This document shows positions 1 through 55,992 of a stretch of 55,992 nucleotides of DNA, in pieces. Position 1 is the first letter of the stretch, and every line of letters starts with the position of its first letter. The stretch spans positions 1 to 55,992 of the forward strand of contig NZ_JAAGRN010000012.1 of the NCBI RefSeq assembly GCF_010499255.1, given 5' to 3'. A program made the position numbers and the translations under genes. The stretch comes from Sheuella amnicola (GTDB taxonomy: Bacteria > Pseudomonadota > Gammaproteobacteria > Burkholderiales > Burkholderiaceae_B). The notes beneath the pieces are model-generated. The model was not told where the DNA came from. It made no database searches and was given only the letters and a program-made list of their open reading frames with translations.

Positions 1-1428
1 CATGTTGTTTGGTCAGAAGTCCGAGAAACTGATTGCCCAAGTCAATCAACTTGAGCTGGAAATTGAAGAGTTAGAAATCAATCAAGGCATCCGAGCATCA
101 ATAATCGAGACCAAAGCTGATGCCCCAAGTGTCGCTCCCACTCGTCGCCCGTTACCTGAGCATCTGCCCCGCGATATTCAGGAGCATTTACCTGCCGATG
201 CCGCATGCCCTGATTGTGGTGGCGACTGGAAAAAGATTGGCGAAGATGTCAGTGAGGTTCTAGAGCATATCCCCGCTAGCTATCGCGTGATTCGCCATGT
301 TCGTCCACGCATGGCCTGTGCATGCTGCGATCGGATGGCGCAAGCGCCTGCGCCGAGTCGCCCGATTGCACGTAGCTACTTTGGGCCAGGCTTGATTGGT
401 CACATGATTATTGCAAAGTATATGGATCATCAACCCATCTACCGGCAATGTCAGCAAGCTGCGCGAGAAGGTGTGGAGTTGAGCGAAAGTACTGTTTGTG
501 ACGTGATCGGTGGGGCGCATCAACTGCTGCGCCCATTAATGAATGCATTACAACGATATGTCTTTGCCTCGCCCAAGCTACATGCGGATGACACGCCGAT
601 CGATGTGTTGGCTCCAGGCAATGGCAAGACTAAGCAGGGGCGACTCTGGGTGTACACGAGTGACAATCGCCCTGCGGGTGAAACTCAGGCACCAGCGGTT
701 TGGTTTCGCTACTCGCCTGATCGCAAAGGCATTCACCCGCAAACTCACCTGAAAGATTACAGCGGCATTCTGCAGGCGGATGCTTATGCCGGTTACAACG
801 CAGTTTATGAGACTGGTCAGGTGATTGAAGCAGGCTGTTGGGCACATGCCAGACGTAAGTTCTATGACATACACGTCACTCGGCCGACACCGATTACCAC
901 TCATGTTCTGGCACAAATTGCAGAGCTTTACAAAATAGAATCCGGCATTCGTGGCAGTCCAATCCACCGAAGACGAGAAATCCGACAGGAGCAATCCAAA
1001 CCGATTGTCACCGCGCTATTTGCCTGGCTGACTGAACAGATCTCGACAATCTCGCGTAAATCCGTGACTGCCGATGCAATCGGCTATGCCATGAATCAAA
1101 GGCGAGCACTAGAGCGCTATCTGGAAGATGGTTTGATCGAGATCGATAACAATGCTGCAGAACGGGCATTGCGAACGGTTGCCCTTGGGCGAAAGAACTA
1201 TTTGTTTCTTGGATCGGATGCGGGTGGTGAACGTGCCGCGACAATGTATAGCTTGCTTGGCACGGTCAAGCTCAACGGGTTGAATCCGGAAACTTATCTA
1301 CGGCATGTGTTGTCGGTCATAGCCGATCACCCAGTCAACCGTATTGACGAATTACTGCCCTGGAATGTGAAGTTGTAATCAGCGAAGATCCAATCTTGAC
1401 GTCAAGACGGTACTGACCGGACCGTTAC
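1..1428 (+). mobile_element. Right-hand part of an IS66-family insertion sequence
   Basis: The window begins inside this element, so its left end is not visible. Beyond the transposase stop there is a 14-bp perfect palindrome TCTTGACGTCAAGA at 1394-1407, and the sequence then reaches GGACCGTTAC at 1428. Read inward on the minus strand this starts GTAACGGTCC, matching the GTAA-type terminus usual for IS66 elements. The exact end and any 8-bp target duplication cannot be checked without the other end. Confidence 0.6.
2..1378 (+). CDS. tnpC: IS66 family transposase (TnpC), N-terminus beyond window
   Basis: This is the DDE transposase of an IS66-type element. The visible 458 residues begin at the conserved LFGQKSEKL segment, normally about 60 residues into the protein, so the true start lies before the window. 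A zinc-finger-like CPDCGG motif is near residue 70. The catalytic aspartates are plausibly in HADDTPIDV and LQADAYAGY, and the glutamate in the C-terminal DNNAAERALR block. The protein ends ELLPWNVKL, the usual IS66 C-terminus. No frameshift is seen, so the visible part looks intact. The TnpA/TnpB accessory genes would lie upstream, outside the window. Confidence 0.9.
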   Translation: MLFGQKSEKLIAQVNQLELEIEELEINQGIRASIIETKADAPSVAPTRRPLPEHLPRDIQEHLPADAACPDCGGDWKKIGEDVSEVLEHIPASYRVIRHVRPRMACACCDRMAQAPAPSRPIARSYFGPGLIGHMIIAKYMDHQPIYRQCQQAAREGVELSESTVCDVIGGAHQLLRPLMNALQRYVFASPKLHADDTPIDVLAPGNGKTKQGRLWVYTSDNRPAGETQAPAVWFRYSPDRKGIHPQTHLKDYSGILQADAYAGYNAVYETGQVIEAGCWAHARRKFYDIHVTRPTPITTHVLAQIAELYKIESGIRGSPIHRRREIRQEQSKPIVTALFAWLTEQISTISRKSVTADAIGYAMNQRRALERYLEDGLIEIDNNAAERALRTVALGRKNYLFLGSDAGGERAATMYSLLGTVKLNGLNPETYLRHVLSVIADHPVNRIDELLPWNVKL

Positions 1429-1772
1429 CTTTTAACATTTTTTCACTGCGTTAAATGTTGATCTTTTTTCTGGCGCAATAAACACGTTGATTGTTTGAAT
1501 GAGAAACTCGACTGGGCGAAGAAAATCTCTTCGCTATCTGCGAGAGTGATTGGAGCTCTCGAGCAAATCATGGAGAGGCGAGGCAAGCCGTTGCGATTCG
1601 TTGTGATAATCAGTCAGTAGTCTTTTTCTATTTAATTGCTGTGACATTCGTACCACCAGCGTTATATCTTTTGTATGCCATAGATATAAATGGTGTTCAC
1701 AACAAATTTTATTGTGAACTTTTGATTTCAGCTTGCGGTTTTCGCGCGGCTCGGCCTCACTTAGGGCTAGGG
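1429..1772. other. Non-coding gap between IS66 end and terC
   Basis: No gene is seen in these 344 bases. There are two perfect inverted repeats. GCGAAGA and TCTTCGC lie at 1516-1534 with a 5-nt loop. GTTCACAA and TTGTGAAC lie at 1695-1719 with a 9-nt loop, followed on the plus strand by TTTTGATT. The second could be a weak terminator or an operator; neither role is shown. Confidence 0.5.
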
Positions 1773-2729
1773 TTATTGACTGCTCTCTTTAGGTTTAGTC
1801 ATAAGACTAGCGACCATTGATATGGCAAGAATGATTCCAACAACTGACAGTGAGATTCCCACAGGGATCTTGATCCAGTCAACGATTAGCATCTTTGTGC
1901 CAACGAACACGAGAATCACGCCCAGGCCATAAGTCAGCAAATGGAAGCGATCTTTCAGATCGGCAAGCAGAAAATACATTGCGCGTAAACCAAGAATGGC
2001 GAAAATATTCGAAGTCATCACGATAAACGGATCCTCTGTAATTGCAAAAATTGCAGGGATACTGTCGACTGCAAAAACCACGTCGGTAATACCGATTAGA
2101 ATCATGACGACAAACAATGGCGTGTAAAACCTTACGCCCTGACGAATCACCCAGAATTTTTCACCATCAAAATCTGATGTCAAATTCATGTGCCCACGCA
2201 TCCATTTCAGAATGGGGTTCTTCTCCAGGTCAGAATGAGCGCCGGCAAATATAAGCATTTTGATGCCTGTCACCAATAGGAAGGCACCGAAAAGATAAAG
2301 CACCCAGTGAAATTCTTTGATTAGCCAAGCACCAACCAAAATCATGGCCGCTCGCAAAATAATTGCCCCGATCACGCCTAGAATCAACACCCGCTTTTGC
2401 AATTCTGCAGGGACGGCAAAATAGGTAAACAACATCAGAAAAACGAAGATATTGTCTACCGCGAGGGATTTTTCAATCAGGTAGCCGGTAAAAAATTGCG
2501 CTGCTTTTGCATTCGCGACTTCACGACCGGCCTGCCCATCGAGGTACCACCATAATATGGCGTTGAAAAGCAGGGCAAGACCAACCCATAAAGCTGACCA
2601 CCTGAGTGCTTGTCCAATTGAGACACGATTGTCTCCCTTTTTTTGCAGAACAAGCAAATCGACTGCACAAGCAATCACGACAACCACAGCAAAGCTTGCC
2701 CACATCCACCAACTACCAATTGATTCCAT
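1773..2729 (-). CDS. TerC/Alx family integral membrane protein
   Basis: A 318-residue polytopic inner-membrane protein of the TerC (PF03741) family, related to E. coli Alx, which is linked to manganese export or homeostasis. About nine hydrophobic segments are seen. The conserved acidic membrane motifs LAVDNIFVF (about residue 90) and DVVFAVDSIPAIFAI (about residue 217) carry the family's presumed metal-binding aspartates. The start at 2729 is preceded by GGAGAG at 6-nt spacing. A yybP-ykoY riboswitch lies in the leader, so control by Mn2+ is expected. It is a single-gene unit next to an IS element. The family assignment is firm; the transported ion is inferred from the riboswitch and Alx. 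Confidence 0.92.
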   Translation of the reverse strand: MESIGSWWMWASFAVVVVIACAVDLLVLQKKGDNRVSIGQALRWSALWVGLALLFNAILWWYLDGQAGREVANAKAAQFFTGYLIEKSLAVDNIFVFLMLFTYFAVPAELQKRVLILGVIGAIILRAAMILVGAWLIKEFHWVLYLFGAFLLVTGIKMLIFAGAHSDLEKNPILKWMRGHMNLTSDFDGEKFWVIRQGVRFYTPLFVVMILIGITDVVFAVDSIPAIFAITEDPFIVMTSNIFAILGLRAMYFLLADLKDRFHLLTYGLGVILVFVGTKMLIVDWIKIPVGISLSVVGIILAISMVASLMTKPKESSQ

Positions 2730-2777
2730 GTTGACTCTCCGAAACGTGAACTAGATAGCAAAATAGCTAACGACGAA

Positions 2778-2888
2778 TCGAAGGTCTTGCCGCAATCTTT
2801 TGCAAAGACTGCTTACCTGACCGGAGCGATGCTTTAGACATCGCTCGTATTGGCGGCCTGAGGTGCTTAGGCTACTCCCCTTCAAGTG
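2778..2888 (-). promoter_or_regulatory. yybP-ykoY manganese riboswitch in the terC leader
   Basis: Read on the minus strand, the leader carries the hallmark 5' element AAGGGGAGTAGCC (near 2888-2874) and the closing 3' element GCAAGACCTTCGA (near 2778-2790). An internal GTCAGGTAAGCAGTC segment and a strong GAGCGATG/CATCGCTC hairpin arm lie between. These are the conserved blocks of the yybP-ykoY family (Rfam RF00080), which binds Mn2+ and often precedes TerC/Alx-type genes. The aptamer ends about 49 nt before the terC start, leaving room for an expression platform that could mask the ribosome-binding site. Identification is by motif; no fold was computed. Confidence 0.9.
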
Positions 2889-2962
2889 GAATTAGATTAT
2901 CACGTGTACGAGTAAGAGCTATTAAAACCACATCGAAACTACTGGTATTTTTGGTCGGAATT

Positions 2963-2991
2963 CTTGAAATTTCAAAAGCGAACCCTTAAAT
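2963..2991 (+). promoter_or_regulatory. Candidate sigma-32 heat-shock promoter for hsp20
   Basis: CTTGAAA at 2963-2969 is an exact match to the RpoH -35 consensus. After 13 nt comes CCCTTAAAT (2983-2991), resembling the RpoH -10 CCCCATNTA. It lies about 65 bp before the hsp20 start codon, a sensible leader length, and hsp20 genes are classic RpoH targets. Confidence 0.6.
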
Positions 2992-3057
2992 AATGCATAC
3001 CTGGATGCCTACGGGGTCCGGTTCAAAGTGAACTTGCTTACATTTAAGGAGAAAACG

Positions 3058-3522
3058 ATGTCTTACCCATTTGGTAGAAACGTATTATTGAGTTCTGTTG
3101 GTTTTGATCGCTTGATTAATGCGATGGAAGAAATGAGCTCGGGTGAAACGCTAAGCAAAGCTCAAAGCTATCCGCCCTATAACATCATTAAAAAGAATGA
3201 ACGAGACTATGCCATTGAGATTGCTGTGGCAGGGTTCAAGAGTAATGAAATTGATATCACCTCTGAGGGCAACAAGCTAACTGTTGTCGGCAAAGCCAAA
3301 ACCGAGCAGGCAGGCGAATATTTGCACAAGGGAATCGCTAATAGAGACTTTAGCCACGACTTCACTTTGGCCGAAACTGTCATTGTTCGTTCCGCTGATA
3401 TTGAGGATGGTCTTCTTATTATCAAACTTGAGAATGTTATTCCGGAAGAGAAGTTGCCTCGTAAGATTCTCATTGGAGGAAATGCGAAGCTTGTCATTGA
3501 GCAGGATAGGGAAGCTGCCTAA
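3058..3522 (+). CDS. Hsp20/alpha-crystallin small heat-shock protein
   Basis: A 154-residue cytoplasmic holdase chaperone of the IbpA/IbpB type. The N-terminus MSYPFGRNVLL followed by GFDRLINAMEE is typical of the IbpA group. The alpha-crystallin domain spans about residues 33-135 (YNIIKKNERDYAIEIAVAGF). The beta-strand segment LHKGIANRDFSHDFTLAE is near residue 90, and a final LPRKI carries the I-x-I/V-like tail. The ATG at 3058 was chosen because AAGGAG lies 6 nt upstream; an in-frame GTG at 3028 lacks such a site. A sigma-32-like promoter precedes it and an intrinsic terminator follows. Confidence 0.93.
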   Translation: MSYPFGRNVLLSSVGFDRLINAMEEMSSGETLSKAQSYPPYNIIKKNERDYAIEIAVAGFKSNEIDITSEGNKLTVVGKAKTEQAGEYLHKGIANRDFSHDFTLAETVIVRSADIEDGLLIIKLENVIPEEKLPRKILIGGNAKLVIEQDREAA

Positions 3523-3528
3523 GCAGAT

Positions 3529-3563
3529 AGGTTGGCTAGGCGGGTGTCTAGCCAACCTCTTTT
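3529..3563 (+). terminator. Rho-independent terminator after hsp20
   Basis: AGGTTGGCTAG and CTAGCCAACCT form a perfect 11-bp stem around an 8-nt loop, followed by CTTTT. It begins 7 nt after the hsp20 stop and lies between the convergent hsp20 and dps genes. The T-run favours the plus strand. Confidence 0.87.
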
Positions 3564-3607
3564 CGAATTTACTAGCGGATTGTGTTGCACATGTTAAGAC
3601 CACAGAA

Positions 3608-4102
3608 TTATTCTTCCAGCAAACTTCTCAGCATCCAGGCAGTTTTTTCATGTACGTCTATACGCTGAGTCAATACATCCGCGGTGGGCTGGTCATTGGA
3701 CGCATCGACCACTGGGAATAATTTGCGCGCAGTCTTAGCAGTCGCTTCCTGTGCTTTAACTAGATGCCTAATCATATCTTCAGCTTTAGGAACACCATTG
3801 ACTTCTTTTATTGACGCTCGCTTAATGAATTCACTGTATGTTCCCGGAGCCGGGTAGCCCAAAGCTCGAATTCTTTCAGCAATCACATCCAGTGCAGCCC
3901 ACTGTTCAGTGTATTGGGTCATAAACATCGTGTGCAACGTATTGAATTGAGGACCCTTTACATTCCAGTGAAAATTATGAGTCATCATGTAAAGCGTATA
4001 GCTGTCAGCAAGAAGATTTGATAGGCCTTCAGCAATTTTTTCTCGATTTGACTCCGATATGCCAATATCGATACTAATGCGTTTCGATTTTTTGCTAGTC
4101 AT
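3608..4102 (-). CDS. dps: Dps family DNA-binding ferritin-like protein
   Basis: A 164-residue Dps/miniferritin that would form a 12-mer, oxidise Fe2+ with peroxide and protect DNA in stress. The ferroxidase ligands are visible in [12 protein letters not shown] (about residue 40) and in [18 protein letters not shown] (about residues 58-75), which holds the D-x3-E pattern of the dimer interface. The N-terminal MTSKKSKR tail is basic, as in DNA-binding Dps. The start at 4102 is preceded by AGGAG at good spacing. The longer open frame upstream (to 4315) is not protein-like and is rejected. It is convergent with hsp20. Confidence 0.92.
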
Positions 4103-4440
4103 AGATTTCTCCTGATTTGCCATTAGGTCAATTAAGCAACAGCAGCTTTTCTGGAAGCATGGCTGAATTTTTAATGTCAGCGAGTGCGATGAATTATTGT
4201 CGAGCGAATCGATATATGACTCAAGACAATTTAATTTATTTTGCTGATAGAAAACTTCAATGTTCTTAAAATTCAAATTATTTTCAATCAGAATTACCCC
4301 TCCAATTTCTATCAAAAATTAAACAATGCCTCTAGATAGGAAAAAGCAATCATTAACATGTTTACGGGCTTAAAGTAGCAACTTCCATTTTGGAATAAGA
4401 TTCAAATTAATAAGCTAATTTGAATTTAAAACGGGGAAAC
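4103..4440. promoter_or_regulatory. Divergent dps / CoA-transferase intergenic region with a palindrome
   Basis: These 338 bases hold no convincing gene. A 10-bp perfect inverted repeat, ATTCAAATTA and TAATTTGAAT, with a 6-nt spacer lies at 4400-4425, only 15 nt before the CoA-transferase start. Its position and A/T-rich symmetry suggest a repressor operator, but the regulator is unknown. No sigma-70 promoter is assigned with confidence. Confidence 0.4.
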
Positions 4441-5649
4441 ATGATGTTGCCGCTTGAAGGGTTAAAAGTCTTGGATCTGAGTCATGCGCTTGCAGGACCA
4501 TTTTGCTCGACTATGCTGGCCGATTACGGTGCCGAAGTGATCAAAATCGAGCCGCCCGGCTCGGGGGATATCGCGCGAGCCTGGGGTACAAAACTGCCGG
4601 GAGGTGAAACCGATTATTTTGTCGGTTTGCATCGCAACAAAAAGGGCATTGTTCTTGATTTAAAAAATCCTGAAGGAAAAGAGACCTTCCTGAAGATGGT
4701 TGAACGGTGCGATGTGGTTCTGGAGAATTTCCGGGCTGGAACGCTTGAGCGACTGGGGCTGGATTACAAAGTCGCTCGCGAACGCAATCCAGGAATCATT
4801 TACTGTTCGATTTCCGGCTTTGGTCAAGATGGTCCGTATAGAGATCGACCTGCACTGGATTTGATCCTTCAGGCCGAGAGCGGCATGATTAGTGCAACCG
4901 GAGAAATCGGTGGGCGGGGCGCACGTGCCGGCGTATCAGTTGCGGATTTGACCGCAGGGATGAATGCCGCCTTTTCTATCATGGTTGCTTTGCGGGTAAA
5001 GGACGCGACAGGGTTCGGACAGTCGATAGACGTGTCGATGCTTGAGGGGCAGTTGCCACTACTTGGCGTCATGATCGGCAGCTATTTCGCAACTGGTGAA
5101 ATACCGGGACCGATGGGCACTGCTTATAAAGCCTTACTGCCGTATCAAACCTTTCAAACGCAGACGCAAGATCTTGCTCTGGCGGTTGGCAGCGAAAAAC
5201 TTTGGCGCGAGTTTTGTCCGGCGATTGGTTGCCCTGAATTGACTGATGATCCGAAATTTCGCACTAACAGTGACCGAAACCAAAATCGTAAGGAGTTGAT
5301 CGATAAACTTCAGGCGGTGTTTTTGACCGACACTTATCAGGCATGGGAAGAGCGGTTGGTCAATGCGGGTATTCCGGTTGGAGCAATCAATAACATCGCA
5401 CAAGTCGTGGAGCATCCTCAAGTCAAAGCGCGAGGCGCGATCGTCGAAATGGATCACCCCAAGGCGGGCAAAGTCAAAGTGGTTGGAGTACCCGTACGGT
5501 TTTCTGAAACCCCTGGTGCCGTTAGAACGCCATCGCCCTCGCTCGGGGAGCACACCGAGGATGTTCTGAAAGATTTGCTGGGTATGGATGAACAGCAAAT
5601 CGACGCGTTGCGACAGGCGGGTGGGTTGGGTAAAACGACAACGTCGTAA
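4441..5649 (+). CDS. CaiB/BaiF (family III) CoA-transferase
   Basis: A 402-residue class III CoA-transferase that moves CoA between carboxylic acids, the family of formyl-CoA:oxalate and succinyl-CoA-dependent transferases. The N-terminal Rossmann-like segment LEGLKVLDLSHALAGPFC and the signature DYGAEVIKIEPPGSGD are present. The catalytic aspartate is plausibly the one in RPALDLILQAESG (about residue 140). Either ATG (4441 or 4444) may be used; GGGGA at 4433-4437 fits 4444 slightly better. It stands alone, divergent from dps, and its stop abuts the stop of the opposing acetyltransferase gene. The substrate cannot be deduced from the sequence. Confidence 0.88.
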   Translation: MMLPLEGLKVLDLSHALAGPFCSTMLADYGAEVIKIEPPGSGDIARAWGTKLPGGETDYFVGLHRNKKGIVLDLKNPEGKETFLKMVERCDVVLENFRAGTLERLGLDYKVARERNPGIIYCSISGFGQDGPYRDRPALDLILQAESGMISATGEIGGRGARAGVSVADLTAGMNAAFSIMVALRVKDATGFGQSIDVSMLEGQLPLLGVMIGSYFATGEIPGPMGTAYKALLPYQTFQTQTQDLALAVGSEKLWREFCPAIGCPELTDDPKFRTNSDRNQNRKELIDKLQAVFLTDTYQAWEERLVNAGIPVGAINNIAQVVEHPQVKARGAIVEMDHPKAGKVKVVGVPVRFSETPGAVRTPSPSLGEHTEDVLKDLLGMDEQQIDALRQAGGLGKTTTS

Positions 5650-6159
5650 TTATTCTGCCGGTCGGTCGTTGAGTTTGAGTTGCAAAAAGGCGAGATCAAG
5701 CCAGCGCCCGAACTTGATACCGACTTCCGGCATCAAGCCTGTTTTGATGAAACCAAGCTTTTCATGCAGGGCGATGGAGGACTCGTTGCCGGCCTCGATC
5801 CCGGCAACCATCACGTGTTTGCCTAAAGCCCGCGCGCGTTCGATAAGCTCAACCAGCAACGTTTTGCCTGCACCTGCGCCCCGGAAATCCTTGTGAACAT
5901 ACACGGAATTTTCGACAGTGCGGCGATAACCCTCAAATGCGCGCCAGTCACCAAAGCTGGAATAGCCGATGACTCGATTCATTTCATTGACGGCGACAAG
6001 AACAGGATAGCCGAGTGCTTGCCTATCTTGTATCCATTTGACCCTATTGGCAGTATCGACGGTGACATCATTCCAAATGGCTGTTGTATGTAATACCGCA
6101 TCGTTATAAATTTCTCTGATGGCTTCGGCATCACTGGGCAATGCATCGCGAATTATCAT
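5650..6159 (-). CDS. GNAT N-acetyltransferase, phosphinothricin/methionine-sulfoximine type
   Basis: A 169-residue GNAT enzyme. The opening IRDALPSDAEAIREIYND, the VENSVYVHKDFRGAGAGKTLL acetyl-CoA pyrophosphate loop (RGAGAGK, about residue 95) and the ending HEKLGFIKTGLMPEVGIKFGRW-LDLAFLQ match the Pat/Bar/YncA group. This group acetylates phosphinothricin, methionine sulfoximine or methionine sulfone. The stop codon TTA (5650-5652 on the plus strand) directly abuts the TAA of the convergent CoA-transferase gene, with no intergenic base. The exact amine substrate is unknown. Confidence 0.87.
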   Translation of the reverse strand: MIIRDALPSDAEAIREIYNDAVLHTTAIWNDVTVDTANRVKWIQDRQALGYPVLVAVNEMNRVIGYSSFGDWRAFEGYRRTVENSVYVHKDFRGAGAGKTLLVELIERARALGKHVMVAGIEAGNESSIALHEKLGFIKTGLMPEVGIKFGRWLDLAFLQLKLNDRPAE

Positions 6160-6246
6160 GGTCGTAGTTGGCTATGTTGAGATCAAGGTATCGGACTTTG
6201 TCCAAATGTACACCAATCGTATATTCAGTTGGTTTAGTCCTTTTGA

Positions 6247-6270
6247 TGCACTATGCACACACATAGTGCA
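6247..6270. repeat. Inverted repeat upstream of the TPR/OGT gene
   Basis: TGCACTATG and CATAGTGCA form perfect 9-bp arms around CACACA. The repeat sits 48 nt before the start codon at 6319, in the otherwise unremarkable region 6160-6318. It could be an operator or a hairpin in the 5' leader. Confidence 0.55.
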
Positions 6271-6318
6271 AGAGGCTTAAAATGCGTTCAATAATATAGA
6301 TTTGAGACGATCACTCAT

Positions 6319-8529
6319 ATGGCTAAGCAACCCAAGCCACCTAGTCCTCACGCGTTGTCCAAGTTTAAGGAAGGCCTTGCACATCACCAACAAGGAAGAC
6401 TTCAGCAGGCCGAGGCGTTATATCTTGCGGCTCATCGACTCGATAAGGAGTTTGCAGACGCGTTGCATCACTTAGGAATCATCGCGTTACAAACTAATCG
6501 GCTGAATGATGCGATCGGGTTGATTAGACAGTCGATAAAACTCGATCCGTCTGATCCAGGCGCCTACAACAATCTGGGTATGGCATTAGAGGATACGCGC
6601 CAACCAGTGCTGGCTCTTGAAGCCTATGGCAATGCTTTGCATTTAAACCCCGATCATATCGAGGCGCTATTGAATCGCGGCAATGTATTGCAGACCCTAA
6701 ATCGGTGGGATCAGGCGCTCGGTGATTACGACCGAATCATTAAGCTTGCTCCCAATTATCCGGATGCATACAACAACCGTGGAAATGTTCTGCGTGCCTT
6801 GGGGCGTCATCGTGAGGCAATCATTAGTTTTGACCGCGCGATTGCATTAAATCCGGGATATGTTCAAGCGTTCAATAACAAAGGTATTGCCCTCAAAGAT
6901 CTCAATCAATTGCACGAGGCATTGAATTGTTATGATCGGGCATTAAGCATGCAGCCCAATTATTCCGATGCATTGAGTAACCGCGCGATTGCCTTGAAAG
7001 AGCTTGGGCAACCCGATCGGGCATTGCAAGATTTTGATCGCGCGATTGCCCTTAACCCCGTTAATGCGCAAGCATATGCAAACCGTGGCGGGTTGTTTCA
7101 GGAGTTGGGTAAAAACGATCTGGCACTCAGGGATTATCAAAAGGCCTTAGATTTGGATTCAACGCTTTTGCCGCTATACGGAAAGCGGTTGCACGTCCAA
7201 ATGTTGTTGTGTGATTGGACTGATTTCGATTCGCGCAGGGATCAAATCACATCACTTTTGATGGGTGGCGAGCCTGCGGCAGATCCTTTCACGACGTTAA
7301 CATTTGTCGATTCTCTTCTTGTTCAAAAAGCATCCGCCCAGCTTGCCATCAAGTTGCATGCACCCGAAAATAAAAAATTAGGTTTGATTAAGCGAGATAA
7401 GTTCGGATTGAAAATACGACTTGGATATTTTTCAGCCGATTTTCGTGATCATCCTGTTGCATATCTGATGGCCGAATTATTTGAAAAGCACGATAAAAGC
7501 CGGTTCGAGTTGTTCGCATTCTCTTTGGGACGTCCGACTCAAGACGTCATGCGACAGCGGATCGCATCGGCATTCGACCATTTTATCGAAGTGGGTTCAA
7601 AGTCTGATGAAGATATCGCTAAGCTTGCGCGATCACATGGAATAGATATCGCCATTGATCTGGGAGGCTTCACCATGGGGAATCGGATCGGTGTATTCGC
7701 CTACCGAACAGCGCCCGTGCAAGTGCAATATATTGGATATCTCGGCACGATGGGCGCACCCTATATTGATTACATATTGGCGGATCGGGAACTGATACCC
7801 GAGGCGAACCAGAATGGATATGTCGAAAAAATCGCTTATCTGCCCAGCTATCAGGCGAACGATTCGCTACGCCAAATTTCGGAGAGGATTTTTAGCCGAA
7901 AAGAGCTAGGATTACCGGAAGATGCTTTTGTATTCTGTTGTTTCAACAATACTTACAAAATTACCCCGGACACGTTTGATAGTTGGATGCGCATTTTATC
8001 GATAGCAACCAATAGCGTCCTTTTTTTATTCGCAAACAACGTACAGACACAAGACAATCTTAAAAAAGAAGCTAATCGGCGCGGTATTGATCCGACAAGA
8101 CTTATTTTTGGGCAGCGTTTGGAACGCGATGAGTATCTTGCTAGATTTCGATGCGCGGACTTGTTTCTGGATACGTTGCCTTATAACGCCGGCACCACTG
8201 CGAGTGATGCCTTGTGGGCGGGATTGCCGGTGTTGACACTTTCCGGCGAGTCATTTGCGGCAAGGATGTGTGCAAGTGTTTTGAAGGCGATTGGTCTGCC
8301 TGAATTAATAACAAGTTCGACCTTGGAGTATGAGGCGAAAGCGATCGAGTTGGTAAAGAATCCGGAATTGTTGCAGTCGATTAAACATAAGCTTAGCGTA
8401 AACAAACATTCTACGGCTTTGTTCGACACGGGCACGTTCTGTCGAAGTCTTGAAATGGTGTATCAAACAATGCATGAAAGAAGTCGATCTGACTTGCTTC
8501 CATGTACTTTCTCCGTCAAATCTCAATGA
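6319..8529 (+). CDS. TPR repeat protein with O-GlcNAc-transferase (SPINDLY-like) domain
   Basis: A 736-residue soluble protein. Residues about 10-290 hold some eight tetratricopeptide repeats, seen as recurrent NNLGMAL / NNRGNVL / NNKGIAL / SNRAIAL and FDRAIALNP motifs. Residues about 363-720 match the glycosyltransferase 41 domain: RLGYFSADFRDHPVAYLM carries the conserved GT41 histidine, followed by QYIGYLGTMGAPYIDYILAD, FCCFNNTYKITPDTFDSW and DLFLDTLPYNAGTTASDALW. The family adds a sugar (GlcNAc or fucose type) to proteins; bacterial members may modify surface proteins or flagellin. No secretion signal is seen. The acceptor is unknown; the neighbouring membrane protein and DUF2889 gene are possible partners only by position. 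Confidence 0.9.
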   Translation: MAKQPKPPSPHALSKFKEGLAHHQQGRLQQAEALYLAAHRLDKEFADALHHLGIIALQTNRLNDAIGLIRQSIKLDPSDPGAYNNLGMALEDTRQPVLALEAYGNALHLNPDHIEALLNRGNVLQTLNRWDQALGDYDRIIKLAPNYPDAYNNRGNVLRALGRHREAIISFDRAIALNPGYVQAFNNKGIALKDLNQLHEALNCYDRALSMQPNYSDALSNRAIALKELGQPDRALQDFDRAIALNPVNAQAYANRGGLFQELGKNDLALRDYQKALDLDSTLLPLYGKRLHVQMLLCDWTDFDSRRDQITSLLMGGEPAADPFTTLTFVDSLLVQKASAQLAIKLHAPENKKLGLIKRDKFGLKIRLGYFSADFRDHPVAYLMAELFEKHDKSRFELFAFSLGRPTQDVMRQRIASAFDHFIEVGSKSDEDIAKLARSHGIDIAIDLGGFTMGNRIGVFAYRTAPVQVQYIGYLGTMGAPYIDYILADRELIPEANQNGYVEKIAYLPSYQANDSLRQISERIFSRKELGLPEDAFVFCCFNNTYKITPDTFDSWMRILSIATNSVLFLFANNVQTQDNLKKEANRRGIDPTRLIFGQRLERDEYLARFRCADLFLDTLPYNAGTTASDALWAGLPVLTLSGESFAARMCASVLKAIGLPELITSSTLEYEAKAIELVKNPELLQSIKHKLSVNKHSTALFDTGTFCRSLEMVYQTMHERSRSDLLPCTFSVKSQ

Positions 8530-8639
8530 ATATTTGGCTCGTATACACCCTACGCCATACACCGAATGTAGTCTCAATATCAGATAAGATTGACGCTATC
8601 TGTTTGTAGGTCATTTCAAAAATCAAGAGTAAATAAACA

Positions 8640-9662
8640 ATGATCGTGGTTACACTATTCGGAACGACTGCCGGCCTAGAGGTGAAGAACCTCTCTGTGG
8701 GGGCGAAGCCATCGATCGAAACGCAGGATCAGTGGCTTGCGTTGTCCGATCAGGATACGAGGCCTCAAGCCGATCATGAATTGTTTCGATTCGATCGCAG
8801 AATAATCGATGGAAAAGTGCTGACATGGATCGGCCTCTATCGAGATCTTCCGGCAGTCGATTCGAAAGAGCAGGCCGGTTATTACGGTGCCGGACTCTGG
8901 ATTTACGACGCAGTCGTTCCTGGCCAACTTGTTGCCGAACTGCTTGTGAAAATGGCAGATCAGATTAAAAATCTCGCATTATCCGAAGGACGTTTCGTTA
9001 AAAAGATTGGTGACATTCTTTCTTCGGTTTCTGCTCCGGCGCAATTGATGGCGCTGCCTTCAAATACAAGACCAGTTGTTTCCGGTATATCGCCTAATGG
9101 GGAATACAAAGCGTTCCTTTCAAATCAAAAAAATCCTGTTGCAAGCTCGATAGACTGGGCTCAACGCAGTCGGACTGCCGAGATATTTAATCAGGCCTTG
9201 ATTGGTAATACAGAAAAAATCTTCGCCCAGGCAAACCAAGCTGGGTTAGAGCGATTCGATTCCGTAACAAACGCAGTGGAATGGGCATATTCTATGCAGG
9301 CAGCTTTGCTTGCAAAATATGCTCAAAATATGGATTCCGACAAATTAATTACCCTGGAAAAAGAAAACGAAATTCTTAGGAGTGAATTTGAAAAGCTTCG
9401 AAAAAAACTCATTGAGCAGAATTCGATTTATGGTAAAAATCCAGGCTCTCGTCAATCAAGAAAAAATAATGGGATAAAAGGCTTTTTATTCAAAAACTGG
9501 CCTTTGCTTATTTTGATTATCGTCTTGATGGCGACAATGTCCATGTTTGCGTTACTTTGGCAAGAGGCGCACTTGAAAAATAAAGCCTATGCCAAGGAAA
9601 TCACTTCCTTGATTCGTGTACAAAAAGAGTTGCGAAATCAACTCGTGGAAAAGAGAAATTAA
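8640..9662 (+). CDS. Unrecognised membrane-anchored coiled-coil protein
   Basis: I do not recognise this 340-residue protein. An N-terminal globular domain of about 150 residues (VVTLFGTTAGLEV, then WIGLYRDLPAVD and YYGAGLWIYDAVVPGQL) is followed by a middle region. A strongly charged coiled coil (about 235-265) precedes a basic stretch (about 267-280) and one transmembrane helix (NWPLLILIIVLMATMSMFALLW, about 288-309). A short second coiled coil ends the protein. The layout suggests a cytoplasmic domain tethered to the inner membrane. The start has only a weak ribosome-binding site. The next gene begins one base after its stop, so the two are probably co-transcribed and translationally coupled. 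Confidence 0.75.
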   Translation: MIVVTLFGTTAGLEVKNLSVGAKPSIETQDQWLALSDQDTRPQADHELFRFDRRIIDGKVLTWIGLYRDLPAVDSKEQAGYYGAGLWIYDAVVPGQLVAELLVKMADQIKNLALSEGRFVKKIGDILSSVSAPAQLMALPSNTRPVVSGISPNGEYKAFLSNQKNPVASSIDWAQRSRTAEIFNQALIGNTEKIFAQANQAGLERFDSVTNAVEWAYSMQAALLAKYAQNMDSDKLITLEKENEILRSEFEKLRKKLIEQNSIYGKNPGSRQSRKNNGIKGFLFKNWPLLILIIVLMATMSMFALLWQEAHLKNKAYAKEITSLIRVQKELRNQLVEKRN

Positions 9663-9663
9663 A

Positions 9664-10221
9664 GTGCCATTGCCTCAAAGTGTTGATCGTGAAGAGTTGC
9701 ATCAAAGACAAATCACAATGAAAGCGTACAAACGCTCCGATGGGTTGTATGACATCGAAGCGCGATTGATGGATACAAAAACGGCACCATTCTCAGCCCC
9801 TTTGTCTATGCAACCGCTTGCTCCGGGACGACCGATACATGATCTTTGGATCAGATTAGTGATTGACGACAATATGCTCGTTCATGATGCGATTGCTTCT
9901 TCTGATGCGACTCCTTTCTCGATTTGCAAGGAGGCGGGTGCAGCACTATCGTTTTTAAAGGGTGAAACGATTGGTTCCGGATGGAACAAGATTGTCAGGG
10001 ACGGACTGAAGGGAGCGATCGGTTGTACGCACCTGATGGAATTGTTGTCGCCAATGGCGACCACAGCGATGCAAGCTATGTGGCCTGTCAAGCAGACTAG
10101 ACCGATCAAAGTTGATGCCAATGGACGTCCGCTCAAAGTGGATAGTTGCTATGCTTATGCGGCAAAACGTGTCGTCGTCAAACAACTTTGGCCACAGCAC
10201 TATACAGGCGGTCAGGATTAA
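9664..10221 (+). CDS. DUF2889 domain protein
   Basis: A 185-residue protein of unknown function matching DUF2889 (PF11136), common in Burkholderiales. The typical opening PLPQSVDREELHQRQITMKAY, with YDIEARLMDTK next, supports the GTG start at 9664 rather than the later ATG at 9718. A conserved GCTHLMELLSPMATTAMQAM segment holds a cysteine-histidine pair. There is no signal peptide or membrane span. It begins one base after the preceding coiled-coil gene. Its TAA stop shares bases with the TAA of the convergent pfkB gene (TTAA, 10218-10221). Confidence 0.83.
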   Translation: MPLPQSVDREELHQRQITMKAYKRSDGLYDIEARLMDTKTAPFSAPLSMQPLAPGRPIHDLWIRLVIDDNMLVHDAIASSDATPFSICKEAGAALSFLKGETIGSGWNKIVRDGLKGAIGCTHLMELLSPMATTAMQAMWPVKQTRPIKVDANGRPLKVDSCYAYAAKRVVVKQLWPQHYTGGQD

Positions 10222-11159
10222 AGTCTCTGGACTGTAGCCTGCGAATATAGTCTGGCGACATCTTGTGCGTTACACATCTTGCTGTGAATGTTCAGAAGAG
10301 TACCTGTTGCGCAGGCAATGCCGTATTTGAATGCGATTTCCAGGTCATGATCTTGTGTTAGTCCCCAAAGAATTCCTCCGACCATGCTGTCGCCGGCTCC
10401 AACCGTGCTGAGCGGTTTAACGGGAATGGCCGGGGCCCGCAGTGCAAAGTCCCTACCGACCATCAAGGCACCCTCTTCACCGAGCGACAATACAACCAGT
10501 TGAGTGGAGCCAGACAGAATTAAGTTGCGGGCTGCCCGCAGTCTGGACTCTTCGGATTCGAGTTTCGCGTCAATCAACTCTTCCAGTTCTTGAAGGCTGG
10601 GTTTGATCATGTAAAGTCCACCAGCTTCAATAGCTTTGGCCAATGAAATTCCGGCAGTATCGAGTACAAAATGCGATCCGATTTTTGTTGCGATTACGGA
10701 TAGTTCGGCATAAAAATCGTGAGCCACGCCAGGAGGAAGGCTGCCACTGGCAACCAGAAATCGGGGTCCTTGTTTTAATTGTTTGAAGTAGCTCAGGCAA
10801 TCCTTTACATCCGAATCCGAGAGTGGCTCGCCCGGCAAAATAAAGCGAAAATCTCGCCCGCTTGATGTTTCATGAACAGAAAAACATTGGCGCGTATCTA
10901 TTGGCAGGGCAATCGATTCAAATCGTACACCTTCGTTGGATAATAGTTTGATCAGTCTTTGGCCGGTATAACCTCCCGAAGGAAACACCGCGCAACTTGT
11001 GCCCCCCATTTCCTTGATAACCCTAGCTACGTTGATTCCGCCACCTCCGGGTTGAAGAGTCTCCGGCGAGCATCGCAGCTTGTTCGTATCCACCACTTTT
11101 TCGACGGATGTCGACACGTCGAGTGACGGGTTCATCGTTAAGGTAATCGTATTAAACAT
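10218..11159 (-). CDS. pfkB: PfkB family sugar kinase (6-phosphofructokinase II / 1-phosphofructokinase type)
   Basis: A 313-residue ribokinase-family enzyme. TLTMNPSLDVST and the substrate motif QPGGGGINVARVI (about residues 40-52) match the hexose-phosphate branch (PfkB/FruK/LacC). The C-terminal STVGAGDSMVGGILWGL carries the anion hole and catalytic aspartate (GAGD). The ATG at 11159 gives the family's usual MFNTITLTMNPSLD start; an in-frame TTG at 11168 is less likely. It follows the LOG-family gene by only five bases, so the two probably form an operon. No fru PTS genes are nearby, which favours PfkB over FruK. Confidence 0.85.
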   Translation of the reverse strand: MFNTITLTMNPSLDVSTSVEKVVDTNKLRCSPETLQPGGGGINVARVIKEMGGTSCAVFPSGGYTGQRLIKLLSNEGVRFESIALPIDTRQCFSVHETSSGRDFRFILPGEPLSDSDVKDCLSYFKQLKQGPRFLVASGSLPPGVAHDFYAELSVIATKIGSHFVLDTAGISLAKAIEAGGLYMIKPSLQELEELIDAKLESEESRLRAARNLILSGSTQLVVLSLGEEGALMVGRDFALRAPAIPVKPLSTVGAGDSMVGGILWGLTQDHDLEIAFKYGIACATGTLLNIHSKMCNAQDVARLYSQATVQRL

Positions 11160-11164
11160 ACCGT

Positions 11165-12025
11165 TCAATTACCGAATTCGTACCAGTTTTGTATCGTATC
11201 CCAAGCGTCTTTGGCCGAATCGACAAAAGTGAGGATGTTGAGGTCTTCCGCATCGATCAGACCCTGGTCGACGAGCATGTCAAAACGCACGATGGTTTTC
11301 CAGTGTTCGGTTCCCACCAAAATCACCGGAAGCGGTTTCATCTTTTTGGTTTGTATCAGTGTCAGGACCTCAAATATCTCGTCAAAAGAGCCGAATCCAC
11401 CGGGGTATACGACAATGGCACGCGCCCGCAGCAAAAAGTGCATCTTGCGTAGCGCAAAATAATGAAAACGAAAACAAAGCGCGGGAGTGATGTAGCGATT
11501 GGGAGTCTGCTCTCTCGGTAGGCTAATGTTCAGTCCTATCGACAAATCGCCGGTTTCGAATGCCCCCCGGTTTGCCGCCTCCATGATTCCCGGGCCACCG
11601 CCGGTGCAAATATGCAGGCGTTTTTTGGGATTGGAATGCATGAGGTTGTGCGTTGCGACCAACCTACCGAATTCCCGAGCCGATTCGTATAAGGCGCTGT
11701 TTTTAAGCGCCAGCAGTGCCTTTGCCGTGTCAGTATCGTTTTTAGCCTCGGAAATCATTTTTTCAGCCTTTTCCTGACTGACAAATCGCGCGGAGCCGAA
11801 CACGACAATCATGTGATCGATATCGTTTTCACGCAAAATCAGATCCGCTTTCAGTAATTCAAGTTGAAATCTGATACCCCTAACTTCCGGGCGCTCTATG
11901 AATTCTTTGTCTTCAAAGGCAAAAACATACGATTCGCTTGCCTCTTGCATCGAATGAGGCGGCTCTGCGCGACTCAGTATTTCGGCAATTAAAGGTGCGT
12001 TATCGTTCGTGAGTTTATGTGACAC
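11165..12025 (-). CDS. LOG family protein (YgdH/PpnN-like nucleotide 5'-monophosphate nucleosidase type)
   Basis: A Rossmann-fold protein of the LOG (lysine-decarboxylase-like) family that usually cleaves the N-glycosidic bond of nucleoside monophosphates. The paired signatures are present: GGGPGIMEAANRGAF (about residue 135) and the PGGFGSFDEIFEVLTLIQ motif (about residue 210), a form of PGGxGTxxE. The proposed GTG start at 12025 has GGCAGGA 8 nt upstream; a TTG at 12043 is the only longer option. It is upstream of pfkB in the same direction. The substrate is not determined. Confidence 0.82.
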   Translation of the reverse strand: MSHKLTNDNAPLIAEILSRAEPPHSMQEASESYVFAFEDKEFIERPEVRGIRFQLELLKADLILRENDIDHMIVVFGSARFVSQEKAEKMISEAKNDTDTAKALLALKNSALYESAREFGRLVATHNLMHSNPKKRLHICTGGGPGIMEAANRGAFETGDLSIGLNISLPREQTPNRYITPALCFRFHYFALRKMHFLLRARAIVVYPGGFGSFDEIFEVLTLIQTKKMKPLPVILVGTEHWKTIVRFDMLVDQGLIDAEDLNILTFVDSAKDAWDTIQNWYEFGN

Positions 12026-12154
12026 GTGACTAATCCTGCCCAAAAGAATGATTCAGAAAGATAACTGGCTGTATAGCGATATTCTGTCCTAATATTCCAG
12101 AAATTCAAATTGTTAAGTTAATTAAAACGATTAATCGACGTAAAGGGGATGCAA

Positions 12155-13012
12155 GTGAAATTGGCCAGCTATCAGTATCAGGGACGTGTCTCCTACGGGA
12201 TTGTCGTAGATGACGGCGGGGTTGTGGACTTATCTTCCCGTATAGGGACAACGTATCCGACACTGTTATCCCTGATTCAAAAGCAGGGTTGGGATGCGGC
12301 CCGGCAGATCGCCCACGAGATTGCTCGCGGTAGCCTCAATGTGGATTACAACGAGTCGGACTTGACCTATCTTCCGTTATTTCTCGAGCCTGTCACAATT
12401 CACTGTATAGGGTTGAATTACGCCGCTCACGCAGCCGAAGCAGGGCATAAGCCGCCCGAGTTTCCTCGTACATTTGTCAAAATTCCGGCCGCACTTGTCG
12501 GACATGGAGAAGCTTTCGAAAAACCAACCTTATCCCCCGAGTTCGATTTCGAGGGTGAGCTGGCGGTGGTGATTAGTCAAACAGGTCGCAATATTCCCAG
12601 GAAAAAAGCGCATGAATACATTGCTGGTTATACCTGCTTCATGGATGGATCAGTGCGTGATTATCAGTTTCAGCGCACGCTGGATCAGGGTAAAAATTTT
12701 TACAGATCAAGCTCCATCGGTCCTGCATTAGTCACGGCGGACGAGGTTGGTGATCTGGATCAATTGTCTCTTACGACCGTCGTCAGCGGCGAAACGATGC
12801 AGCATAGCAAGTTCGATAATCTGATATTTTCGGTGCCTCAACTGATTGAGTATTTGTCCGGGATTACCGAGTTGCGCGCCGGAGACGTGATCGCCACGGG
12901 CACCCCTGAAGGTGTTGGTTTTAGCCGTACGCCTCCACGATTTTTGCAGCATGGCGACGTGGTCGAAGTCATCATCGACAAGGTCGGTACGCTTCGCAAC
13001 GTTGTTGATTGA
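12155..13012 (+). CDS. Fumarylacetoacetate hydrolase (FAH) family protein
   Basis: A 285-residue enzyme of the FAH/2-hydroxyhepta-diene-dioate isomerase superfamily, which hydrolyses or isomerises C-C bonds in aromatic or sugar-acid breakdown. The metal ligands fall in FDFEGELAVVI (two glutamates, about residue 133) and CFMDGSVRDYQ (aspartate, about residue 165). The ending GDVIATGTPEGVGFSRTPPRFL is characteristic. AGGGG at 12144-12148 sits 6 nt before GTG 12155 but touches the ATG at 12149, so GTG is preferred and gives the family-like MKLASY start. Its stop abuts that of the convergent hemerythrin gene. Confidence 0.87.
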   Translation: MKLASYQYQGRVSYGIVVDDGGVVDLSSRIGTTYPTLLSLIQKQGWDAARQIAHEIARGSLNVDYNESDLTYLPLFLEPVTIHCIGLNYAAHAAEAGHKPPEFPRTFVKIPAALVGHGEAFEKPTLSPEFDFEGELAVVISQTGRNIPRKKAHEYIAGYTCFMDGSVRDYQFQRTLDQGKNFYRSSSIGPALVTADEVGDLDQLSLTTVVSGETMQHSKFDNLIFSVPQLIEYLSGITELRAGDVIATGTPEGVGFSRTPPRFLQHGDVVEVIIDKVGTLRNVVD

Positions 13013-13531
13013 TCAGTGCAGATGTTTGGCACCGCGACGTTGCGCCATGCGCACACCGATCGCGCGTAATTTTGCCTGGTCCAGTAATGCAATGGCAGGG
13101 TAAATTTCGGCCTCTTCACGATCGGCGTGTTCTACGTATGCCTGGGCGAATCGATTCAGGTTTTCTGGAGTAGCAATGAACTCTTTCTGCTCGATTCGCT
13201 CCAGCCATTGGCGCACTTCTGACCATAATTTCTCAAGCTCGAAATGTTGAGCCTGCAATTGTCGAATTGACCGATCCAGCGCGAATTTATGTTCGGCATC
13301 TAAATCTTTGTGATTCAGCGCCAGTAGAGCCGGATAAACATCAAGGTCTTCATCGTCATGGTGCAGTGGTGCTGCGATATTGAAATAGCGCAACACCTTC
13401 TGTGCGGCTTGTGACGCGGCATCGTCTGCACCATGGGCAATGACATGTGCCGCGATTTTGTCGGTCAAACGCGCAAAGCGTCTGACTTTCTCATGGCAAA
13501 GCGTCAACATTTCGAGCGGATCGTCAAACAT
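13013..13531 (-). CDS. Hemerythrin HHE domain protein
   Basis: A 172-residue all-helical di-iron protein. The expected ligands appear in LHHDDEDLDVYPALL (about residue 56), QAQHFELEKLW (about residue 95) and YVEHADREEAEIYPAI (about residue 133). Its start overlaps the 3' end of ytfE by 8 bp, so the two are translationally coupled and share the NorR/sigma-54 promoter. The likely role is binding of O2, NO or iron during nitrosative stress, as for the upstream YtfE; this function is inferred from context. Confidence 0.88.
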   Translation of the reverse strand: MFDDPLEMLTLCHEKVRRFARLTDKIAAHVIAHGADDAASQAAQKVLRYFNIAAPLHHDDEDLDVYPALLALNHKDLDAEHKFALDRSIRQLQAQHFELEKLWSEVRQWLERIEQKEFIATPENLNRFAQAYVEHADREEAEIYPAIALLDQAKLRAIGVRMAQRRGAKHLH

Positions 13532-14210
13532 GTTCAGCCTGAGTCTTTCTTTCCATGAAGAGAATATTGTTTTCCAGGTGAATGTGTTGCATTAAATCCT
13601 CGCGCAATTGATGCAGTCCGGCATATAACGCTCTCCAAGTATTGCAAGCATCGGCAGGGGGCGTGATGTCGTTGGTCAAGGCTTCTAGTCTGGCAAGAGC
13701 CTCGCCATGCTGATCGTGTTCGAATCGCATCATCGATACCGGCGCAGGCACTTCAACCGGAGATATGCGTCTGAGCATCGGGAAAAGCACCTGCTCCTCT
13801 TTCATCATATGACTTTCGAGTTCTTGTTGCATATCTGCAAGGTGATCAGCGAGCCCATGCGGGCAGGTTGGTCGATCGCCATGCACTTGTTCGACTCGAC
13901 GGGCAAGGCGTGTCAGCTCGGGCAGTTGCTCTCGATGTACATCGTGATACCGATGCAGTATATGATCGATCAAAGTATCCACCGGAACCTCGCGCCAATC
14001 ACGATATTCGGCCTGACTCATTCCCGATAGTGTCGACAAGGCGTCCAGAACGGGCTTGGGGTCCTCCACTTTGCGTCTTTCCAGTGCTTCGCGCAAACTT
14101 TTACTGCCACCACAACAGAAATCCAGTTTGTACTGATGAAACACCCGCGTTGCGCCGGGAATTTCACATGCGATCGAACCAATCGTGCGGTCAAGCAATT
14201 GCGTTGTCAT
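13524..14210 (-). CDS. ytfE: YtfE/RIC family di-iron protein, iron-sulfur cluster repair
   Basis: A 228-residue RIC (repair of iron centres) protein. The N-terminal ScdA-type domain carries FCCGG (about residue 31), followed by the hemerythrin-like domain with HRYHDVHREQLPEL, HMMKEEQVLFP, EHDQHGEAL and HIHLENNILFM ligand blocks. E. coli YtfE (220 aa) repairs iron-sulfur clusters damaged by NO and releases NO or iron. The gene is divergent from norR. A near-perfect sigma-54 promoter with NorR boxes behind it lies upstream, which shows NO-inducible control directly. The coupled second gene is another hemerythrin. Confidence 0.93.
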   Translation of the reverse strand: MTTQLLDRTIGSIACEIPGATRVFHQYKLDFCCGGSKSLREALERRKVEDPKPVLDALSTLSGMSQAEYRDWREVPVDTLIDHILHRYHDVHREQLPELTRLARRVEQVHGDRPTCPHGLADHLADMQQELESHMMKEEQVLFPMLRRISPVEVPAPVSMMRFEHDQHGEALARLEALTNDITPPADACNTWRALYAGLHQLREDLMQHIHLENNILFMERKTQAEHV

Positions 14211-14260
14211 GATGACTCCTTTCTACTGAATATGCACATTCGTGCTGACAGCTTGTACAA

Positions 14261-14276
14261 AGCAATTACCGTGCCA
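14261..14276 (-). promoter_or_regulatory. Sigma-54 promoter of ytfE
   Basis: On the minus strand TGGCAC, GGTAA, TTGCT read as an almost perfect -24/-12 element (consensus TGGCACG-N4-TTGCW). Transcription would start near 14250, about 40 nt before the ytfE start codon. The three NorR boxes lie about 65-125 bp upstream of that point, the usual enhancer distance. Confidence 0.88.
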
Positions 14277-14316
14277 GTTTTTAAATTATTGATAATAATG
14301 AATTTATTTTTTTATT

Positions 14317-14374
14317 GGTATAAAATACCCTGTAAATAATTGTATTTTTTACCCTTTACTGGGTATTTTTAACC
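14317..14374. promoter_or_regulatory. Three NorR enhancer boxes (GGT-N7-ACC)
   Basis: Three copies of the NorR operator lie in the ytfE-norR intergenic region: GGTATAAAATACC (14317-14329), TGTATTTTTTACC (14341-14353, first base off consensus) and GGTATTTTTAACC (14362-14374). They are spaced 24 and 21 bp start to start, about two helical turns. Triple NorR sites are known for norR-controlled promoters in Ralstonia and E. coli. The last box ends 15 bp before the norR start, so NorR may also repress its own gene. Confidence 0.88.
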
Positions 14375-14389
14375 CTACTGTTGATAAGC

Positions 14390-15994
14390 ATGTCTGACCG
14401 TCTAAACATAGAAATTTCCATCGTTGCAGACTTGGTTGCAGATCTTCCTTATGCAATTCGAGCACAGCGCTTGGTCAATAGTATTCGCGAGTTTTTTTCG
14501 TGCGATGCGGTCGGACTACTTAAGATTGATGGAGACAGCCTGACTCCAATTGCGATGCAAGGCTTAACGCTAGAAGCACTGGGCAGACGATTTCTGATTT
14601 CCCAGCACGCTCGTTTGGCAAGCATTTTGTCGACGAGATCACCGGTTCGGTTTTTACCCGGCAATCCGTTGCCCGACCCGTATGACGGCTTGCTTGAGCA
14701 TCATGCGGATCAAGCATTGCCTGTGCATGATTGCATGGGAATAAGCCTGCATCTTGAAGGACAGCTATGGGGGGCGCTCACACTGGACGCCTTTAATGGA
14801 AAAACTTTTCAGCAATCCGATCCCGATCGGCTCGCCTCTTTTGCAATTCTTATTCAGGCTGCAATGCGCGTGTCGCAACTGGAGCAGGACAATCGGCATT
14901 TGCGGTTATTGCGCGGCAATGAAAACCCGGTCGCGTCAACGGACCATGAACACATAGAAATTATTGGCCACAGCCCCGTCTTGCAAAACTTGCTTAAAGA
15001 ATTGGATGTGGTCGCCGAATCCGATTTGCCGGTGTTATTGCTGGGTGAAACGGGGGTCGGCAAAGAGTTGTTTGCCCAGCGTGTCCATCGCACATCGCAA
15101 AGATGCCATCATCCTCTCATTAAGGTTAACTGCGCAGCTCTTCCCGAGTCCCTGGCAGAAAGCGAACTGTTTGGTCATGTAAAAGGTGCGTTTTCCGGTG
15201 CGACGACTGACCGTATGGGGCGCATCGAAGCTGCTCAACATGGAACGCTATTTCTGGATGAGGTCGGAGAGCTGCCATTAAGCATTCAGGCAAAATTGTT
15301 GAGGACACTTCAAAACGGCGAGATTCAACGATTGGGGGAAGACAAGCCTCGTCAGGTCAACACCAGAATCATTTCCGCCACAAATCGACAGTTGCAGGAG
15401 CAGGTGCGCCAAGGGAGTTTTCGCGCGGACCTTTACCATCGATTGTCGGTATACCCTGTTCACGTACCCGCCTTAAGGGAGCGCGGAAGTGATGTGTTGA
15501 TACTGGCCGGTCGATTCCTAGAGTTAAATCGTGCCCGATTGGGAATGCGCAGCTTGAGACTTTCAGAGTCAGCTGAACGGGCGCTCTGCGAATATTCATG
15601 GCCCGGTAATGTCCGAGAGCTGGAGCATGTCATTAGTCGCGCAGCTTTGCGCACGGTGAGTCTTGGAGCCAATCGGAATGAAATCATCACGATCGGGCCG
15701 GAACTTTTAGCGCTTGAATCTACCAGCAACGATCATGATAATTTTTTGTCTTCAACGTGTTTTCATGTATCCGACTCGCAGAGCATTAGACAAGTTGAAT
15801 CAACGTATCCTAGTCGCACGCAAGCAGAGCAAAAACATACTCAGTCACTACGCGAGGCAACCGAATTTTTCCAGCGTAAACAAATAAGGGAACGTTTGGA
15901 ACAACATAATGGCAATTGGGCCGCGACAGCGCGAAGCCTCGAGCTAGACACAAGTAATTTACACAAGCTGGCAAAAAAACTTGGTCTGAAGTGA
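14390..15994 (+). CDS. norR: NorR, nitric-oxide-sensing sigma-54 activator
   Basis: A 534-residue enhancer-binding protein. Residues about 1-165 form the GAF domain that in NorR carries the NO-sensing iron. Residues about 190-425 form the AAA+ domain with Walker A GETGVGKELFA, the sigma-54 contact loop GAFSGA, and Walker B GTLFLDEVGELP. The C-terminal Fis-type helix-turn-helix ends NWAATARSLELDTSNLHKLAKKLGLK, very like E. coli NorR. The ATG at 14390 gives the usual MSDRL-type start; the upstream TTG at 14381 is not needed. The contact loop has serine where GAFTGA is usual, a conservative change. Its target is the divergent ytfE operon. Confidence 0.94.
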   Translation: MSDRLNIEISIVADLVADLPYAIRAQRLVNSIREFFSCDAVGLLKIDGDSLTPIAMQGLTLEALGRRFLISQHARLASILSTRSPVRFLPGNPLPDPYDGLLEHHADQALPVHDCMGISLHLEGQLWGALTLDAFNGKTFQQSDPDRLASFAILIQAAMRVSQLEQDNRHLRLLRGNENPVASTDHEHIEIIGHSPVLQNLLKELDVVAESDLPVLLLGETGVGKELFAQRVHRTSQRCHHPLIKVNCAALPESLAESELFGHVKGAFSGATTDRMGRIEAAQHGTLFLDEVGELPLSIQAKLLRTLQNGEIQRLGEDKPRQVNTRIISATNRQLQEQVRQGSFRADLYHRLSVYPVHVPALRERGSDVLILAGRFLELNRARLGMRSLRLSESAERALCEYSWPGNVRELEHVISRAALRTVSLGANRNEIITIGPELLALESTSNDHDNFLSSTCFHVSDSQSIRQVESTYPSRTQAEQKHTQSLREATEFFQRKQIRERLEQHNGNWAATARSLELDTSNLHKLAKKLGLK

Positions 15995-16003
15995 AAACGG
16001 GCT

Positions 16004-17083
16004 CTAGAACAAATGACCGCTTTTAGTTGCCTTTGTTCTCAGGTAGCCTTGATTGTGCTGATTGGATGGAAAAACATGGGGGACGCGCTCTGTGACCTCG
16101 ATGCCATGGCGTTTCAGGGCATCAACCTTAAGCGGATTGTTGGTCATTAGGCGAACCTTTGAAATCCCTTGCAGCCTGAGCATCTGTGCTGCCGGCAGAT
16201 AACTGCGCTCATCCGAATCGAACCCGAGTTGAAAGTTAGCGTCGACCGTATCGAATCCTGCATCCTGCAATCTATACGCACGCAACTTGTTCACTAAACC
16301 GATGCCTCTGCCTTCTTGCGCCAGATAAAGCAATATCCCGCTACCGGCTTTGGACATTTCGGCAATGGCCCCACGCAGTTGGTTTCCGCAATCACAACGC
16401 AATGAACCAAGTAAATCACCTGTGAAGCATTCGGAGTGCAGGCGAATTAGCACGGGCTTGGATATGTCAGGCTCGCCCACAACGATTGCCAAGTGCTCAA
16501 TTCCACCATCCCTTGGGCGGAAGGCCAGGATCCGGGCATTTTCGGCACCTTCGAGCGGGACACGTGCTTCACTAACCAGCTCAAGCTTGTTTGCGGCCGT
16601 TTTCATGTAACTTTCGATATTTGCAACCTCAACCTCGACAATATCTCCAATGACGGTTGTTGAATCGACATCGGCGATGATTGAGGCGGGAACTAATCGG
16701 GATAGCTTTGCCAGGGTGACGCTGGCTTGTTCGATGCGTGTCGCGTCCATGACTTTGAAAGAGAATAAGTCAGGGGCAGGCGTGCGGTCAGCAAGCGGGT
16801 CAACCAAAAAATTAATCGTAGACGTATCGAATCCGAATTCAGTGCTCAAAGCAGTTGCGGAGTCGCTTTTTGATTGAAGTCCCAAAACTTTCGCGCGCGA
16901 CCCCGTCATGACGAGTCGCAAATCTGCATTTGAGGCAGTGCGTTTCAAAGACTCGAGACGTTCGGGCGTTGCCATTTCTGCTGCCAACATGAGTAACGAC
17001 GAATCGACAGCGCGCAACCGTACCGCGGCGCCACGACGCAACTCCGAAACGGCGCGATCTACTTGAACAAGGGAATCAGACAT
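16004..17083 (-). CDS. ribA: GTP cyclohydrolase II with degenerate RibB-like N-terminal domain
   Basis: This 359-residue protein would catalyse the first step of riboflavin synthesis, opening the imidazole ring of GTP. The C-terminal half (about 165-345) is a full GTP cyclohydrolase II. It has HSECFTGDLLGSLRCDCG with the three zinc cysteines, the EGRGIGL catalytic arginine region and RLMTNNPLK. The N-terminal half aligns in position with DHBP synthase (RibB) but lacks the acidic DDEDRENEG-type active-site signature, so that activity is probably lost. No FMN riboswitch or other rib gene is nearby. It is convergent with norR, nine bases apart. Confidence 0.88.
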   Translation of the reverse strand: MSDSLVQVDRAVSELRRGAAVRLRAVDSSLLMLAAEMATPERLESLKRTASNADLRLVMTGSRAKVLGLQSKSDSATALSTEFGFDTSTINFLVDPLADRTPAPDLFSFKVMDATRIEQASVTLAKLSRLVPASIIADVDSTTVIGDIVEVEVANIESYMKTAANKLELVSEARVPLEGAENARILAFRPRDGGIEHLAIVVGEPDISKPVLIRLHSECFTGDLLGSLRCDCGNQLRGAIAEMSKAGSGILLYLAQEGRGIGLVNKLRAYRLQDAGFDTVDANFQLGFDSDERSYLPAAQMLRLQGISKVRLMTNNPLKVDALKRHGIEVTERVPHVFPSNQHNQGYLRTKATKSGHLF

Positions 17084-17221
17084 GGAAATCAGGACTTTTC
17101 AACAAGCCACATTGTAATGCGTAACTTTACTTAGGGCGCTCATGTTAACTTTAAGCTCGCAGGAGTCTCAATTAGGCTCAGCAATGTAGCGATTTTCGTT
17201 CAACTTCCCGTAAGAGGCATC

Positions 17222-17839
17222 ATGTTCAAGAATATCCATATTGACAACATGACTTTCGGGTTCGGTTTCGAGCCATTATTCAAAAACTGGACAATAGAAA
17301 TCCCCAGTGGGGTTGTGCTTGTCAGATGCGAAGAAAATCGCGGTAAAACCACTTTACTGCGTCTTCTAGCGGGTGAACTGAGCCCGCAGTCAGGACAGAT
17401 TTATGTCAATAACACCGTTTTAAGCCAGTTAATGAGGCAGGATTCGTCAACCGTTTTTTACATCGAGCCGGCAACAGATTCGTTCGATCAGATCAAGGTA
17501 ATAGACTTTTTCGAACGCTGCAAAAAGCAATATCCAAAATTAGACGCAAAGATGCTGGTTGACTTGATTCATGGCTTATCACTGACTGCCCATCAGGATA
17601 AGCCGATCTACATGCTATCGGCTGGTTCAAAACGTAAAGTATGGATTGCCGCCGCATTGGCATCTAATGCGCGAATAGCATTGATTGATGATCCCACTGC
17701 CGCACTTGATAAACCTTCGATCGAATTTCTTAAAAGCGAACTTAAGAAGCTAGCGAACGGGTCTTTGGATAAAACAATTATCGTGGCGCATTACGACACG
17801 CTTGATGGCGTTCCGTTTACTCGGTGCATTGATCTTTAG
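17222..17839 (+). CDS. Orphan ABC-type ATPase with degenerate Walker A
   Basis: A 205-residue ABC-ATPase-like protein with no membrane partner nearby. The P-loop reads CEENRGKTTLLRLL, so two of the usual glycines of GxxGxGK[ST] are replaced while GKTT is kept. The signature is LSAGSKRKVWIAAAL (S-A-G-S instead of SGGQ), and Walker B is IALIDDPTAALD, with aspartate where the catalytic glutamate normally sits. The final AHYDTL holds a switch histidine. It may bind ATP but hydrolyse it slowly, or have a regulatory role. It starts just upstream of the nrdD control region. Function is not assignable. Confidence 0.75.
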   Translation: MFKNIHIDNMTFGFGFEPLFKNWTIEIPSGVVLVRCEENRGKTTLLRLLAGELSPQSGQIYVNNTVLSQLMRQDSSTVFYIEPATDSFDQIKVIDFFERCKKQYPKLDAKMLVDLIHGLSLTAHQDKPIYMLSAGSKRKVWIAAALASNARIALIDDPTAALDKPSIEFLKSELKKLANGSLDKTIIVAHYDTLDGVPFTRCIDL

Positions 17840-17867
17840 ATGGATTCTCATTCGTCCAGGTTAGGGG

Positions 17868-17883
17868 CTTGACGAGCGTCAAG
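17868..17883. promoter_or_regulatory. FNR/DNR-type palindrome upstream of nrdD
   Basis: CTTGACGAGCGTCAAG is a perfect palindrome of the TTGAC-N4-GTCAA form, the core recognised by Crp/Fnr-family anaerobic regulators (FNR consensus TTGAT-N4-ATCAA). If it acts as a class II site at -41.5, transcription would start near 17917, and TTTAAA at 17902-17907 would serve as the -10. A Crp/Fnr regulator is encoded at the end of the same operon. The 2-nt loop left by a fully paired hairpin argues against a terminator. Confidence 0.6.
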
Positions 17884-17916
17884 CTTTTGAAAAACACTTC
17901 ATTTAAAGACGGTAAA

Positions 17917-17964
17917 ACACAATATGTAGTGATAGAGTGCCTCAAATAACACAATATGAGGTGT
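17917..17964. promoter_or_regulatory. Two NrdR boxes upstream of nrdD
   Basis: ACACAATATGTAGTGA (17917-17932) and ACACAATATGAGGTGT (17949-17964) match the NrdR box consensus ACACWATATATWGTGT. Their starts are 32 bp apart, about three helical turns, the arrangement usual for this ATP/dATP-sensing repressor of ribonucleotide reductase genes. The second box overlaps the nrdD ribosome-binding site. nrdR itself is not in the window. Confidence 0.85.
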
Positions 17965-17967
17965 TCT

Positions 17968-19704
17968 ATGAAAATTGATTCGGATTGCGGCCGACAGACC
18001 TTGGTGGATGTCGAACATGCAATGGAAGAGTATCTTGAACTACGGGACTGGCGGATTCAGGCAAATGCAAATCAGGGCTACAGCCTGGGTGGTTTGATCC
18101 TGAACGTGGCAGGTAAGGTCACGGCCAACTATTGGCTATCCCATGTGTTTTCACCTCAGGCGGGACATGCGCATCGAAATGGAGACATTCATATTCATGA
18201 CTTGGATATGTTTGCCGGTTATTGCGCAGGTTGGTCTTTACGCCAGTTGTTGATAGAGGGGTTTAACGGCGTGCCCGGTAAGGTTGAGGCAACCCCGGCC
18301 AAGCACATGTCGGCGGCAGTCGGGCAGGTTGTCAATTTTTTAGGTACGTTGCAAAACGAATGGGCGGGTGCTCAAGCCTTTAGTTCATTCGATACGTATA
18401 TGGCACCGTTTGTGCGCCAAGATCGCATGAGTTACGAGCAAGTCCGACAATGCATGCAGGAGATGGTCTACAACCTGAATGTGCCAAGTCGTTGGGGAAC
18501 ACAAACGCCGTTTACGAATCTCACATTCGATTGGACATGTCCGGATGATTTGAAAGAGCAGGTTCCGTATATCGGCGGCAAGGAAATGCCATTTTGCTAT
18601 GGCGAGCTACAAACCGAAATGGATATGATCAATCGGGCATATATCGACGTGATGATGAGCGGCGATGCGAATGGTCGGGCCTTCACGTTTCCGATACCCA
18701 CCTACAACATCACTTATGACTTTGAATGGGATAGCCCCAATGCCGATCTGTTGTTCGAAATGACGGCCAAATACGGACCTCCGTATTTTCAGAATTTTTT
18801 GAATTCGGATCTCCAGCCTCACATGGTTCGATCCATGTGCTGTCGCTTACAGCTCGATCTGAGAGAGTTGCTCAAAAGAGGCAATGGTCTTTTCGGGTCG
18901 GCCGAGCAGACCGGAAGTATTGGCGTGGTGACGATCAACTGTGCAAGGCTGGGATATTTATATGCTCAAGATGAGCCCGGCTTACTGAATCGACTTTTGG
19001 AATTGCTTGATTTGGGTCGGGATGTATTAGAGATGAAAAGAAAGGTCGTACAGGAATATATCGATAAAGGTTTATATCCCTATACAAAACGATATCTGGG
19101 CACCCTTAGAAATCATTTCAGTACATTGGGCGTAAATGGATTGAACGAAATGATCAGAAATTTTTCGCTTGATCATTTCGATATTACGACTCCTCAGGGC
19201 CAGGCGATGGCGGAGAGAATACTTGATCATGTGCGCAGCCGAATAACGTTATTTCAGGAGCAGACCGGTCATATGTATAACCTGGAGGCTACTCCGGCTG
19301 AAGGCACAACATATCGATTTGCACGAGAGGATCGCAAACGCTGGCCCGACATTATTCAGGCCGGCACCGAAGATGAACCTTATTACACGAATTCAAGTCA
19401 GTTACCTGCCGGGTTTACGGATGATCCATTCGAAGCATTGACTCTGCAAGAGAGATTGCAATCCAAATACACAGGCGGGACAGTTTTGCATCTTTACATG
19501 AATGAGGCAGTTTCATCTGCCGTTGCATGCAAGCAGTTGGTTCGTCGCGCGCTTTCCAGCTTCAGGCTTCCTTATCTGACAGTCACGCCGACCTTTTCGA
19601 TATGTCCTAGGCATGGTTATTTATCGGGACATCATGAGTTTTGTCCAAAATGCGATGCAGCCTTGCTGGCAAAGCAAGCAGAACAATTTGAAGCTGTAGT
19701 TTGA
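17968..19704 (+). CDS. nrdD: Anaerobic ribonucleoside-triphosphate reductase NrdD, core chain lacking the glycyl-radical segment
   Basis: A 578-residue class III ribonucleotide reductase core. It begins directly in the catalytic barrel (LRDWRIQANANQGYSLGGL), with no N-terminal ATP-cone. The HNGDIHIHDLD-type motif is seen as HRNGDIHIHDLD, an active-site cysteine is plausible in SMCCRLQLDL, and TINCARLGYLY follows. The zinc site near the end reads CPRHGY and CPKC. The protein then stops, whereas normal NrdD continues into the RVxGY glycyl-radical loop. That loop is encoded by the next gene. AGGTG precedes ATG 17968 by 4 nt; the in-frame ATG at 17956 lies inside NrdR box 2. Control by NrdR and an FNR-type factor is indicated. 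Confidence 0.92.
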   Translation: MKIDSDCGRQTLVDVEHAMEEYLELRDWRIQANANQGYSLGGLILNVAGKVTANYWLSHVFSPQAGHAHRNGDIHIHDLDMFAGYCAGWSLRQLLIEGFNGVPGKVEATPAKHMSAAVGQVVNFLGTLQNEWAGAQAFSSFDTYMAPFVRQDRMSYEQVRQCMQEMVYNLNVPSRWGTQTPFTNLTFDWTCPDDLKEQVPYIGGKEMPFCYGELQTEMDMINRAYIDVMMSGDANGRAFTFPIPTYNITYDFEWDSPNADLLFEMTAKYGPPYFQNFLNSDLQPHMVRSMCCRLQLDLRELLKRGNGLFGSAEQTGSIGVVTINCARLGYLYAQDEPGLLNRLLELLDLGRDVLEMKRKVVQEYIDKGLYPYTKRYLGTLRNHFSTLGVNGLNEMIRNFSLDHFDITTPQGQAMAERILDHVRSRITLFQEQTGHMYNLEATPAEGTTYRFAREDRKRWPDIIQAGTEDEPYYTNSSQLPAGFTDDPFEALTLQERLQSKYTGGTVLHLYMNEAVSSAVACKQLVRRALSSFRLPYLTVTPTFSICPRHGYLSGHHEFCPKCDAALLAKQAEQFEAVV

Positions 19705-19726
19705 ATATTATTCCGGGAGTTCAATC

Positions 19727-19930
19727 ATGAATCAGGTGAATCAAGTCGAATACCATCAATTAGCCGCCAGTTCGCTGGCTGAGAGCTCAAGAACACGGTG
19801 TGAAGTGTGGACAAGAGTGATGGGATATCACCGTCCAGTCAGTTCGTTTAATACCGGCAAGAAGGGGGAGTTCAAAGAGCGAAAGTTTTTCGAGGAATCA
19901 AGGGTGAAATGCAACGACAATCAGATTTGA
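19727..19930 (+). CDS. Separate glycyl-radical subunit of NrdD
   Basis: This 67-residue protein carries the missing C-terminal end of NrdD: CEVWTRVMGYHRPVSSFNTGKK, with the RV-x-GY glycyl-radical motif at about residues 30-34 and the usual FNxGKxxEFKxR tail. It starts 22 nt after the nrdD stop in a different frame (+2), with GGGAG 7 nt before its ATG. It is therefore a separately translated gene rather than a simple read-through product. The first 22 residues are an unrelated linker. NrdG, which generates the radical, is encoded ten bases downstream. The arrangement recalls YfiD/GrcA, a spare glycyl-radical piece for pyruvate formate-lyase. A frameshift in an ancestral fused gene is the alternative, but the clean start argues against it. 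Confidence 0.88.
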   Translation: MNQVNQVEYHQLAASSLAESSRTRCEVWTRVMGYHRPVSSFNTGKKGEFKERKFFEESRVKCNDNQI

Positions 19931-19939
19931 GACGTGTAA

Positions 19940-20650
19940 ATGCGCCGTGAAGGATCTGCGATAGGCGGTTTTGTGCCGTTTTCGAGCTTGGACTGGCCGG
20001 GCCAGCTTGCTGCCGTTGTATTCATCAAAGGATGTCCCTGGCGTTGCGATTATTGTCATAACCCGCATCTTCAAAGCAGGAAGACGATTCCCGTTGTCCA
20101 TATCGAGTCTCAAAATGCTCAAGGGAGTTTGGACTGGGATCGGATTCTCGAGTTTCTGGATGCGCGCAAGACTTTATTGGATGGCGTTGTTTTCACGGGC
20201 GGAGAGCCATTTACCGAACCGAATCTTGAAGAGATGATTGGACAAGTGCTTCACAAAGGATTCAAAGTCGCGGTTCATACGGCGGGCATGTATCCATCCA
20301 AACTTGAAAGGTCTCTGGAGTCACTTTCATGGGTTGGATTGGATATTAAAACCAAGGCTGAAAATTATGATTCGCTGACGCATCGCTCTGGAAGCGCCGA
20401 GCCGGTTCGCAAAACCCTGGAAAAATTGTTGAAGAGTGATGTTTCCTTCGAATGTCGTACTACATGGAGTCCGCAATGGCTATCAGAATCGGATTTAATT
20501 GATCTGGCGCAAGACCTGAGTGCCCAAGGCGTGAGGAAATATGCAATACAGAGATTCCGTTCGCTGGCGCATCGATCCGTAGGACATGAATTGAGTGAAC
20601 AGAGTCTGCGAATTTTAGACAGTCTGTTCGAGCAATTTACCTATAGGTGA
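19940..20650 (+). CDS. nrdG: NrdG, anaerobic ribonucleotide reductase activating enzyme (radical SAM)
   Basis: A 236-residue radical-SAM activase that would place the glycyl radical on the small NrdD subunit using S-adenosylmethionine and a [4Fe-4S] cluster. The cluster motif CPWRCDYC (CxxxCxxC) is at about residues 32-39, preceded by GGFVPFSSLDWPGQLAAVVFI, typical of the TIGR02495 (NrdG2) branch. TGGEPFTEP (about residue 80) is the SAM-binding GGE motif. The ribosome-binding site is weak, suggesting coupling to the preceding small gene. The next gene starts immediately at its stop. Confidence 0.93.
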   Translation: MRREGSAIGGFVPFSSLDWPGQLAAVVFIKGCPWRCDYCHNPHLQSRKTIPVVHIESQNAQGSLDWDRILEFLDARKTLLDGVVFTGGEPFTEPNLEEMIGQVLHKGFKVAVHTAGMYPSKLERSLESLSWVGLDIKTKAENYDSLTHRSGSAEPVRKTLEKLLKSDVSFECRTTWSPQWLSESDLIDLAQDLSAQGVRKYAIQRFRSLAHRSVGHELSEQSLRILDSLFEQFTYR

Positions 20651-21379
20651 ATGATGGGAAAGGTACAGGATACTTTTGAGCTGTTATCTCACTTGAAGCT
20701 GTTCGATGGTGTCTCCCCCGAGGTGCTACGGAATTTGGCGGATGCGTCCGTGCGAATCAGGCATCAGAAAAATGAAATGATTTTTCGGCGTGGAGATCTG
20801 GCGCGTGGCCTATATGTTGTTGTGATCGGAGAAGTCAAAATATCCATTCCGTCACAGCAAAGAGAGAAGGTGATCGAGTTTATCGGCCCCGGGCAAGCAT
20901 TCGGGGAGGCGGTCATGTTTCTGGATCATCCTTACCTGATCAATGCCCAGGCGCTGAGCGACTGTTTATTAATGTGGCTAGACAAGCGCGACATCAAGCT
21001 CGCGATCGAACATGATGCCAAATTCTCCATGCATTTACTGGAGGGGTTATCCCGCAGGTTCGAGACGTTATTGAACGACATCGAAGTCGTTAATCTTCAT
21101 ACCGCAATCGAAAGGGTCACCGGATATTTGTTAAGTTTAAGTAACGAAGGCGAGGGTTTGATGCACTTGCCCAATAAGAAAATGATCGCTTCCAAGCTAG
21201 GCTTGACACCCGAAACGTTTTCGCGGGCGCTGGGCCAGCTAGCCCAGAGTGGATTTATATCGGTTCATGGATCAAAAATACAAATACTTAGAGAATCCCG
21301 TGGCCAACAGCATAAATCGCCGCTTGAACCCGGTTCGAGAGACCGAGCTTCTTCAGGATACTTTGCAAGTGTATTTTGA
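20651..21379 (+). CDS. Crp/Fnr family transcriptional regulator
   Basis: A 242-residue regulator with an N-terminal cyclic-nucleotide-like effector domain (EMIFRRGDLARGLYVVVIGEV, then FIGPGQAFGEAVMF) and a C-terminal winged helix (KKMIASKLGLTPETFSRAL, about residues 178-196). It has no N-terminal cysteine cluster, so it is not an FNR-type iron-sulfur sensor; it resembles DNR/NNR-type regulators of denitrification. It is the last gene of the nrd operon and is well placed to act on the FNR-like palindrome before nrdD. The final 29 residues extend past the wing and are coded antisense to the end of narL, a 92-bp convergent overlap. Confidence 0.87.
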   Translation: MMGKVQDTFELLSHLKLFDGVSPEVLRNLADASVRIRHQKNEMIFRRGDLARGLYVVVIGEVKISIPSQQREKVIEFIGPGQAFGEAVMFLDHPYLINAQALSDCLLMWLDKRDIKLAIEHDAKFSMHLLEGLSRRFETLLNDIEVVNLHTAIERVTGYLLSLSNEGEGLMHLPNKKMIASKLGLTPETFSRALGQLAQSGFISVHGSKIQILRESRGQQHKSPLEPGSRDRASSGYFASVF

Positions 21380-21941
21380 CTGTGCTTTCGGCAACGTCGA
21401 GTTTGCGCGCAATTTCTTTATTACTTAAGCCGGCCGCAAGCTGAGCGAGAATTTCACGTTCGCGTGGTGTCAGCTTATCGATTTCAGGAGTAATCGGAGC
21501 GGGGGCAGGGTCATTGCGTATTTGGGCGAACAGTTTTTTTGTCATGTCGGCGGAAATAACGGAATCACCGTTCATGACGCGTTTTAACGAATCAAGTAAA
21601 TAATCGGCATCGATGTTTTTCAGAAGATATCCTGCCGCACCGGCTTTTAACCCCGCCGACAAATCAGCGGCATCTTCCGAGACTGTCAACAAAATGACAT
21701 GGGATTGAGGCGCATCCTTTCTGAGCAGTTGAGTGGCCTCAATGCCGGAAATCCCGGGCATATGCAAATCCATCAGAACGATATCTGGTTGTAATTCTTT
21801 GGCGCGTTTGATGCCTTCGAGTCCGTCGGAAGCTTCTCCGATGACAGAAAAATCTGGGTTGCGAGAGAGCAGGAGACGAATGCCGCTTCTGAAAAGATTG
21901 TGATCGTCCACCAGGAGTATGCGGATGGGATGATTGTCCAT
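21288..21941 (-). CDS. narL: NarL, nitrate/nitrite response regulator
   Basis: A 217-residue NarL/FixJ-type response regulator. The receiver domain has the acidic pocket LLVDDHN, the phosphorylation site DIVLMDLHMPG (about Asp59), and the conserved threonine and lysine in ILLTVSE and GYLLKN. The C-terminal LuxR-type helix-turn-helix (LTPREREILAQLAAGLSNKEIARKL) follows a flexible linker. It lies two bases after narX in a leftward operon, divergent from narK1-narK2-narGHJI, which it is expected to activate. Confidence 0.94.
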   Translation of the reverse strand: MDNHPIRILLVDDHNLFRSGIRLLLSRNPDFSVIGEASDGLEGIKRAKELQPDIVLMDLHMPGISGIEATQLLRKDAPQSHVILLTVSEDAADLSAGLKAGAAGYLLKNIDADYLLDSLKRVMNGDSVISADMTKKLFAQIRNDPAPAPITPEIDKLTPREREILAQLAAGLSNKEIARKLDVAESTVKIHLQSILKKLGLSNRVQAAIYAVGHGIL

Positions 21942-21943
21942 GT

Positions 21944-23872
21944 TCAGGCTGCTATGCGTGCAGAGCGCGGAATGGTTAGGCTGATGGTGGTGCCGTGATT
22001 GACCTTGGATGTGACAGTCAGTTTGGCATTGAGTTGCGCAGCGCGTTCTTTCATGATTTTAAGTCCGATGTGCTGCTCTTTATCAGAGGCGTGAATATTT
22101 TGATCGAAACCACATCCATTATCTTTAACGCTGAGCTCGAAATCGCGGTCATTCTTCAGGTCTATTCGGACTTGGCTGGCATGGGCATGCTTTCTGATGT
22201 TGGAAAGCGCTTCCTGCACGATGAATAACGCTTGCAATTCCTGCTCGGACGGAAGTGGGAGCCCATGATTATCCACGTTCAAATCTACCTTCAAGCCGGT
22301 TTGATGGCGGAACCGATCCACCGAAATTTTCAAGGCATCCAGGAGATCGCCTTCGCCGAGTTTGATTCTGAAGTTCGTCAATAACTCCCGAACGTCATCG
22401 TAACTTTCCCTTACGCCCGCATCGATCATTGCGAGCACTTCCTGAACCTCGTCCTTGGCATCGCGTTTGAGTGAATCATGTAGCATTTGGATCTGCAGTT
22501 TCAAGAAATTCAGGCCTTGAGCGATCGAGTCGTGCAGGCCCTGGGCAACCAAGTTTCTTTCTTCCGAGACGGCTAACTCTCGCGTGCGAGTGAGCAGGCG
22601 TTGATTTTCGATCGCCATACCCAGGTGCTGACCCACCGCTTCGAAGAGCTTACGATCTTCGCCCGTAAATTCTCTTGGTGTTTTGAAGTGAAGGGTGTAG
22701 CTACCCAGGTGCATATTGCCCAGTTTAATTTGAGCGATGGCGATCGAATTAAAGCCTTCCTCCTGGCATCTGTATTGAAGAACTTGCGGCAAGCTACGAA
22801 AGTCGTGCAGTTTCATTTCACCTTGCTGCGCTGCCTCGCCACACAGACAGTCGCCGGCGTGCAGGCATAATTCATCTTTGGCAAAGTTTTCCGAAATCCC
22901 TTGATGCACGGTCAGATGCAGATTGTTTTGGCGCAAGTCGAGAATGCGCACGGTTCCACCCGATGCTCCAAAATGTTCGATCAATTTAGATAAAAATCCC
23001 TCGCACCGCTGTTCGAGATCGCCAGCCTGACTCAAGTATGCCGAAAAGCCATAAAGAGTCGCTAATTCTTTATTCTGAGCTGCAAGTTGTCTGGTCTTCT
23101 GTTCAACTCTGTCCTCAAGATCGCTGTACAGCGCCTTTAGTTGAGCGGCCATGTCATTAAAGCCGGAGGCAAGCTCTCCAAACTCATCCCGACCTTCGAC
23201 GGGAACACGCGCATCGAAATTGCGGGCCGTCATTTGCGAGATGCCGCGTTGTAGTGCCCCGACCGGGCGAATGACCCAGCCATACAGCAAATAAATCAAT
23301 GCGACGCTGCTTGCGATCATGAGTACGATCAAAGCCAATTGAGACGCACGCAGTATCGAAGTGTCATATGCGTTTTCCGCTTCAATTTGCCAGACAAGCC
23401 TGTCTGCGATCGTGACAAAGTTCGATACTTCGTTCAAATACCGGGACACCCACTGCGCGCGTTGATCAGGATTTTTTTCGAAAGAGGACAAAATCGGCAG
23501 TAATTTGTTTTGCCATGTGTCCGACAATTGATGGAATTGCTTTTGGACGGTGTCACGACCAGGCATGCGAAGCGGACGCTGAGGGTCGCCATCGCGAAGA
23601 TTGGCGATTGTTTTTTCCAGTGCCCGGATTTGCTGTTCAAGCTCGACCAAATTTGGTTTCGGCTGACTGAGGTTCAAGCCGATTCGAACCGACTGCATGC
23701 GCAGGCTTCCGGTATCGTTAACAGCCGCTGCAGCACCCTCCAGTGCCCACGACAGCCAAAGCGTGCCGACTACCATGGTCAAGCCGAATAATAGGCCGGT
23801 CAAACACACGGATACAAGGCGCACGCCTAGTTTATAGTTGCGGCCGATAGGGGATCGCCAGTTAACCGCCAT
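21944..23872 (-). CDS. narX: NarX, nitrate/nitrite sensor histidine kinase
   Basis: An inner-membrane sensor kinase of about 642 residues. A first transmembrane helix near residues 15-40 precedes the periplasmic ligand-binding P-box (TGSLRMQSVRIGLNLS, about residue 55), which carries the nitrate-contacting arginine. A second helix, a HAMP domain (RPVGALQRGISQM), a cysteine-containing GAF-like module and a HisKA_3 domain with the phosphoacceptor in GLHDSIAQGLNFL follow. The ATPase domain has NIRKHAHASQ and DNGCGFD. AGGA stands 7 nt before the ATG at 23872; the longer start at 23935 has no clear site. It is coupled to narL. Confidence 0.93.
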   Translation of the reverse strand: MAVNWRSPIGRNYKLGVRLVSVCLTGLLFGLTMVVGTLWLSWALEGAAAAVNDTGSLRMQSVRIGLNLSQPKPNLVELEQQIRALEKTIANLRDGDPQRPLRMPGRDTVQKQFHQLSDTWQNKLLPILSSFEKNPDQRAQWVSRYLNEVSNFVTIADRLVWQIEAENAYDTSILRASQLALIVLMIASSVALIYLLYGWVIRPVGALQRGISQMTARNFDARVPVEGRDEFGELASGFNDMAAQLKALYSDLEDRVEQKTRQLAAQNKELATLYGFSAYLSQAGDLEQRCEGFLSKLIEHFGASGGTVRILDLRQNNLHLTVHQGISENFAKDELCLHAGDCLCGEAAQQGEMKLHDFRSLPQVLQYRCQEEGFNSIAIAQIKLGNMHLGSYTLHFKTPREFTGEDRKLFEAVGQHLGMAIENQRLLTRTRELAVSEERNLVAQGLHDSIAQGLNFLKLQIQMLHDSLKRDAKDEVQEVLAMIDAGVRESYDDVRELLTNFRIKLGEGDLLDALKISVDRFRHQTGLKVDLNVDNHGLPLPSEQELQALFIVQEALSNIRKHAHASQVRIDLKNDRDFELSVKDNGCGFDQNIHASDKEQHIGLKIMKERAAQLNAKLTVTSKVNHGTTISLTIPRSARIAA

Positions 23873-23967
23873 GCGCAAATCCTGTTCGTTTTCCAAGTTA
23901 TCGATAACTTGATTATCGCCTGATATTGAGCGCATAGAGTTTGGTTTCGATGACAGAGTCGTAATAA

Positions 23968-24684
23968 TCAGGGTGTCCGGGCGCGCGCGGGCCTGCCCGT
24001 AGGTCCAATAGGTTCAAGCGCACAGACCATGGGCAGAAAACATCCCGATCTCTCGGAGTAGGCAAGAAGCTCACCCGCCGCCAGGTCGAAGTACCAGCCA
24101 TGAACCGTTAATCGCCCTTCCTTGATGGCCTGTTTGACCCAGGGAAATGTCATCAAATTGTTAAGCGAGTTCAGGATCGAAGACTGCTCACATACCCTGC
24201 ATTGCACCTCTTTGCTTGCGTTGCCGAATTTTGCCAAAGTACTTCTTCTGGCGGGTTCGGCGATTTTCATCCATTTACTGATGAAATCGAAATTGTCCGG
24301 TTTTTTTGGTTCCGTCCCCATTAAGGCGCGAATCCCGCCACATTGGGCATGACCCAAAATGATGATCCGTTCAACTTTCAGGTTTTGCAATGCGAATTGA
24401 ATGGCGGCACTGACTCCATGGTAGCCCCCGTCATCCGGAGCGCACGGAGGGACCAGATTGGCAACATTTCTGGAAACAAAGATATCACCCGGTTCCGCCC
24501 CGATCAGATAGCCAGGGTCAACGCGCGAATCGCAACACCCTATCAACAAGGTGCGTGGATGCTGGCCCTGCACAAGTTCATTGAGCAAAGTCGGATCGTC
24601 GCCGTAGTGCTGTTGCTGAAAGCGTTCGAAACCGGAGATGAATTTTTCGAGATCGTGTCCGTCCATTCGTGAATTTTCAGGCAT
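23968..24684 (-). CDS. Beta-class carbonic anhydrase
   Basis: A 238-residue beta-carbonic anhydrase interconverting CO2 and bicarbonate. The zinc ligands are in GCCDSRVDP (cysteine, with the Asp-Arg dyad, about residue 50) and GHAQCGG (histidine and cysteine, about residue 112). SRNVANLVPP and YHGVSAAIQFALQNLKV complete the usual core. Its length fits the family. It lies leftward between narX and the divergent narK1, so it may share the narXL transcript. A role in nitrate respiration is not implied by the sequence. Confidence 0.92.
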   Translation of the reverse strand: MPENSRMDGHDLEKFISGFERFQQQHYGDDPTLLNELVQGQHPRTLLIGCCDSRVDPGYLIGAEPGDIFVSRNVANLVPPCAPDDGGYHGVSAAIQFALQNLKVERIIILGHAQCGGIRALMGTEPKKPDNFDFISKWMKIAEPARRSTLAKFGNASKEVQCRVCEQSSILNSLNNLMTFPWVKQAIKEGRLTVHGWYFDLAAGELLAYSERSGCFLPMVCALEPIGPTGRPARARTP

Positions 24685-24848
24685 TTGTCAGATTGTTTCC
24701 ATGAAGCAAACGGATAAGAACATCTAGTCCTTTGGTAGGGGGTGGCTAGGTCGAATGTTGTGCCTGACCCCCCGCATCTGGCGAATGTTCGATTTCGGCC
24801 GGACAACTTAATCTTCTATTACTGTCAAAAGCGAAAAAGGAAGCGGGC

Positions 24849-26111
24849 ATGGATTCGCAAATGCGCAAGGCTAATATGGTGCTGGGGTCCAGCACATTTG
24901 CATTCACCATCTGTTTTGCAGTGTGGATGATGTTTGCCGTGATAGGTATTCCGATCAAGAAGCAGCTCGGTCTGAATGAAACCGAATTCGGACTGCTGGC
25001 GGCCACCCCGGTGTTGAGCGGGTCGCTGATTCGAGTCCCCTTGGGTATCTGGACGGATCGTTACGGTGGACGGATCGTTTTCTTTTGTTTGATGGTCACA
25101 AGCGTTGTCCCGATCTGGATGATGTCTTATGCGACCGAGTACTGGCATTTTCTTGTTTTGGGCTTGTTTGTCGGCCTGGCAGGCGGTTCGTTTTCAGTTG
25201 GTACTCCCTACGTCGCACGGTGGTTTCCCAAAAATCGTCAAGGCTTGGCAATGGGCATTTTTGGGGCGGGTAATTCCGGTTCGGCATTGACGAAATTTGT
25301 TGCTCCCGCCTTGATCGCGGGAGCGGGCGGGACATGGACGATTGTCCCCCAGGTTTATTCAGTCGCCATGTTGATTACGGCAGTGGTCTTCTGGTTATTC
25401 ACATATACGAATCCGGCTCATAACGTTTCATCGACGGCGAGCTTTAGCGCGCAGTTAAAGATGTTGAAAGACCCTCGGGTATGGCGGTATTGCCAGTATT
25501 ACTCGGTGGTTTTCGGTGGCTATGTCGCTTTAGCGTTGTGGATGACCAAGTATTACGTGGGCGAATATGGATTCAACATGCAGACCGCGGCATTGCTTGC
25601 GGCATGCTTTTCTTTGCCCGGCGGTGTTTTGCGTGCAGTAGGCGGATGGATATCTGATCGATATGGCGCGTACAAAACGACATGGTGGGTGATGTGGGTA
25701 TGCTGGGTTGCGTTCTTCATTCTCAGTTATCCGCAAACCAATTTCACTGTGATGACGGTGAATGGTCCGCGTGAATTCTTCATCGGACTTAATCCGGTTG
25801 TGTTCACGATCCTGTTGTTTGTCGTCGGCATTGCCACTGCAATCGGGAAGGCATCTGTTTTCAAGTTCATATCTGATGATTTCGGGGCCAATATCGGTGC
25901 GGTATCCGGCGTGGTTGGTCTGGCAGGTGGTTTAGGCGGTTTTGTGTTGCCAATCATGTTTGGCGCCCTGGTGGATATCACCGGAGTGCGTTCATCAAGT
26001 TTCATGCTGTTGTATGGGACGGTTTGCGTCTCGCTCGTGTGGATGCACTTCAGTTTCAGAGCTGAGGGTGTGGCGAAAGGTCGTGCAGCACTCGCTGCAA
26101 ATGAAAAATAG
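24849..26111 (+). CDS. narK1: NarK1-type nitrate/nitrite MFS transporter
   Basis: A 420-residue twelve-helix major-facilitator transporter of the nitrate/nitrite porter family. The family signature appears as GLAGGSFSVGTPYVARWFP (about residue 112) and again in GVVGLAGGLGGFVLPIMFG near the C-terminus. The shorter NarK1 type is thought to import nitrate with protons. AAGGA lies 8 nt before the ATG. It heads a rightward cluster with narK2 and narGHJI. The 164-bp region upstream, shared with the carbonic anhydrase gene, must hold the nar promoter, but I could not identify clear FNR or NarL sites there. Confidence 0.92.
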   Translation: MDSQMRKANMVLGSSTFAFTICFAVWMMFAVIGIPIKKQLGLNETEFGLLAATPVLSGSLIRVPLGIWTDRYGGRIVFFCLMVTSVVPIWMMSYATEYWHFLVLGLFVGLAGGSFSVGTPYVARWFPKNRQGLAMGIFGAGNSGSALTKFVAPALIAGAGGTWTIVPQVYSVAMLITAVVFWLFTYTNPAHNVSSTASFSAQLKMLKDPRVWRYCQYYSVVFGGYVALALWMTKYYVGEYGFNMQTAALLAACFSLPGGVLRAVGGWISDRYGAYKTTWWVMWVCWVAFFILSYPQTNFTVMTVNGPREFFIGLNPVVFTILLFVVGIATAIGKASVFKFISDDFGANIGAVSGVVGLAGGLGGFVLPIMFGALVDITGVRSSSFMLLYGTVCVSLVWMHFSFRAEGVAKGRAALAANEK

Positions 26112-26117
26112 GAGTAG

Positions 26118-27509
26118 ATGATGTCTTCAGGGTATGTTCTAAATCATTGGGAGCCCGAAAAGAGCGAGTTCTGGCAGAAGCAGGGCAGTCGTATCGCCAA
26201 TCGCAATCTCTGGATATCGATTTTCGCTCTAATGCTGGCTTTCATTATCTGGATGTTGTGGTCGGTGGTCGTTGTCAATCTTGGCAAAGCCGGCTTCAAT
26301 TTCAGTAAAAACCAGATGTTCTGGCTGACCGCCTTGCCTGCGCTTTCGGGTGCAACGCTCAGGATTTTCTATTCGTTTCTCGTGCCGATTTTCGGTGGTC
26401 GCAGATGGACGGCAATATCCACGGCTAGTTTGCTGATCCCGGCATTGGGAATGGGGTTTGCGTTGCGCGATCCGACAACAAGCTATCCGACGTTGCTGGT
26501 GTTGGCTTTACTTTGCGGATTTGGTGGAGGCAACTTTAGTTCCTCCATGTCCAATATCAGCTTTTTCTTTCCCAAGTCCAAGAAGGGGCTGGCAACGGGA
26601 ATGAACGCCGGCATCGGCAATCTTGGCGTATCTGTTGTCCAGTTCGTGGTTCCCATGGTGATTTCTCTGGCCGTGTTCGGCACGATTGGCGGGGATGGTC
26701 ACAATTACGCAGCTGCCGATGGCGTGCAAAAAACGATCTGGTTGCAAAACGCCGGATTTGTCTGGGTACCTTTTATCGTTTTGTCTACATTGCTCGCCTG
26801 GTTTGGCATGAATGACATCGCTGATGCAAAGGCTTCATTTGCCGATCAGGCGGTTATTTTCAAGCGCCGTCACAACTGGCTGATGTGTTGGTTGTATCTT
26901 GGCACGTTCGGTTCTTTCATAGGTTTCTCGGCCGGTCTTGCACTGTTGACCCAGTCTCAATTTCCCAACGTGAATCCGACCAAATATGCATTTCTGGGTC
27001 CCTTGGTTGGTGCGATGGTTCGCCCAATCGGCGGCTGGATATCTGACAAGGTTGGTGGCGCGGTAGTGACGCTCTGGACTTTCGTCGGCATGATTCTCGC
27101 TGTCCTGGGGGTTTTGTATTTTCTTCCCGCAGCGGGAGCTACAGGCAATTTCGAAGGATTTTTGGGAATGTTTATTTTGTTGTTTGCCTTGACCGGAATC
27201 GGTAATGGCTCGACGTTCAGAATGATTCCCGTGATTTTCCTTTGCGAGCGTCAACAGGCGGCTAATAAGGATGAGGCATCCCAGCGTCAGGCAACGCTTG
27301 ATGGCGGAAAGGAAGCCGCCGCTGTGCTTGGATTCTCCGGTGCGGTTGGTGCTTATGGCGGGTTCTTTATTCCCAAGAGTTTCGGAACAGCAATTGATCT
27401 GACCGGATCACCACATGCCGCACTTTGGTGTTTCATTATTTTTTATGCGACCTGCGTTTTGGTGACGTGGTGGTTCTATGCCCGCCGTAATTCAACGATG
27501 CCTTGTTGA
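26118..27509 (+). CDS. narK2: NarK2-type nitrate/nitrite antiporter
   Basis: A 463-residue MFS protein, longer than its neighbour and closer to E. coli NarK/NarU, which exchange nitrate for nitrite. Diagnostic stretches are FGGGNFSSSMSNISFFFPKS-KKG (about residue 138), GIGNLGVSVVQFVVP and GAYGGFFIPKSFG near the end. Conserved arginines for substrate binding are expected in TLRIFYSF and in MVRPIGGW. Two adjacent ATGs are possible; GGAG at 26111-26114 fits the second (26121) best. It starts six bases after narK1, so the two are co-transcribed. Confidence 0.92.
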   Translation: MMSSGYVLNHWEPEKSEFWQKQGSRIANRNLWISIFALMLAFIIWMLWSVVVVNLGKAGFNFSKNQMFWLTALPALSGATLRIFYSFLVPIFGGRRWTAISTASLLIPALGMGFALRDPTTSYPTLLVLALLCGFGGGNFSSSMSNISFFFPKSKKGLATGMNAGIGNLGVSVVQFVVPMVISLAVFGTIGGDGHNYAAADGVQKTIWLQNAGFVWVPFIVLSTLLAWFGMNDIADAKASFADQAVIFKRRHNWLMCWLYLGTFGSFIGFSAGLALLTQSQFPNVNPTKYAFLGPLVGAMVRPIGGWISDKVGGAVVTLWTFVGMILAVLGVLYFLPAAGATGNFEGFLGMFILLFALTGIGNGSTFRMIPVIFLCERQQAANKDEASQRQATLDGGKEAAAVLGFSGAVGAYGGFFIPKSFGTAIDLTGSPHAALWCFIIFYATCVLVTWWFYARRNSTMPC

Positions 27510-27562
27510 TTCAAGAGTTGAAAGATTAAAGGTCGCAGCGCGCGACGAGTTTGGAGAGAAAT

Positions 27563-30500
27563 ATGAGTCATTTTTTAGATCGGTTACGGTTTTTTTCTAA
27601 GGCCAAGGAAGAGTTTTCCGATGGTCATGGTGTGGTGGTCGAAGAGGATCGAAAGTGGGAAGATGCGTATCGTCAGCGCTGGCAGCATGACAAGATCGTG
27701 CGCTCGACCCATGGAGTGAACTGCACCGGTTCGTGCTCCTGGAAGGTGTATGTCAAAAGCGGGCTGATCACTTGGGAAACCCAGCAAACCGACTACCCGC
27801 GCACTCGTCCGGACTTGCCCAATCATGAGCCGCGCGGTTGCCCCCGAGGTGCTTCCTACAGTTGGTACGTATATTCGGCTCAGCGAGTCAAGCATCCGAT
27901 GGTGCGGGGTCGCTTGATGGAAATGTGGCGCGATGCCCGCAAGACGATGGATCCGATCGCGGCCTGGGAGTACATCAGTCAGAATCCGGAACGAGCCAAA
28001 CGTTACAAGAGCGTTCGCGGTCTCGGTGGCTTTGTCCGTGCGGACTGGGATACTGTGACCGAGATCATCGCCGCAGCCAATGCCATGACGATCAAGAAAT
28101 TCGGGCCTGACCGGATCATAGGCTTTTCGCCCATCCCTGCGATGTCGATGGTGTCCTACGCCGCCGGTGCGCGTTACTTAAGCCTGCTTGGTGGCGCCTG
28201 CCTGAGCTTCTATGATTGGTATTGCGACTTGCCGCCCGCCAGTCCACAAATCTGGGGTGAGCAGACGGACGTTCCGGAGTCGGCCGATTGGTACAACTCG
28301 ACATATCTGATGGTCTGGGGTTCGAATGTTCCCCAGACACGTACGCCTGATGCTCATTTTTATACAGAGGTGCGTTACAAGGGCACCAAGACAGTTGCTG
28401 TCTCAAGCGACTTTGGCGAAATGGTGAAGTTTGGCGATATTTGGCTAGCACCCAAACAAGGCACCGATGCAGCCCTGGCAATGGCAATGGGGCACGTGAT
28501 CCTGAAAGAGTTCCATTTGAGCGGCAAGTCTGCTTATTTCCGCGATTACGCCAAACAGTACACCGATATGCCGATGTTGGTTAAGTTGCGCGAGCACAAT
28601 GGCAGTCTCGTACCGGATCATTTTCTGCGCGCTTCTCATCTGGCCAACAATCATGGTGAAGCCAATAATCCCGATTGGAAAACATTGTTGATCGATCGTA
28701 ATTCCGGCGATCTGGTAGTTCCGAACGGTACGATCGGATTGCGCTGGGGCGAAGGTGCAGTCAATGATGGAAAACAAGTCGGCCGCTGGAATCTTGAAAA
28801 GAAAGATGCGGCATCGGGTCGAGAAGTGGATCCAGTCTTGAGCATGGTGGATCAGGCTCATGAAGTTGTCGGGGTGAGTTTTCCATATTTTGGCGGAGAG
28901 CACGACGAGTTACTTTTGCGCAATGTACCGGCCAAGCGTGTGACGCTGGCTGATGGATCGACTGCGCTCGTCACTACCGTCTATGACTTGCAGATGGCCA
29001 ATTACGGTGTGGATCGCGGCCTGGGTGGCGCAAACGTGGCATCAAGCTTTGATGACGATATTCCTTACACTCCCGCATGGCAGGAAAAGCATACTACTGT
29101 TCCACGCAAACTGGTGATTCAGGTCGCACGTGAATTTGCACAAAATGCGCATGATACGCACGGTAAGTCCATGATCATCGTCGGTGCCGCGTTGAATCAC
29201 TGGTATCACATGGATATGACTTATCGCGGCATCATCAATCTTCTGATGATGTGTGGTTGCGTGGGACAAAGCGGAGGCGGTTGGGCGCATTATGTCGGCC
29301 AGGAGAAGTTGCGTCCCCAGTTCGGCTGGGCGCCACTTGCTTTCGGCTTGGATTGGTCGCGTCCACCACGCCAGATGAATGGCACAAGTTTCTTTTATGC
29401 GCACACCAGCCAATGGCGTCATGAAAAACTGCATATTGATGAAATTCTCGCACCAACCGCCGATGCCGGTAAATACGCGAACCTGAGCATGCTCGATTTG
29501 AACGCGAAATCCGAACGGATGGGGTGGTTGCCGTCCGCACCGCAGCTGCAAACCAATCCTCTGGATGTGACGGATGCCGCAGCTGCCGCAGGCAAGGATC
29601 CTGTCGCTTACGCGGCAGAGATGCTCAAAAATGGCAGCCTCAATATGAGTTGCGATGATCCCGATAATCCAGCGAACTTCCCGAGAAATATGTTCGTCTG
29701 GCGCTCGAATATTCTTGGCTCGAGCGGCAAAGGACATGAATACTTCCTGAAATATTTCCTCGGCACGCAGAATGCGATGTTCGGCGATGAGTCCGATGCG
29801 ATTCGTCCGAGCGAAGTGAAATTCCGTGAAGAGGCAGCAGAGGGCAAGCTGGATCTGGTCACAGTGCTGGATTTCAGAATGAGCACGACTTGTCTGTATG
29901 GCGATATCGTGTTGCCTACCGCAACCTGGTACGAGAAGGACGATCTGAACACGTCCGATATGCACCCTTTCATTCATCCTTTGAGTGAAGCGGTTCAGCC
30001 TTTGTGGGAAAGCAAGACCGACTGGGAAATCTACAAGTTGATTGCGAAGAAATTCAGCGAAATCGGCGGACCCTATCTCGGAACGAGAAAGGATATCGTT
30101 CTCACACCCCTGTTGCACGATACTCCGGGAGAACTTGGACAGGCGCTGGAACCAAAAGACTGGAAACATGGTGAATGCGATCTTATCCCCGGTAAAACAG
30201 CTCCGAACATGACAGTCGTTGAGCGTAATTACAACGACATCTATCGCAAGTTCACTTCTGTCGGTCCCTTGCTCGATAAGCTGGGTAACGGCGGCAAGGG
30301 TATCAACTGGGATACCAAACACGAGGTTCATGAGCTGGGCGAACTGAGTAAAACAGTGACTCAGGAAGGTGTCAGTAAAGGCCGCCCGCGTCTGGATACC
30401 GCTATCGATGCTGCAGAGATGATTCTGACTTTTGCTCCGGAAACGAATGGCCATGTTTCCGTGAAGGCATGGGGGGCACTATCGAAAATTACCGGTCGCG

Positions 30501-31291
30501 ATCATACCCATCTGGCTGTCGGGCGTGAGCACGACAAGATTCGTTTTCGTGATGTTCAGGCCCAACCGCGCAAGATCATTTCCGCCCCCACCTGGTCGGG
30601 TCTGGAAAGCGAAGAGGTCAGCTACAACGCCGGCTATACCAACGTTCACGAGTTGATCCCGTGGAGAACGTTGACCGGCCGCCAGCAGTTTTACCAGGAT
30701 CATCGCTGGATGCTCGATTTTGGTGAAGGCTCTTGCGTGTACAAGCCCGCCATTGATACCAAGACGATTAAACCGATGTTGGGCGTCAAGCCAAACGGCA
30801 ACAAGGAAATCGTTCTGAACTGGTTGACGCCACACCAGAAATGGGGGATTCACTCGACCTATTCCGACAATCTGCGCATGCTGACACTCAGTCGCGGTGG
30901 GCCTCATGTCTGGATTTCAGAGGATGAAGCCAAAAAGGCCGGTCTGGTCGATAACGACTGGGTAGAAGTGTTTAACGTCAATGGAACGCTGACGGCGCGT
31001 GTTGTCGTCAGTCAGCGCATTCCGGATGGAATGTGCTTGATGTATCACGCTCAGGAAAAGATCGTGAATACACCGGGGTCGGAGATGAGCGGATTCCGGG
31101 GAGGAATTCACAACTCCGTGACGCGCACGGTTCTCAAGCCAACGCACATGATCGGTGGATATGCGCAACAGGCGTGGGGATTCAATTATTACGGAACAGT
31201 CGGAAGCAATCGTGATGAATTCGTGATTCTGCGCAAGATGAACAAGGTCGATTGGCTCGAAGGCAAGCTGGAAGAAGAGGTCGCAAAATGA
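27563..31291 (+). CDS. narG: NarG, respiratory nitrate reductase alpha subunit
   Basis: A 1242-residue molybdopterin enzyme that reduces nitrate to nitrite on the cytoplasmic face of the membrane. MSHFLDRLRFF is the standard NarG start and follows GGAGAG. The FS0 [4Fe-4S] ligands are in STHGVNCTGSCSW (histidine plus cysteines, about residue 50), with a further cysteine in RGCPRGASYSW. The molybdenum ligand aspartate is in YCDLPPASPQIWGEQTD (about residue 222). The C-terminal cofactor-binding domain (HKWGIHSTYSDN) is intact. No twin-arginine signal is seen, as expected for membrane-bound Nar facing the cytoplasm. It overlaps narH by 4 bp. Confidence 0.97.
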   Translation: MSHFLDRLRFFSKAKEEFSDGHGVVVEEDRKWEDAYRQRWQHDKIVRSTHGVNCTGSCSWKVYVKSGLITWETQQTDYPRTRPDLPNHEPRGCPRGASYSWYVYSAQRVKHPMVRGRLMEMWRDARKTMDPIAAWEYISQNPERAKRYKSVRGLGGFVRADWDTVTEIIAAANAMTIKKFGPDRIIGFSPIPAMSMVSYAAGARYLSLLGGACLSFYDWYCDLPPASPQIWGEQTDVPESADWYNSTYLMVWGSNVPQTRTPDAHFYTEVRYKGTKTVAVSSDFGEMVKFGDIWLAPKQGTDAALAMAMGHVILKEFHLSGKSAYFRDYAKQYTDMPMLVKLREHNGSLVPDHFLRASHLANNHGEANNPDWKTLLIDRNSGDLVVPNGTIGLRWGEGAVNDGKQVGRWNLEKKDAASGREVDPVLSMVDQAHEVVGVSFPYFGGEHDELLLRNVPAKRVTLADGSTALVTTVYDLQMANYGVDRGLGGANVASSFDDDIPYTPAWQEKHTTVPRKLVIQVAREFAQNAHDTHGKSMIIVGAALNHWYHMDMTYRGIINLLMMCGCVGQSGGGWAHYVGQEKLRPQFGWAPLAFGLDWSRPPRQMNGTSFFYAHTSQWRHEKLHIDEILAPTADAGKYANLSMLDLNAKSERMGWLPSAPQLQTNPLDVTDAAAAAGKDPVAYAAEMLKNGSLNMSCDDPDNPANFPRNMFVWRSNILGSSGKGHEYFLKYFLGTQNAMFGDESDAIRPSEVKFREEAAEGKLDLVTVLDFRMSTTCLYGDIVLPTATWYEKDDLNTSDMHPFIHPLSEAVQPLWESKTDWEIYKLIAKKFSEIGGPYLGTRKDIVLTPLLHDTPGELGQALEPKDWKHGECDLIPGKTAPNMTVVERNYNDIYRKFTSVGPLLDKLGNGGKGINWDTKHEVHELGELSKTVTQEGVSKGRPRLDTAIDAAEMILTFAPETNGHVSVKAWGALSKITGRDHTHLAVGREHDKIRFRDVQAQPRKIISAPTWSGLESEEVSYNAGYTNVHELIPWRTLTGRQQFYQDHRWMLDFGEGSCVYKPAIDTKTIKPMLGVKPNGNKEIVLNWLTPHQKWGIHSTYSDNLRMLTLSRGGPHVWISEDEAKKAGLVDNDWVEVFNVNGTLTARVVVSQRIPDGMCLMYHAQEKIVNTPGSEMSGFRGGIHNSVTRTVLKPTHMIGGYAQQAWGFNYYGTVGSNRDEFVILRKMNKVDWLEGKLEEEVAK

Positions 31292-32841
31292 AAATTCGTG
31301 CACAAGTAGGGATGGTGCTGAATCTGGACAAATGTATCGGTTGCCATACGTGTTCGGTTACCTGTAAAAATGTTTGGACGAGTCGGGATGGTGTTGAATA
31401 CGCCTGGTTTAACAACGTCGAGACCAAACCAGGAATTGGATATCCCAAGGAGTGGGAAAACCAGAAGAAGTGGCTTGGTGGCTGGCAACGTAACTCCGCA
31501 GGCAAGCTTGAACCCAGACAGGGCAGTAAATTAAGGATCTTGGCGAATATTTTTGCCAACCCTAATCTTCCTGCCATTGATGATTATTACGAGCCTTTCA
31601 CATATGACTACGAGCATTTGCAACAGGCACCTTTGAGTAAGACGCCCCCGACAGCTCGTCCGGTATCGGTGATTACCGGTAAAAAGATGGAGAAGATCGA
31701 GTGGGGTCCTAACTGGGAAGATGATCTGGGTGGCGAATTCCATGCGCGCAGCAAGGATGCATTGTTTGAAGGCGTTCAGAAGGAGATGTATTCCACCTTC
31801 GAAAACACGTTCATGATGTATCTGCCCAGGCTTTGCGAACATTGCCTGAACCCGACTTGCGTGGCGAGTTGCCCTTCCGGCTCGATATATAAACGGGAAG
31901 ATGACGGTATTGTGCTGGTTGATCAGGACAAGTGCCGCGGTTGGCGCATGTGTATTTCCGGTTGTCCCTACAAGAAGATTTATTACAACTGGCAAAGCGG
32001 AAAGGCGGAGAAGTGCACGTTCTGTTTTCCGCGCATCGAAGCAGGTCAGCCGACAGTATGTTCGGAAACATGCGTTGGCCGTATTCGCTATCTTGGCGTC
32101 ATGCTTTACGACGCTGACAAGATAGAGGGCGCCGCATCGGTGAGTAATGAACAGGATCTGTATCAAAGCCAGCTTGATGTGTTTCTCGATCCGAATTCGG
32201 AAGAGGTCATCGCCCAAGCCCGCAAACAAGGCATTCCGGAAAGCTGGTTGGAGGCCGCTCGTAAGTCGCCTGTATATAAGATGGCTTGCGAGTGGAAGGT
32301 GGCCTTCCCATTGCATCCCGAGTACAGAACGTTGCCGATGGTTTGGTACATACCACCGCTTTCGCCCATCCAGTCAGCCGCAGAGGCAGGGCATATGGGA
32401 ATGAATGGCATTATCCCTGACGTGAAAAGTCTGCGCATTCCGGTCCGGTATCTGGCCAATCTTTTGACCGCCGGCAAAGAGGCTCCGATTGTCCACGCAT
32501 TAGAACGGATGCTCGCGATGCGTGCGTACAAGCGTTCGGAATCGGTGCATGACGAAAAGGATCTGGCTGTTCTTGGACAAGTCGGACTGACTCCGGCAGA
32601 GGTTGAGGATATGTATCAGATCATGGCCATCGCGAATTACGAAGACCGTTTTGTTGTGCCTACCAGTCATAAAGAGTTGGTCGAAGACAGCTTTAACGAT
32701 AAAGGTAGTTGCGGATTCACGTTTGGAAACGGTTGTTCCGGTGGATCTTCCGAAGGAACGTTGTTCGGCAAGAAAAAGCAGGGCAGTGAGATTTTCATCG
32801 ACATGCCTAAATCGCGTAAGGCGCGAACCGAAACAATTTGA
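31288..32841 (+). CDS. narH: NarH, nitrate reductase beta subunit
   Basis: A 517-residue iron-sulfur electron-transfer subunit linking NarI haems to NarG. Cluster motifs are CIGCHTCSVTC (about residue 16), CEHCLNPTCVASCP (about residue 183), CRGWRMCISGCP, in which tryptophan replaces a cysteine and marks the [3Fe-4S] centre, and CTFCFPRI followed by CSETCVG. The ATG at 31288 overlaps the narG stop as ATGA. Upstream in-frame codons from 31252 fall inside narG and are not used. Confidence 0.97.
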   Translation: MKIRAQVGMVLNLDKCIGCHTCSVTCKNVWTSRDGVEYAWFNNVETKPGIGYPKEWENQKKWLGGWQRNSAGKLEPRQGSKLRILANIFANPNLPAIDDYYEPFTYDYEHLQQAPLSKTPPTARPVSVITGKKMEKIEWGPNWEDDLGGEFHARSKDALFEGVQKEMYSTFENTFMMYLPRLCEHCLNPTCVASCPSGSIYKREDDGIVLVDQDKCRGWRMCISGCPYKKIYYNWQSGKAEKCTFCFPRIEAGQPTVCSETCVGRIRYLGVMLYDADKIEGAASVSNEQDLYQSQLDVFLDPNSEEVIAQARKQGIPESWLEAARKSPVYKMACEWKVAFPLHPEYRTLPMVWYIPPLSPIQSAAEAGHMGMNGIIPDVKSLRIPVRYLANLLTAGKEAPIVHALERMLAMRAYKRSESVHDEKDLAVLGQVGLTPAEVEDMYQIMAIANYEDRFVVPTSHKELVEDSFNDKGSCGFTFGNGCSGGSSEGTLFGKKKQGSEIFIDMPKSRKARTETI

Positions 32842-32851
32842 ACCTATGCGT

Positions 32852-32868
32852 CGGCCGTGATTCGGCCG
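32852..32868 (+). other. Small hairpin between narH and narJ
   Basis: CGGCCG, TGATT, CGGCCG form a 6-bp all-G/C stem with a 5-nt loop in the 40-nt narH-narJ gap. There is no T-run, so it is not a terminator. It may protect the 3' end of the upstream message and so set subunit ratios against the chaperone gene. This role is speculative. Confidence 0.45.
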
Positions 32869-32881
32869 GCTCCGGAGATAA

Positions 32882-33553
32882 ATGATGCAAACATTCAAAA
32901 TACTTTCTGCACTGCTGTGTTATCCCGAACAGCCCATGCTGGATTCACTACCTGAAATCAGATCGATTGTTCAGCGAGACAAGCAATTGTCTTTAGAACT
33001 TGATTCCCTATTGCAGTATCTCGAAAGTAATCCACTGATTGCGCTGCAAGAGAACTACGTCGCGACTTTCGATCGTAATCAGAAGCATAGCCTGCACCTT
33101 TTCGAGCATATCCATGGCGAAAGCCGCGACCGGGGGCAGGCGATGGTCGACCTGCTGACCGAATATCGCAACAATGGATTTTTGATGGTGCCTGACGAAT
33201 TGCCGGATTACGTGCCCCTGTTCCTTGAATTTTTGGCACACATCCCGCAAGAGAAATCCAAACAATTGTTGGGAGATGCGATTCACGTGCTGGCCATGAT
33301 CGGTGAAAAACTTCATGCCAATGGCAGTCCGTATGCCGTTGTGTTCGATTCGATCGTTGCCCGCTGCGATGTCAAGCCTTTGCCATTTGAAGAGCCACCC
33401 GTTCGCGATATGGATGAAGCGCTTGAAACCTTTGGCCCCGGCGAGGATGGGGTAGAACCTTTGCTGAAGCCATCCGCCACTCAAGCCATTCACTTCTATC
33501 CGCGGCGCCCCGCCATGCCAGGTGGTAACGGTCAGTCTTTGAAGCATAGTTGA
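32882..33553 (+). CDS. narJ: NarJ, nitrate reductase assembly chaperone
   Basis: A 223-residue all-helical chaperone that binds NarG and assists molybdenum-cofactor and FS0 insertion before membrane docking. The segments LSALLCYPEQPMLDSLPEI, YVATFDRNQKHSLHLFEHIHGESRDRG and the PDYVPLFLEFLA helix are typical of NarJ (TorD-like superfamily). Two ATGs lie in tandem; GGAG is 6 nt before the second, at 32885. It is co-transcribed with narH and narI. Confidence 0.95.
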   Translation: MMQTFKILSALLCYPEQPMLDSLPEIRSIVQRDKQLSLELDSLLQYLESNPLIALQENYVATFDRNQKHSLHLFEHIHGESRDRGQAMVDLLTEYRNNGFLMVPDELPDYVPLFLEFLAHIPQEKSKQLLGDAIHVLAMIGEKLHANGSPYAVVFDSIVARCDVKPLPFEEPPVRDMDEALETFGPGEDGVEPLLKPSATQAIHFYPRRPAMPGGNGQSLKHS

Positions 33554-33572
33554 TGCAGATCAGGAGCAAATC

Positions 33573-34256
33573 ATGAGTTATCTGAATCATTTCGTTTTTG
33601 GAATTTATCCTTACATTGCACTTTCGATTTTTCTGCTCGGTAGTCTGGTCAGGTTCGAAAGAGAGCAATACACATGGAAAAGCGACTCTTCCCAGTTGCT
33701 TTACCGCGGTCAATTGCGACTGGGCAATATCCTTTTTCATATCGGCATACTTGGCCTTTTTTTCGGCCACTTGTTCGGTCTTTTGACCCCGTTGTGGGTT
33801 TGGCATGTGCTCGGTATTTCTCATGAAACCAAGCAGATGGTTGCTGTCGTGGCCGGTGGCATCATGGGAGCGATTTGCCTCGCAGGGCTGTCGTTGTTGA
33901 TTTATCGTCGTTTTACCAATGCCCGTATTTCGGCGGTTACAACCGTTGGTGACAAGATTCTGCTGCTGTGGATTCTGGGTGCATTGTTGCTCGGATTGGC
34001 AACCATTACCCAGTCGGTCAAGCATAGCGATGGTTCCGTAATGGTGACGCTGATGATGTGGGCCCAGCATTTGTTGACCTTTCAGGGCGATGCGTCGACA
34101 TTCATGCTTGAAGCACCCATGTTGTTCAAGTTGCATATGTTCATGGGGATGACACTATTCGTGATTTTTCCGTTTACACGCTTGGTTCATGTCTGGAGCG
34201 GTTTCGGTTCGGTGACGTATCTGGTTCGTCCGTGGCAGCTGGTTCGTCGTCGTTGA
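33573..34256 (+). CDS. narI: NarI, nitrate reductase gamma subunit (cytochrome b)
   Basis: A 227-residue membrane subunit with five transmembrane helices that oxidises quinol and passes electrons through two b haems. Haem-ligand histidines lie in LFHIGILGLFFGHLFGL (about residues 55-65) and in LFKLHMFMGMTLFVIFPFTRLVHVWS (about residues 187-205). The start MSYLNHFVFGIYPYI is the usual NarI N-terminus. The ribosome-binding site is AGGAG at 33562-33566. It is followed by a PpiC gene, a common end of betaproteobacterial nar operons. Confidence 0.96.
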   Translation: MSYLNHFVFGIYPYIALSIFLLGSLVRFEREQYTWKSDSSQLLYRGQLRLGNILFHIGILGLFFGHLFGLLTPLWVWHVLGISHETKQMVAVVAGGIMGAICLAGLSLLIYRRFTNARISAVTTVGDKILLLWILGALLLGLATITQSVKHSDGSVMVTLMMWAQHLLTFQGDASTFMLEAPMLFKLHMFMGMTLFVIFPFTRLVHVWSGFGSVTYLVRPWQLVRRR

Positions 34257-34273
34257 GTTGATAAGGAATTGCC

Positions 34274-35020
34274 ATGAGCGTACACGTCAATGGAGTTGAA
34301 ATTACCGATGCCCAGATCGATGAGGAGATTCGCCATCACGAACGCGCGGCCCGTCCGATGGACGAGGCACTGCGCGCCCTGGTGATTCAGCAGGTTGTTC
34401 TGGACGAGGCGAAGAAATGCGGTTTCGATATTTCGCATCCCGATGCGGCAGCCTCAGCGTTGCTTGAACAGCAGGTGCGTTGTCCCTCCGCTTCAGAGGA
34501 AGATTGTTTTCGTCATTATCAATCCCACCCAGAACGGTTTGTAGTCGGCGCACTGGTGAGCGCAAGTCATATCTTGTTTCAGGTGACCCCGGACGTCAAT
34601 CTGGATAAGTTGAGGGACAAAGCTAACGAGGTTTTAGCGCTTGTGAAATCAAACCCTGAGCGTTTTGCTGAATACGCCAAAGAATTTTCCAACTGCCCCT
34701 CGTCCGCACTTGGTGGTAGTCTTGGACAACTTTCCCGCGGCGACAGCGTAGCCGAATTCGATCGAGCTATTTTTTCCGAAAAACAACCGGGTTTGATAGA
34801 TCATTTGGTGCAGACAAGGTACGGATTTCATATCATTCGTATCGATCAGTGCGTTGACGGTAAATTGCTGCCGTTCGAACATGTGCATCCACAAATTGCG
34901 CAAGCTTTGTATGCCGCAAGCCTTGATCGTGCGACCCAGCAGTATCTCAAAATACTTGTCGGACGGGCATGCATCGAGGGCGTAGATATGGAGGCCGAGG
35001 GCGGATTGCTTGTTCAATGA
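34274..35020 (+). CDS. PpiC-type (parvulin) peptidyl-prolyl isomerase of the nar operon
   Basis: A 248-residue protein with an N-terminal helical part and a parvulin rotamase domain at about residues 95-200 (SASHILFQV, LGGSLGQLSRG, FDRAIFSEKQPG, TRYGFHIIRID), like NifM/PpiC. No signal peptide is present, so it should act in the cytoplasm, plausibly in folding of Nar subunits. It follows narI by 17 bp with AAGGA upstream and is the last clear nar operon gene. Confidence 0.9.
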   Translation: MSVHVNGVEITDAQIDEEIRHHERAARPMDEALRALVIQQVVLDEAKKCGFDISHPDAAASALLEQQVRCPSASEEDCFRHYQSHPERFVVGALVSASHILFQVTPDVNLDKLRDKANEVLALVKSNPERFAEYAKEFSNCPSSALGGSLGQLSRGDSVAEFDRAIFSEKQPGLIDHLVQTRYGFHIIRIDQCVDGKLLPFEHVHPQIAQALYAASLDRATQQYLKILVGRACIEGVDMEAEGGLLVQ

Positions 35021-35079
35021 GGGCGGGTAACGCTATGATGGGCAAATTCACCTTCACCCATCAAACAAGCGAGACAGTC

Positions 35080-35613
35080 ATGTCGTCAAAAAGAGCCCCC
35101 CAATCATCGCGCGTGGCATTCGGTTGTGCCACCGCAGTTCTGTTTTTGATTTCGGGTTGTGCATCGGTTTCGAGTGTACAGTCCGGTACGCCGATTGACG
35201 ATGTCGTTCAGAAATTTGGCCGTCCGTCTATCACGTGTTCCCAGCCTGATGGTTCGCGTCGGATGGTCTGGACCCAGCAGCCAGAAGGTGAAACTGCATA
35301 CGCTTTGATTGTCGGAACCGACAATAAAGTAAGCGCACCCCGTCAGATATTGAACGATGGTCAATTCGCCATCCTCGGTAATGGCCAGAAATGGACTCCG
35401 GAGGCAATCCGTTGCGAATTCGGACCGCCAGCCAATATGACTGAAGATGGTATCGGGCATGCCAGGCAGTGGGTTTGGGGTTATCGCTATATGCGTGGCA
35501 GTGATCCGCTCATGATGTACATATACATGGGTAAGGATGGCAAGCAAATGACCCGTTTTGGCGCGGCCCCGGACCCCGATCGCAACGAAGAGGTGATGGG
35601 CGGCCGTCGGTGA
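35080..35613 (+). CDS. Putative outer-membrane lipoprotein
   Basis: A 177-residue protein with a lipoprotein signal: a basic N-terminus (MSSKRAPQSSRV), a hydrophobic core and the lipobox LISGC, giving a mature lipidated cysteine at about residue 24. The mature part (GTPIDDVVQKFGRPSITC, then RYMRGSDPLMMYIYMG) recalls small SmpA/BamE-like lipoproteins of Burkholderiales but has no assigned function. The open frame extends upstream to 34969, but the ATG at 35080 best fits the signal peptide. Its stop overlaps the BenE start (GTGATG). Confidence 0.78.
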   Translation: MSSKRAPQSSRVAFGCATAVLFLISGCASVSSVQSGTPIDDVVQKFGRPSITCSQPDGSRRMVWTQQPEGETAYALIVGTDNKVSAPRQILNDGQFAILGNGQKWTPEAIRCEFGPPANMTEDGIGHARQWVWGYRYMRGSDPLMMYIYMGKDGKQMTRFGAAPDPDRNEEVMGGRR

Positions 35614-36758
35614 TGTTCAAAATATCACATGTATCCGCAGGTTTTATCGCAGTGCTTGTCGGATACACAAGTTCCGCCGCGATTGTGTTTCAGGCAGCCG
35701 GCGCTGCCGGAGCTAGCCCTGCGGAACTCACATCCTGGATGTGCGCATTAGGTTTGGGTATGGCGCTTACATGCATCGGATTGTCTCTTTATTTTCGAAC
35801 GCCGATCCTGACCGCCTGGTCTACGCCCGGGGCCGCACTCCTGATTACCGGACTCGCCGGTTTATCCATGTCGCAGGCCATTGGGGTGTTCCTGTTCAAC
35901 TCCCTTTTGATCACGATTGTCGGGTTTTCTGGATGGTTTGATCGAATCATGAAGCATGTTCCTAAGACGCTTGCCGCGGCAATGCTTGCAGGGGTGCTTT
36001 TGCGCTTCGGAATGGATGTCTTCGTTGTTTTCCCCACCCAATGGTTGCTTGTTGGCGTGATGCTCGGATGTTATTTGATCGGACGTCGATTGTTTCCGAT
36101 TTATGCAGTGCCGATTACTTTTTTCATTGGCATGCTCGTGGCTGCTTCGCAAGGATTAATTCTCCTGGACTCAGTCAGTGTCAGCATTGCGCAGCCGATG
36201 TGGATTACCCCGGTTTTCGACTGGACGTCTTTGCTTGGGGTTGGTTTGCCGCTTTTTATCGTGACGATGGCTTCCCAGAACGTTCCGGGCCTCGCAGTGT
36301 TGCGGGCCAACGGTTACACCACACCAGCATCACCATTGATCGGATGGACTGGTTTGACTGGTTTATTGCTTGCCCCTTTTGGCGGGTTTTCCTTCAATCT
36401 CGCTGCTATCACAGCCGCGTTATGCATGAGCAAGGATGCCGATCCGGATCCTAAAAAACGTTACATGGCTGCTGTTTGGGCTGGATTGTTTTATTTGGCA
36501 ACAGGGATTTTAGGGGCAACAGTCGTGAGTCTTTTCGCTGCGTTTCCTCGCGCACTGATTGTTGCGATTGCAGGTTTAGCTTTGTTGGGCACGATAGGCA
36601 ACGGTTTGGCTGCCGCGCTTTCGGATGAAAAAGAGCGCGAGGCGGCATTGGTCACTTTTCTTGTTACAGCATCAGGGGTGACGATGCTTGGTATAGGGAG
36701 TGCTTTCTGGGGGTTATTGCTCGGCATGGCAACCGCATGGATCAACCATCGCCGTTAG
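35613..36758 (+). CDS. BenE family benzoate/H+ symporter-like transporter
   Basis: A 381-residue inner-membrane protein with about 12 helices, matching the BenE family (PF03594). Typical stretches are AGFIAVLVGYTSSAAIVFQA at the start, the TAWSTPGAALL motif (about residue 70), and QNVPGLAVLRANGY followed by FGGFSFNLAAITAALCM in the centre. BenE members import benzoate with protons. No benzoate-catabolic genes are nearby, so the substrate is uncertain. It overlaps the preceding lipoprotein gene by one base. Confidence 0.87.
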   Translation: MFKISHVSAGFIAVLVGYTSSAAIVFQAAGAAGASPAELTSWMCALGLGMALTCIGLSLYFRTPILTAWSTPGAALLITGLAGLSMSQAIGVFLFNSLLITIVGFSGWFDRIMKHVPKTLAAAMLAGVLLRFGMDVFVVFPTQWLLVGVMLGCYLIGRRLFPIYAVPITFFIGMLVAASQGLILLDSVSVSIAQPMWITPVFDWTSLLGVGLPLFIVTMASQNVPGLAVLRANGYTTPASPLIGWTGLTGLLLAPFGGFSFNLAAITAALCMSKDADPDPKKRYMAAVWAGLFYLATGILGATVVSLFAAFPRALIVAIAGLALLGTIGNGLAAALSDEKEREAALVTFLVTASGVTMLGIGSAFWGLLLGMATAWINHRR

Positions 36759-36764
36759 AGGCAA

Positions 36765-36785
36765 CTCGCGCGACAGGCGCGCGAG
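36765..36785. terminator. G/C-rich hairpin between convergent benE and attachment-protein genes
   Basis: CTCGCGCG, ACAGG, CGCGCGAG form an 8-bp stem seven bases after the benE stop and just before the end of the opposing gene. No U-run follows on either strand, so it would be a weak or factor-assisted bidirectional terminator. Confidence 0.5.
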
Positions 36786-36798
36786 CCTTGTGGAGCAT

Positions 36799-37218
36799 TT
36801 AGTCGGTGGAGTGCATCAACGTCTTGCTTAATTCATTCGGTGCCATGTGCGAGTAGTCTTTACTGATCTGCTTGACGATTTTCTTTTCGAGTGCGGCAGG
36901 CATCTTTTGACGCATATCACCCAGTGCGGCAGGTGAGGCAATCAGAACCAATTCAGAGAATTTGCTCGCTTGCGCATCGTGTGCAAGACTTTCGACCAGA
37001 GCGTGCAGGAAATTATGCTTTGCAGCTGCGTGAGGGTCTCTGTACTCTTGAGTGGACGATTTATGCTGGCCCTCGCCCGCGTGTGAGCCAGGTTCGTGTT
37101 TTTGATCCACTGCCTTCAAAAGCTTCAGGCTGATCTCACCGATTTCACCTACGTTTTCGTACACACTTGCACGGCTGCCATCGGCAACAACGATCCATGC
37201 ATTTCTTGAAATAATCAT
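36799..37218 (-). CDS. Host attachment protein family (bacterial eRF1-like domain)
   Basis: A 139-residue protein of the family annotated as required for attachment to host cells (PF18856-like, baeRF group). WIVVADGSRASVYEN at the N-terminus and ELVLIASPAALGDMRQKM (about residue 90) are characteristic. The middle carries a histidine-rich variable stretch. There is no signal peptide. The family is widespread in proteobacteria and its biochemical role is not established, so the name should be taken loosely. It is convergent with benE. Confidence 0.82.
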   Translation of the reverse strand: MIISRNAWIVVADGSRASVYENVGEIGEISLKLLKAVDQKHEPGSHAGEGQHKSSTQEYRDPHAAAKHNFLHALVESLAHDAQASKFSELVLIASPAALGDMRQKMPAALEKKIVKQISKDYSHMAPNELSKTLMHSTD

Positions 37219-37374
37219 CCTAGAGATCTCCCGCGAATAAGGTAAAAAGGTACAACCCCAAGTCTAACTTAAATTTCGAGTTGATTTGGGGGCGGATTCG
37301 GGTGAAATATCCCTATAATCAACTGAATTGTTAATCCAGATCAACTACCTCTTAAATACTCGACCCGCAATTTA

Positions 37375-38148
37375 ATGCCGCTACAGACAATTAGTCGTCT
37401 TACCAGTCCGCATAGAAGTCAAAAAACCAACCGTCAGTTGGGTGCGTATTTGGCTTTTGTTGCCGGCACGATTAATGCGGGTGGTTTTCTCGCGATCTCG
37501 CAATACACGTCCCATATGACAGGGATCATCTCGAGCATTGGAGATAACGTGGCGCTTCAGGATGTGATTCCTGTGCTTGGAGCGTTCTCCATGCTTTTTT
37601 CGTTTGTTATTGGCTCCATGATAAGCACGATTATGGTGAGTTGGGGGCGCAGACACAAAATCTACAGCGAATACGCCCTGCCACTCCTGCTCGAGGCGCT
37701 TTTGTTACTAATTTTCGGGGTGCTTGGGGCCAATCTGAACGTCTTGACTCCATTGACAGTTCCGACAATTGCGTTGATGCTTTGTTTCATGATGGGTTTG
37801 CAAAACGCCATCATCACCAAGATTTCAAAAGCCGAAATTCGAACGACGCATATGACCGGAATCGTCACTGATATTGGAATCGAGCTAGGTAGACTTATTT
37901 ATTGGAATCGCTCTGCGCAAGGCAATCAGGTTCATCCTGTGCAAGCCAATCAGCAAAAGTTGAAAACGCATTTGTTGATTTTCAGTATGTTTTTGATCGG
38001 GGGTGCGTTTGGCGCGATCAGCTTCAAAACATCCGGTTATATATCCGTAGTGCCGATTTCGATTTCATTGATTGCCGTTTCTTCGTTACAGGTTTACAGG
38101 GATCTCAGACGTTTAATCAAAATGTTTGGTTCGTATCCCCGTATTTAA
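37375..38148 (+). CDS. YoaK family (DUF1275) membrane protein
   Basis: A 257-residue integral membrane protein with about six helices. The family motifs AGTINAGGFLAISQYTSHMTG (about residues 25-45) and MGLQNAIITKISKAEIRTTHMTGIVTDIG (about residues 140-168) are repeated elements of DUF1275/YoaK. Its function is unknown; related proteins have been linked to ion or osmotic stress. No convincing ribosome-binding site precedes the ATG. A TATAAT hexamer lies at 37314-37319. Confidence 0.85.
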   Translation: MPLQTISRLTSPHRSQKTNRQLGAYLAFVAGTINAGGFLAISQYTSHMTGIISSIGDNVALQDVIPVLGAFSMLFSFVIGSMISTIMVSWGRRHKIYSEYALPLLLEALLLLIFGVLGANLNVLTPLTVPTIALMLCFMMGLQNAIITKISKAEIRTTHMTGIVTDIGIELGRLIYWNRSAQGNQVHPVQANQQKLKTHLLIFSMFLIGGAFGAISFKTSGYISVVPISISLIAVSSLQVYRDLRRLIKMFGSYPRI

Positions 38149-38185
38149 CGACTTGATTTAGTGATGGATTACTTGGGAGACTTGC

Positions 38186-39124
38186 TTGAAATCAGAAAAA
38201 ATTAAAAAGAAGAACGACACAAAGGGAAAAGAATTCCAAGGTGAAACAAAGCAAGTCACTGACAAGGAGAAAAAGAGTGACAAGCCGTCGAAAAAGAATC
38301 AACTCGACAAGCGTGTCACGAATCGGGAATTTAAGCTCCTGATCAATCCCAATGGCTTGGACCGCAGAAGCAAGATCGCCCAACTTAGTAATTTGCTTGT
38401 GGCTTTTTGCCAAAAATCCGGTGTTGAATTTTTTCATCTGGACAATGCCAATACCGGCTTGCGCAATGTTTATTTTTACGACACACCGGGTGAGCACTTC
38501 AGGCGCAATAATCTGATTCTGCGTGTCCGCGAGTCGCGTCAAAACGTTTGGGTGGACGACTGGTGCGAAGTGACGATGAAATGTCGAGCACACTCGTTGA
38601 TCGACTCGCTTGCGTATGATCCAAAGCCGCAGATTGCCCAAAAGGCTCGCCTGAGATTGAAAGAAGAAATTCTGCGTGGCGATGGCTTGGGTACGGCTCG
38701 AATGATTTATTCCAATAACGCGATTCTCGACACGGTTCCGGTTGATAGCGTTTTTGATCGCAGCATGAAAAGTGTCATCGGATTTTTTCCGGACTTGAAG
38801 AAGCTTGGTATCGCAGATGATGTACCTATCCGTATTGTTGGAGGGCGCACCAACAAGATTCTGGAGGCCTGCCTGCCATTAGGCAATCTGGTTTTCGGTG
38901 AGACTGTTCAGGCGCATTGCGATATCGGAATCTGGATGCGCAGCGTGGGCGATCCCATTATTGGAGAGCTTGCGTTTTCATATCGTGTCAACAATGAAAA
39001 TCGTGCCGAGACTGCCGCGCATAAAAAAGCGGATAAATTTTTCAAGAGCTTGCAGTTGGCCCTGCCGGACTGGCTGGCCAGCGGTACGACTAAAACCGCG
39101 TTGATTTACGGGAAGCCAGAATGA
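38186..39124 (+). CDS. Divergent CYTH-like (triphosphate tunnel metalloenzyme) protein
   Basis: A 312-residue protein beginning with about 45 lysine-rich, disordered residues. The rest looks like a diverged CYTH/TTM fold. REFKLLI stands where the ExExK strand is expected (about residue 49), YFYDTPGEHFRRNNLILRVRE follows (the usual YYDT...LR...LRIR), then CEVTMKCR and a late GELAFSY strand. Several catalytic acidic residues seem replaced, so triphosphatase or adenylate-cyclase activity is doubtful. The TTG start at 38186 is supported by GGGAG at 6-nt spacing; no in-frame ATG serves. It overlaps the chromate-transporter gene by ATGA, so the two are translationally coupled. Confidence 0.65.
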   Translation: MKSEKIKKKNDTKGKEFQGETKQVTDKEKKSDKPSKKNQLDKRVTNREFKLLINPNGLDRRSKIAQLSNLLVAFCQKSGVEFFHLDNANTGLRNVYFYDTPGEHFRRNNLILRVRESRQNVWVDDWCEVTMKCRAHSLIDSLAYDPKPQIAQKARLRLKEEILRGDGLGTARMIYSNNAILDTVPVDSVFDRSMKSVIGFFPDLKKLGIADDVPIRIVGGRTNKILEACLPLGNLVFGETVQAHCDIGIWMRSVGDPIIGELAFSYRVNNENRAETAAHKKADKFFKSLQLALPDWLASGTTKTALIYGKPE

Positions 39125-39717
39125 GTGCAGCTCCAGTCGCAACGACTGCATCTAGGAAAGAGATTTCACCGCATCCTGCATCGCCCACTTCGTTGTGGTC
39201 CATTTTTATCGAGTTTCTTTTGATTGGTGCGGTCAGTTTCGGAGGAGGAATTATTGCCTATGAAAGGATGCTATTGATTGAAAAAAGAAAGTGGCTGACC
39301 CCCGATGAATTCATGGCAACACTTGCCATCAGTCAAACCATGCCCGGCTTGAACTCCGTCAATCTCGCTTGTCTGGCTGGAGATCGTTTGCGAGGCGCTT
39401 GGGGCGCAATTGCGGCGATTTGTGGCCTGATCTTGCCGGGGGGGCTGTTTGTACTGATTGCCGGCTTGGCTTACAGCGCAGGAGAAGATCATCCGGCCGT
39501 GAATTTGTTGCTGGCTGGTGTGGCCGCAGGAGCAACGGGTTTGCTTTCGGCCGTTACCTACAAAATCGGTTCAGAACATTTCAGGCATTTGAAGTCCTTA
39601 CTAATCATTGTCGCAACTTTTGTGCTGATGAGCATATTCAAGCTGTCGCTGATCTGGGTGCTTGCCGTCATGGCACCGATTTCTCTGCTGCTTTACTGGC
39701 CGAGGCACGAAAAATGA
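39121..39717 (+). CDS. Chromate transporter, first CHR half
   Basis: A 198-residue membrane protein with one CHR domain (PF02417). GAVSFGGGIIAYERMLL and ISQTMPGLNSVNLACLAGDRLRG (about residues 38-90) are the conserved CHR motifs. Short-chain CHR proteins work as pairs; the partner is the next gene, overlapping by ATGA. The pair may export chromate or another oxyanion. The coupling to an upstream CYTH-like gene is unusual. Confidence 0.88.
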   Translation: MSAAPVATTASRKEISPHPASPTSLWSIFIEFLLIGAVSFGGGIIAYERMLLIEKRKWLTPDEFMATLAISQTMPGLNSVNLACLAGDRLRGAWGAIAAICGLILPGGLFVLIAGLAYSAGEDHPAVNLLLAGVAAGATGLLSAVTYKIGSEHFRHLKSLLIIVATFVLMSIFKLSLIWVLAVMAPISLLLYWPRHEK

Positions 39718-40247
39718 GTGCACTGATCCACTTGGCATTGGTCTTTTCGATGTTGTCTTTGTTGGCTGTGGGCGGGGGTACTGCCGTGTTGCCAGAGATG
39801 CAAACGGTCTTGGCTCAGCGCTACAGTATTGATCACACAACATTCGTGCACATTTACAGTATTGGCCAGCTTGCCCCGGGGCCAAACATGATGATGGTGC
39901 TAGTGTTCGGTTTCCAGATTGCCGGACTGCTTGGTGCGCTGGTTGTATTGCTGTCCTTTTTTATTCCATCTAGCCTTCTTTGTCTTTTTGTTGGACGGCT
40001 CTGGACTCGAATCGGTGAGGGACCCATGCGCCGGGCGGTGCAAAATGCACTGGAGCCGATTTCGATTGGATTAATGTGTTCGGGGGTGTTCGCGGTAGCC
40101 AAGTCTGCAATTGCCGGTCCTGTCTCGATATCTTTGGCTGTGATCACGTTCACGATTATTCTGTTGACTCGCATCAACCCTGTTTACATCATTCTGACGA
40201 CCGGATCGCTGGGCGCTTTACTGATGCATATTGCGGGGTTGAAGTGA
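39714..40247 (+). CDS. Chromate transporter, second CHR half
   Basis: A 177-residue membrane protein that completes the two-piece chromate transporter. LAVGGGTAVLPEMQTVL and IGQLAPGPNMMMVLVFGFQ (about residues 17-70) carry the second copy of the FGGG and PGP motifs. The ATG at 39714 overlaps the previous stop, and its own stop overlaps the next gene's GTG start, so three successive genes are joined by 4-bp overlaps. Confidence 0.88.
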   Translation: MSALIHLALVFSMLSLLAVGGGTAVLPEMQTVLAQRYSIDHTTFVHIYSIGQLAPGPNMMMVLVFGFQIAGLLGALVVLLSFFIPSSLLCLFVGRLWTRIGEGPMRRAVQNALEPISIGLMCSGVFAVAKSAIAGPVSISLAVITFTIILLTRINPVYIILTTGSLGALLMHIAGLK

Positions 40248-40540
40248 CTGCTTGGTTGGGTGTGCATAAAGACGGCGCTGCCCTGATGCTTCATTGTCAA
40301 CCGGGTGCGAAGGTCACGCGAGTGGTGGGCGAACATGATGGGCGGTTAAAAATTTCACTGAATGCACCCGCGGTAGAAAACAAGGCAAATGAAGTTTTGA
40401 TTGCATGGCTTGCCGATGTATTGGGCACGACAAAAAAACAGATTGAATTGCTGTCGGGCCACACGGGTCGAAAAAAACGCGTTCTGATTCGAGGTTTGAA
40501 TCAGAACGCGATTATTGAAAAGCTCGCTCCCGACACATAG
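40244..40540 (+). CDS. DUF167 (YggU) family protein
   Basis: A 98-residue protein of the YggU/DUF167 family. LHCQPGAKVTRVVGEHDGRLKISLNAPAVENKANEVLIAWLA is the hallmark core (about residues 17-58). GTG at 40244 overlaps the preceding stop (GTGA). Family function is unknown; members often sit near YggT. The 3' end of this coding region contains a 13-bp perfect hairpin that, on the opposite strand, is a strong terminator for the convergent Bug gene. Confidence 0.87.
   Translation: MTAWLGVHKDGAALMLHCQPGAKVTRVVGEHDGRLKISLNAPAVENKANEVLIAWLADVLGTTKKQIELLSGHTGRKKRVLIRGLNQNAIIEKLAPDT
40471..40510 (-). terminator. Minus-strand intrinsic terminator inside the DUF167 coding region
   Basis: CGCGTTCTGATTC and GAATCAGAACGCG form a perfect 13-bp stem with a 7-nt loop (40478-40510). 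On the minus strand it is followed by seven T residues (40477-40471). It lies 68 nt past the stop of the leftward Bug gene and fully within the DUF167 reading frame. A second, weaker hairpin CCCGAC/GTCGGG is at 40529-40547 without a T-run. Confidence 0.88.
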
Positions 40541-40577
40541 AGTCGGGGCTTGATGCAACGGTGCCGGTCAATGTGAA

Positions 40578-41588
40578 TTATTGCTCTACTTTGATGTTGC
40601 CCTCTTTGATGACTTTGCCCCAGATTTCGCTGTCACGCTTCATCAGAGGGGCAAGAGCATCGGCACCAGTAAATGTGGCCTGCAAACCCATGCCTTCAAT
40701 TTTTGCCTTATTTTCCGGCGTTCTCAGCAAACGCAGAATTTCGTTTGAAAGTTTATCCACAATGGGCTTGGGTGTTTTACTGGGCAAAAAGAATGTAAAG
40801 AAGCCGTATGGCTCGAAATCCTTGTAGCCCATTTCAGTGAATGTGCGCACATCAGGAAGGATTTCCGAGCGTTTTTCACCGGTTGATGCCAAGATTTTTA
40901 TTTTGTCAGACTTGATTTGGGCGCGTAAATTAGCCACGTCAACAAATGCCGCATCCAATTGACCTCCAAGCAAGTCAGTCAATTGGGGTGCGCCGCCTTT
41001 ATATGGGATGTGGGTCATTTCCAGTCCAGCCTGCTTTTTGAGCATTTCACCGTGAATGTTGGACGACGTAGCCGCACCGTAAGATCCGTAACTGAACTTC
41101 CCGGGATTAGCTTTGACTACTTTGATGAACTCTTCAAAAGTATTGGCCGGAAAGCTTGCTTTAACAACAAGAAAGTCGGACGAGAGGCCGATTTGCGCCA
41201 CGGGTGTCAGATCTTTGTCTACGTCGTAAGGGATCTTGGCGAACAGATGAGGGCCCTGGATGATCGCGGTAATTCCGAGTAGTACGGTATATCCGTCCGG
41301 CGCTGCCTTGGCGACGAGGTCGTTACCGATCATGCCACCCGCTCCAGGTTTGTTTTCGACAATGACAGTTTGCTTCCAGGCTCCAGTAAGCTCTCCCGCA
41401 ACCAGTCTAGCCAGAGCGTCTGTTGATCCGCCGGCGGAGTAGGGAACGATGATTCGGATTTGCTTGTCTGGATAGTTTTTAACTGCGCCTTCCTGAGCAA
41501 CAGTGTCAGTGACTACCCCGCCCAATAGTGACAAGGCAAAGATTGCACCGATTTTGGCTTGTGTACGGAATTTTTTAAACAATGTCAT
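40578..41588 (-). CDS. Bug/TctC family tripartite tricarboxylate transporter substrate-binding protein
   Basis: A 336-residue periplasmic solute-binding protein. An N-terminal signal peptide (about residues 1-31, ending near TVA) is followed by the family motif YPDKQIRIIVPYSAGGSTDALAR, then PDGYTVLLG and HIPYKGGAPQLTDLLGG. Bug proteins bind carboxylates such as citrate, glutamate or nicotinate and are greatly expanded in Bordetella and relatives. No TctA/TctB membrane genes are nearby, so it is an orphan receptor. It is the gene downstream of fabI and ends at the terminator described at 40471-40510. Confidence 0.92.
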   Translation of the reverse strand: MTLFKKFRTQAKIGAIFALSLLGGVVTDTVAQEGAVKNYPDKQIRIIVPYSAGGSTDALARLVAGELTGAWKQTVIVENKPGAGGMIGNDLVAKAAPDGYTVLLGITAIIQGPHLFAKIPYDVDKDLTPVAQIGLSSDFLVVKASFPANTFEEFIKVVKANPGKFSYGSYGAATSSNIHGEMLKKQAGLEMTHIPYKGGAPQLTDLLGGQLDAAFVDVANLRAQIKSDKIKILASTGEKRSEILPDVRTFTEMGYKDFEPYGFFTFFLPSKTPKPIVDKLSNEILRLLRTPENKAKIEGMGLQATFTGADALAPLMKRDSEIWGKVIKEGNIKVEQ

Positions 41589-41629
41589 GCCTTATCTCGT
41601 GTCAATGTGATTGGGACGGGTGAATGGAG

Positions 41630-42415
41630 TTACTCAATCAGTCCGGCAACAATATTCGAAAATCCCGAGTCAACGTGAATGATTTCTCCCGTCACGCCCG
41701 ATGCTAGATCCGACAGCAGAAAGGCTGCAACATTGCCAACCTGTTCGATTGTGACGTTACGACGCAAAGGAGCATTCGACTCGACGAATTTCAGAATCGA
41801 AGAAAAGTCCTTAATGCCGCTAGCGGCCAAGGTTTTAATAGGTCCGGCCGAAATGCCGTTGGCTCGGATTCCCTCAGGCCCCAATCCGGATGCCAGGTAG
41901 CGTACGCTTGCTTCGAGAGAGGCCTTAGCTAAACCCATCGTGTTGTAGTTGGCCATGGCCTTTTCGGCACCAAGATAGGTAAGCGTTAACAGTGCGCCAT
42001 TTCGCCCCTTCATCATTGGCTTGGCGGCTTTGGCAAGTGCAGGGAAGCTGTAAGCCGATATGTCGTGCGCGATTCTGAATGCCTCGCGCGAAATGCCTTC
42101 GAGAAAATCCCCTGCAATCGCCTCCCGAGGCGCGAAACCGATCGAATGAACCAGTCCATCCAGGCCGTCCCAATGTTTTGCAAGTTCGGCGAATGTTGCT
42201 TCGATTTCGGCATCCGAGCTGACGTCGCAAGGCAATACGATTTTGCTGCCGAATTCAGCCGCAAACTCGGTAACACGCTCCTGAAAGCGCTCACCTACAT
42301 AAGTGAAGGCAAGCTCGGCGCCTTGTTCGTGGCAAGCTTGCGCAATGCCATAAGCGATGGATCGGTTAGAAATCACGCCTGTAATCAGTATGCGTTTGCC
42401 AGTTAGAAAGCCCAT
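41630..42415 (-). CDS. fabI: FabI, NADH-dependent enoyl-ACP reductase
   Basis: A 261-residue short-chain-dehydrogenase-like enzyme that performs the last reduction of each fatty-acid elongation round. The opening [24 protein letters not shown] is the FabI nucleotide-binding signature. The catalytic Tyr-x6-Lys is in [12 protein letters not shown] (about residues 156-163). [14 protein letters not shown] and the C-terminal [12 protein letters not shown] complete the family. It is the expected housekeeping FabI and the known target of triclosan-type inhibitors. Confidence 0.96.
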
Positions 42416-42454
42416 GTTCGGATCCTAGTAAAAAAAATCGATAATCAAAAAAAA

Positions 42455-43783
42455 TCAACTGCGGTTGCCTGTACCGGGAATGCGTAACTTCATGCCAGAC
42501 CTGACGGTATCATTTTTCATGTTGTTCAGAGATCGTATCGTGCTGGGGGTTGTTCCGTATTGCCGTGCGATACTTTGAAGTGTTTCGCCTTTTCGAACAA
42601 CATGGGTGCGAACTCGAGTGTTCGGATCGACCTTTCCCGCCAGTTTTGGCGCACTGGTCGGTGTTGGAGGCGCCAACTGAATCCCTTGACCCGCAGGTGC
42701 CGGAATCATTAATGACTGATTGCTGGCGCTTCGCATGTTCGAAGGAATCCGGTTGGCTTCACGAAGGCGTGCTTCGGATACGCCAAACTTGCTCGCGATT
42801 GATGAAAACGTTTCACCTTGCGAAGCTTCGTAAATCTTCCAGGACGACAACTCTCCTTTGTATTCGGCCAGATTAGTGTTGAAGATGTCGACTTTATCGC
42901 GTGGCAGGATGACGGAATGATCTTCCATTGCCGAGATAATAGGCTGATTGAAAGAAGGGTTCAGCGCCTTGAAGTCTTCGATTGGCATTTCAGCCAGTTC
43001 AGCGGCGACATGAAAATCAATATCGACAGACTTTTTGACCGAAACAAAGTAGGGTTCATTGTCAACGACCGGCAACAGTACTGCGTATTTTTCGGGATCG
43101 GCAACGATGTTCTTGATGGCCTGAAGCTTGGGAACGTAATTGCGGGTTTCGTCCGGCATGCTCAGGGAAACGTAATCAGTAGGCTTGCCTGCAGCAAGGT
43201 TGCGGGCGATTGCACGCTTGACCGATCCTTCTCCCCAGTTATATGAGGCGAGCGCCAGATACCAATCTCCCTGAAATTCGAACAAATACTCGAGATAATC
43301 CAGTGCGGCGTTCGTCGATGCGATGGGGTCTCGCCTCTGATCGTGCCACCAATCCTGTTTTAACTTGAATTGCGTTCCCGTGCTGGGAATGAACTGCCAC
43401 AGGCCGGAAGCCCTGGCCGAAGAATATGCGATCGGGTTATAGGCGCTTTCCACAAATGGAAGCAGGGCAAGTTCGGTGGGCAGGCCGCGTCGATTGATTT
43501 CATCGACAATGTAATAGAGATATTTACCTGCGCGCGTTGCCATCCGCTGCATCGCCTCGGGGTGCGACGCATAATACGCAGTCCACTTATCGACTAAAGG
43601 CGTATCCAGATTAGGGATGGCGTAGCCACGACGAATTCTTTCCCAGACATCCGTGGGCGCAACGGTCAGGTCGATGGTCCGCGACGTATCTTGGGCAACA
43701 TAGCGACCATCCTGACGCGAGGTGCCGGCACAACCGGCCAGAATCGCCAGGCAAAGAAGGAGAGATAAACGAAACAGACGCAT
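42455..43783 (-). CDS. mltD: MltD, membrane-bound lytic murein transglycosylase D
   Basis: A 442-residue lipoprotein that cleaves peptidoglycan. MRLFRLSLLLCLAILAGC is a lipoprotein signal with lipobox LAGC (cysteine about 18). The SLT domain carries the catalytic glutamate in LLPFVESAYNP (about residue 108) and ASGLWQFIPSTG. Two C-terminal LysM domains follow (QGETFSSIASKFGV about residue 326; RKGETLQSIARQYGT about residue 397). The ATG at 43783 is chosen for the signal peptide; the upstream frame to 43825 overlaps gloB. It lies four bases after gloB. Confidence 0.94.
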   Translation of the reverse strand: MRLFRLSLLLCLAILAGCAGTSRQDGRYVAQDTSRTIDLTVAPTDVWERIRRGYAIPNLDTPLVDKWTAYYASHPEAMQRMATRAGKYLYYIVDEINRRGLPTELALLPFVESAYNPIAYSSARASGLWQFIPSTGTQFKLKQDWWHDQRRDPIASTNAALDYLEYLFEFQGDWYLALASYNWGEGSVKRAIARNLAAGKPTDYVSLSMPDETRNYVPKLQAIKNIVADPEKYAVLLPVVDNEPYFVSVKKSVDIDFHVAAELAEMPIEDFKALNPSFNQPIISAMEDHSVILPRDKVDIFNTNLAEYKGELSSWKIYEASQGETFSSIASKFGVSEARLREANRIPSNMRSASNQSLMIPAPAGQGIQLAPPTPTSAPKLAGKVDPNTRVRTHVVRKGETLQSIARQYGTTPSTIRSLNNMKNDTVRSGMKLRIPGTGNRS

Positions 43784-43787
43784 GGTT

Positions 43788-44615
43788 TTATCGGAAATGG
43801 TTCTTCCACTCTCTGAGTGCGGCAAATACCTCGACCGGTGTATCCAGGTTGCGGTTTGCCCATTGAGTGGTCGCGTTCACGACAGCTTTTTGTTGAGTAC
43901 GCATAAAAGGGTTGCAAGCCAATTCTTGCCCGATCGTGCTCGGAATGGTTGGCTCATTGAGGTTGCGCTGATTTACTGCGATCTGATGCCAACTTTGCAA
44001 ATCCTGATTTTCGGGATCGACCGTAAGCGCCCAGCGCATATTGGAAAGTGTATATTCGTGTGCGCAATAGACTTTTGTACTGGTAGGCAGCGCAGCTAAT
44101 TTGGCCAGGGAACTCACCATCTGTTGCGCAGTACCTTCGAACAACCTGCCACATCCGGTGGCAAATAATGTGTCTCCGCAAAACAGCACCGGCTCGCCAT
44201 TGAACGTGCCTGCAAAGGCAATATGCCCCGCGGTGTGGCCCGGAACATCCAGAACGGATAGCTCGATTCCGATCTTGCGATCTTCAAATCGATCGCCTTC
44301 AACCAAAGGGTTGTCACAATGAGGAAGGTCTTCGGTTGCGGGGCCCCATACTTTTGCACCAGTCGTTTCAAGAAGCTTTTTGACCCCGCCGACATGATCT
44401 TGATGGTGATGGGTGAGTAGAATGGCAGTTAATTCGAGTTTGAGGCGCGAAAGGATTTCGAGCACGGGTTCTGCTTGGCCCGGGTCGACAACAATCGCTG
44501 ACTTCTCGCTCGCGATCAGCCAAATATAGTTGTCGTTGAATGCGCGTACGGCCGTTATCCCATTTAATGTTTGGGCAACGAACGAATGTCCCTCGGGCAA
44601 AAATGACTTGGTCAA
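43788..44615 (-). CDS. gloB: GloB, hydroxyacylglutathione hydrolase (glyoxalase II)
   Basis: This metallo-beta-lactamase-fold enzyme hydrolyses S-lactoylglutathione in methylglyoxal detoxification. The core begins ITAVRAFNDNYIWLI; the binuclear metal motif THHHQDHVGG is near residue 75, GHTAGHIAF and LFCGDTLFATGCGRLFEG follow, and the glutathione-binding C-terminal domain is present. The start is uncertain: no ATG fits without running into the divergent methyltransferase gene. A TTG at 44615 preceded by GAGAA is proposed; an ATG at 44660 is the alternative and would overlap the neighbour. Confidence 0.9.
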   Translation of the reverse strand: MTKSFLPEGHSFVAQTLNGITAVRAFNDNYIWLIASEKSAIVVDPGQAEPVLEILSRLKLELTAILLTHHHQDHVGGVKKLLETTGAKVWGPATEDLPHCDNPLVEGDRFEDRKIGIELSVLDVPGHTAGHIAFAGTFNGEPVLFCGDTLFATGCGRLFEGTAQQMVSSLAKLAALPTSTKVYCAHEYTLSNMRWALTVDPENQDLQSWHQIAVNQRNLNEPTIPSTIGQELACNPFMRTQQKAVVNATTQWANRNLDTPVEVFAALREWKNHFR

Positions 44616-44637
44616 TTTTTTTATTCTCAGGTATAGA

Positions 44638-45438
44638 GTGTCTAAAGCACAGCCTTCCATTGTAAATCTTGCAGACTGGTTTCGAAGCGATTCCGGCAAA
44701 TACATGCTTGAGTGGGAAAAATCTAAATTTGATGCCGTTGTAGCTGATGTTTTTGGTTTTAACGCATTACAAGTAGGCGCTTGCGGGCAAGATTTTCTTG
44801 AAAATAATCGAATTTCATTCAAGTTGTACGCTTTTTCATCTAAAAATACATCATTTCCTCCTGGCGGTGAGGGTGTTCTGGTTCTTTCAGAGTCTGAGCT
44901 TTTACCATTTGCATCGCAGAGTATTGATTTACTTTTGTTGCCGCATGGTTTGGAATCTTCAATGAATCCCCATCAGGTATTGAGGGAAGCGGAGAGGGTT
45001 TTGGTGCCAGAGGGGCGTGTCGTGATTTCCGGATTTAATCCCTGGAGTCTTTGGGGATTAAGAAATCGATTGCCATTTGCCAAGCCCTGGTTACCCGAAA
45101 AGCATGCAAAACTAGTTTCTCTGCCTAGACTAAAAGATTGGTTAAAACTTCTTTCATTTGATATCGATCGAGGGCACTTCGGGTGCTATGTTCCAGCTTT
45201 TGCAACCAAAAAGTGGATTGATCGGTTTTCATTCATGGAGCACGCCGGAGATCGATGGTGGCCAGTTTGCGGGGGAGTGTATGTTGTTTCTGCGATTAAA
45301 CGCGTATCGGGCTTGCGTTTGTTGATGCCTGACTGGAAGTCGCCAGCAAAAAAAACCAGAGCGCGCGCTACAACTCACGGAGTTGCGACAAGTCAAACGA
45401 CTCAAGTTTTGAAAGATTCCAGGGAAGGCATGAATTGA
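44638..45438 (+). CDS. SAM-dependent methyltransferase (type 11) divergent from gloB
   Basis: A 266-residue class I methyltransferase conserved next to gloB and rnhA in betaproteobacteria. [32 protein letters not shown] is the family's N-terminal signature. [45 protein letters not shown] (about residues 100-145) corresponds to motifs II-III. The classic glycine-rich motif I is poorly formed. The GTG at 44638 retains the conserved N-terminus and has AGGT upstream. Substrate unknown. Its stop overlaps the rnhA start. Confidence 0.82.
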
Positions 45439-45902
45439 CCAACATGACGCAAACAGATCAAAAAGTGGAAATCTGGACTGACGGTGCATGCAAGGGTAAT
45501 CCTGGCCCCGGTGGTTGGGGAGTGCTATTGAAGTTCGGTCAGGTTGAAAAAACCTTGCACGGTGGTGATCCCCTGACCACGAATAATCGAATGGAAATGA
45601 TGGCGGTTATAGAAGGCCTACGCGTCTTGAAGCGCTCTTGTCAGGTTGTATTGCACGTGGACTCGCAATATGTCATGAAAGGTATGACTGAGTGGATTCA
45701 TGGATGGAAACTGCGTGGATGGCGAACCTCCGATAAAAAACCCGTTAAAAACGCCGATTTATGGCAATTGATGGATGAGCAGGTCCAGCGCCATCAGATC
45801 GAATGGAGATGGGTGAAAGGGCACAATGGCGATCCGGGCAATGAGCGGGCGGATCTGCTGGCCAATCGAGGAGTGGATGAAGCCCGATCCAATGCCTTAT
45901 GA
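45435..45902 (+). CDS. rnhA: RnhA, ribonuclease HI
   Basis: An RNase HI that removes RNA from RNA-DNA hybrids. The four catalytic acids are visible: [17 protein letters not shown] (Asp), [12 protein letters not shown] (Glu), LHVDSQYV (Asp) and [12 protein letters not shown] (Asp). The TTG at 45435 has GGAAGG at 6-nt spacing and overlaps the previous stop; the ATG at 45444 is the conventional alternative but lacks a clear site. The dnaQ start overlaps the 3' end, the same order as in many beta- and gammaproteobacteria. Confidence 0.96.
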
Positions 45903-46624
45903 TGACGACTATGCGCTGGATTATTTTAGATACTGAAACCACCGGACTCGAGCCGGCCTATGGACACCGCGTGATTGAAATCGGTGCGGTCGAGATCGTT
46001 AACCGCAATATCACCGGACGTGATTATCATACCTACTTAAAGCCCGATCGCGATAGCGATCCCGAGGCTTTGAGGGTGCATGGCCTGACGCTGGATTTTC
46101 TCGAAGACAAGCCCGCCTTCGAAGATGTTGCCGACGAGTTTCTGGAGTTTATCGCCGGTGCTGAACTGATCATTCATAACGCCCCGTTCGATGTGAAGTT
46201 TCTGAATGCGGAGCTGGCCCGTATCGGAAAGCCTCCTGTCACGACTTTTTGCGAAGGCGTGACCGATTCTCTCGTTCATGCAAAGACGTTGCATCCCGGC
46301 AAACGCAATTCACTCGATGCATTGTGCGATCGATACGGTATTTCCAATGCGCACCGAACATTGCACGGTGCTTTGCTTGACTCTCGCCTTCTCGGAGAGG
46401 TTTGGCTGGCGATGACCAGAGGCCAGGATAGCCTCATGATCGATCAGTTTGATGCGCCCGAGCCCCGGGGGGTCAAGGCGGTTGAACAAAGCCAGGATCC
46501 GATGGAGTTACCTGTCATTTGGTCGAGTGCAGAAGAGCTCGAGGCGCACGAACAATACTTGGTTTCTTTGGACAAGGCTGCCAAAAAAGACAGCCTCTGG
46601 CGGCTATATGAACCAAAAGCGTAA
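45899..46624 (+). CDS. dnaQ: DnaQ, DNA polymerase III epsilon (proofreading) subunit
   Basis: A 241-residue 3'-5' exonuclease of the DEDDh group. Exo I is in [11 protein letters not shown] (about residue 8), Exo II in [16 protein letters not shown] (about residue 100), and Exo III with histidine and aspartate in [17 protein letters not shown] (about residue 160). The C-terminal tail that binds the alpha subunit is present. It overlaps rnhA by 4 bp and ends three bases before the stop of the convergent enolase-superfamily gene. Confidence 0.96.
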
Positions 46625-46627
46625 CAT

Positions 46628-47737
46628 TTAGCTCAAAATGCCAAGCGTTTTTCGTTTGATCAACTCAAAATCGATTTGCGCGCCTAGACCCGGTTCGGAA
46701 GGTGCGTGCACCATACCATCGGCATCAATTTGAATGTCTTCGATCAAACCGTATTTTTGGGACGCTGAGGGCAGTAAGACCTCAAAAAATTCAGTATTTT
46801 GCAGTGCCATGATTACATGCAGATTTGCAAAATTGTTTAGGGAGTTCCCGCCATGGTGAACTTCGTAATTTAAATGAAATGCTTCCGCCAAATGCGCAGT
46901 TTTCATTAATGTGGTGATTCCGCCTTTGACGGCAACATCCCCGCGCAGAAAATCGGTAGCTCTCTCCTTGATCCACGGTGCGTACGAATCGAGCCCACCT
47001 GCGGGATATTCGGTTGCCATGATCGGAATGCTCAAATGTTTTTTGAGCTCTACATAGTTGTAGATGTCAGCATCGGCGAGAGGGTCTTCATACCAGTAAT
47101 AACCAAGGTCCTGAATAACCTGCCCGACTCGCAACGCCTGCTGATAGTCGTAAGACCAAACGGAGTCCAGCATCAATAGATAATCATCACCCACAGCTTT
47201 TCGCACGGCCTCGCAAACCTTGATGTCGTCGCGCCAGATTTGTGGAGGATGAATTTTGTAAGCAATAAGGTTCAGTGATTTGTAATGTAAAGCTTCATCG
47301 GCGTATGCTTGCGGGGAGGCCAAAACAGCAGAGCTGATGTATGCGGGCACCTTGGTGCGAAACGAACCTAACAATTGATGAATCGGCAGCCCGGCCACCT
47401 TACCTGCAATGTCCCATAGCGCAACGTCACACGCACCAATTGACCGGGCAGTTGTTGTCCGGACACGTTTCCACATCGCTTTATATAGGCGTTCGCGATC
47501 CAGAGGATTTTGCCCCACTAATATCGGCTTCAGATATTTGATGAGTGTCGCGCCGTCCATGTCTGCCGGATAAAAGGCGGACCCTAGAAAAGCATGCCCT
47601 GTGATGCCGGAGTCGGTCGAGATGCTGAGCAGCCCCAGTTTGCTGCCCCCCTCAAAGCGGCCTGTATGCGCGCCATAGCTTGTCGATGGGATTTCATCCC
47701 AGGCAAATAGAGTGAGTGTGACGTCTAGGATTTTCAT
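46628..47737 (-). CDS. Enolase-superfamily (mandelate racemase-like) sugar-acid dehydratase, gene 1
   Basis: A 369-residue member of the mandelate racemase/muconate lactonising enzyme superfamily. The base motif is KIHPP (K-x-H, about residue 155), with metal ligands in MLDSVWSY (Asp), WYEDPL (Glu) and ATEYPAGG (Glu). NYEVHHGGNSLNNFANLH provides the histidine of the His-Asp dyad, placing it in the mandelate-racemase-like group. ATG 47737 overlaps the stop of the Bug gene upstream (ATGA). The substrate is probably a sugar acid or hydroxy acid, by family and context. Confidence 0.87.
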   Translation of the reverse strand: MKILDVTLTLFAWDEIPSTSYGAHTGRFEGGSKLGLLSISTDSGITGHAFLGSAFYPADMDGATLIKYLKPILVGQNPLDRERLYKAMWKRVRTTTARSIGACDVALWDIAGKVAGLPIHQLLGSFRTKVPAYISSAVLASPQAYADEALHYKSLNLIAYKIHPPQIWRDDIKVCEAVRKAVGDDYLLMLDSVWSYDYQQALRVGQVIQDLGYYWYEDPLADADIYNYVELKKHLSIPIMATEYPAGGLDSYAPWIKERATDFLRGDVAVKGGITTLMKTAHLAEAFHLNYEVHHGGNSLNNFANLHVIMALQNTEFFEVLLPSASQKYGLIEDIQIDADGMVHAPSEPGLGAQIDFELIKRKTLGILS

Positions 47738-48720
47738 TCGATTTTGATCCCGGCATCTTTGACCACTTTGGCCCACTTGGCCGCCTCGCTTGCGATCATT
47801 TTCTTGAACTCTTCGGGAGTGCTTGCAACAACTTCCACCCCTTGATCATTAAATCGTTTGGTTACCTCTTCCGTTTTGTAAATTTCGGCAAGTTGACGGT
47901 TAGCCTTGTCGACGATTGCTTTTGGTGTACCCGCGGGCATCTGAATGCCAAACCATACATTCACTTCATATCCGGGGACGCCGGATTCAGCTACAGTCGG
48001 GATCCCCGGTAGCATGGGCGATGGCTTGCTTCCGGTGACTGCGATCGGTGTCACGCTGCCTGATTTGATCTGGGAAATGATGTTTGGAATGTTGTCGAAT
48101 AAAACATCCGTGTCGCCGCCTATCAATGCCGCCACTGCGGGTGCGCTGCCTTTGAACGGAATATGCACCATTTTCGTTCCAGTCATGCTCATGAAGAGCT
48201 CCATCGATAGATGGTTGGAAGAACCCGATCCGGTGGATCCATAATTCAATTTGCCGGGATTTTTATTCGCATATTCGATCAATTCTTTTACGGACCTGAC
48301 TGGCAGCGTATTACGCACCGCTAAAACATTCTGGGCGCTACCAGCCCAGATCAAGGGCTGAAAGTCCTTAAGTGCGTCATATGGAAGTTTGTCCCCATAA
48401 AGCGCAGGCAATACCGAGAAAGGCAAAGGCGACACTAGCCATGTATATCCATCTGCGGGAGATTTGGCGACATAGTTGTTGCCGATCGTTGTGTTGCCAC
48501 CAGGTTTATTTTCAACCGTAACAGTCTGATTCCAGACTTTGGAAAGTTTGTCGCTGGAGATTCGGGCAAGCGTGTCGTTAAAGCCTCCGGGTGGATAAGG
48601 CACAACGATTTTGATCGATCGTTCTGGGTAGTTTTGCGCACTTGCAGTGCCGGTGAAGGCGCCGGCGCATATTGACACGGTACCCAGGGACAACAGAATA
48701 TGTTTGATTGAATTTCTCAT
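47734..48720 (-). CDS. Bug/TctC family substrate-binding protein of the enolase-superfamily operon
   Basis: A 328-residue periplasmic receptor. The signal peptide (about residues 1-28, ending TASA) precedes QNYPERSIKIVVPYPPGGFNDTLAR, the Bug signature; SPADGYTWLV and HIPFKGSAPAVAALIGG follow. AGGAGAG is just upstream of the ATG at 48720. It lies between two enolase-superfamily genes with a 10-bp gap on one side and a 4-bp overlap on the other. It very likely captures the acid that those enzymes act on. Confidence 0.92.
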   Translation of the reverse strand: MRNSIKHILLSLGTVSICAGAFTGTASAQNYPERSIKIVVPYPPGGFNDTLARISSDKLSKVWNQTVTVENKPGGNTTIGNNYVAKSPADGYTWLVSPLPFSVLPALYGDKLPYDALKDFQPLIWAGSAQNVLAVRNTLPVRSVKELIEYANKNPGKLNYGSTGSGSSNHLSMELFMSMTGTKMVHIPFKGSAPAVAALIGGDTDVLFDNIPNIISQIKSGSVTPIAVTGSKPSPMLPGIPTVAESGVPGYEVNVWFGIQMPAGTPKAIVDKANRQLAEIYKTEEVTKRFNDQGVEVVASTPEEFKKMIASEAAKWAKVVKDAGIKIE

Positions 48721-48730
48721 TTGCCTCTCC

Positions 48731-49879
48731 TTAGAATTTGACAACATAGCCAGGGCCATCGATCAGGGGGTATTGTGCGAATATCGCTTCATCGATTTCA
48801 AGACCGATGCCCGGGCGATCAGGTGGCTCGACGCATCCGTCCGCACCGATTTTGAATGCCTCTCCAAACATGTCGCGAAGAGGATTGAAGTGAGAGACAC
48901 AGGCTTCGAAGTAACCTGAATTTTCGATTGCTGCGGCGAAATGTATGGTAGCGGCATGGTTGATGCCCGTCGCCGAACTGTGTGTATTCATCGGAATGCG
49001 GTAGGCCGATGCCATCGCCGCAATTCGAAGCCCTTCCGTGATGCCGCCACACTTGGACAAATCAGGTTGCCAGATTTGAATTGCACCGGCCTCGAGTATC
49101 TGCGCAAACTCAAACCGGTTGTAGTGGTTTTCGCCAGCGGCGATTGGAACGAGGGGAGTGATTTTTGCCGCCTCTCGATAAGAATGGAAGTCGTTGCAGG
49201 CAAAGGGCTCTTCAAGCCACCCCGCCTTGATTTCCGCAAGTACCGGTAAAACCTGGCGAGCCTGTGCCATTGTGTAATTGGTGTTGGCATCGGTCAAAAT
49301 ATCAATATCATCACCAAGCATTTTTCTGACATGCAGGACGCGCTCGATATCGTTGCGTGCGCTATCACCCAAACGCAACTTCACGGCCTTGTAGCCGCGA
49401 GCGACATAGTCGAGAGCTTCCTCGGCCAATGATTCCTTTTTTTGAAAACCAAGCGAAATACCTCCGGCATAGGCCGGAATTCGGCGCTTGCTGCCACCAA
49501 GTAATTCGTACAGCGGCATCTTGGCTGCTTTACCACGGATATCCCACAGCGCCATATCGATCCCTGCAAGTCCGAGTGACGCGCCTGAGCCTACGCCATG
49601 ACTCGATAATTGCATGCGATGCACGCGTTGCGATACGCCGACGCAATCGGTGGCTTGCATGCCGATCAGCATGGGGGCGAGAGTATTGTGAATCAAGCTG
49701 ACGATCGCACCGGGGCTGCGTCCCGGATGGGCCTCGCCATAGCCTGTAATACCTTCAGATGTTTCGACTTTAACGATAATGGCATCGCGTTTGCTGGTGC
49801 TGCCGATCCCCATCGTGACTGTTTTTCCTTCCGGAAGGCGAAAGGATAGCGGAATGGCCGTAATTGCCGTGATTTTCAA
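48731..49879 (-). CDS. Enolase-superfamily (muconate cycloisomerase/mandelate racemase-like) enzyme, gene 2
   Basis: A 382-residue enzyme and first gene of the leftward three-gene operon. The base motif is AVKLRLG (K-x-R, about residue 163), with metal ligands in LTDANTNYT (Asp), WLEEPF (Glu) and AAGENHYNRFEF (Glu). QPDLSKCGGITEG and MNTHSSATGINHAATIHF give the later active-site strands. It is only distantly like the second enzyme of the operon, so the two probably catalyse different steps or act on different stereoisomers. A role in sugar-acid catabolism is inferred. Confidence 0.87.
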   Translation of the reverse strand: MKITAITAIPLSFRLPEGKTVTMGIGSTSKRDAIIVKVETSEGITGYGEAHPGRSPGAIVSLIHNTLAPMLIGMQATDCVGVSQRVHRMQLSSHGVGSGASLGLAGIDMALWDIRGKAAKMPLYELLGGSKRRIPAYAGGISLGFQKKESLAEEALDYVARGYKAVKLRLGDSARNDIERVLHVRKMLGDDIDILTDANTNYTMAQARQVLPVLAEIKAGWLEEPFACNDFHSYREAAKITPLVPIAAGENHYNRFEFAQILEAGAIQIWQPDLSKCGGITEGLRIAAMASAYRIPMNTHSSATGINHAATIHFAAAIENSGYFEACVSHFNPLRDMFGEAFKIGADGCVEPPDRPGIGLEIDEAIFAQYPLIDGPGYVVKF

Positions 49880-49936
49880 AATTTGTCTCCGAAGTATTTG
49901 TATGTTTTGGATGATTATGACGCAGAAATGCCATTT

Positions 49937-49966
49937 TTGAGGGGGAATCGGATGACCGTGTATAAT
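49937..49966 (+). promoter_or_regulatory. Sigma-70 promoter of tRNA-Val
   Basis: TTGAGG at 49937-49942 and a perfect TATAAT at 49961-49966 are separated by 18 bp. Transcription would start about 50 bp before the tRNA. No other rightward gene is near enough to claim it. Confidence 0.6.
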
Positions 49967-50025
49967 CTTGATCTTGGATTTACGATCCAGTCTCCAGTCT
50001 TGCCGCTATTTGCGCGCATCAGATC

Positions 50026-50100
50026 GGGCGGTTAACTCAGCGGTAGAGTGCCACCTTCACACGGTGGAAGTCACAAGTTCGAACCTTGTACCGCCCACCA
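50026..50100 (+). tRNA. tRNA-Val (anticodon CAC)
   Basis: A complete 75-nt tRNA. Its acceptor stem GGGCGGT pairs with ACCGCCC, and the discriminator A and CCA end are encoded (50098-50100). The anticodon arm is CCACC, loop TTCACAC, GGTGG, so the anticodon is CAC (valine). The T arm contains GTTCGAA. Its 3' side marks a sharp change in gene content, as expected for an island attachment site. Confidence 0.96.
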
Positions 50101-50181
50101 ATAATTCCAGCAAAGTCAACGATGTTGACAACATCAGATCAAAATAACACCTAAAGAAACTACCGAATTTCACCACTCGGA

Positions 50182-50210
50182 TGGGTCGGTATTGGGTCAC
50201 TGCTGGGTCA
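50182..50210. repeat. Three TGGGTC repeats at exact 11-bp spacing after the tRNA
   Basis: TGGGTCG (50182), TGGGTCA (50193) and TGGGTCA (50204) start 11 bp apart, so they face the same side of the helix. Together with the tRNA about 80 bp upstream they look like arm-type sites of a tRNA-targeting integrase or a direct-repeat operator. No integrase gene is seen in the window. The region 50101-50364 holds no gene. Confidence 0.5.
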
Positions 50211-50364
50211 ATTTTACATTTACTTTTCCTTATAAGCTCAAGGGATTTATACCTATCACATTGTTAAGCCAGAAAAGATTTTTCGATTGTTAATCCTGCC
50301 ATGACTAGGCGCTGTGTAAAACACTACTTCGGCTGCCTTTGTAAAAACGACATTGGGAGGCAGC

Positions 50365-50610
50365 ATGCAAACGATCACAACAAAGTATTTGGGACCTACT
50401 AACTACAGAGGCTCACGTATCAAAGCTAGTACTACTACTGGCATTCATATCACCCGTCCTTTTAATCATGTGCATAGTGGCGTTATGGTGCACGCTGTGG
50501 TGGCTATGGAGTTGGCAAAGTCGTTAGGATGGCAAGGTCAAATGATTGCAGGTGATACGCGGACTGGGTATGTATTTGTATTTAGCTCAGGCGAACGCTT
50601 TGATATCTGA
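50365..50610 (+). CDS. Small conserved-looking protein of unknown function
   Basis: An 81-residue protein preceded by GGGAGG at 4-nt spacing. It begins MQTITTKYLGPTNYRGSRIKA and ends GDTRTGYVFVFSSGERFDI, with a central histidine-containing part (FNHVHSGVMVHAVVAMELA) that would form a helix. I recall similar small proteins in integrative elements and plasmids, but cannot assign a function. The good ribosome-binding site and protein-like composition support a real gene. Confidence 0.65.
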   Translation: MQTITTKYLGPTNYRGSRIKASTTTGIHITRPFNHVHSGVMVHAVVAMELAKSLGWQGQMIAGDTRTGYVFVFSSGERFDI

Positions 50611-50665
50611 ACGCATTTATGGGATTGGCCTTGCAGTATGGATTAATTGAATTGCTCCCTGCCTA

Positions 50666-50694
50666 GGGGGATGGGCCAAGGGGGTGGGGGTGGG
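50666..50694 (+). other. G-quadruplex-forming motif
   Basis: Five G-runs of 5, 3, 5, 5 and 3 bases are separated by 2, 4, 1 and 1 bases, satisfying the G3+N1-7 rule with short loops. It lies 56 bases after the small gene ending at 50610, in a region that otherwise is A/T-rich. Confidence 0.6.
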
Positions 50695-50976
50695 TACCCT
50701 ATTGATAAGTATCCCGTTTATTGCGAGACCTATTTTTTACTATGTATGTATACGCACATTGTTAGGCCTTATTTCGTTTGTAGTGATAGGTTGTTCGTAA
50801 CCATCTCAACTGTCAATCGTCCAAATTCTTTTGCTGGGGTTCTCGCGCGAAGCTCGAGGCAGTCAACCTATTGGTGCGCTCATGACCGATACGAACTGCC
50901 CATTGATTGCGTTTAACTGTCAGTAAAAGTCAGTAACAAGTGCCATTGGGCTCGTAAATTACGAAAACTTGCTGTT

Positions 50977-50994
50977 TGTACTACTAGTAGTACA
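50977..50994. repeat. 18-bp perfect palindrome
   Basis: TGTACTACTAGTAGTACA equals its own reverse complement over all 18 bases, with no spacer. Such a site suits a dimeric regulator. It stands 178 bp upstream of the autotransporter start. Confidence 0.7.
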
Positions 50995-51027
50995 CACTGT
51001 TGAATACAGGAATATGGAGAAAGTTAG

Positions 51028-51044
51028 TGTCGTTTTGAACGACA
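51028..51044. repeat. Inverted repeat TGTCGTT-N3-AACGACA
   Basis: Perfect 7-bp arms with a 3-bp centre lie 128 bp before the autotransporter. It is unrelated in sequence to the 18-bp palindrome just upstream, so two different regulators or a hairpin leader are possible. Confidence 0.6.
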
Positions 51045-51171
51045 TTTGTAAAGCTAGAGCTGTTTCACGGCTGTGATTACAAGACCTTCTGTAAGGACAT
51101 TTCTACTAGTTACTTTCCATTCAAATCACATACGCTATTTGGTATATTTCTAACCAATTAAAAAGCAAGGT

Positions 51172-54100
51172 ATGTGGAAAATGTTTCGCAAAGCTCTCTC
51201 GGAAAAAAGGCTTTATTTTCTATTTGGAGTACTGAGTGTATTTGCGTTAATTAACCACGCACACGCTGTCGTCGATGACATTTGCCCTGTACAGATTCTT
51301 AGTGGCACGCGATTTTCTACTGTTTCAGTTGCCTCAACTGCCAACTGTGCAGTCACTATTTCTAGCGGAGCAGCCCTATCCCCCCCCTCGGGCAATGCCA
51401 TTTTGGCGGGCGGCGCGGGTTCTACAGTAGTAAATGATGGAACAATCACCGGGTACATCGGGTTAAGAAACTCATCCCCTGGGATTAGCATCTTCACAAA
51501 CTCCAGCACTGGTGTCATAAACACTTCAAATACCAGCATTTGGAACTCTAACTCTACTATCACAACTTTTAACAACAGTGGATCTATCACTAGCAATAAC
51601 GATGCATTTTCGAACCGAGGTAACGTAACAAACTTAATAAATACAGGTTCAATTAAAGGAGGTAACGTTTCTGGCGGAGCTGGCTCCGCAATAAAGAACA
51701 GCGATGGTACGTTAATAGGCACCGTCACAAATTTAACGAATACCGGTGCATTAAGCTCAGGAGGATCTGGCTATGGTATTTACAATTTTCTTGATAAGGG
51801 ATCTGTTTTAAATCTCAATAATGGTCAAGGTGGAGACAGTACGACACCAAGCACAACCGCACTAAAGCACTGGGGACCACTTCCGACCAACTACAATCTC
51901 ATCGTCACTTCAACCGCAAAATACGGTCAACTTGCAGCCACCAGTCCTTCCGGTTCAATCACTTTTGGTATTTATTCTGGTGGTGTATCGGGTGTCCCAG
52001 CCTCCACGTTAGTGGCAGGCACATACACAAACGTTTTTACTGGACTGAATGAACTCAACATTCCAGGAGCAACTTCTGGCACTTATGGTACTTACAATTG
52101 GTCCCTTACTAGGATAGGCACAAACTGGGATCTCATTGTTACTTGCGCTAGTGGTTGTGGCGGAGGTAGCAGTAGCAACAGCTCTAGCGGTAGCAGCAGT
52201 AGCTCAAGCACAACCAACATCACATCCAATCAATCAGTCCAACTATCCAGCGTTGGCTCAACAGCCAATCCCGTTTTAGACGGCGGAACGCTGTTGCTTG
52301 GTGCAGGCGAATCTTCATCTCAGCGTTTTAGCGTAACCAACAATAACGGCTGGATCACTTCAGCTGCTAAGAGTAAATCTACGTTGTCTGGCGGATTTAC
52401 TGGCGCAGGTGCTTTGACTTTTAATGGCACAGGCAAAACGGTTTTGGTTGGCGCAAGTTCCCACACCGGTGGAACGACCGTTTCACAAGGTGCGCTAGAG
52501 TTACAGAACGGCTCACTGGGTTCGGGTTCAGTAACTGTGGCAACTGGCGCCGAACTTCGCGGTTCAGGCACGATTGATGGCGAAGTTCAAGTATTTGGAC
52601 TGCTCAAGCCTGGTAACTCACCAGGCTATCTGGCGATGAACTCATCTGTAACGATGAACAGTGGGTCAACATTCCAGCAAGATATCGCAGGAACCATACA
52701 AGCCAGCCAACTAACCCCCATTGGTGCGACGGGTTATTACTCGTTTATGAACATCACCAATGGTCAGTTCATCATCAACTCAGGTTCCATTCTCAAGCCT
52801 ATGCTACAGAACCTGTTTAGCACTGATGAATCTGGCTACGGTAGCACCCCCTACACACCTAAACTGGGCGACCAGTTCCGAATCATTACGGCGGCAGGTG
52901 GCATCAACGGTCGATTCTCAAGCCTAGTTCAACCAGATGGTCTGGCTTCAGGCACACAGTTCGTGTCGTTCTACAACATGAATAGCAGCAATAGCTTGGA
53001 TTTGGCTGTTGTTCCATCGTCATATAAGACCACAATTTCATCTGCTTCAGGCAACAGAAACGCACAGTCTGTAGGCTGGGTGTTAGATCAAATCACACAA
53101 GCCAATACATCAGGCACATCTACTTCCATCCAAGACAAGCTGCTCTACAGCATCTCGAATCAAACGTCAGGCTCTGGTATTGCCTCTTACGCACAAAGCT
53201 TGGCAGGTGAAGTCTATGCCGCCGCAGTAGCAACCATCGCTCAAACCACTCAGCGTGTTCAACAAGCAGTATTGACACGATTGGGGGACACGATGGGTCT
53301 TGGATTGCCTAATTCGATGACCAATGCTGCGGGCAATACCGCGTTGATGAATACCACCAACACAGCATTGAATGGTGGTGTGGCATCTTCTGCGGTCAGC
53401 ACGAATCCAAATGTCAATCCAGCAAACGAGTCGTTTTCCAACGGCAATGTCTGGGGTGAACTGGCTTACCAGAAAGGCAATCGCGCAAGTGACAGCTACT
53501 CAGGTGGTTGGAACAGCAATCTGTATCAACTGGTGTTTGGCTCGGATTTCATTAAAGCAAACGGTTTAACCGTAGGCGGTGGTTTTGCGCTCTCCAGCAC
53601 CACGTTGAATCCAACTTATGGCTCGGGTACGATTCAGCAAGGCTCACTCTTTGCTTACGGCAAAATGCCTGTAAAAGAATACGTGGTCGATGCCATGGCA
53701 AGCTTTGGCTTGAACTCAAGCAATCTGTCACGTGGCGACATTACGAACTTGAGCGGCGGCTTTAGTAACAAGAGTATTAATGGCAATGATGCGCTGATCA
53801 GCTTGGGATTAAGTCGTCCGATTGATCTGGACACCAACTTGCGTGTCACGCCATTCGCTCGTGTCATTTGGCAGATGGTCACACAGTCCAGTGTCAATGA
53901 AGGTGACGTGGCTTCGGCACTGAGCGTCAATAGCTACACAGGCAATGGTGTACGTGGTGTGATTGGTGCGGCGGTGGGCTCCAAAACCAACAATCCAATG
54001 ACCGAGAAATACACCTACCGTGCTTATGTTGGTGTCGGTGCTGACTCATCAGGACTGCTGAATCCAACGATGAATGCTTCGCTGGCTGGATTGTCCACCA

Positions 54101-54261
54101 GCATCACCACACCAAATGCTGGTGCGGCATTTGTTCAAGCTGGTCTGTATGGCACAGCCAAGATCGCAGATAACGCTTATGCGTATGCTGGACTATCTGG
54201 CGAAGCTCGCAGTGGTCAGACTCTGGGTGCAGTGAATGTTGGTGTAAAAATTCAGTTCTAG
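51172..54261 (+). CDS. Autotransporter (type Va secretion) with PATR repeat and beta-barrel
   Basis: A 1029-residue secreted surface protein. A signal peptide of about 33 residues (hydrophobic YFLFGVLSVFALINHAHA) is followed by a Thr/Ser/Asn-rich passenger. Residues about 75-230 carry recurrent INTSNTS, TNLTNTGAL beta-helix turns, and a serine-rich linker is near 330-345. A passenger-associated transport repeat, FTGAGALTFNGTGKTVLVG and GGTTVSQGALELQNGSLG, lies near 405-450. The last ~270 residues form the autotransporter barrel, ending AVNVGVKIQF with the terminal phenylalanine required for BamA recognition. ATG 51172 has AAGG only one base away; ATG 51181 has better spacing. Adhesin or enzyme function is not indicated. 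Confidence 0.9.
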   Translation: MWKMFRKALSEKRLYFLFGVLSVFALINHAHAVVDDICPVQILSGTRFSTVSVASTANCAVTISSGAALSPPSGNAILAGGAGSTVVNDGTITGYIGLRNSSPGISIFTNSSTGVINTSNTSIWNSNSTITTFNNSGSITSNNDAFSNRGNVTNLINTGSIKGGNVSGGAGSAIKNSDGTLIGTVTNLTNTGALSSGGSGYGIYNFLDKGSVLNLNNGQGGDSTTPSTTALKHWGPLPTNYNLIVTSTAKYGQLAATSPSGSITFGIYSGGVSGVPASTLVAGTYTNVFTGLNELNIPGATSGTYGTYNWSLTRIGTNWDLIVTCASGCGGGSSSNSSSGSSSSSSTTNITSNQSVQLSSVGSTANPVLDGGTLLLGAGESSSQRFSVTNNNGWITSAAKSKSTLSGGFTGAGALTFNGTGKTVLVGASSHTGGTTVSQGALELQNGSLGSGSVTVATGAELRGSGTIDGEVQVFGLLKPGNSPGYLAMNSSVTMNSGSTFQQDIAGTIQASQLTPIGATGYYSFMNITNGQFIINSGSILKPMLQNLFSTDESGYGSTPYTPKLGDQFRIITAAGGINGRFSSLVQPDGLASGTQFVSFYNMNSSNSLDLAVVPSSYKTTISSASGNRNAQSVGWVLDQITQANTSGTSTSIQDKLLYSISNQTSGSGIASYAQSLAGEVYAAAVATIAQTTQRVQQAVLTRLGDTMGLGLPNSMTNAAGNTALMNTTNTALNGGVASSAVSTNPNVNPANESFSNGNVWGELAYQKGNRASDSYSGGWNSNLYQLVFGSDFIKANGLTVGGGFALSSTTLNPTYGSGTIQQGSLFAYGKMPVKEYVVDAMASFGLNSSNLSRGDITNLSGGFSNKSINGNDALISLGLSRPIDLDTNLRVTPFARVIWQMVTQSSVNEGDVASALSVNSYTGNGVRGVIGAAVGSKTNNPMTEKYTYRAYVGVGADSSGLLNPTMNASLAGLSTSITTPNAGAAFVQAGLYGTAKIADNAYAYAGLSGEARSGQTLGAVNVGVKIQF

Positions 54262-54361
54262 TACCTGTACAGCTATCCTCTTGTTTCTGGACGGACAATG
54301 CTTTGTAAACTTAGAGTATGTCCCTTCAGCATATTTTTCCATACAGGTGCTTCAGTACCTT

Positions 54362-55036
54362 TTAGGCTGGATTCATAGCAGAATCCTGTAAACAATTTTC
54401 CAAGTTATTATTCAAGTTCAAAACCGCTGGTGATAGCTCTTCGATGATTTGATCTGCGAATGCAGTAACGTTGTGAGTGAATTTTTCCATCGCAGATAAA
54501 TATTGCCGTTTTTCTGATTCAAGCTGAGCCTTAGGTTTGGGATAAGTTGTCTTGTAGGTATCCCTAATGCGCTCTAGCTCTTCATCAAGGATTCTACGGA
54601 TCATCGTGTATTCGTTATAAAGCTGACCTGTCGTATCTAGTTCAATGCTTGCTGCGTAAATTGCTGAATATATTTTACAGTCAACATTGGCGATATCATT
54701 TTGAACCGACTTGTACGCAGACTGTGAGCCAGTAGGTTGCCCTGTTTTGATTAAATACTTCCATAGTTCTATTGCCTCTGCTGCCTGAGCTTTGCCTGCT
54801 TCGAGATAGTCGAAAATTAATATAGCAGCTTCATCATGTGAGTTAGTTGCAATGCTATGTGCGATTTTTGTTACTTCAACGAGTACTGTATCCCTAATTG
54901 AAGATGGTAATTTATCTAGCAATTTAGGCAGCATAGGTTTTGATTGTGGATTTTTCATGATGCGACTTACCTTTTCAGCAGTAAGCTTTTCTGCATAACG
55001 GATCTGTACTGCGGGATCTATATTTAATGGTTTCAT
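54362..55036 (-). CDS. Unrecognised helical protein
   Basis: A protein of about 224 residues, predicted almost entirely alpha-helical and charged, without signal peptide or membrane span. Notable stretches are MKPLNIDPAVQIRYAEKLTAE at the start and YTMIRRILDEELERIRDTY (about residue 147), which looks coiled-coil. Starts at 55036 or 55051 are both possible; GAGAA precedes 55036. I do not recognise a family. It lies leftward, tail-to-tail with the autotransporter, and 39-bp downstream of another small unknown gene. Confidence 0.6.
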   Translation of the reverse strand: MKPLNIDPAVQIRYAEKLTAEKVSRIMKNPQSKPMLPKLLDKLPSSIRDTVLVEVTKIAHSIATNSHDEAAILIFDYLEAGKAQAAEAIELWKYLIKTGQPTGSQSAYKSVQNDIANVDCKIYSAIYAASIELDTTGQLYNEYTMIRRILDEELERIRDTYKTTYPKPKAQLESEKRQYLSAMEKFTHNVTAFADQIIEELSPAVLNLNNNLENCLQDSAMNPA

Positions 55037-55075
55037 GATTACTATTCTCATTAATGGATAATTAGTTGGTGGTTT

Positions 55076-55393
55076 TTAAACAGGTGGGTGCCAGATACGT
55101 GATCCACGGCCTTCAGAAGTCCATACACGGGTTCTTTGCCAGCCCAAGGCCATTAACTCTTTGGCGATGTTCTGGGGGTGTGGATGAGCTTTGTAGCGAC
55201 CATTGAGCTGCTTTGCTAGTTCTGTGATTGACCACGACCGCTGGCGCAGTTCAGGAGGCATTTCAGACACAAGTTTGATGATCTGGTTACGTAATGGTGT
55301 GTATGTATACACAGGTGATTGAGATGATCGTTTATCAGAAGTGCTGGCCTCTTTGCACAAATTAGCGATTTCGGCTTTTAGGTATGCATGCAT
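55076..55393 (-). CDS. Small protein with probable winged-helix domain
   Basis: A 105-residue protein. The C-terminal half (ELRQRSWSITELAKQLNG, then NIAKELMALGWQRTRVWTSEGRGSRIWHPP) has the layout of a winged helix, and this ending is common in small replication- or regulation-related proteins of plasmids and integrative elements. GGGGA lies 7 nt before the ATG at 55393. The start codon falls inside the 14-bp palindrome GTATGCATGCATAC (55382-55395), which could let the protein control its own gene. Function is not established. Confidence 0.62.
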   Translation of the reverse strand: MHAYLKAEIANLCKEASTSDKRSSQSPVYTYTPLRNQIIKLVSEMPPELRQRSWSITELAKQLNGRYKAHPHPQNIAKELMALGWQRTRVWTSEGRGSRIWHPPV

Positions 55394-55395
55394 AC
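55382..55395. promoter_or_regulatory. 14-bp palindrome over a start codon
   Basis: GTATGCATGCATAC is a perfect palindrome covering the ATG (55393-55391, minus strand) of the small winged-helix gene. A related GTATGTATAC occurs at 55301-55310 inside that gene and again at 50744-50753 in the same island. Confidence 0.45.
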
Positions 55396-55458
55396 TTCAT
55401 CCCCACAAAATGACAGGCGGTGCTCACAAAAAATCAAGTCAAAGCACCGTAGACGTAT

Positions 55459-55663
55459 AGCCCGCCATAGCGGACTAACGTCGCTAGACGTACCAAAACC
55501 ACGGCGGGCTACAACCCTTGTGTAGTAAGGCTCCCAAGCCCGCCGCAGGGGGTATAAATTTGGCGGGCTATAAAAAGCGGGCTGCAAGCCAACAAGCATA
55601 AGCATTTCAAGCCCGCTGTCCGATTTGTCAGTTGGATTCGGCGGACATAGATTTGGCGGACTA
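55459..55663. repeat. Cluster of GCCCGCC / GGCGGGC inverted repeats
   Basis: Within about 205 bp the 8-mer AGCCCGCC occurs at 55459 and 55537, its complement GGCGGGCT at 55503 and 55562, and variants AGCGGGCT at 55576 and AGCCCGCT at 55610, with further GGCGGA copies at 55640 and 55655. They can pair as several nested hairpins. The region 55394-55660 has no convincing gene. An origin, transfer site, multiple operator or REP-type repeat are all possible. Confidence 0.7.
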
Positions 55664-55992
55664 GGAACGAGCACGAAGCACCTCCTTCACCTGTTTTGCC
55701 AGTCCATTGTTATCCCGTTCTTCTGGGCTTACTGTATGGACAACAATTGATCCAAAATCGATCCCCATATCAATCACATCACGTAACTTGGATTTACTGG
55801 CCTTGAACTTTCCGTCCTTGCCCGATAAACCATCAAACTGATTTCGTGTAATCCATTGATCAGTAGTATGCGTCCGGCCAACCCATCTTGACCATCTGCC
55901 TGCGGTGCAAGTTTGGCAGTGACGGTTTTCGAAGCGTATCAGATCGTCTGTGGTTGCCAGTTGTGTGGCAGCAGATCCGTGATCTGGCGATA
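55661..55992 (-). CDS. Partial gene at window edge, C-terminal about 110 residues, zinc-ribbon-like
   Basis: The minus strand is open from the window edge to a TAG at 55661-55663, about 110 codons with no start codon in view, so the 5' part lies beyond the window. The sequence is protein-like: a CQTC pair with a GRWSRWVGRT segment (a possible half zinc ribbon), then KFKASKSKLRDVIDMGIDFG, and a charged ending EEVL-type helix (LAKQVKEVLRARS). The family is not recognised. It is upstream of the inverted-repeat cluster and in the same direction as the two small genes at 54.4-55.4 kb. Confidence 0.6.
   Translation of the reverse strand, partial: SPDHGSAATQLATTDDLIRFENRHCQTCTAGRWSRWVGRTHTTDQWITRNQFDGLSGKDGKFKASKSKLRDVIDMGIDFGSIVVHTVSPEERDNNGLAKQVKEVLRARS

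What the first reader, a model, noticed from the sequence alone, without database searches (positions are those of the whole stretch)
17968..20650. Class III ribonucleotide reductase with its glycyl-radical segment encoded as a separate 67-residue protein
The sequence shows nrdD stopping right after its zinc site (CPRHGY...CPKC). A separate gene then follows with its own GGGAG ribosome-binding site in another frame, carrying the RV-M-GY radical motif and FNxGKxxEFKxR tail. nrdG follows ten bases later. In known class III enzymes this loop is the C-terminus of the same chain. A radical supplied in trans would work like YfiD/GrcA for pyruvate formate-lyase and would allow the radical subunit to be replaced after oxygen damage. 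Small proteins annotated as anaerobic RNR may exist in relatives; I cannot say how widely the split is recognised.
Basis: partly seen in the sequence, partly recalled or inferred. Interest (0 to 1): 0.85.

Follow-up and report, generated by a model that had tools for sequence, protein, structure and literature searches.

The report
Anaerobic RNR with separate radical subunit
In this bacterium and many relatives the oxygen-sensitive piece that carries the radical of the anaerobic DNA-building-block enzyme is a separate small protein, and phages and plasmids carry loose copies of that piece, so the enzyme seems built to have its most fragile part supplied from outside.

Summary
Confirmed, and larger than reported. 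The window encodes a class III ribonucleotide reductase chain (NrdD) that stops after its zinc site, a separate 67-aa gene carrying the glycyl-radical segment, and nrdG. It is not a frameshift: among 160 distinct bacterial nrdD loci, 139 have the tail as a neighbouring separate gene, in all three relative frames (49/48/42). An ATG with a Shine-Dalgarno of 4 nt or more precedes the tail in 127 of 139, against 10 of 278 other frames. The split spans Alpha-, Beta- and Gammaproteobacteria and one Campylobacterota plasmid, and arose separately in another NrdD subclass. In one genome the tail sits with nrdG, 8-9 kb from nrdD. Unexpectedly, 80 of 80 viral stretches fetched carry the tail without an NrdD core; 46 whole records hold no other NrdD part and no NrdG2. 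Seven split-type genomes carry extra tails, six with prophage or plasmid genes nearby. Best reading: a two-chain class III RNR whose radical subunit binds in trans, with mobile elements carrying replacements. Trans assembly is near certain; exchange after oxygen damage is inferred. My searches found no description in the papers held.

The parts
17869..17882 (+). FNR/Dnr-type box TTGACGAGCGTCAA, 85 nt before the nrdD start at 17968
   Evidence: exact match to TTGAYNNNNRTCAA; 2 in the window against 0.54 expected, 10 of 100 shuffles have at least 2. Suggestive only
17968..19704 (+). nrdD: catalytic chain, 578 aa (upstream ATG 17956 gives 582), ends after the zinc site, no radical loop, no ATP-cone match
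18838..18843 (+). Cys pair of the MCCR motif (residues 295-296 counted from 17956), aligned with low certainty by phmmer to the SCCR loop cysteines of Thermotoga maritima NrdD
   Evidence: invariant in the 50 sequences of A2; alignment; SCCR mutants inactive or nearly so in PMC4493059 (passages)
19603..19653 (+). Zinc site of nrdD: C550, H553, C563, C566 (CPRHGY...CPKC)
   Evidence: positions; H553 invariant and the cysteines at least 90% conserved in A2
19715..19719 (+). Shine-Dalgarno GGGAG of the small gene
   Evidence: sequence read directly
19727..19930 (+). Separate glycyl-radical subunit gene, 67 aa; RVMGY, Gly33 at 19823-19825
   Evidence: pooled dN/dS about 0.25 over 148 distinct non-viral tail stretches, fused and extra copies included
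19940..20650 (+). nrdG2 activase, radical SAM CxxxCxxC
   Evidence: TIGR02495 over cut-off; motif position
20651..21379 (+). Gene that reads like a Crp/Fnr-family regulator, next to the operon (named by eye)
   Evidence: translation; no family search run on it

Best explanation
A two-chain class III (anaerobic) ribonucleotide reductase. The large chain has the barrel, the cysteine pair and the zinc site but no radical glycine. The 67-aa protein supplies the glycyl-radical loop and the C-terminal tail in trans, threading into the same slot as the C-terminus of one-chain enzymes, and NrdG makes the radical on it. Because oxygen cleaves class III RNR at the radical glycine, damage would destroy only a 7.9-kDa part, which can be remade and swapped while the 65.6-kDa chain is kept. 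Phages and plasmids carry loose copies that would dock on the host's NrdD and keep dNTPs flowing. Shown: separate, conserved, independently initiated genes; genomes where tail and core are apart; mobile-element copies without NrdD core or NrdG2. Inferred: the complex, the radical, the exchange. Subunit in trans about 0.93; exchange after oxygen damage as the benefit about 0.55; mobile copies acting on host NrdD about 0.65.
For: PF13597 is cut between model positions 528 and 532. In Thermotoga NrdD the large chain aligns up to residue 632 and the tail family at 636-664, the latter with a weak E of 0.89. 139 of 160 distinct loci split, all three frames; ATG plus Shine-Dalgarno of 4 nt or more in 127 of 139 tail frames against 10 of 278 other frames, the best start being picked the same way in each. 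Core hit plus separate tail: 33 of 37 genomes with a match among 101 relatives; 19 of 66 among 397 of the phylum (G278 read); 26 of 35 among 289 of the class of G455; 30 of 39 among 370 of the window's class. The samples overlap in part and most were not read base by base. Tail apart from nrdD: G067, G850, G697. Named plasmids: Cupriavidus necator H16, Bradyrhizobium, Azospira, Sulfuricurvum, Shinella. A genome paper calls NrdDG of H16 essential for complete denitrification (PMC2864759 passages), and the pHG1 locus of H16 is split. Independent split in another subclass. Viral tails: no core in 80 of 80 stretches, only the tail in 46 of 46 records, no NrdG2 in 46, pooled dN/dS 0.29. Oxygen cleaves class III RNR at the glycyl radical (PMC3019208 passage).
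Against: No protein, complex or radical has been measured for any split member here. AlphaFold could not test the pair: the lone large chain has mean pLDDT 76 with residues 293-319, which hold the Cys pair, under 50, and the one fused homologue folded had an unordered tail. From memory, the 1999 paper on A. eutrophus NrdD (not held) gave NrdD 76.2 kDa, which fits the 676-aa chain without the tail (76.19 kDa), but I also recall it naming Gly-650 as the oxygen-sensitive glycine, which by count is the Gly of CPTHGY in that chain; if cleavage was truly seen there, that speaks against this reading. The NrdG mass I recall (30.9 kDa) fits neither start found (25.4 or 27.1 kDa). Extra tails are rare outside the class of G455: none, 1 of 30 split genomes; one of the extra tails (G665) is under the family cut-off. 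In the even draw of the whole phylum fused NrdDs are the majority, 46 of 66. No viral record tested holds an RNR barrel (0 of 46), and no isolated phage genome held has the tail.
Confidence: 0.85

Rival explanations
1. Neutral gene fission. The two chains form a permanent complex that works as the one-chain enzyme does; the split brings no benefit and there is no exchange.
For: The cut falls at a natural hinge between zinc site and radical loop; fused members still exist, some nested among split ones, so fusion is workable.
Against: The label changes 6 times on the tree, 5 forced by starred branches (long branches noted), and an independent fission exists; tails are decoupled from nrdD and kept alone under purifying selection on viral contigs. 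None of this proves a benefit.
Confidence: 0.3
2. One polypeptide after all, made by frameshifting, stop readthrough or sequencing error.
For: In a minority the tail follows in the nrdD frame (42 of 139; G337 and G402 after one stop).
Against: Frames evenly spread, intergenic distance median 36.5 nt and up to 549; ATG plus Shine-Dalgarno in the tail frame far above the other frames; tail 8-9 kb away or on another contig; single-contig genomes included.
Confidence: 0.02
3. Phage and plasmid tails do something else: an inhibitor that occupies the host NrdD or NrdG, or a passenger gene without role in dNTP supply.
For: They lie by lysis, packaging or recombination genes; no viral record tested holds an RNR barrel or NrdG2 (0 of 46); some have Cys-rich extensions.
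Against: The radical motif and its flanks are kept (part of the motif is built into the search), which an inhibitor would not need; one prophage-like region with an extra tail also holds an RNR barrel gene, RecT and YqaJ.
Confidence: 0.2

Closest known systems
One-chain class III RNR (NrdD; T4, Thermotoga maritima, Prevotella copri)
   Different: Radical loop and C-terminal tail are a separate gene product; window NrdD also lacks a recognisable ATP-cone
YfiD/GrcA of E. coli and Y06I of phage T4, spare parts of pyruvate formate-lyase
   Same: Small stand-alone protein with a glycyl-radical segment, also phage-borne, docking on a large chain (PMC8683613 passages)
   Different: YfiD repairs an enzyme that has its own radical domain; here the large chain has none. 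The segment matches NrdD, not PFL
Split class II RNR NrdJa/NrdJb
   Same: An RNR catalytic subunit divided into two genes (PMC9669993 and PMC4860495 passages)
   Different: Class II has no glycyl radical; [quoted passage not shown]
Split nrdD genes of phages (Aeromonas phage phiAS4, Lactococcus phage 949)
   Same: nrdD in several pieces (PMC3653736 passages)
   Different: Isolated interruptions in single phages, by an intron or unexplained, not a conserved two-subunit design cut at the radical loop

Membership tests
Class III RNR (NrdD) | NrdD barrel sequence and fold in the large chain | tested here: met
Class III RNR (NrdD) | Zinc site just before the radical loop | tested here: met
   C550, H553, C563, C566, conserved in A2; metal binding itself not tested
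Class III RNR (NrdD) | Radical glycine motif in the same chain | tested here: not met
   Motif only in the neighbouring gene
Class III RNR (NrdD) | Radical glycine motif encoded in the system | tested here: met
   PF13597 532-562, E 1.3e-8
Class III RNR (NrdD) | NrdG activase | tested here: met
   TIGR02495 over cut-off
Class III RNR (NrdD) | Glycyl radical by EPR and NTP reduction | not testable with these tools
   needs protein
GrcA/YfiD autonomous glycyl radical cofactor | Stand-alone small protein with a glycyl-radical segment | tested here: met
   67 aa, 7.87 kDa; PF13597 match
GrcA/YfiD autonomous glycyl radical cofactor | Segment related by sequence to the PFL C-terminus | tested here: not met
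   Only NRDD above cut-off; no Gly_radical match among Pfam hits to E 0.1
GrcA/YfiD autonomous glycyl radical cofactor | Partner enzyme has its own radical domain that is lost to oxygen | tested here: not met
   Large chain ends before it

The most novel reading that the evidence does not exclude
Class III RNR exists in a widespread two-subunit form whose radical subunit is a mobile, exchangeable part, and phages and plasmids carry loose radical subunits to repair or take over the host's anaerobic dNTP synthesis: a spare-part system for an essential enzyme, the RNR counterpart of T4 Y06I.
Probability: 0.55. Interest if true: 0.9.

Novelty: new variant of a known kind. Interest (0 to 1): 0.8.

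Why it matters
Textbook class III RNR keeps its radical on its own C-terminus. Here a large share of proteobacterial NrdDs lack the radical residue (19 of 66 genomes with a match in the phylum draw, 30 of 39 in the class draw), so an assay, structure or knockout made with nrdD and nrdG alone may miss a subunit. Andorfer et al. 2021 write that only YfiD and Y06I were validated as spare parts and that parts for other glycyl radical enzymes may exist (PMC8683613 passages); this gives candidates for that question, with a ready laboratory strain (C. necator H16). The viral copies suggest that anaerobic dNTP supply matters to phages, and give a meaning to PHROG 4132, listed as unknown function.

Tried and rejected
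Assembly error or a broken gene: rejected. Recoding: rejected as a general account. Phage isolates: no match to the window tail at E 0.01 in 50,697 phage records, so the viral evidence rests on IMG/VR contigs, none rated 90% complete, and on prophage-like regions; hosts of the viral contigs are unnamed. Two of the 80 viral loci were first labelled split and one fused by a loose pattern (L158, L173, L170) and one missed (L154); the HMM found no NrdD core in any of the 80. The viral scan used the patterns TRVMGYH and P[VI][SDE][SE]FNxGK, so conservation of those letters is partly built in.

Structure: the pair could not be modelled; the fused L115 model has its last 76 residues under pLDDT 50, probably because nearly all rows of its alignment lack a tail. 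Promoter and terminator scan of the operon: 0 and 2 sites against 4.6 and 2.6 in shuffles, nothing useful. dN/dS values are pooled pairwise Nei-Gojobori estimates over 42 codons, pairs with pS 0.02-0.7 only: 3616 non-viral and 282 viral pairs, not independent; the non-viral set also holds fused and extra tails.

Tree: 118 rows thinned from 157, quick method, long branches meet, outgroup not clean; so only the count of changes (6, 5 forced) is used, not direction. Labels of L003, L008, L208, L209, L227, L235 and L240 were set by hand; L224 and L258 were left unlabelled.

Literature: the searches, and passages of the papers named, gave no description of a separate NrdD radical subunit. The 2014 N. 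bacilliformis paper (cited) and the 1999 A. eutrophus paper were not read. Pseudomonas aeruginosa NrdD is from memory about 675 aa, which would fit the split form; not tested here (P. jinjuensis and Pseudomonas sp. CAN1 are split).

Limits of counts: one search gave 112 split, 1 fused and 5 without adjacent NrdD among 118 tail places, 2 loci without tail, duplicates included; two of the 5 were pattern misses (L114 is split; L115 is fused). One search is the deduplicated count; its loci came from tail and NrdD searches, so the ratio 139 to 12 is not a survey. Neighbour scan of viral loci: 89 of the 113 flanking proteins chosen, from 30 of the 80 loci. Whole viral records: 46 of the 80. In some searches split means separate HMM hits; the loci read agreed.

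Full report
What is there. The window's operon is nrdD (17968-19704), a 67-aa gene (19727-19930) and nrdG2 (19940-20650), all on the plus strand. The single Pfam NrdD model PF13597 matches the large chain over positions 2-528 and the small protein over 532-562, so the cut removes just the radical loop and tail and leaves the zinc site on the large chain. The small gene has its own GGGAG and ATG and lies in another frame. An FNR/Dnr-like box lies upstream and a gene that reads like a Crp/Fnr regulator downstream, fitting anaerobic use. The genome also has one RNR barrel gene of class I/II type.

Is it real. In 101 relatives 37 genomes match PF13597 and 33 give a core hit and a separate tail hit, four of them single-contig genomes; two are fused, one shows a tail only and one a core fragment only. 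In an even draw of 397 genomes of the phylum 66 match: 19 split, 46 fused, 1 unclear. In 289 genomes of the class of G455 (names not told; probably Alphaproteobacteria by its tree neighbours) 35 match: 26 split, 9 fused. In 370 of the window's class 39 match: 30 split, 7 fused, 2 unclear; seven regions fetched from six of these genomes all showed the tail in an ORF apart from the core's C-end where that was printed. Samples overlap in part. After removal of duplicates I have 160 bacterial nrdD loci: 139 split, 12 fused, 9 without an adjacent tail by HMM. Of those nine, three have the tail elsewhere (L008, L235, L240), three are the independent split (L208, L209, L227), and three give one unbroken NrdD hit (L003, L224, L258).

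Why it acts in trans. Relative frames are 49, 48 and 42 for the three frames, distances run from -16 to 549 nt with a median of 36.5, and the start picked is ATG in 137. The start was picked to favour ATG and Shine-Dalgarno, so I ran the same pick on the other two frames of the same stretches: ATG with a Shine-Dalgarno of 4 nt or more in 127 of 139 tail frames against 10 of 278 others. In G067 the tail is beside nrdG and 8-9 kb from nrdD; in G850 it is beside nrdG on another contig than nrdD, in G697 on another contig. No frameshift or readthrough can join these.

Named examples. C. necator H16 pHG1: 676-aa NrdD and a 66-aa small gene, the latter named nrdD, 'anaerobic ribonucleoside-triphosphate reductase'. 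The same in Bradyrhizobium japonicum, Azospira sp. I09, Sulfuricurvum kujiense and Shinella zoogloeoides. The C. metallidurans genome paper lists nrdDG as Rmet_5137 and Rmet_5139, skipping the number between; its DNA is split. Fused: Acidiphilium cryptum, Actinomyces oris. Thus annotation sees the small gene but gives it the name of the whole enzyme. Some metagenome bins labelled Verrucomicrobiota or Omnitrophota are split too (L057, L098, L114), which may be binning error.

History. On a tree of 118 cores the split/fused label changes 6 times, 5 of them forced by well supported branches; direction is not settled, and some fused forms nest among split ones. In genus g187 an NrdD of another subclass is split at the same place: G337 and G402 in frame after one stop with AAAGGG before the ATG, G551 in another frame; these are the 3 with a match of the 6 g187 genomes, while G592 of the same family has a fused NrdD of the window's type. 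So fission at this hinge happened more than once.

Mobile copies. In IMG/VR 146 relatives were confirmed and 80 fetched. None of the 80 stretches has an NrdD core; in 46 whole records the tail is the only PF13597 match (43 of 46 over the family cut-off), NrdG2 is absent and no class I/II barrel is present. Such records may be fragments. Flanking proteins (89 from 30 loci) match terminase, integrase, spanin, endolysin, DNA polymerase and clamp loader families, each in two or three members. The tails keep the motif and flanks; the window tail and the three viral tails tried match PHROG 4132, of unknown function. Host genomes: extra tails occur in G609 (three), G665 (under the cut-off), G668, G685, G772 and G860 (6 of 26 split, 0 of 9 fused genomes) and in G1081. 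Their surroundings include endolysin and tail protein with a recombinase (G668), portal protein (G772), tail collar (G665), phage-type repressor (G685), NikA mobilization proteins (two of three in G609), and RecT, YqaJ and an RNR barrel gene (G1081). For G860 one neighbour was scanned and matched nothing.

What is known. YfiD/GrcA and T4 Y06I do this for PFL, and Andorfer et al. raise the idea of parts for other enzymes. A family review and the RNR database paper place the radical glycine in the NrdD chain (passages). My searches gave no paper that describes the split; papers outside the library could. It works like a GrcA system but is not a GrcA member; it is a class III RNR in two chains, hence a new variant of a known kind.

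Noticed in passing
L126-L205 (viral contigs): Orphan glycyl-radical tails in phage-like contigs without an NrdD core; PHROG 4132 (unknown function) holds this domain in its C-terminal part.
   Followed up: partly
L144, L159, L161, L162, L170, L192, L199: Some viral tails have a Cys-rich N-terminal extension, perhaps a metal site of their own.
   Followed up: no
L115:1731-3656: Fused NrdD in which the zinc ligands are replaced (SPEHGY...FDPIYD), radical motif kept.
   Followed up: partly
L281:834-3899, L282: Split-type NrdD with an in-frame intein-like insert (LAGLIDADG match in L281) after GTQ; genomes G968 and G1201.
   Followed up: partly
L040 (Thiothrix fructosivorans plasmid): The NrdD core itself lies in two adjoining hits (model 2-239 and 246-531); broken gene or further split unknown.
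   Followed up: no
L264, L262: Catalase genes near nrdD: katG and a peroxide regulator in Shinella, catalase in Actinomyces oris.
   Followed up: no
L035 (Allochromatium vinosum plasmid pALVIN01), L091 (Sutterella sp. UBA1442): Tail gene with no nrdD nearby; on pALVIN01 none on the whole plasmid. Chromosomes not checked.
   Followed up: partly
window 17968-19704: The window NrdD lacks the N-terminal ATP-cone region that many relatives of about 670 aa have, so dATP shut-off may be absent.
   Followed up: no
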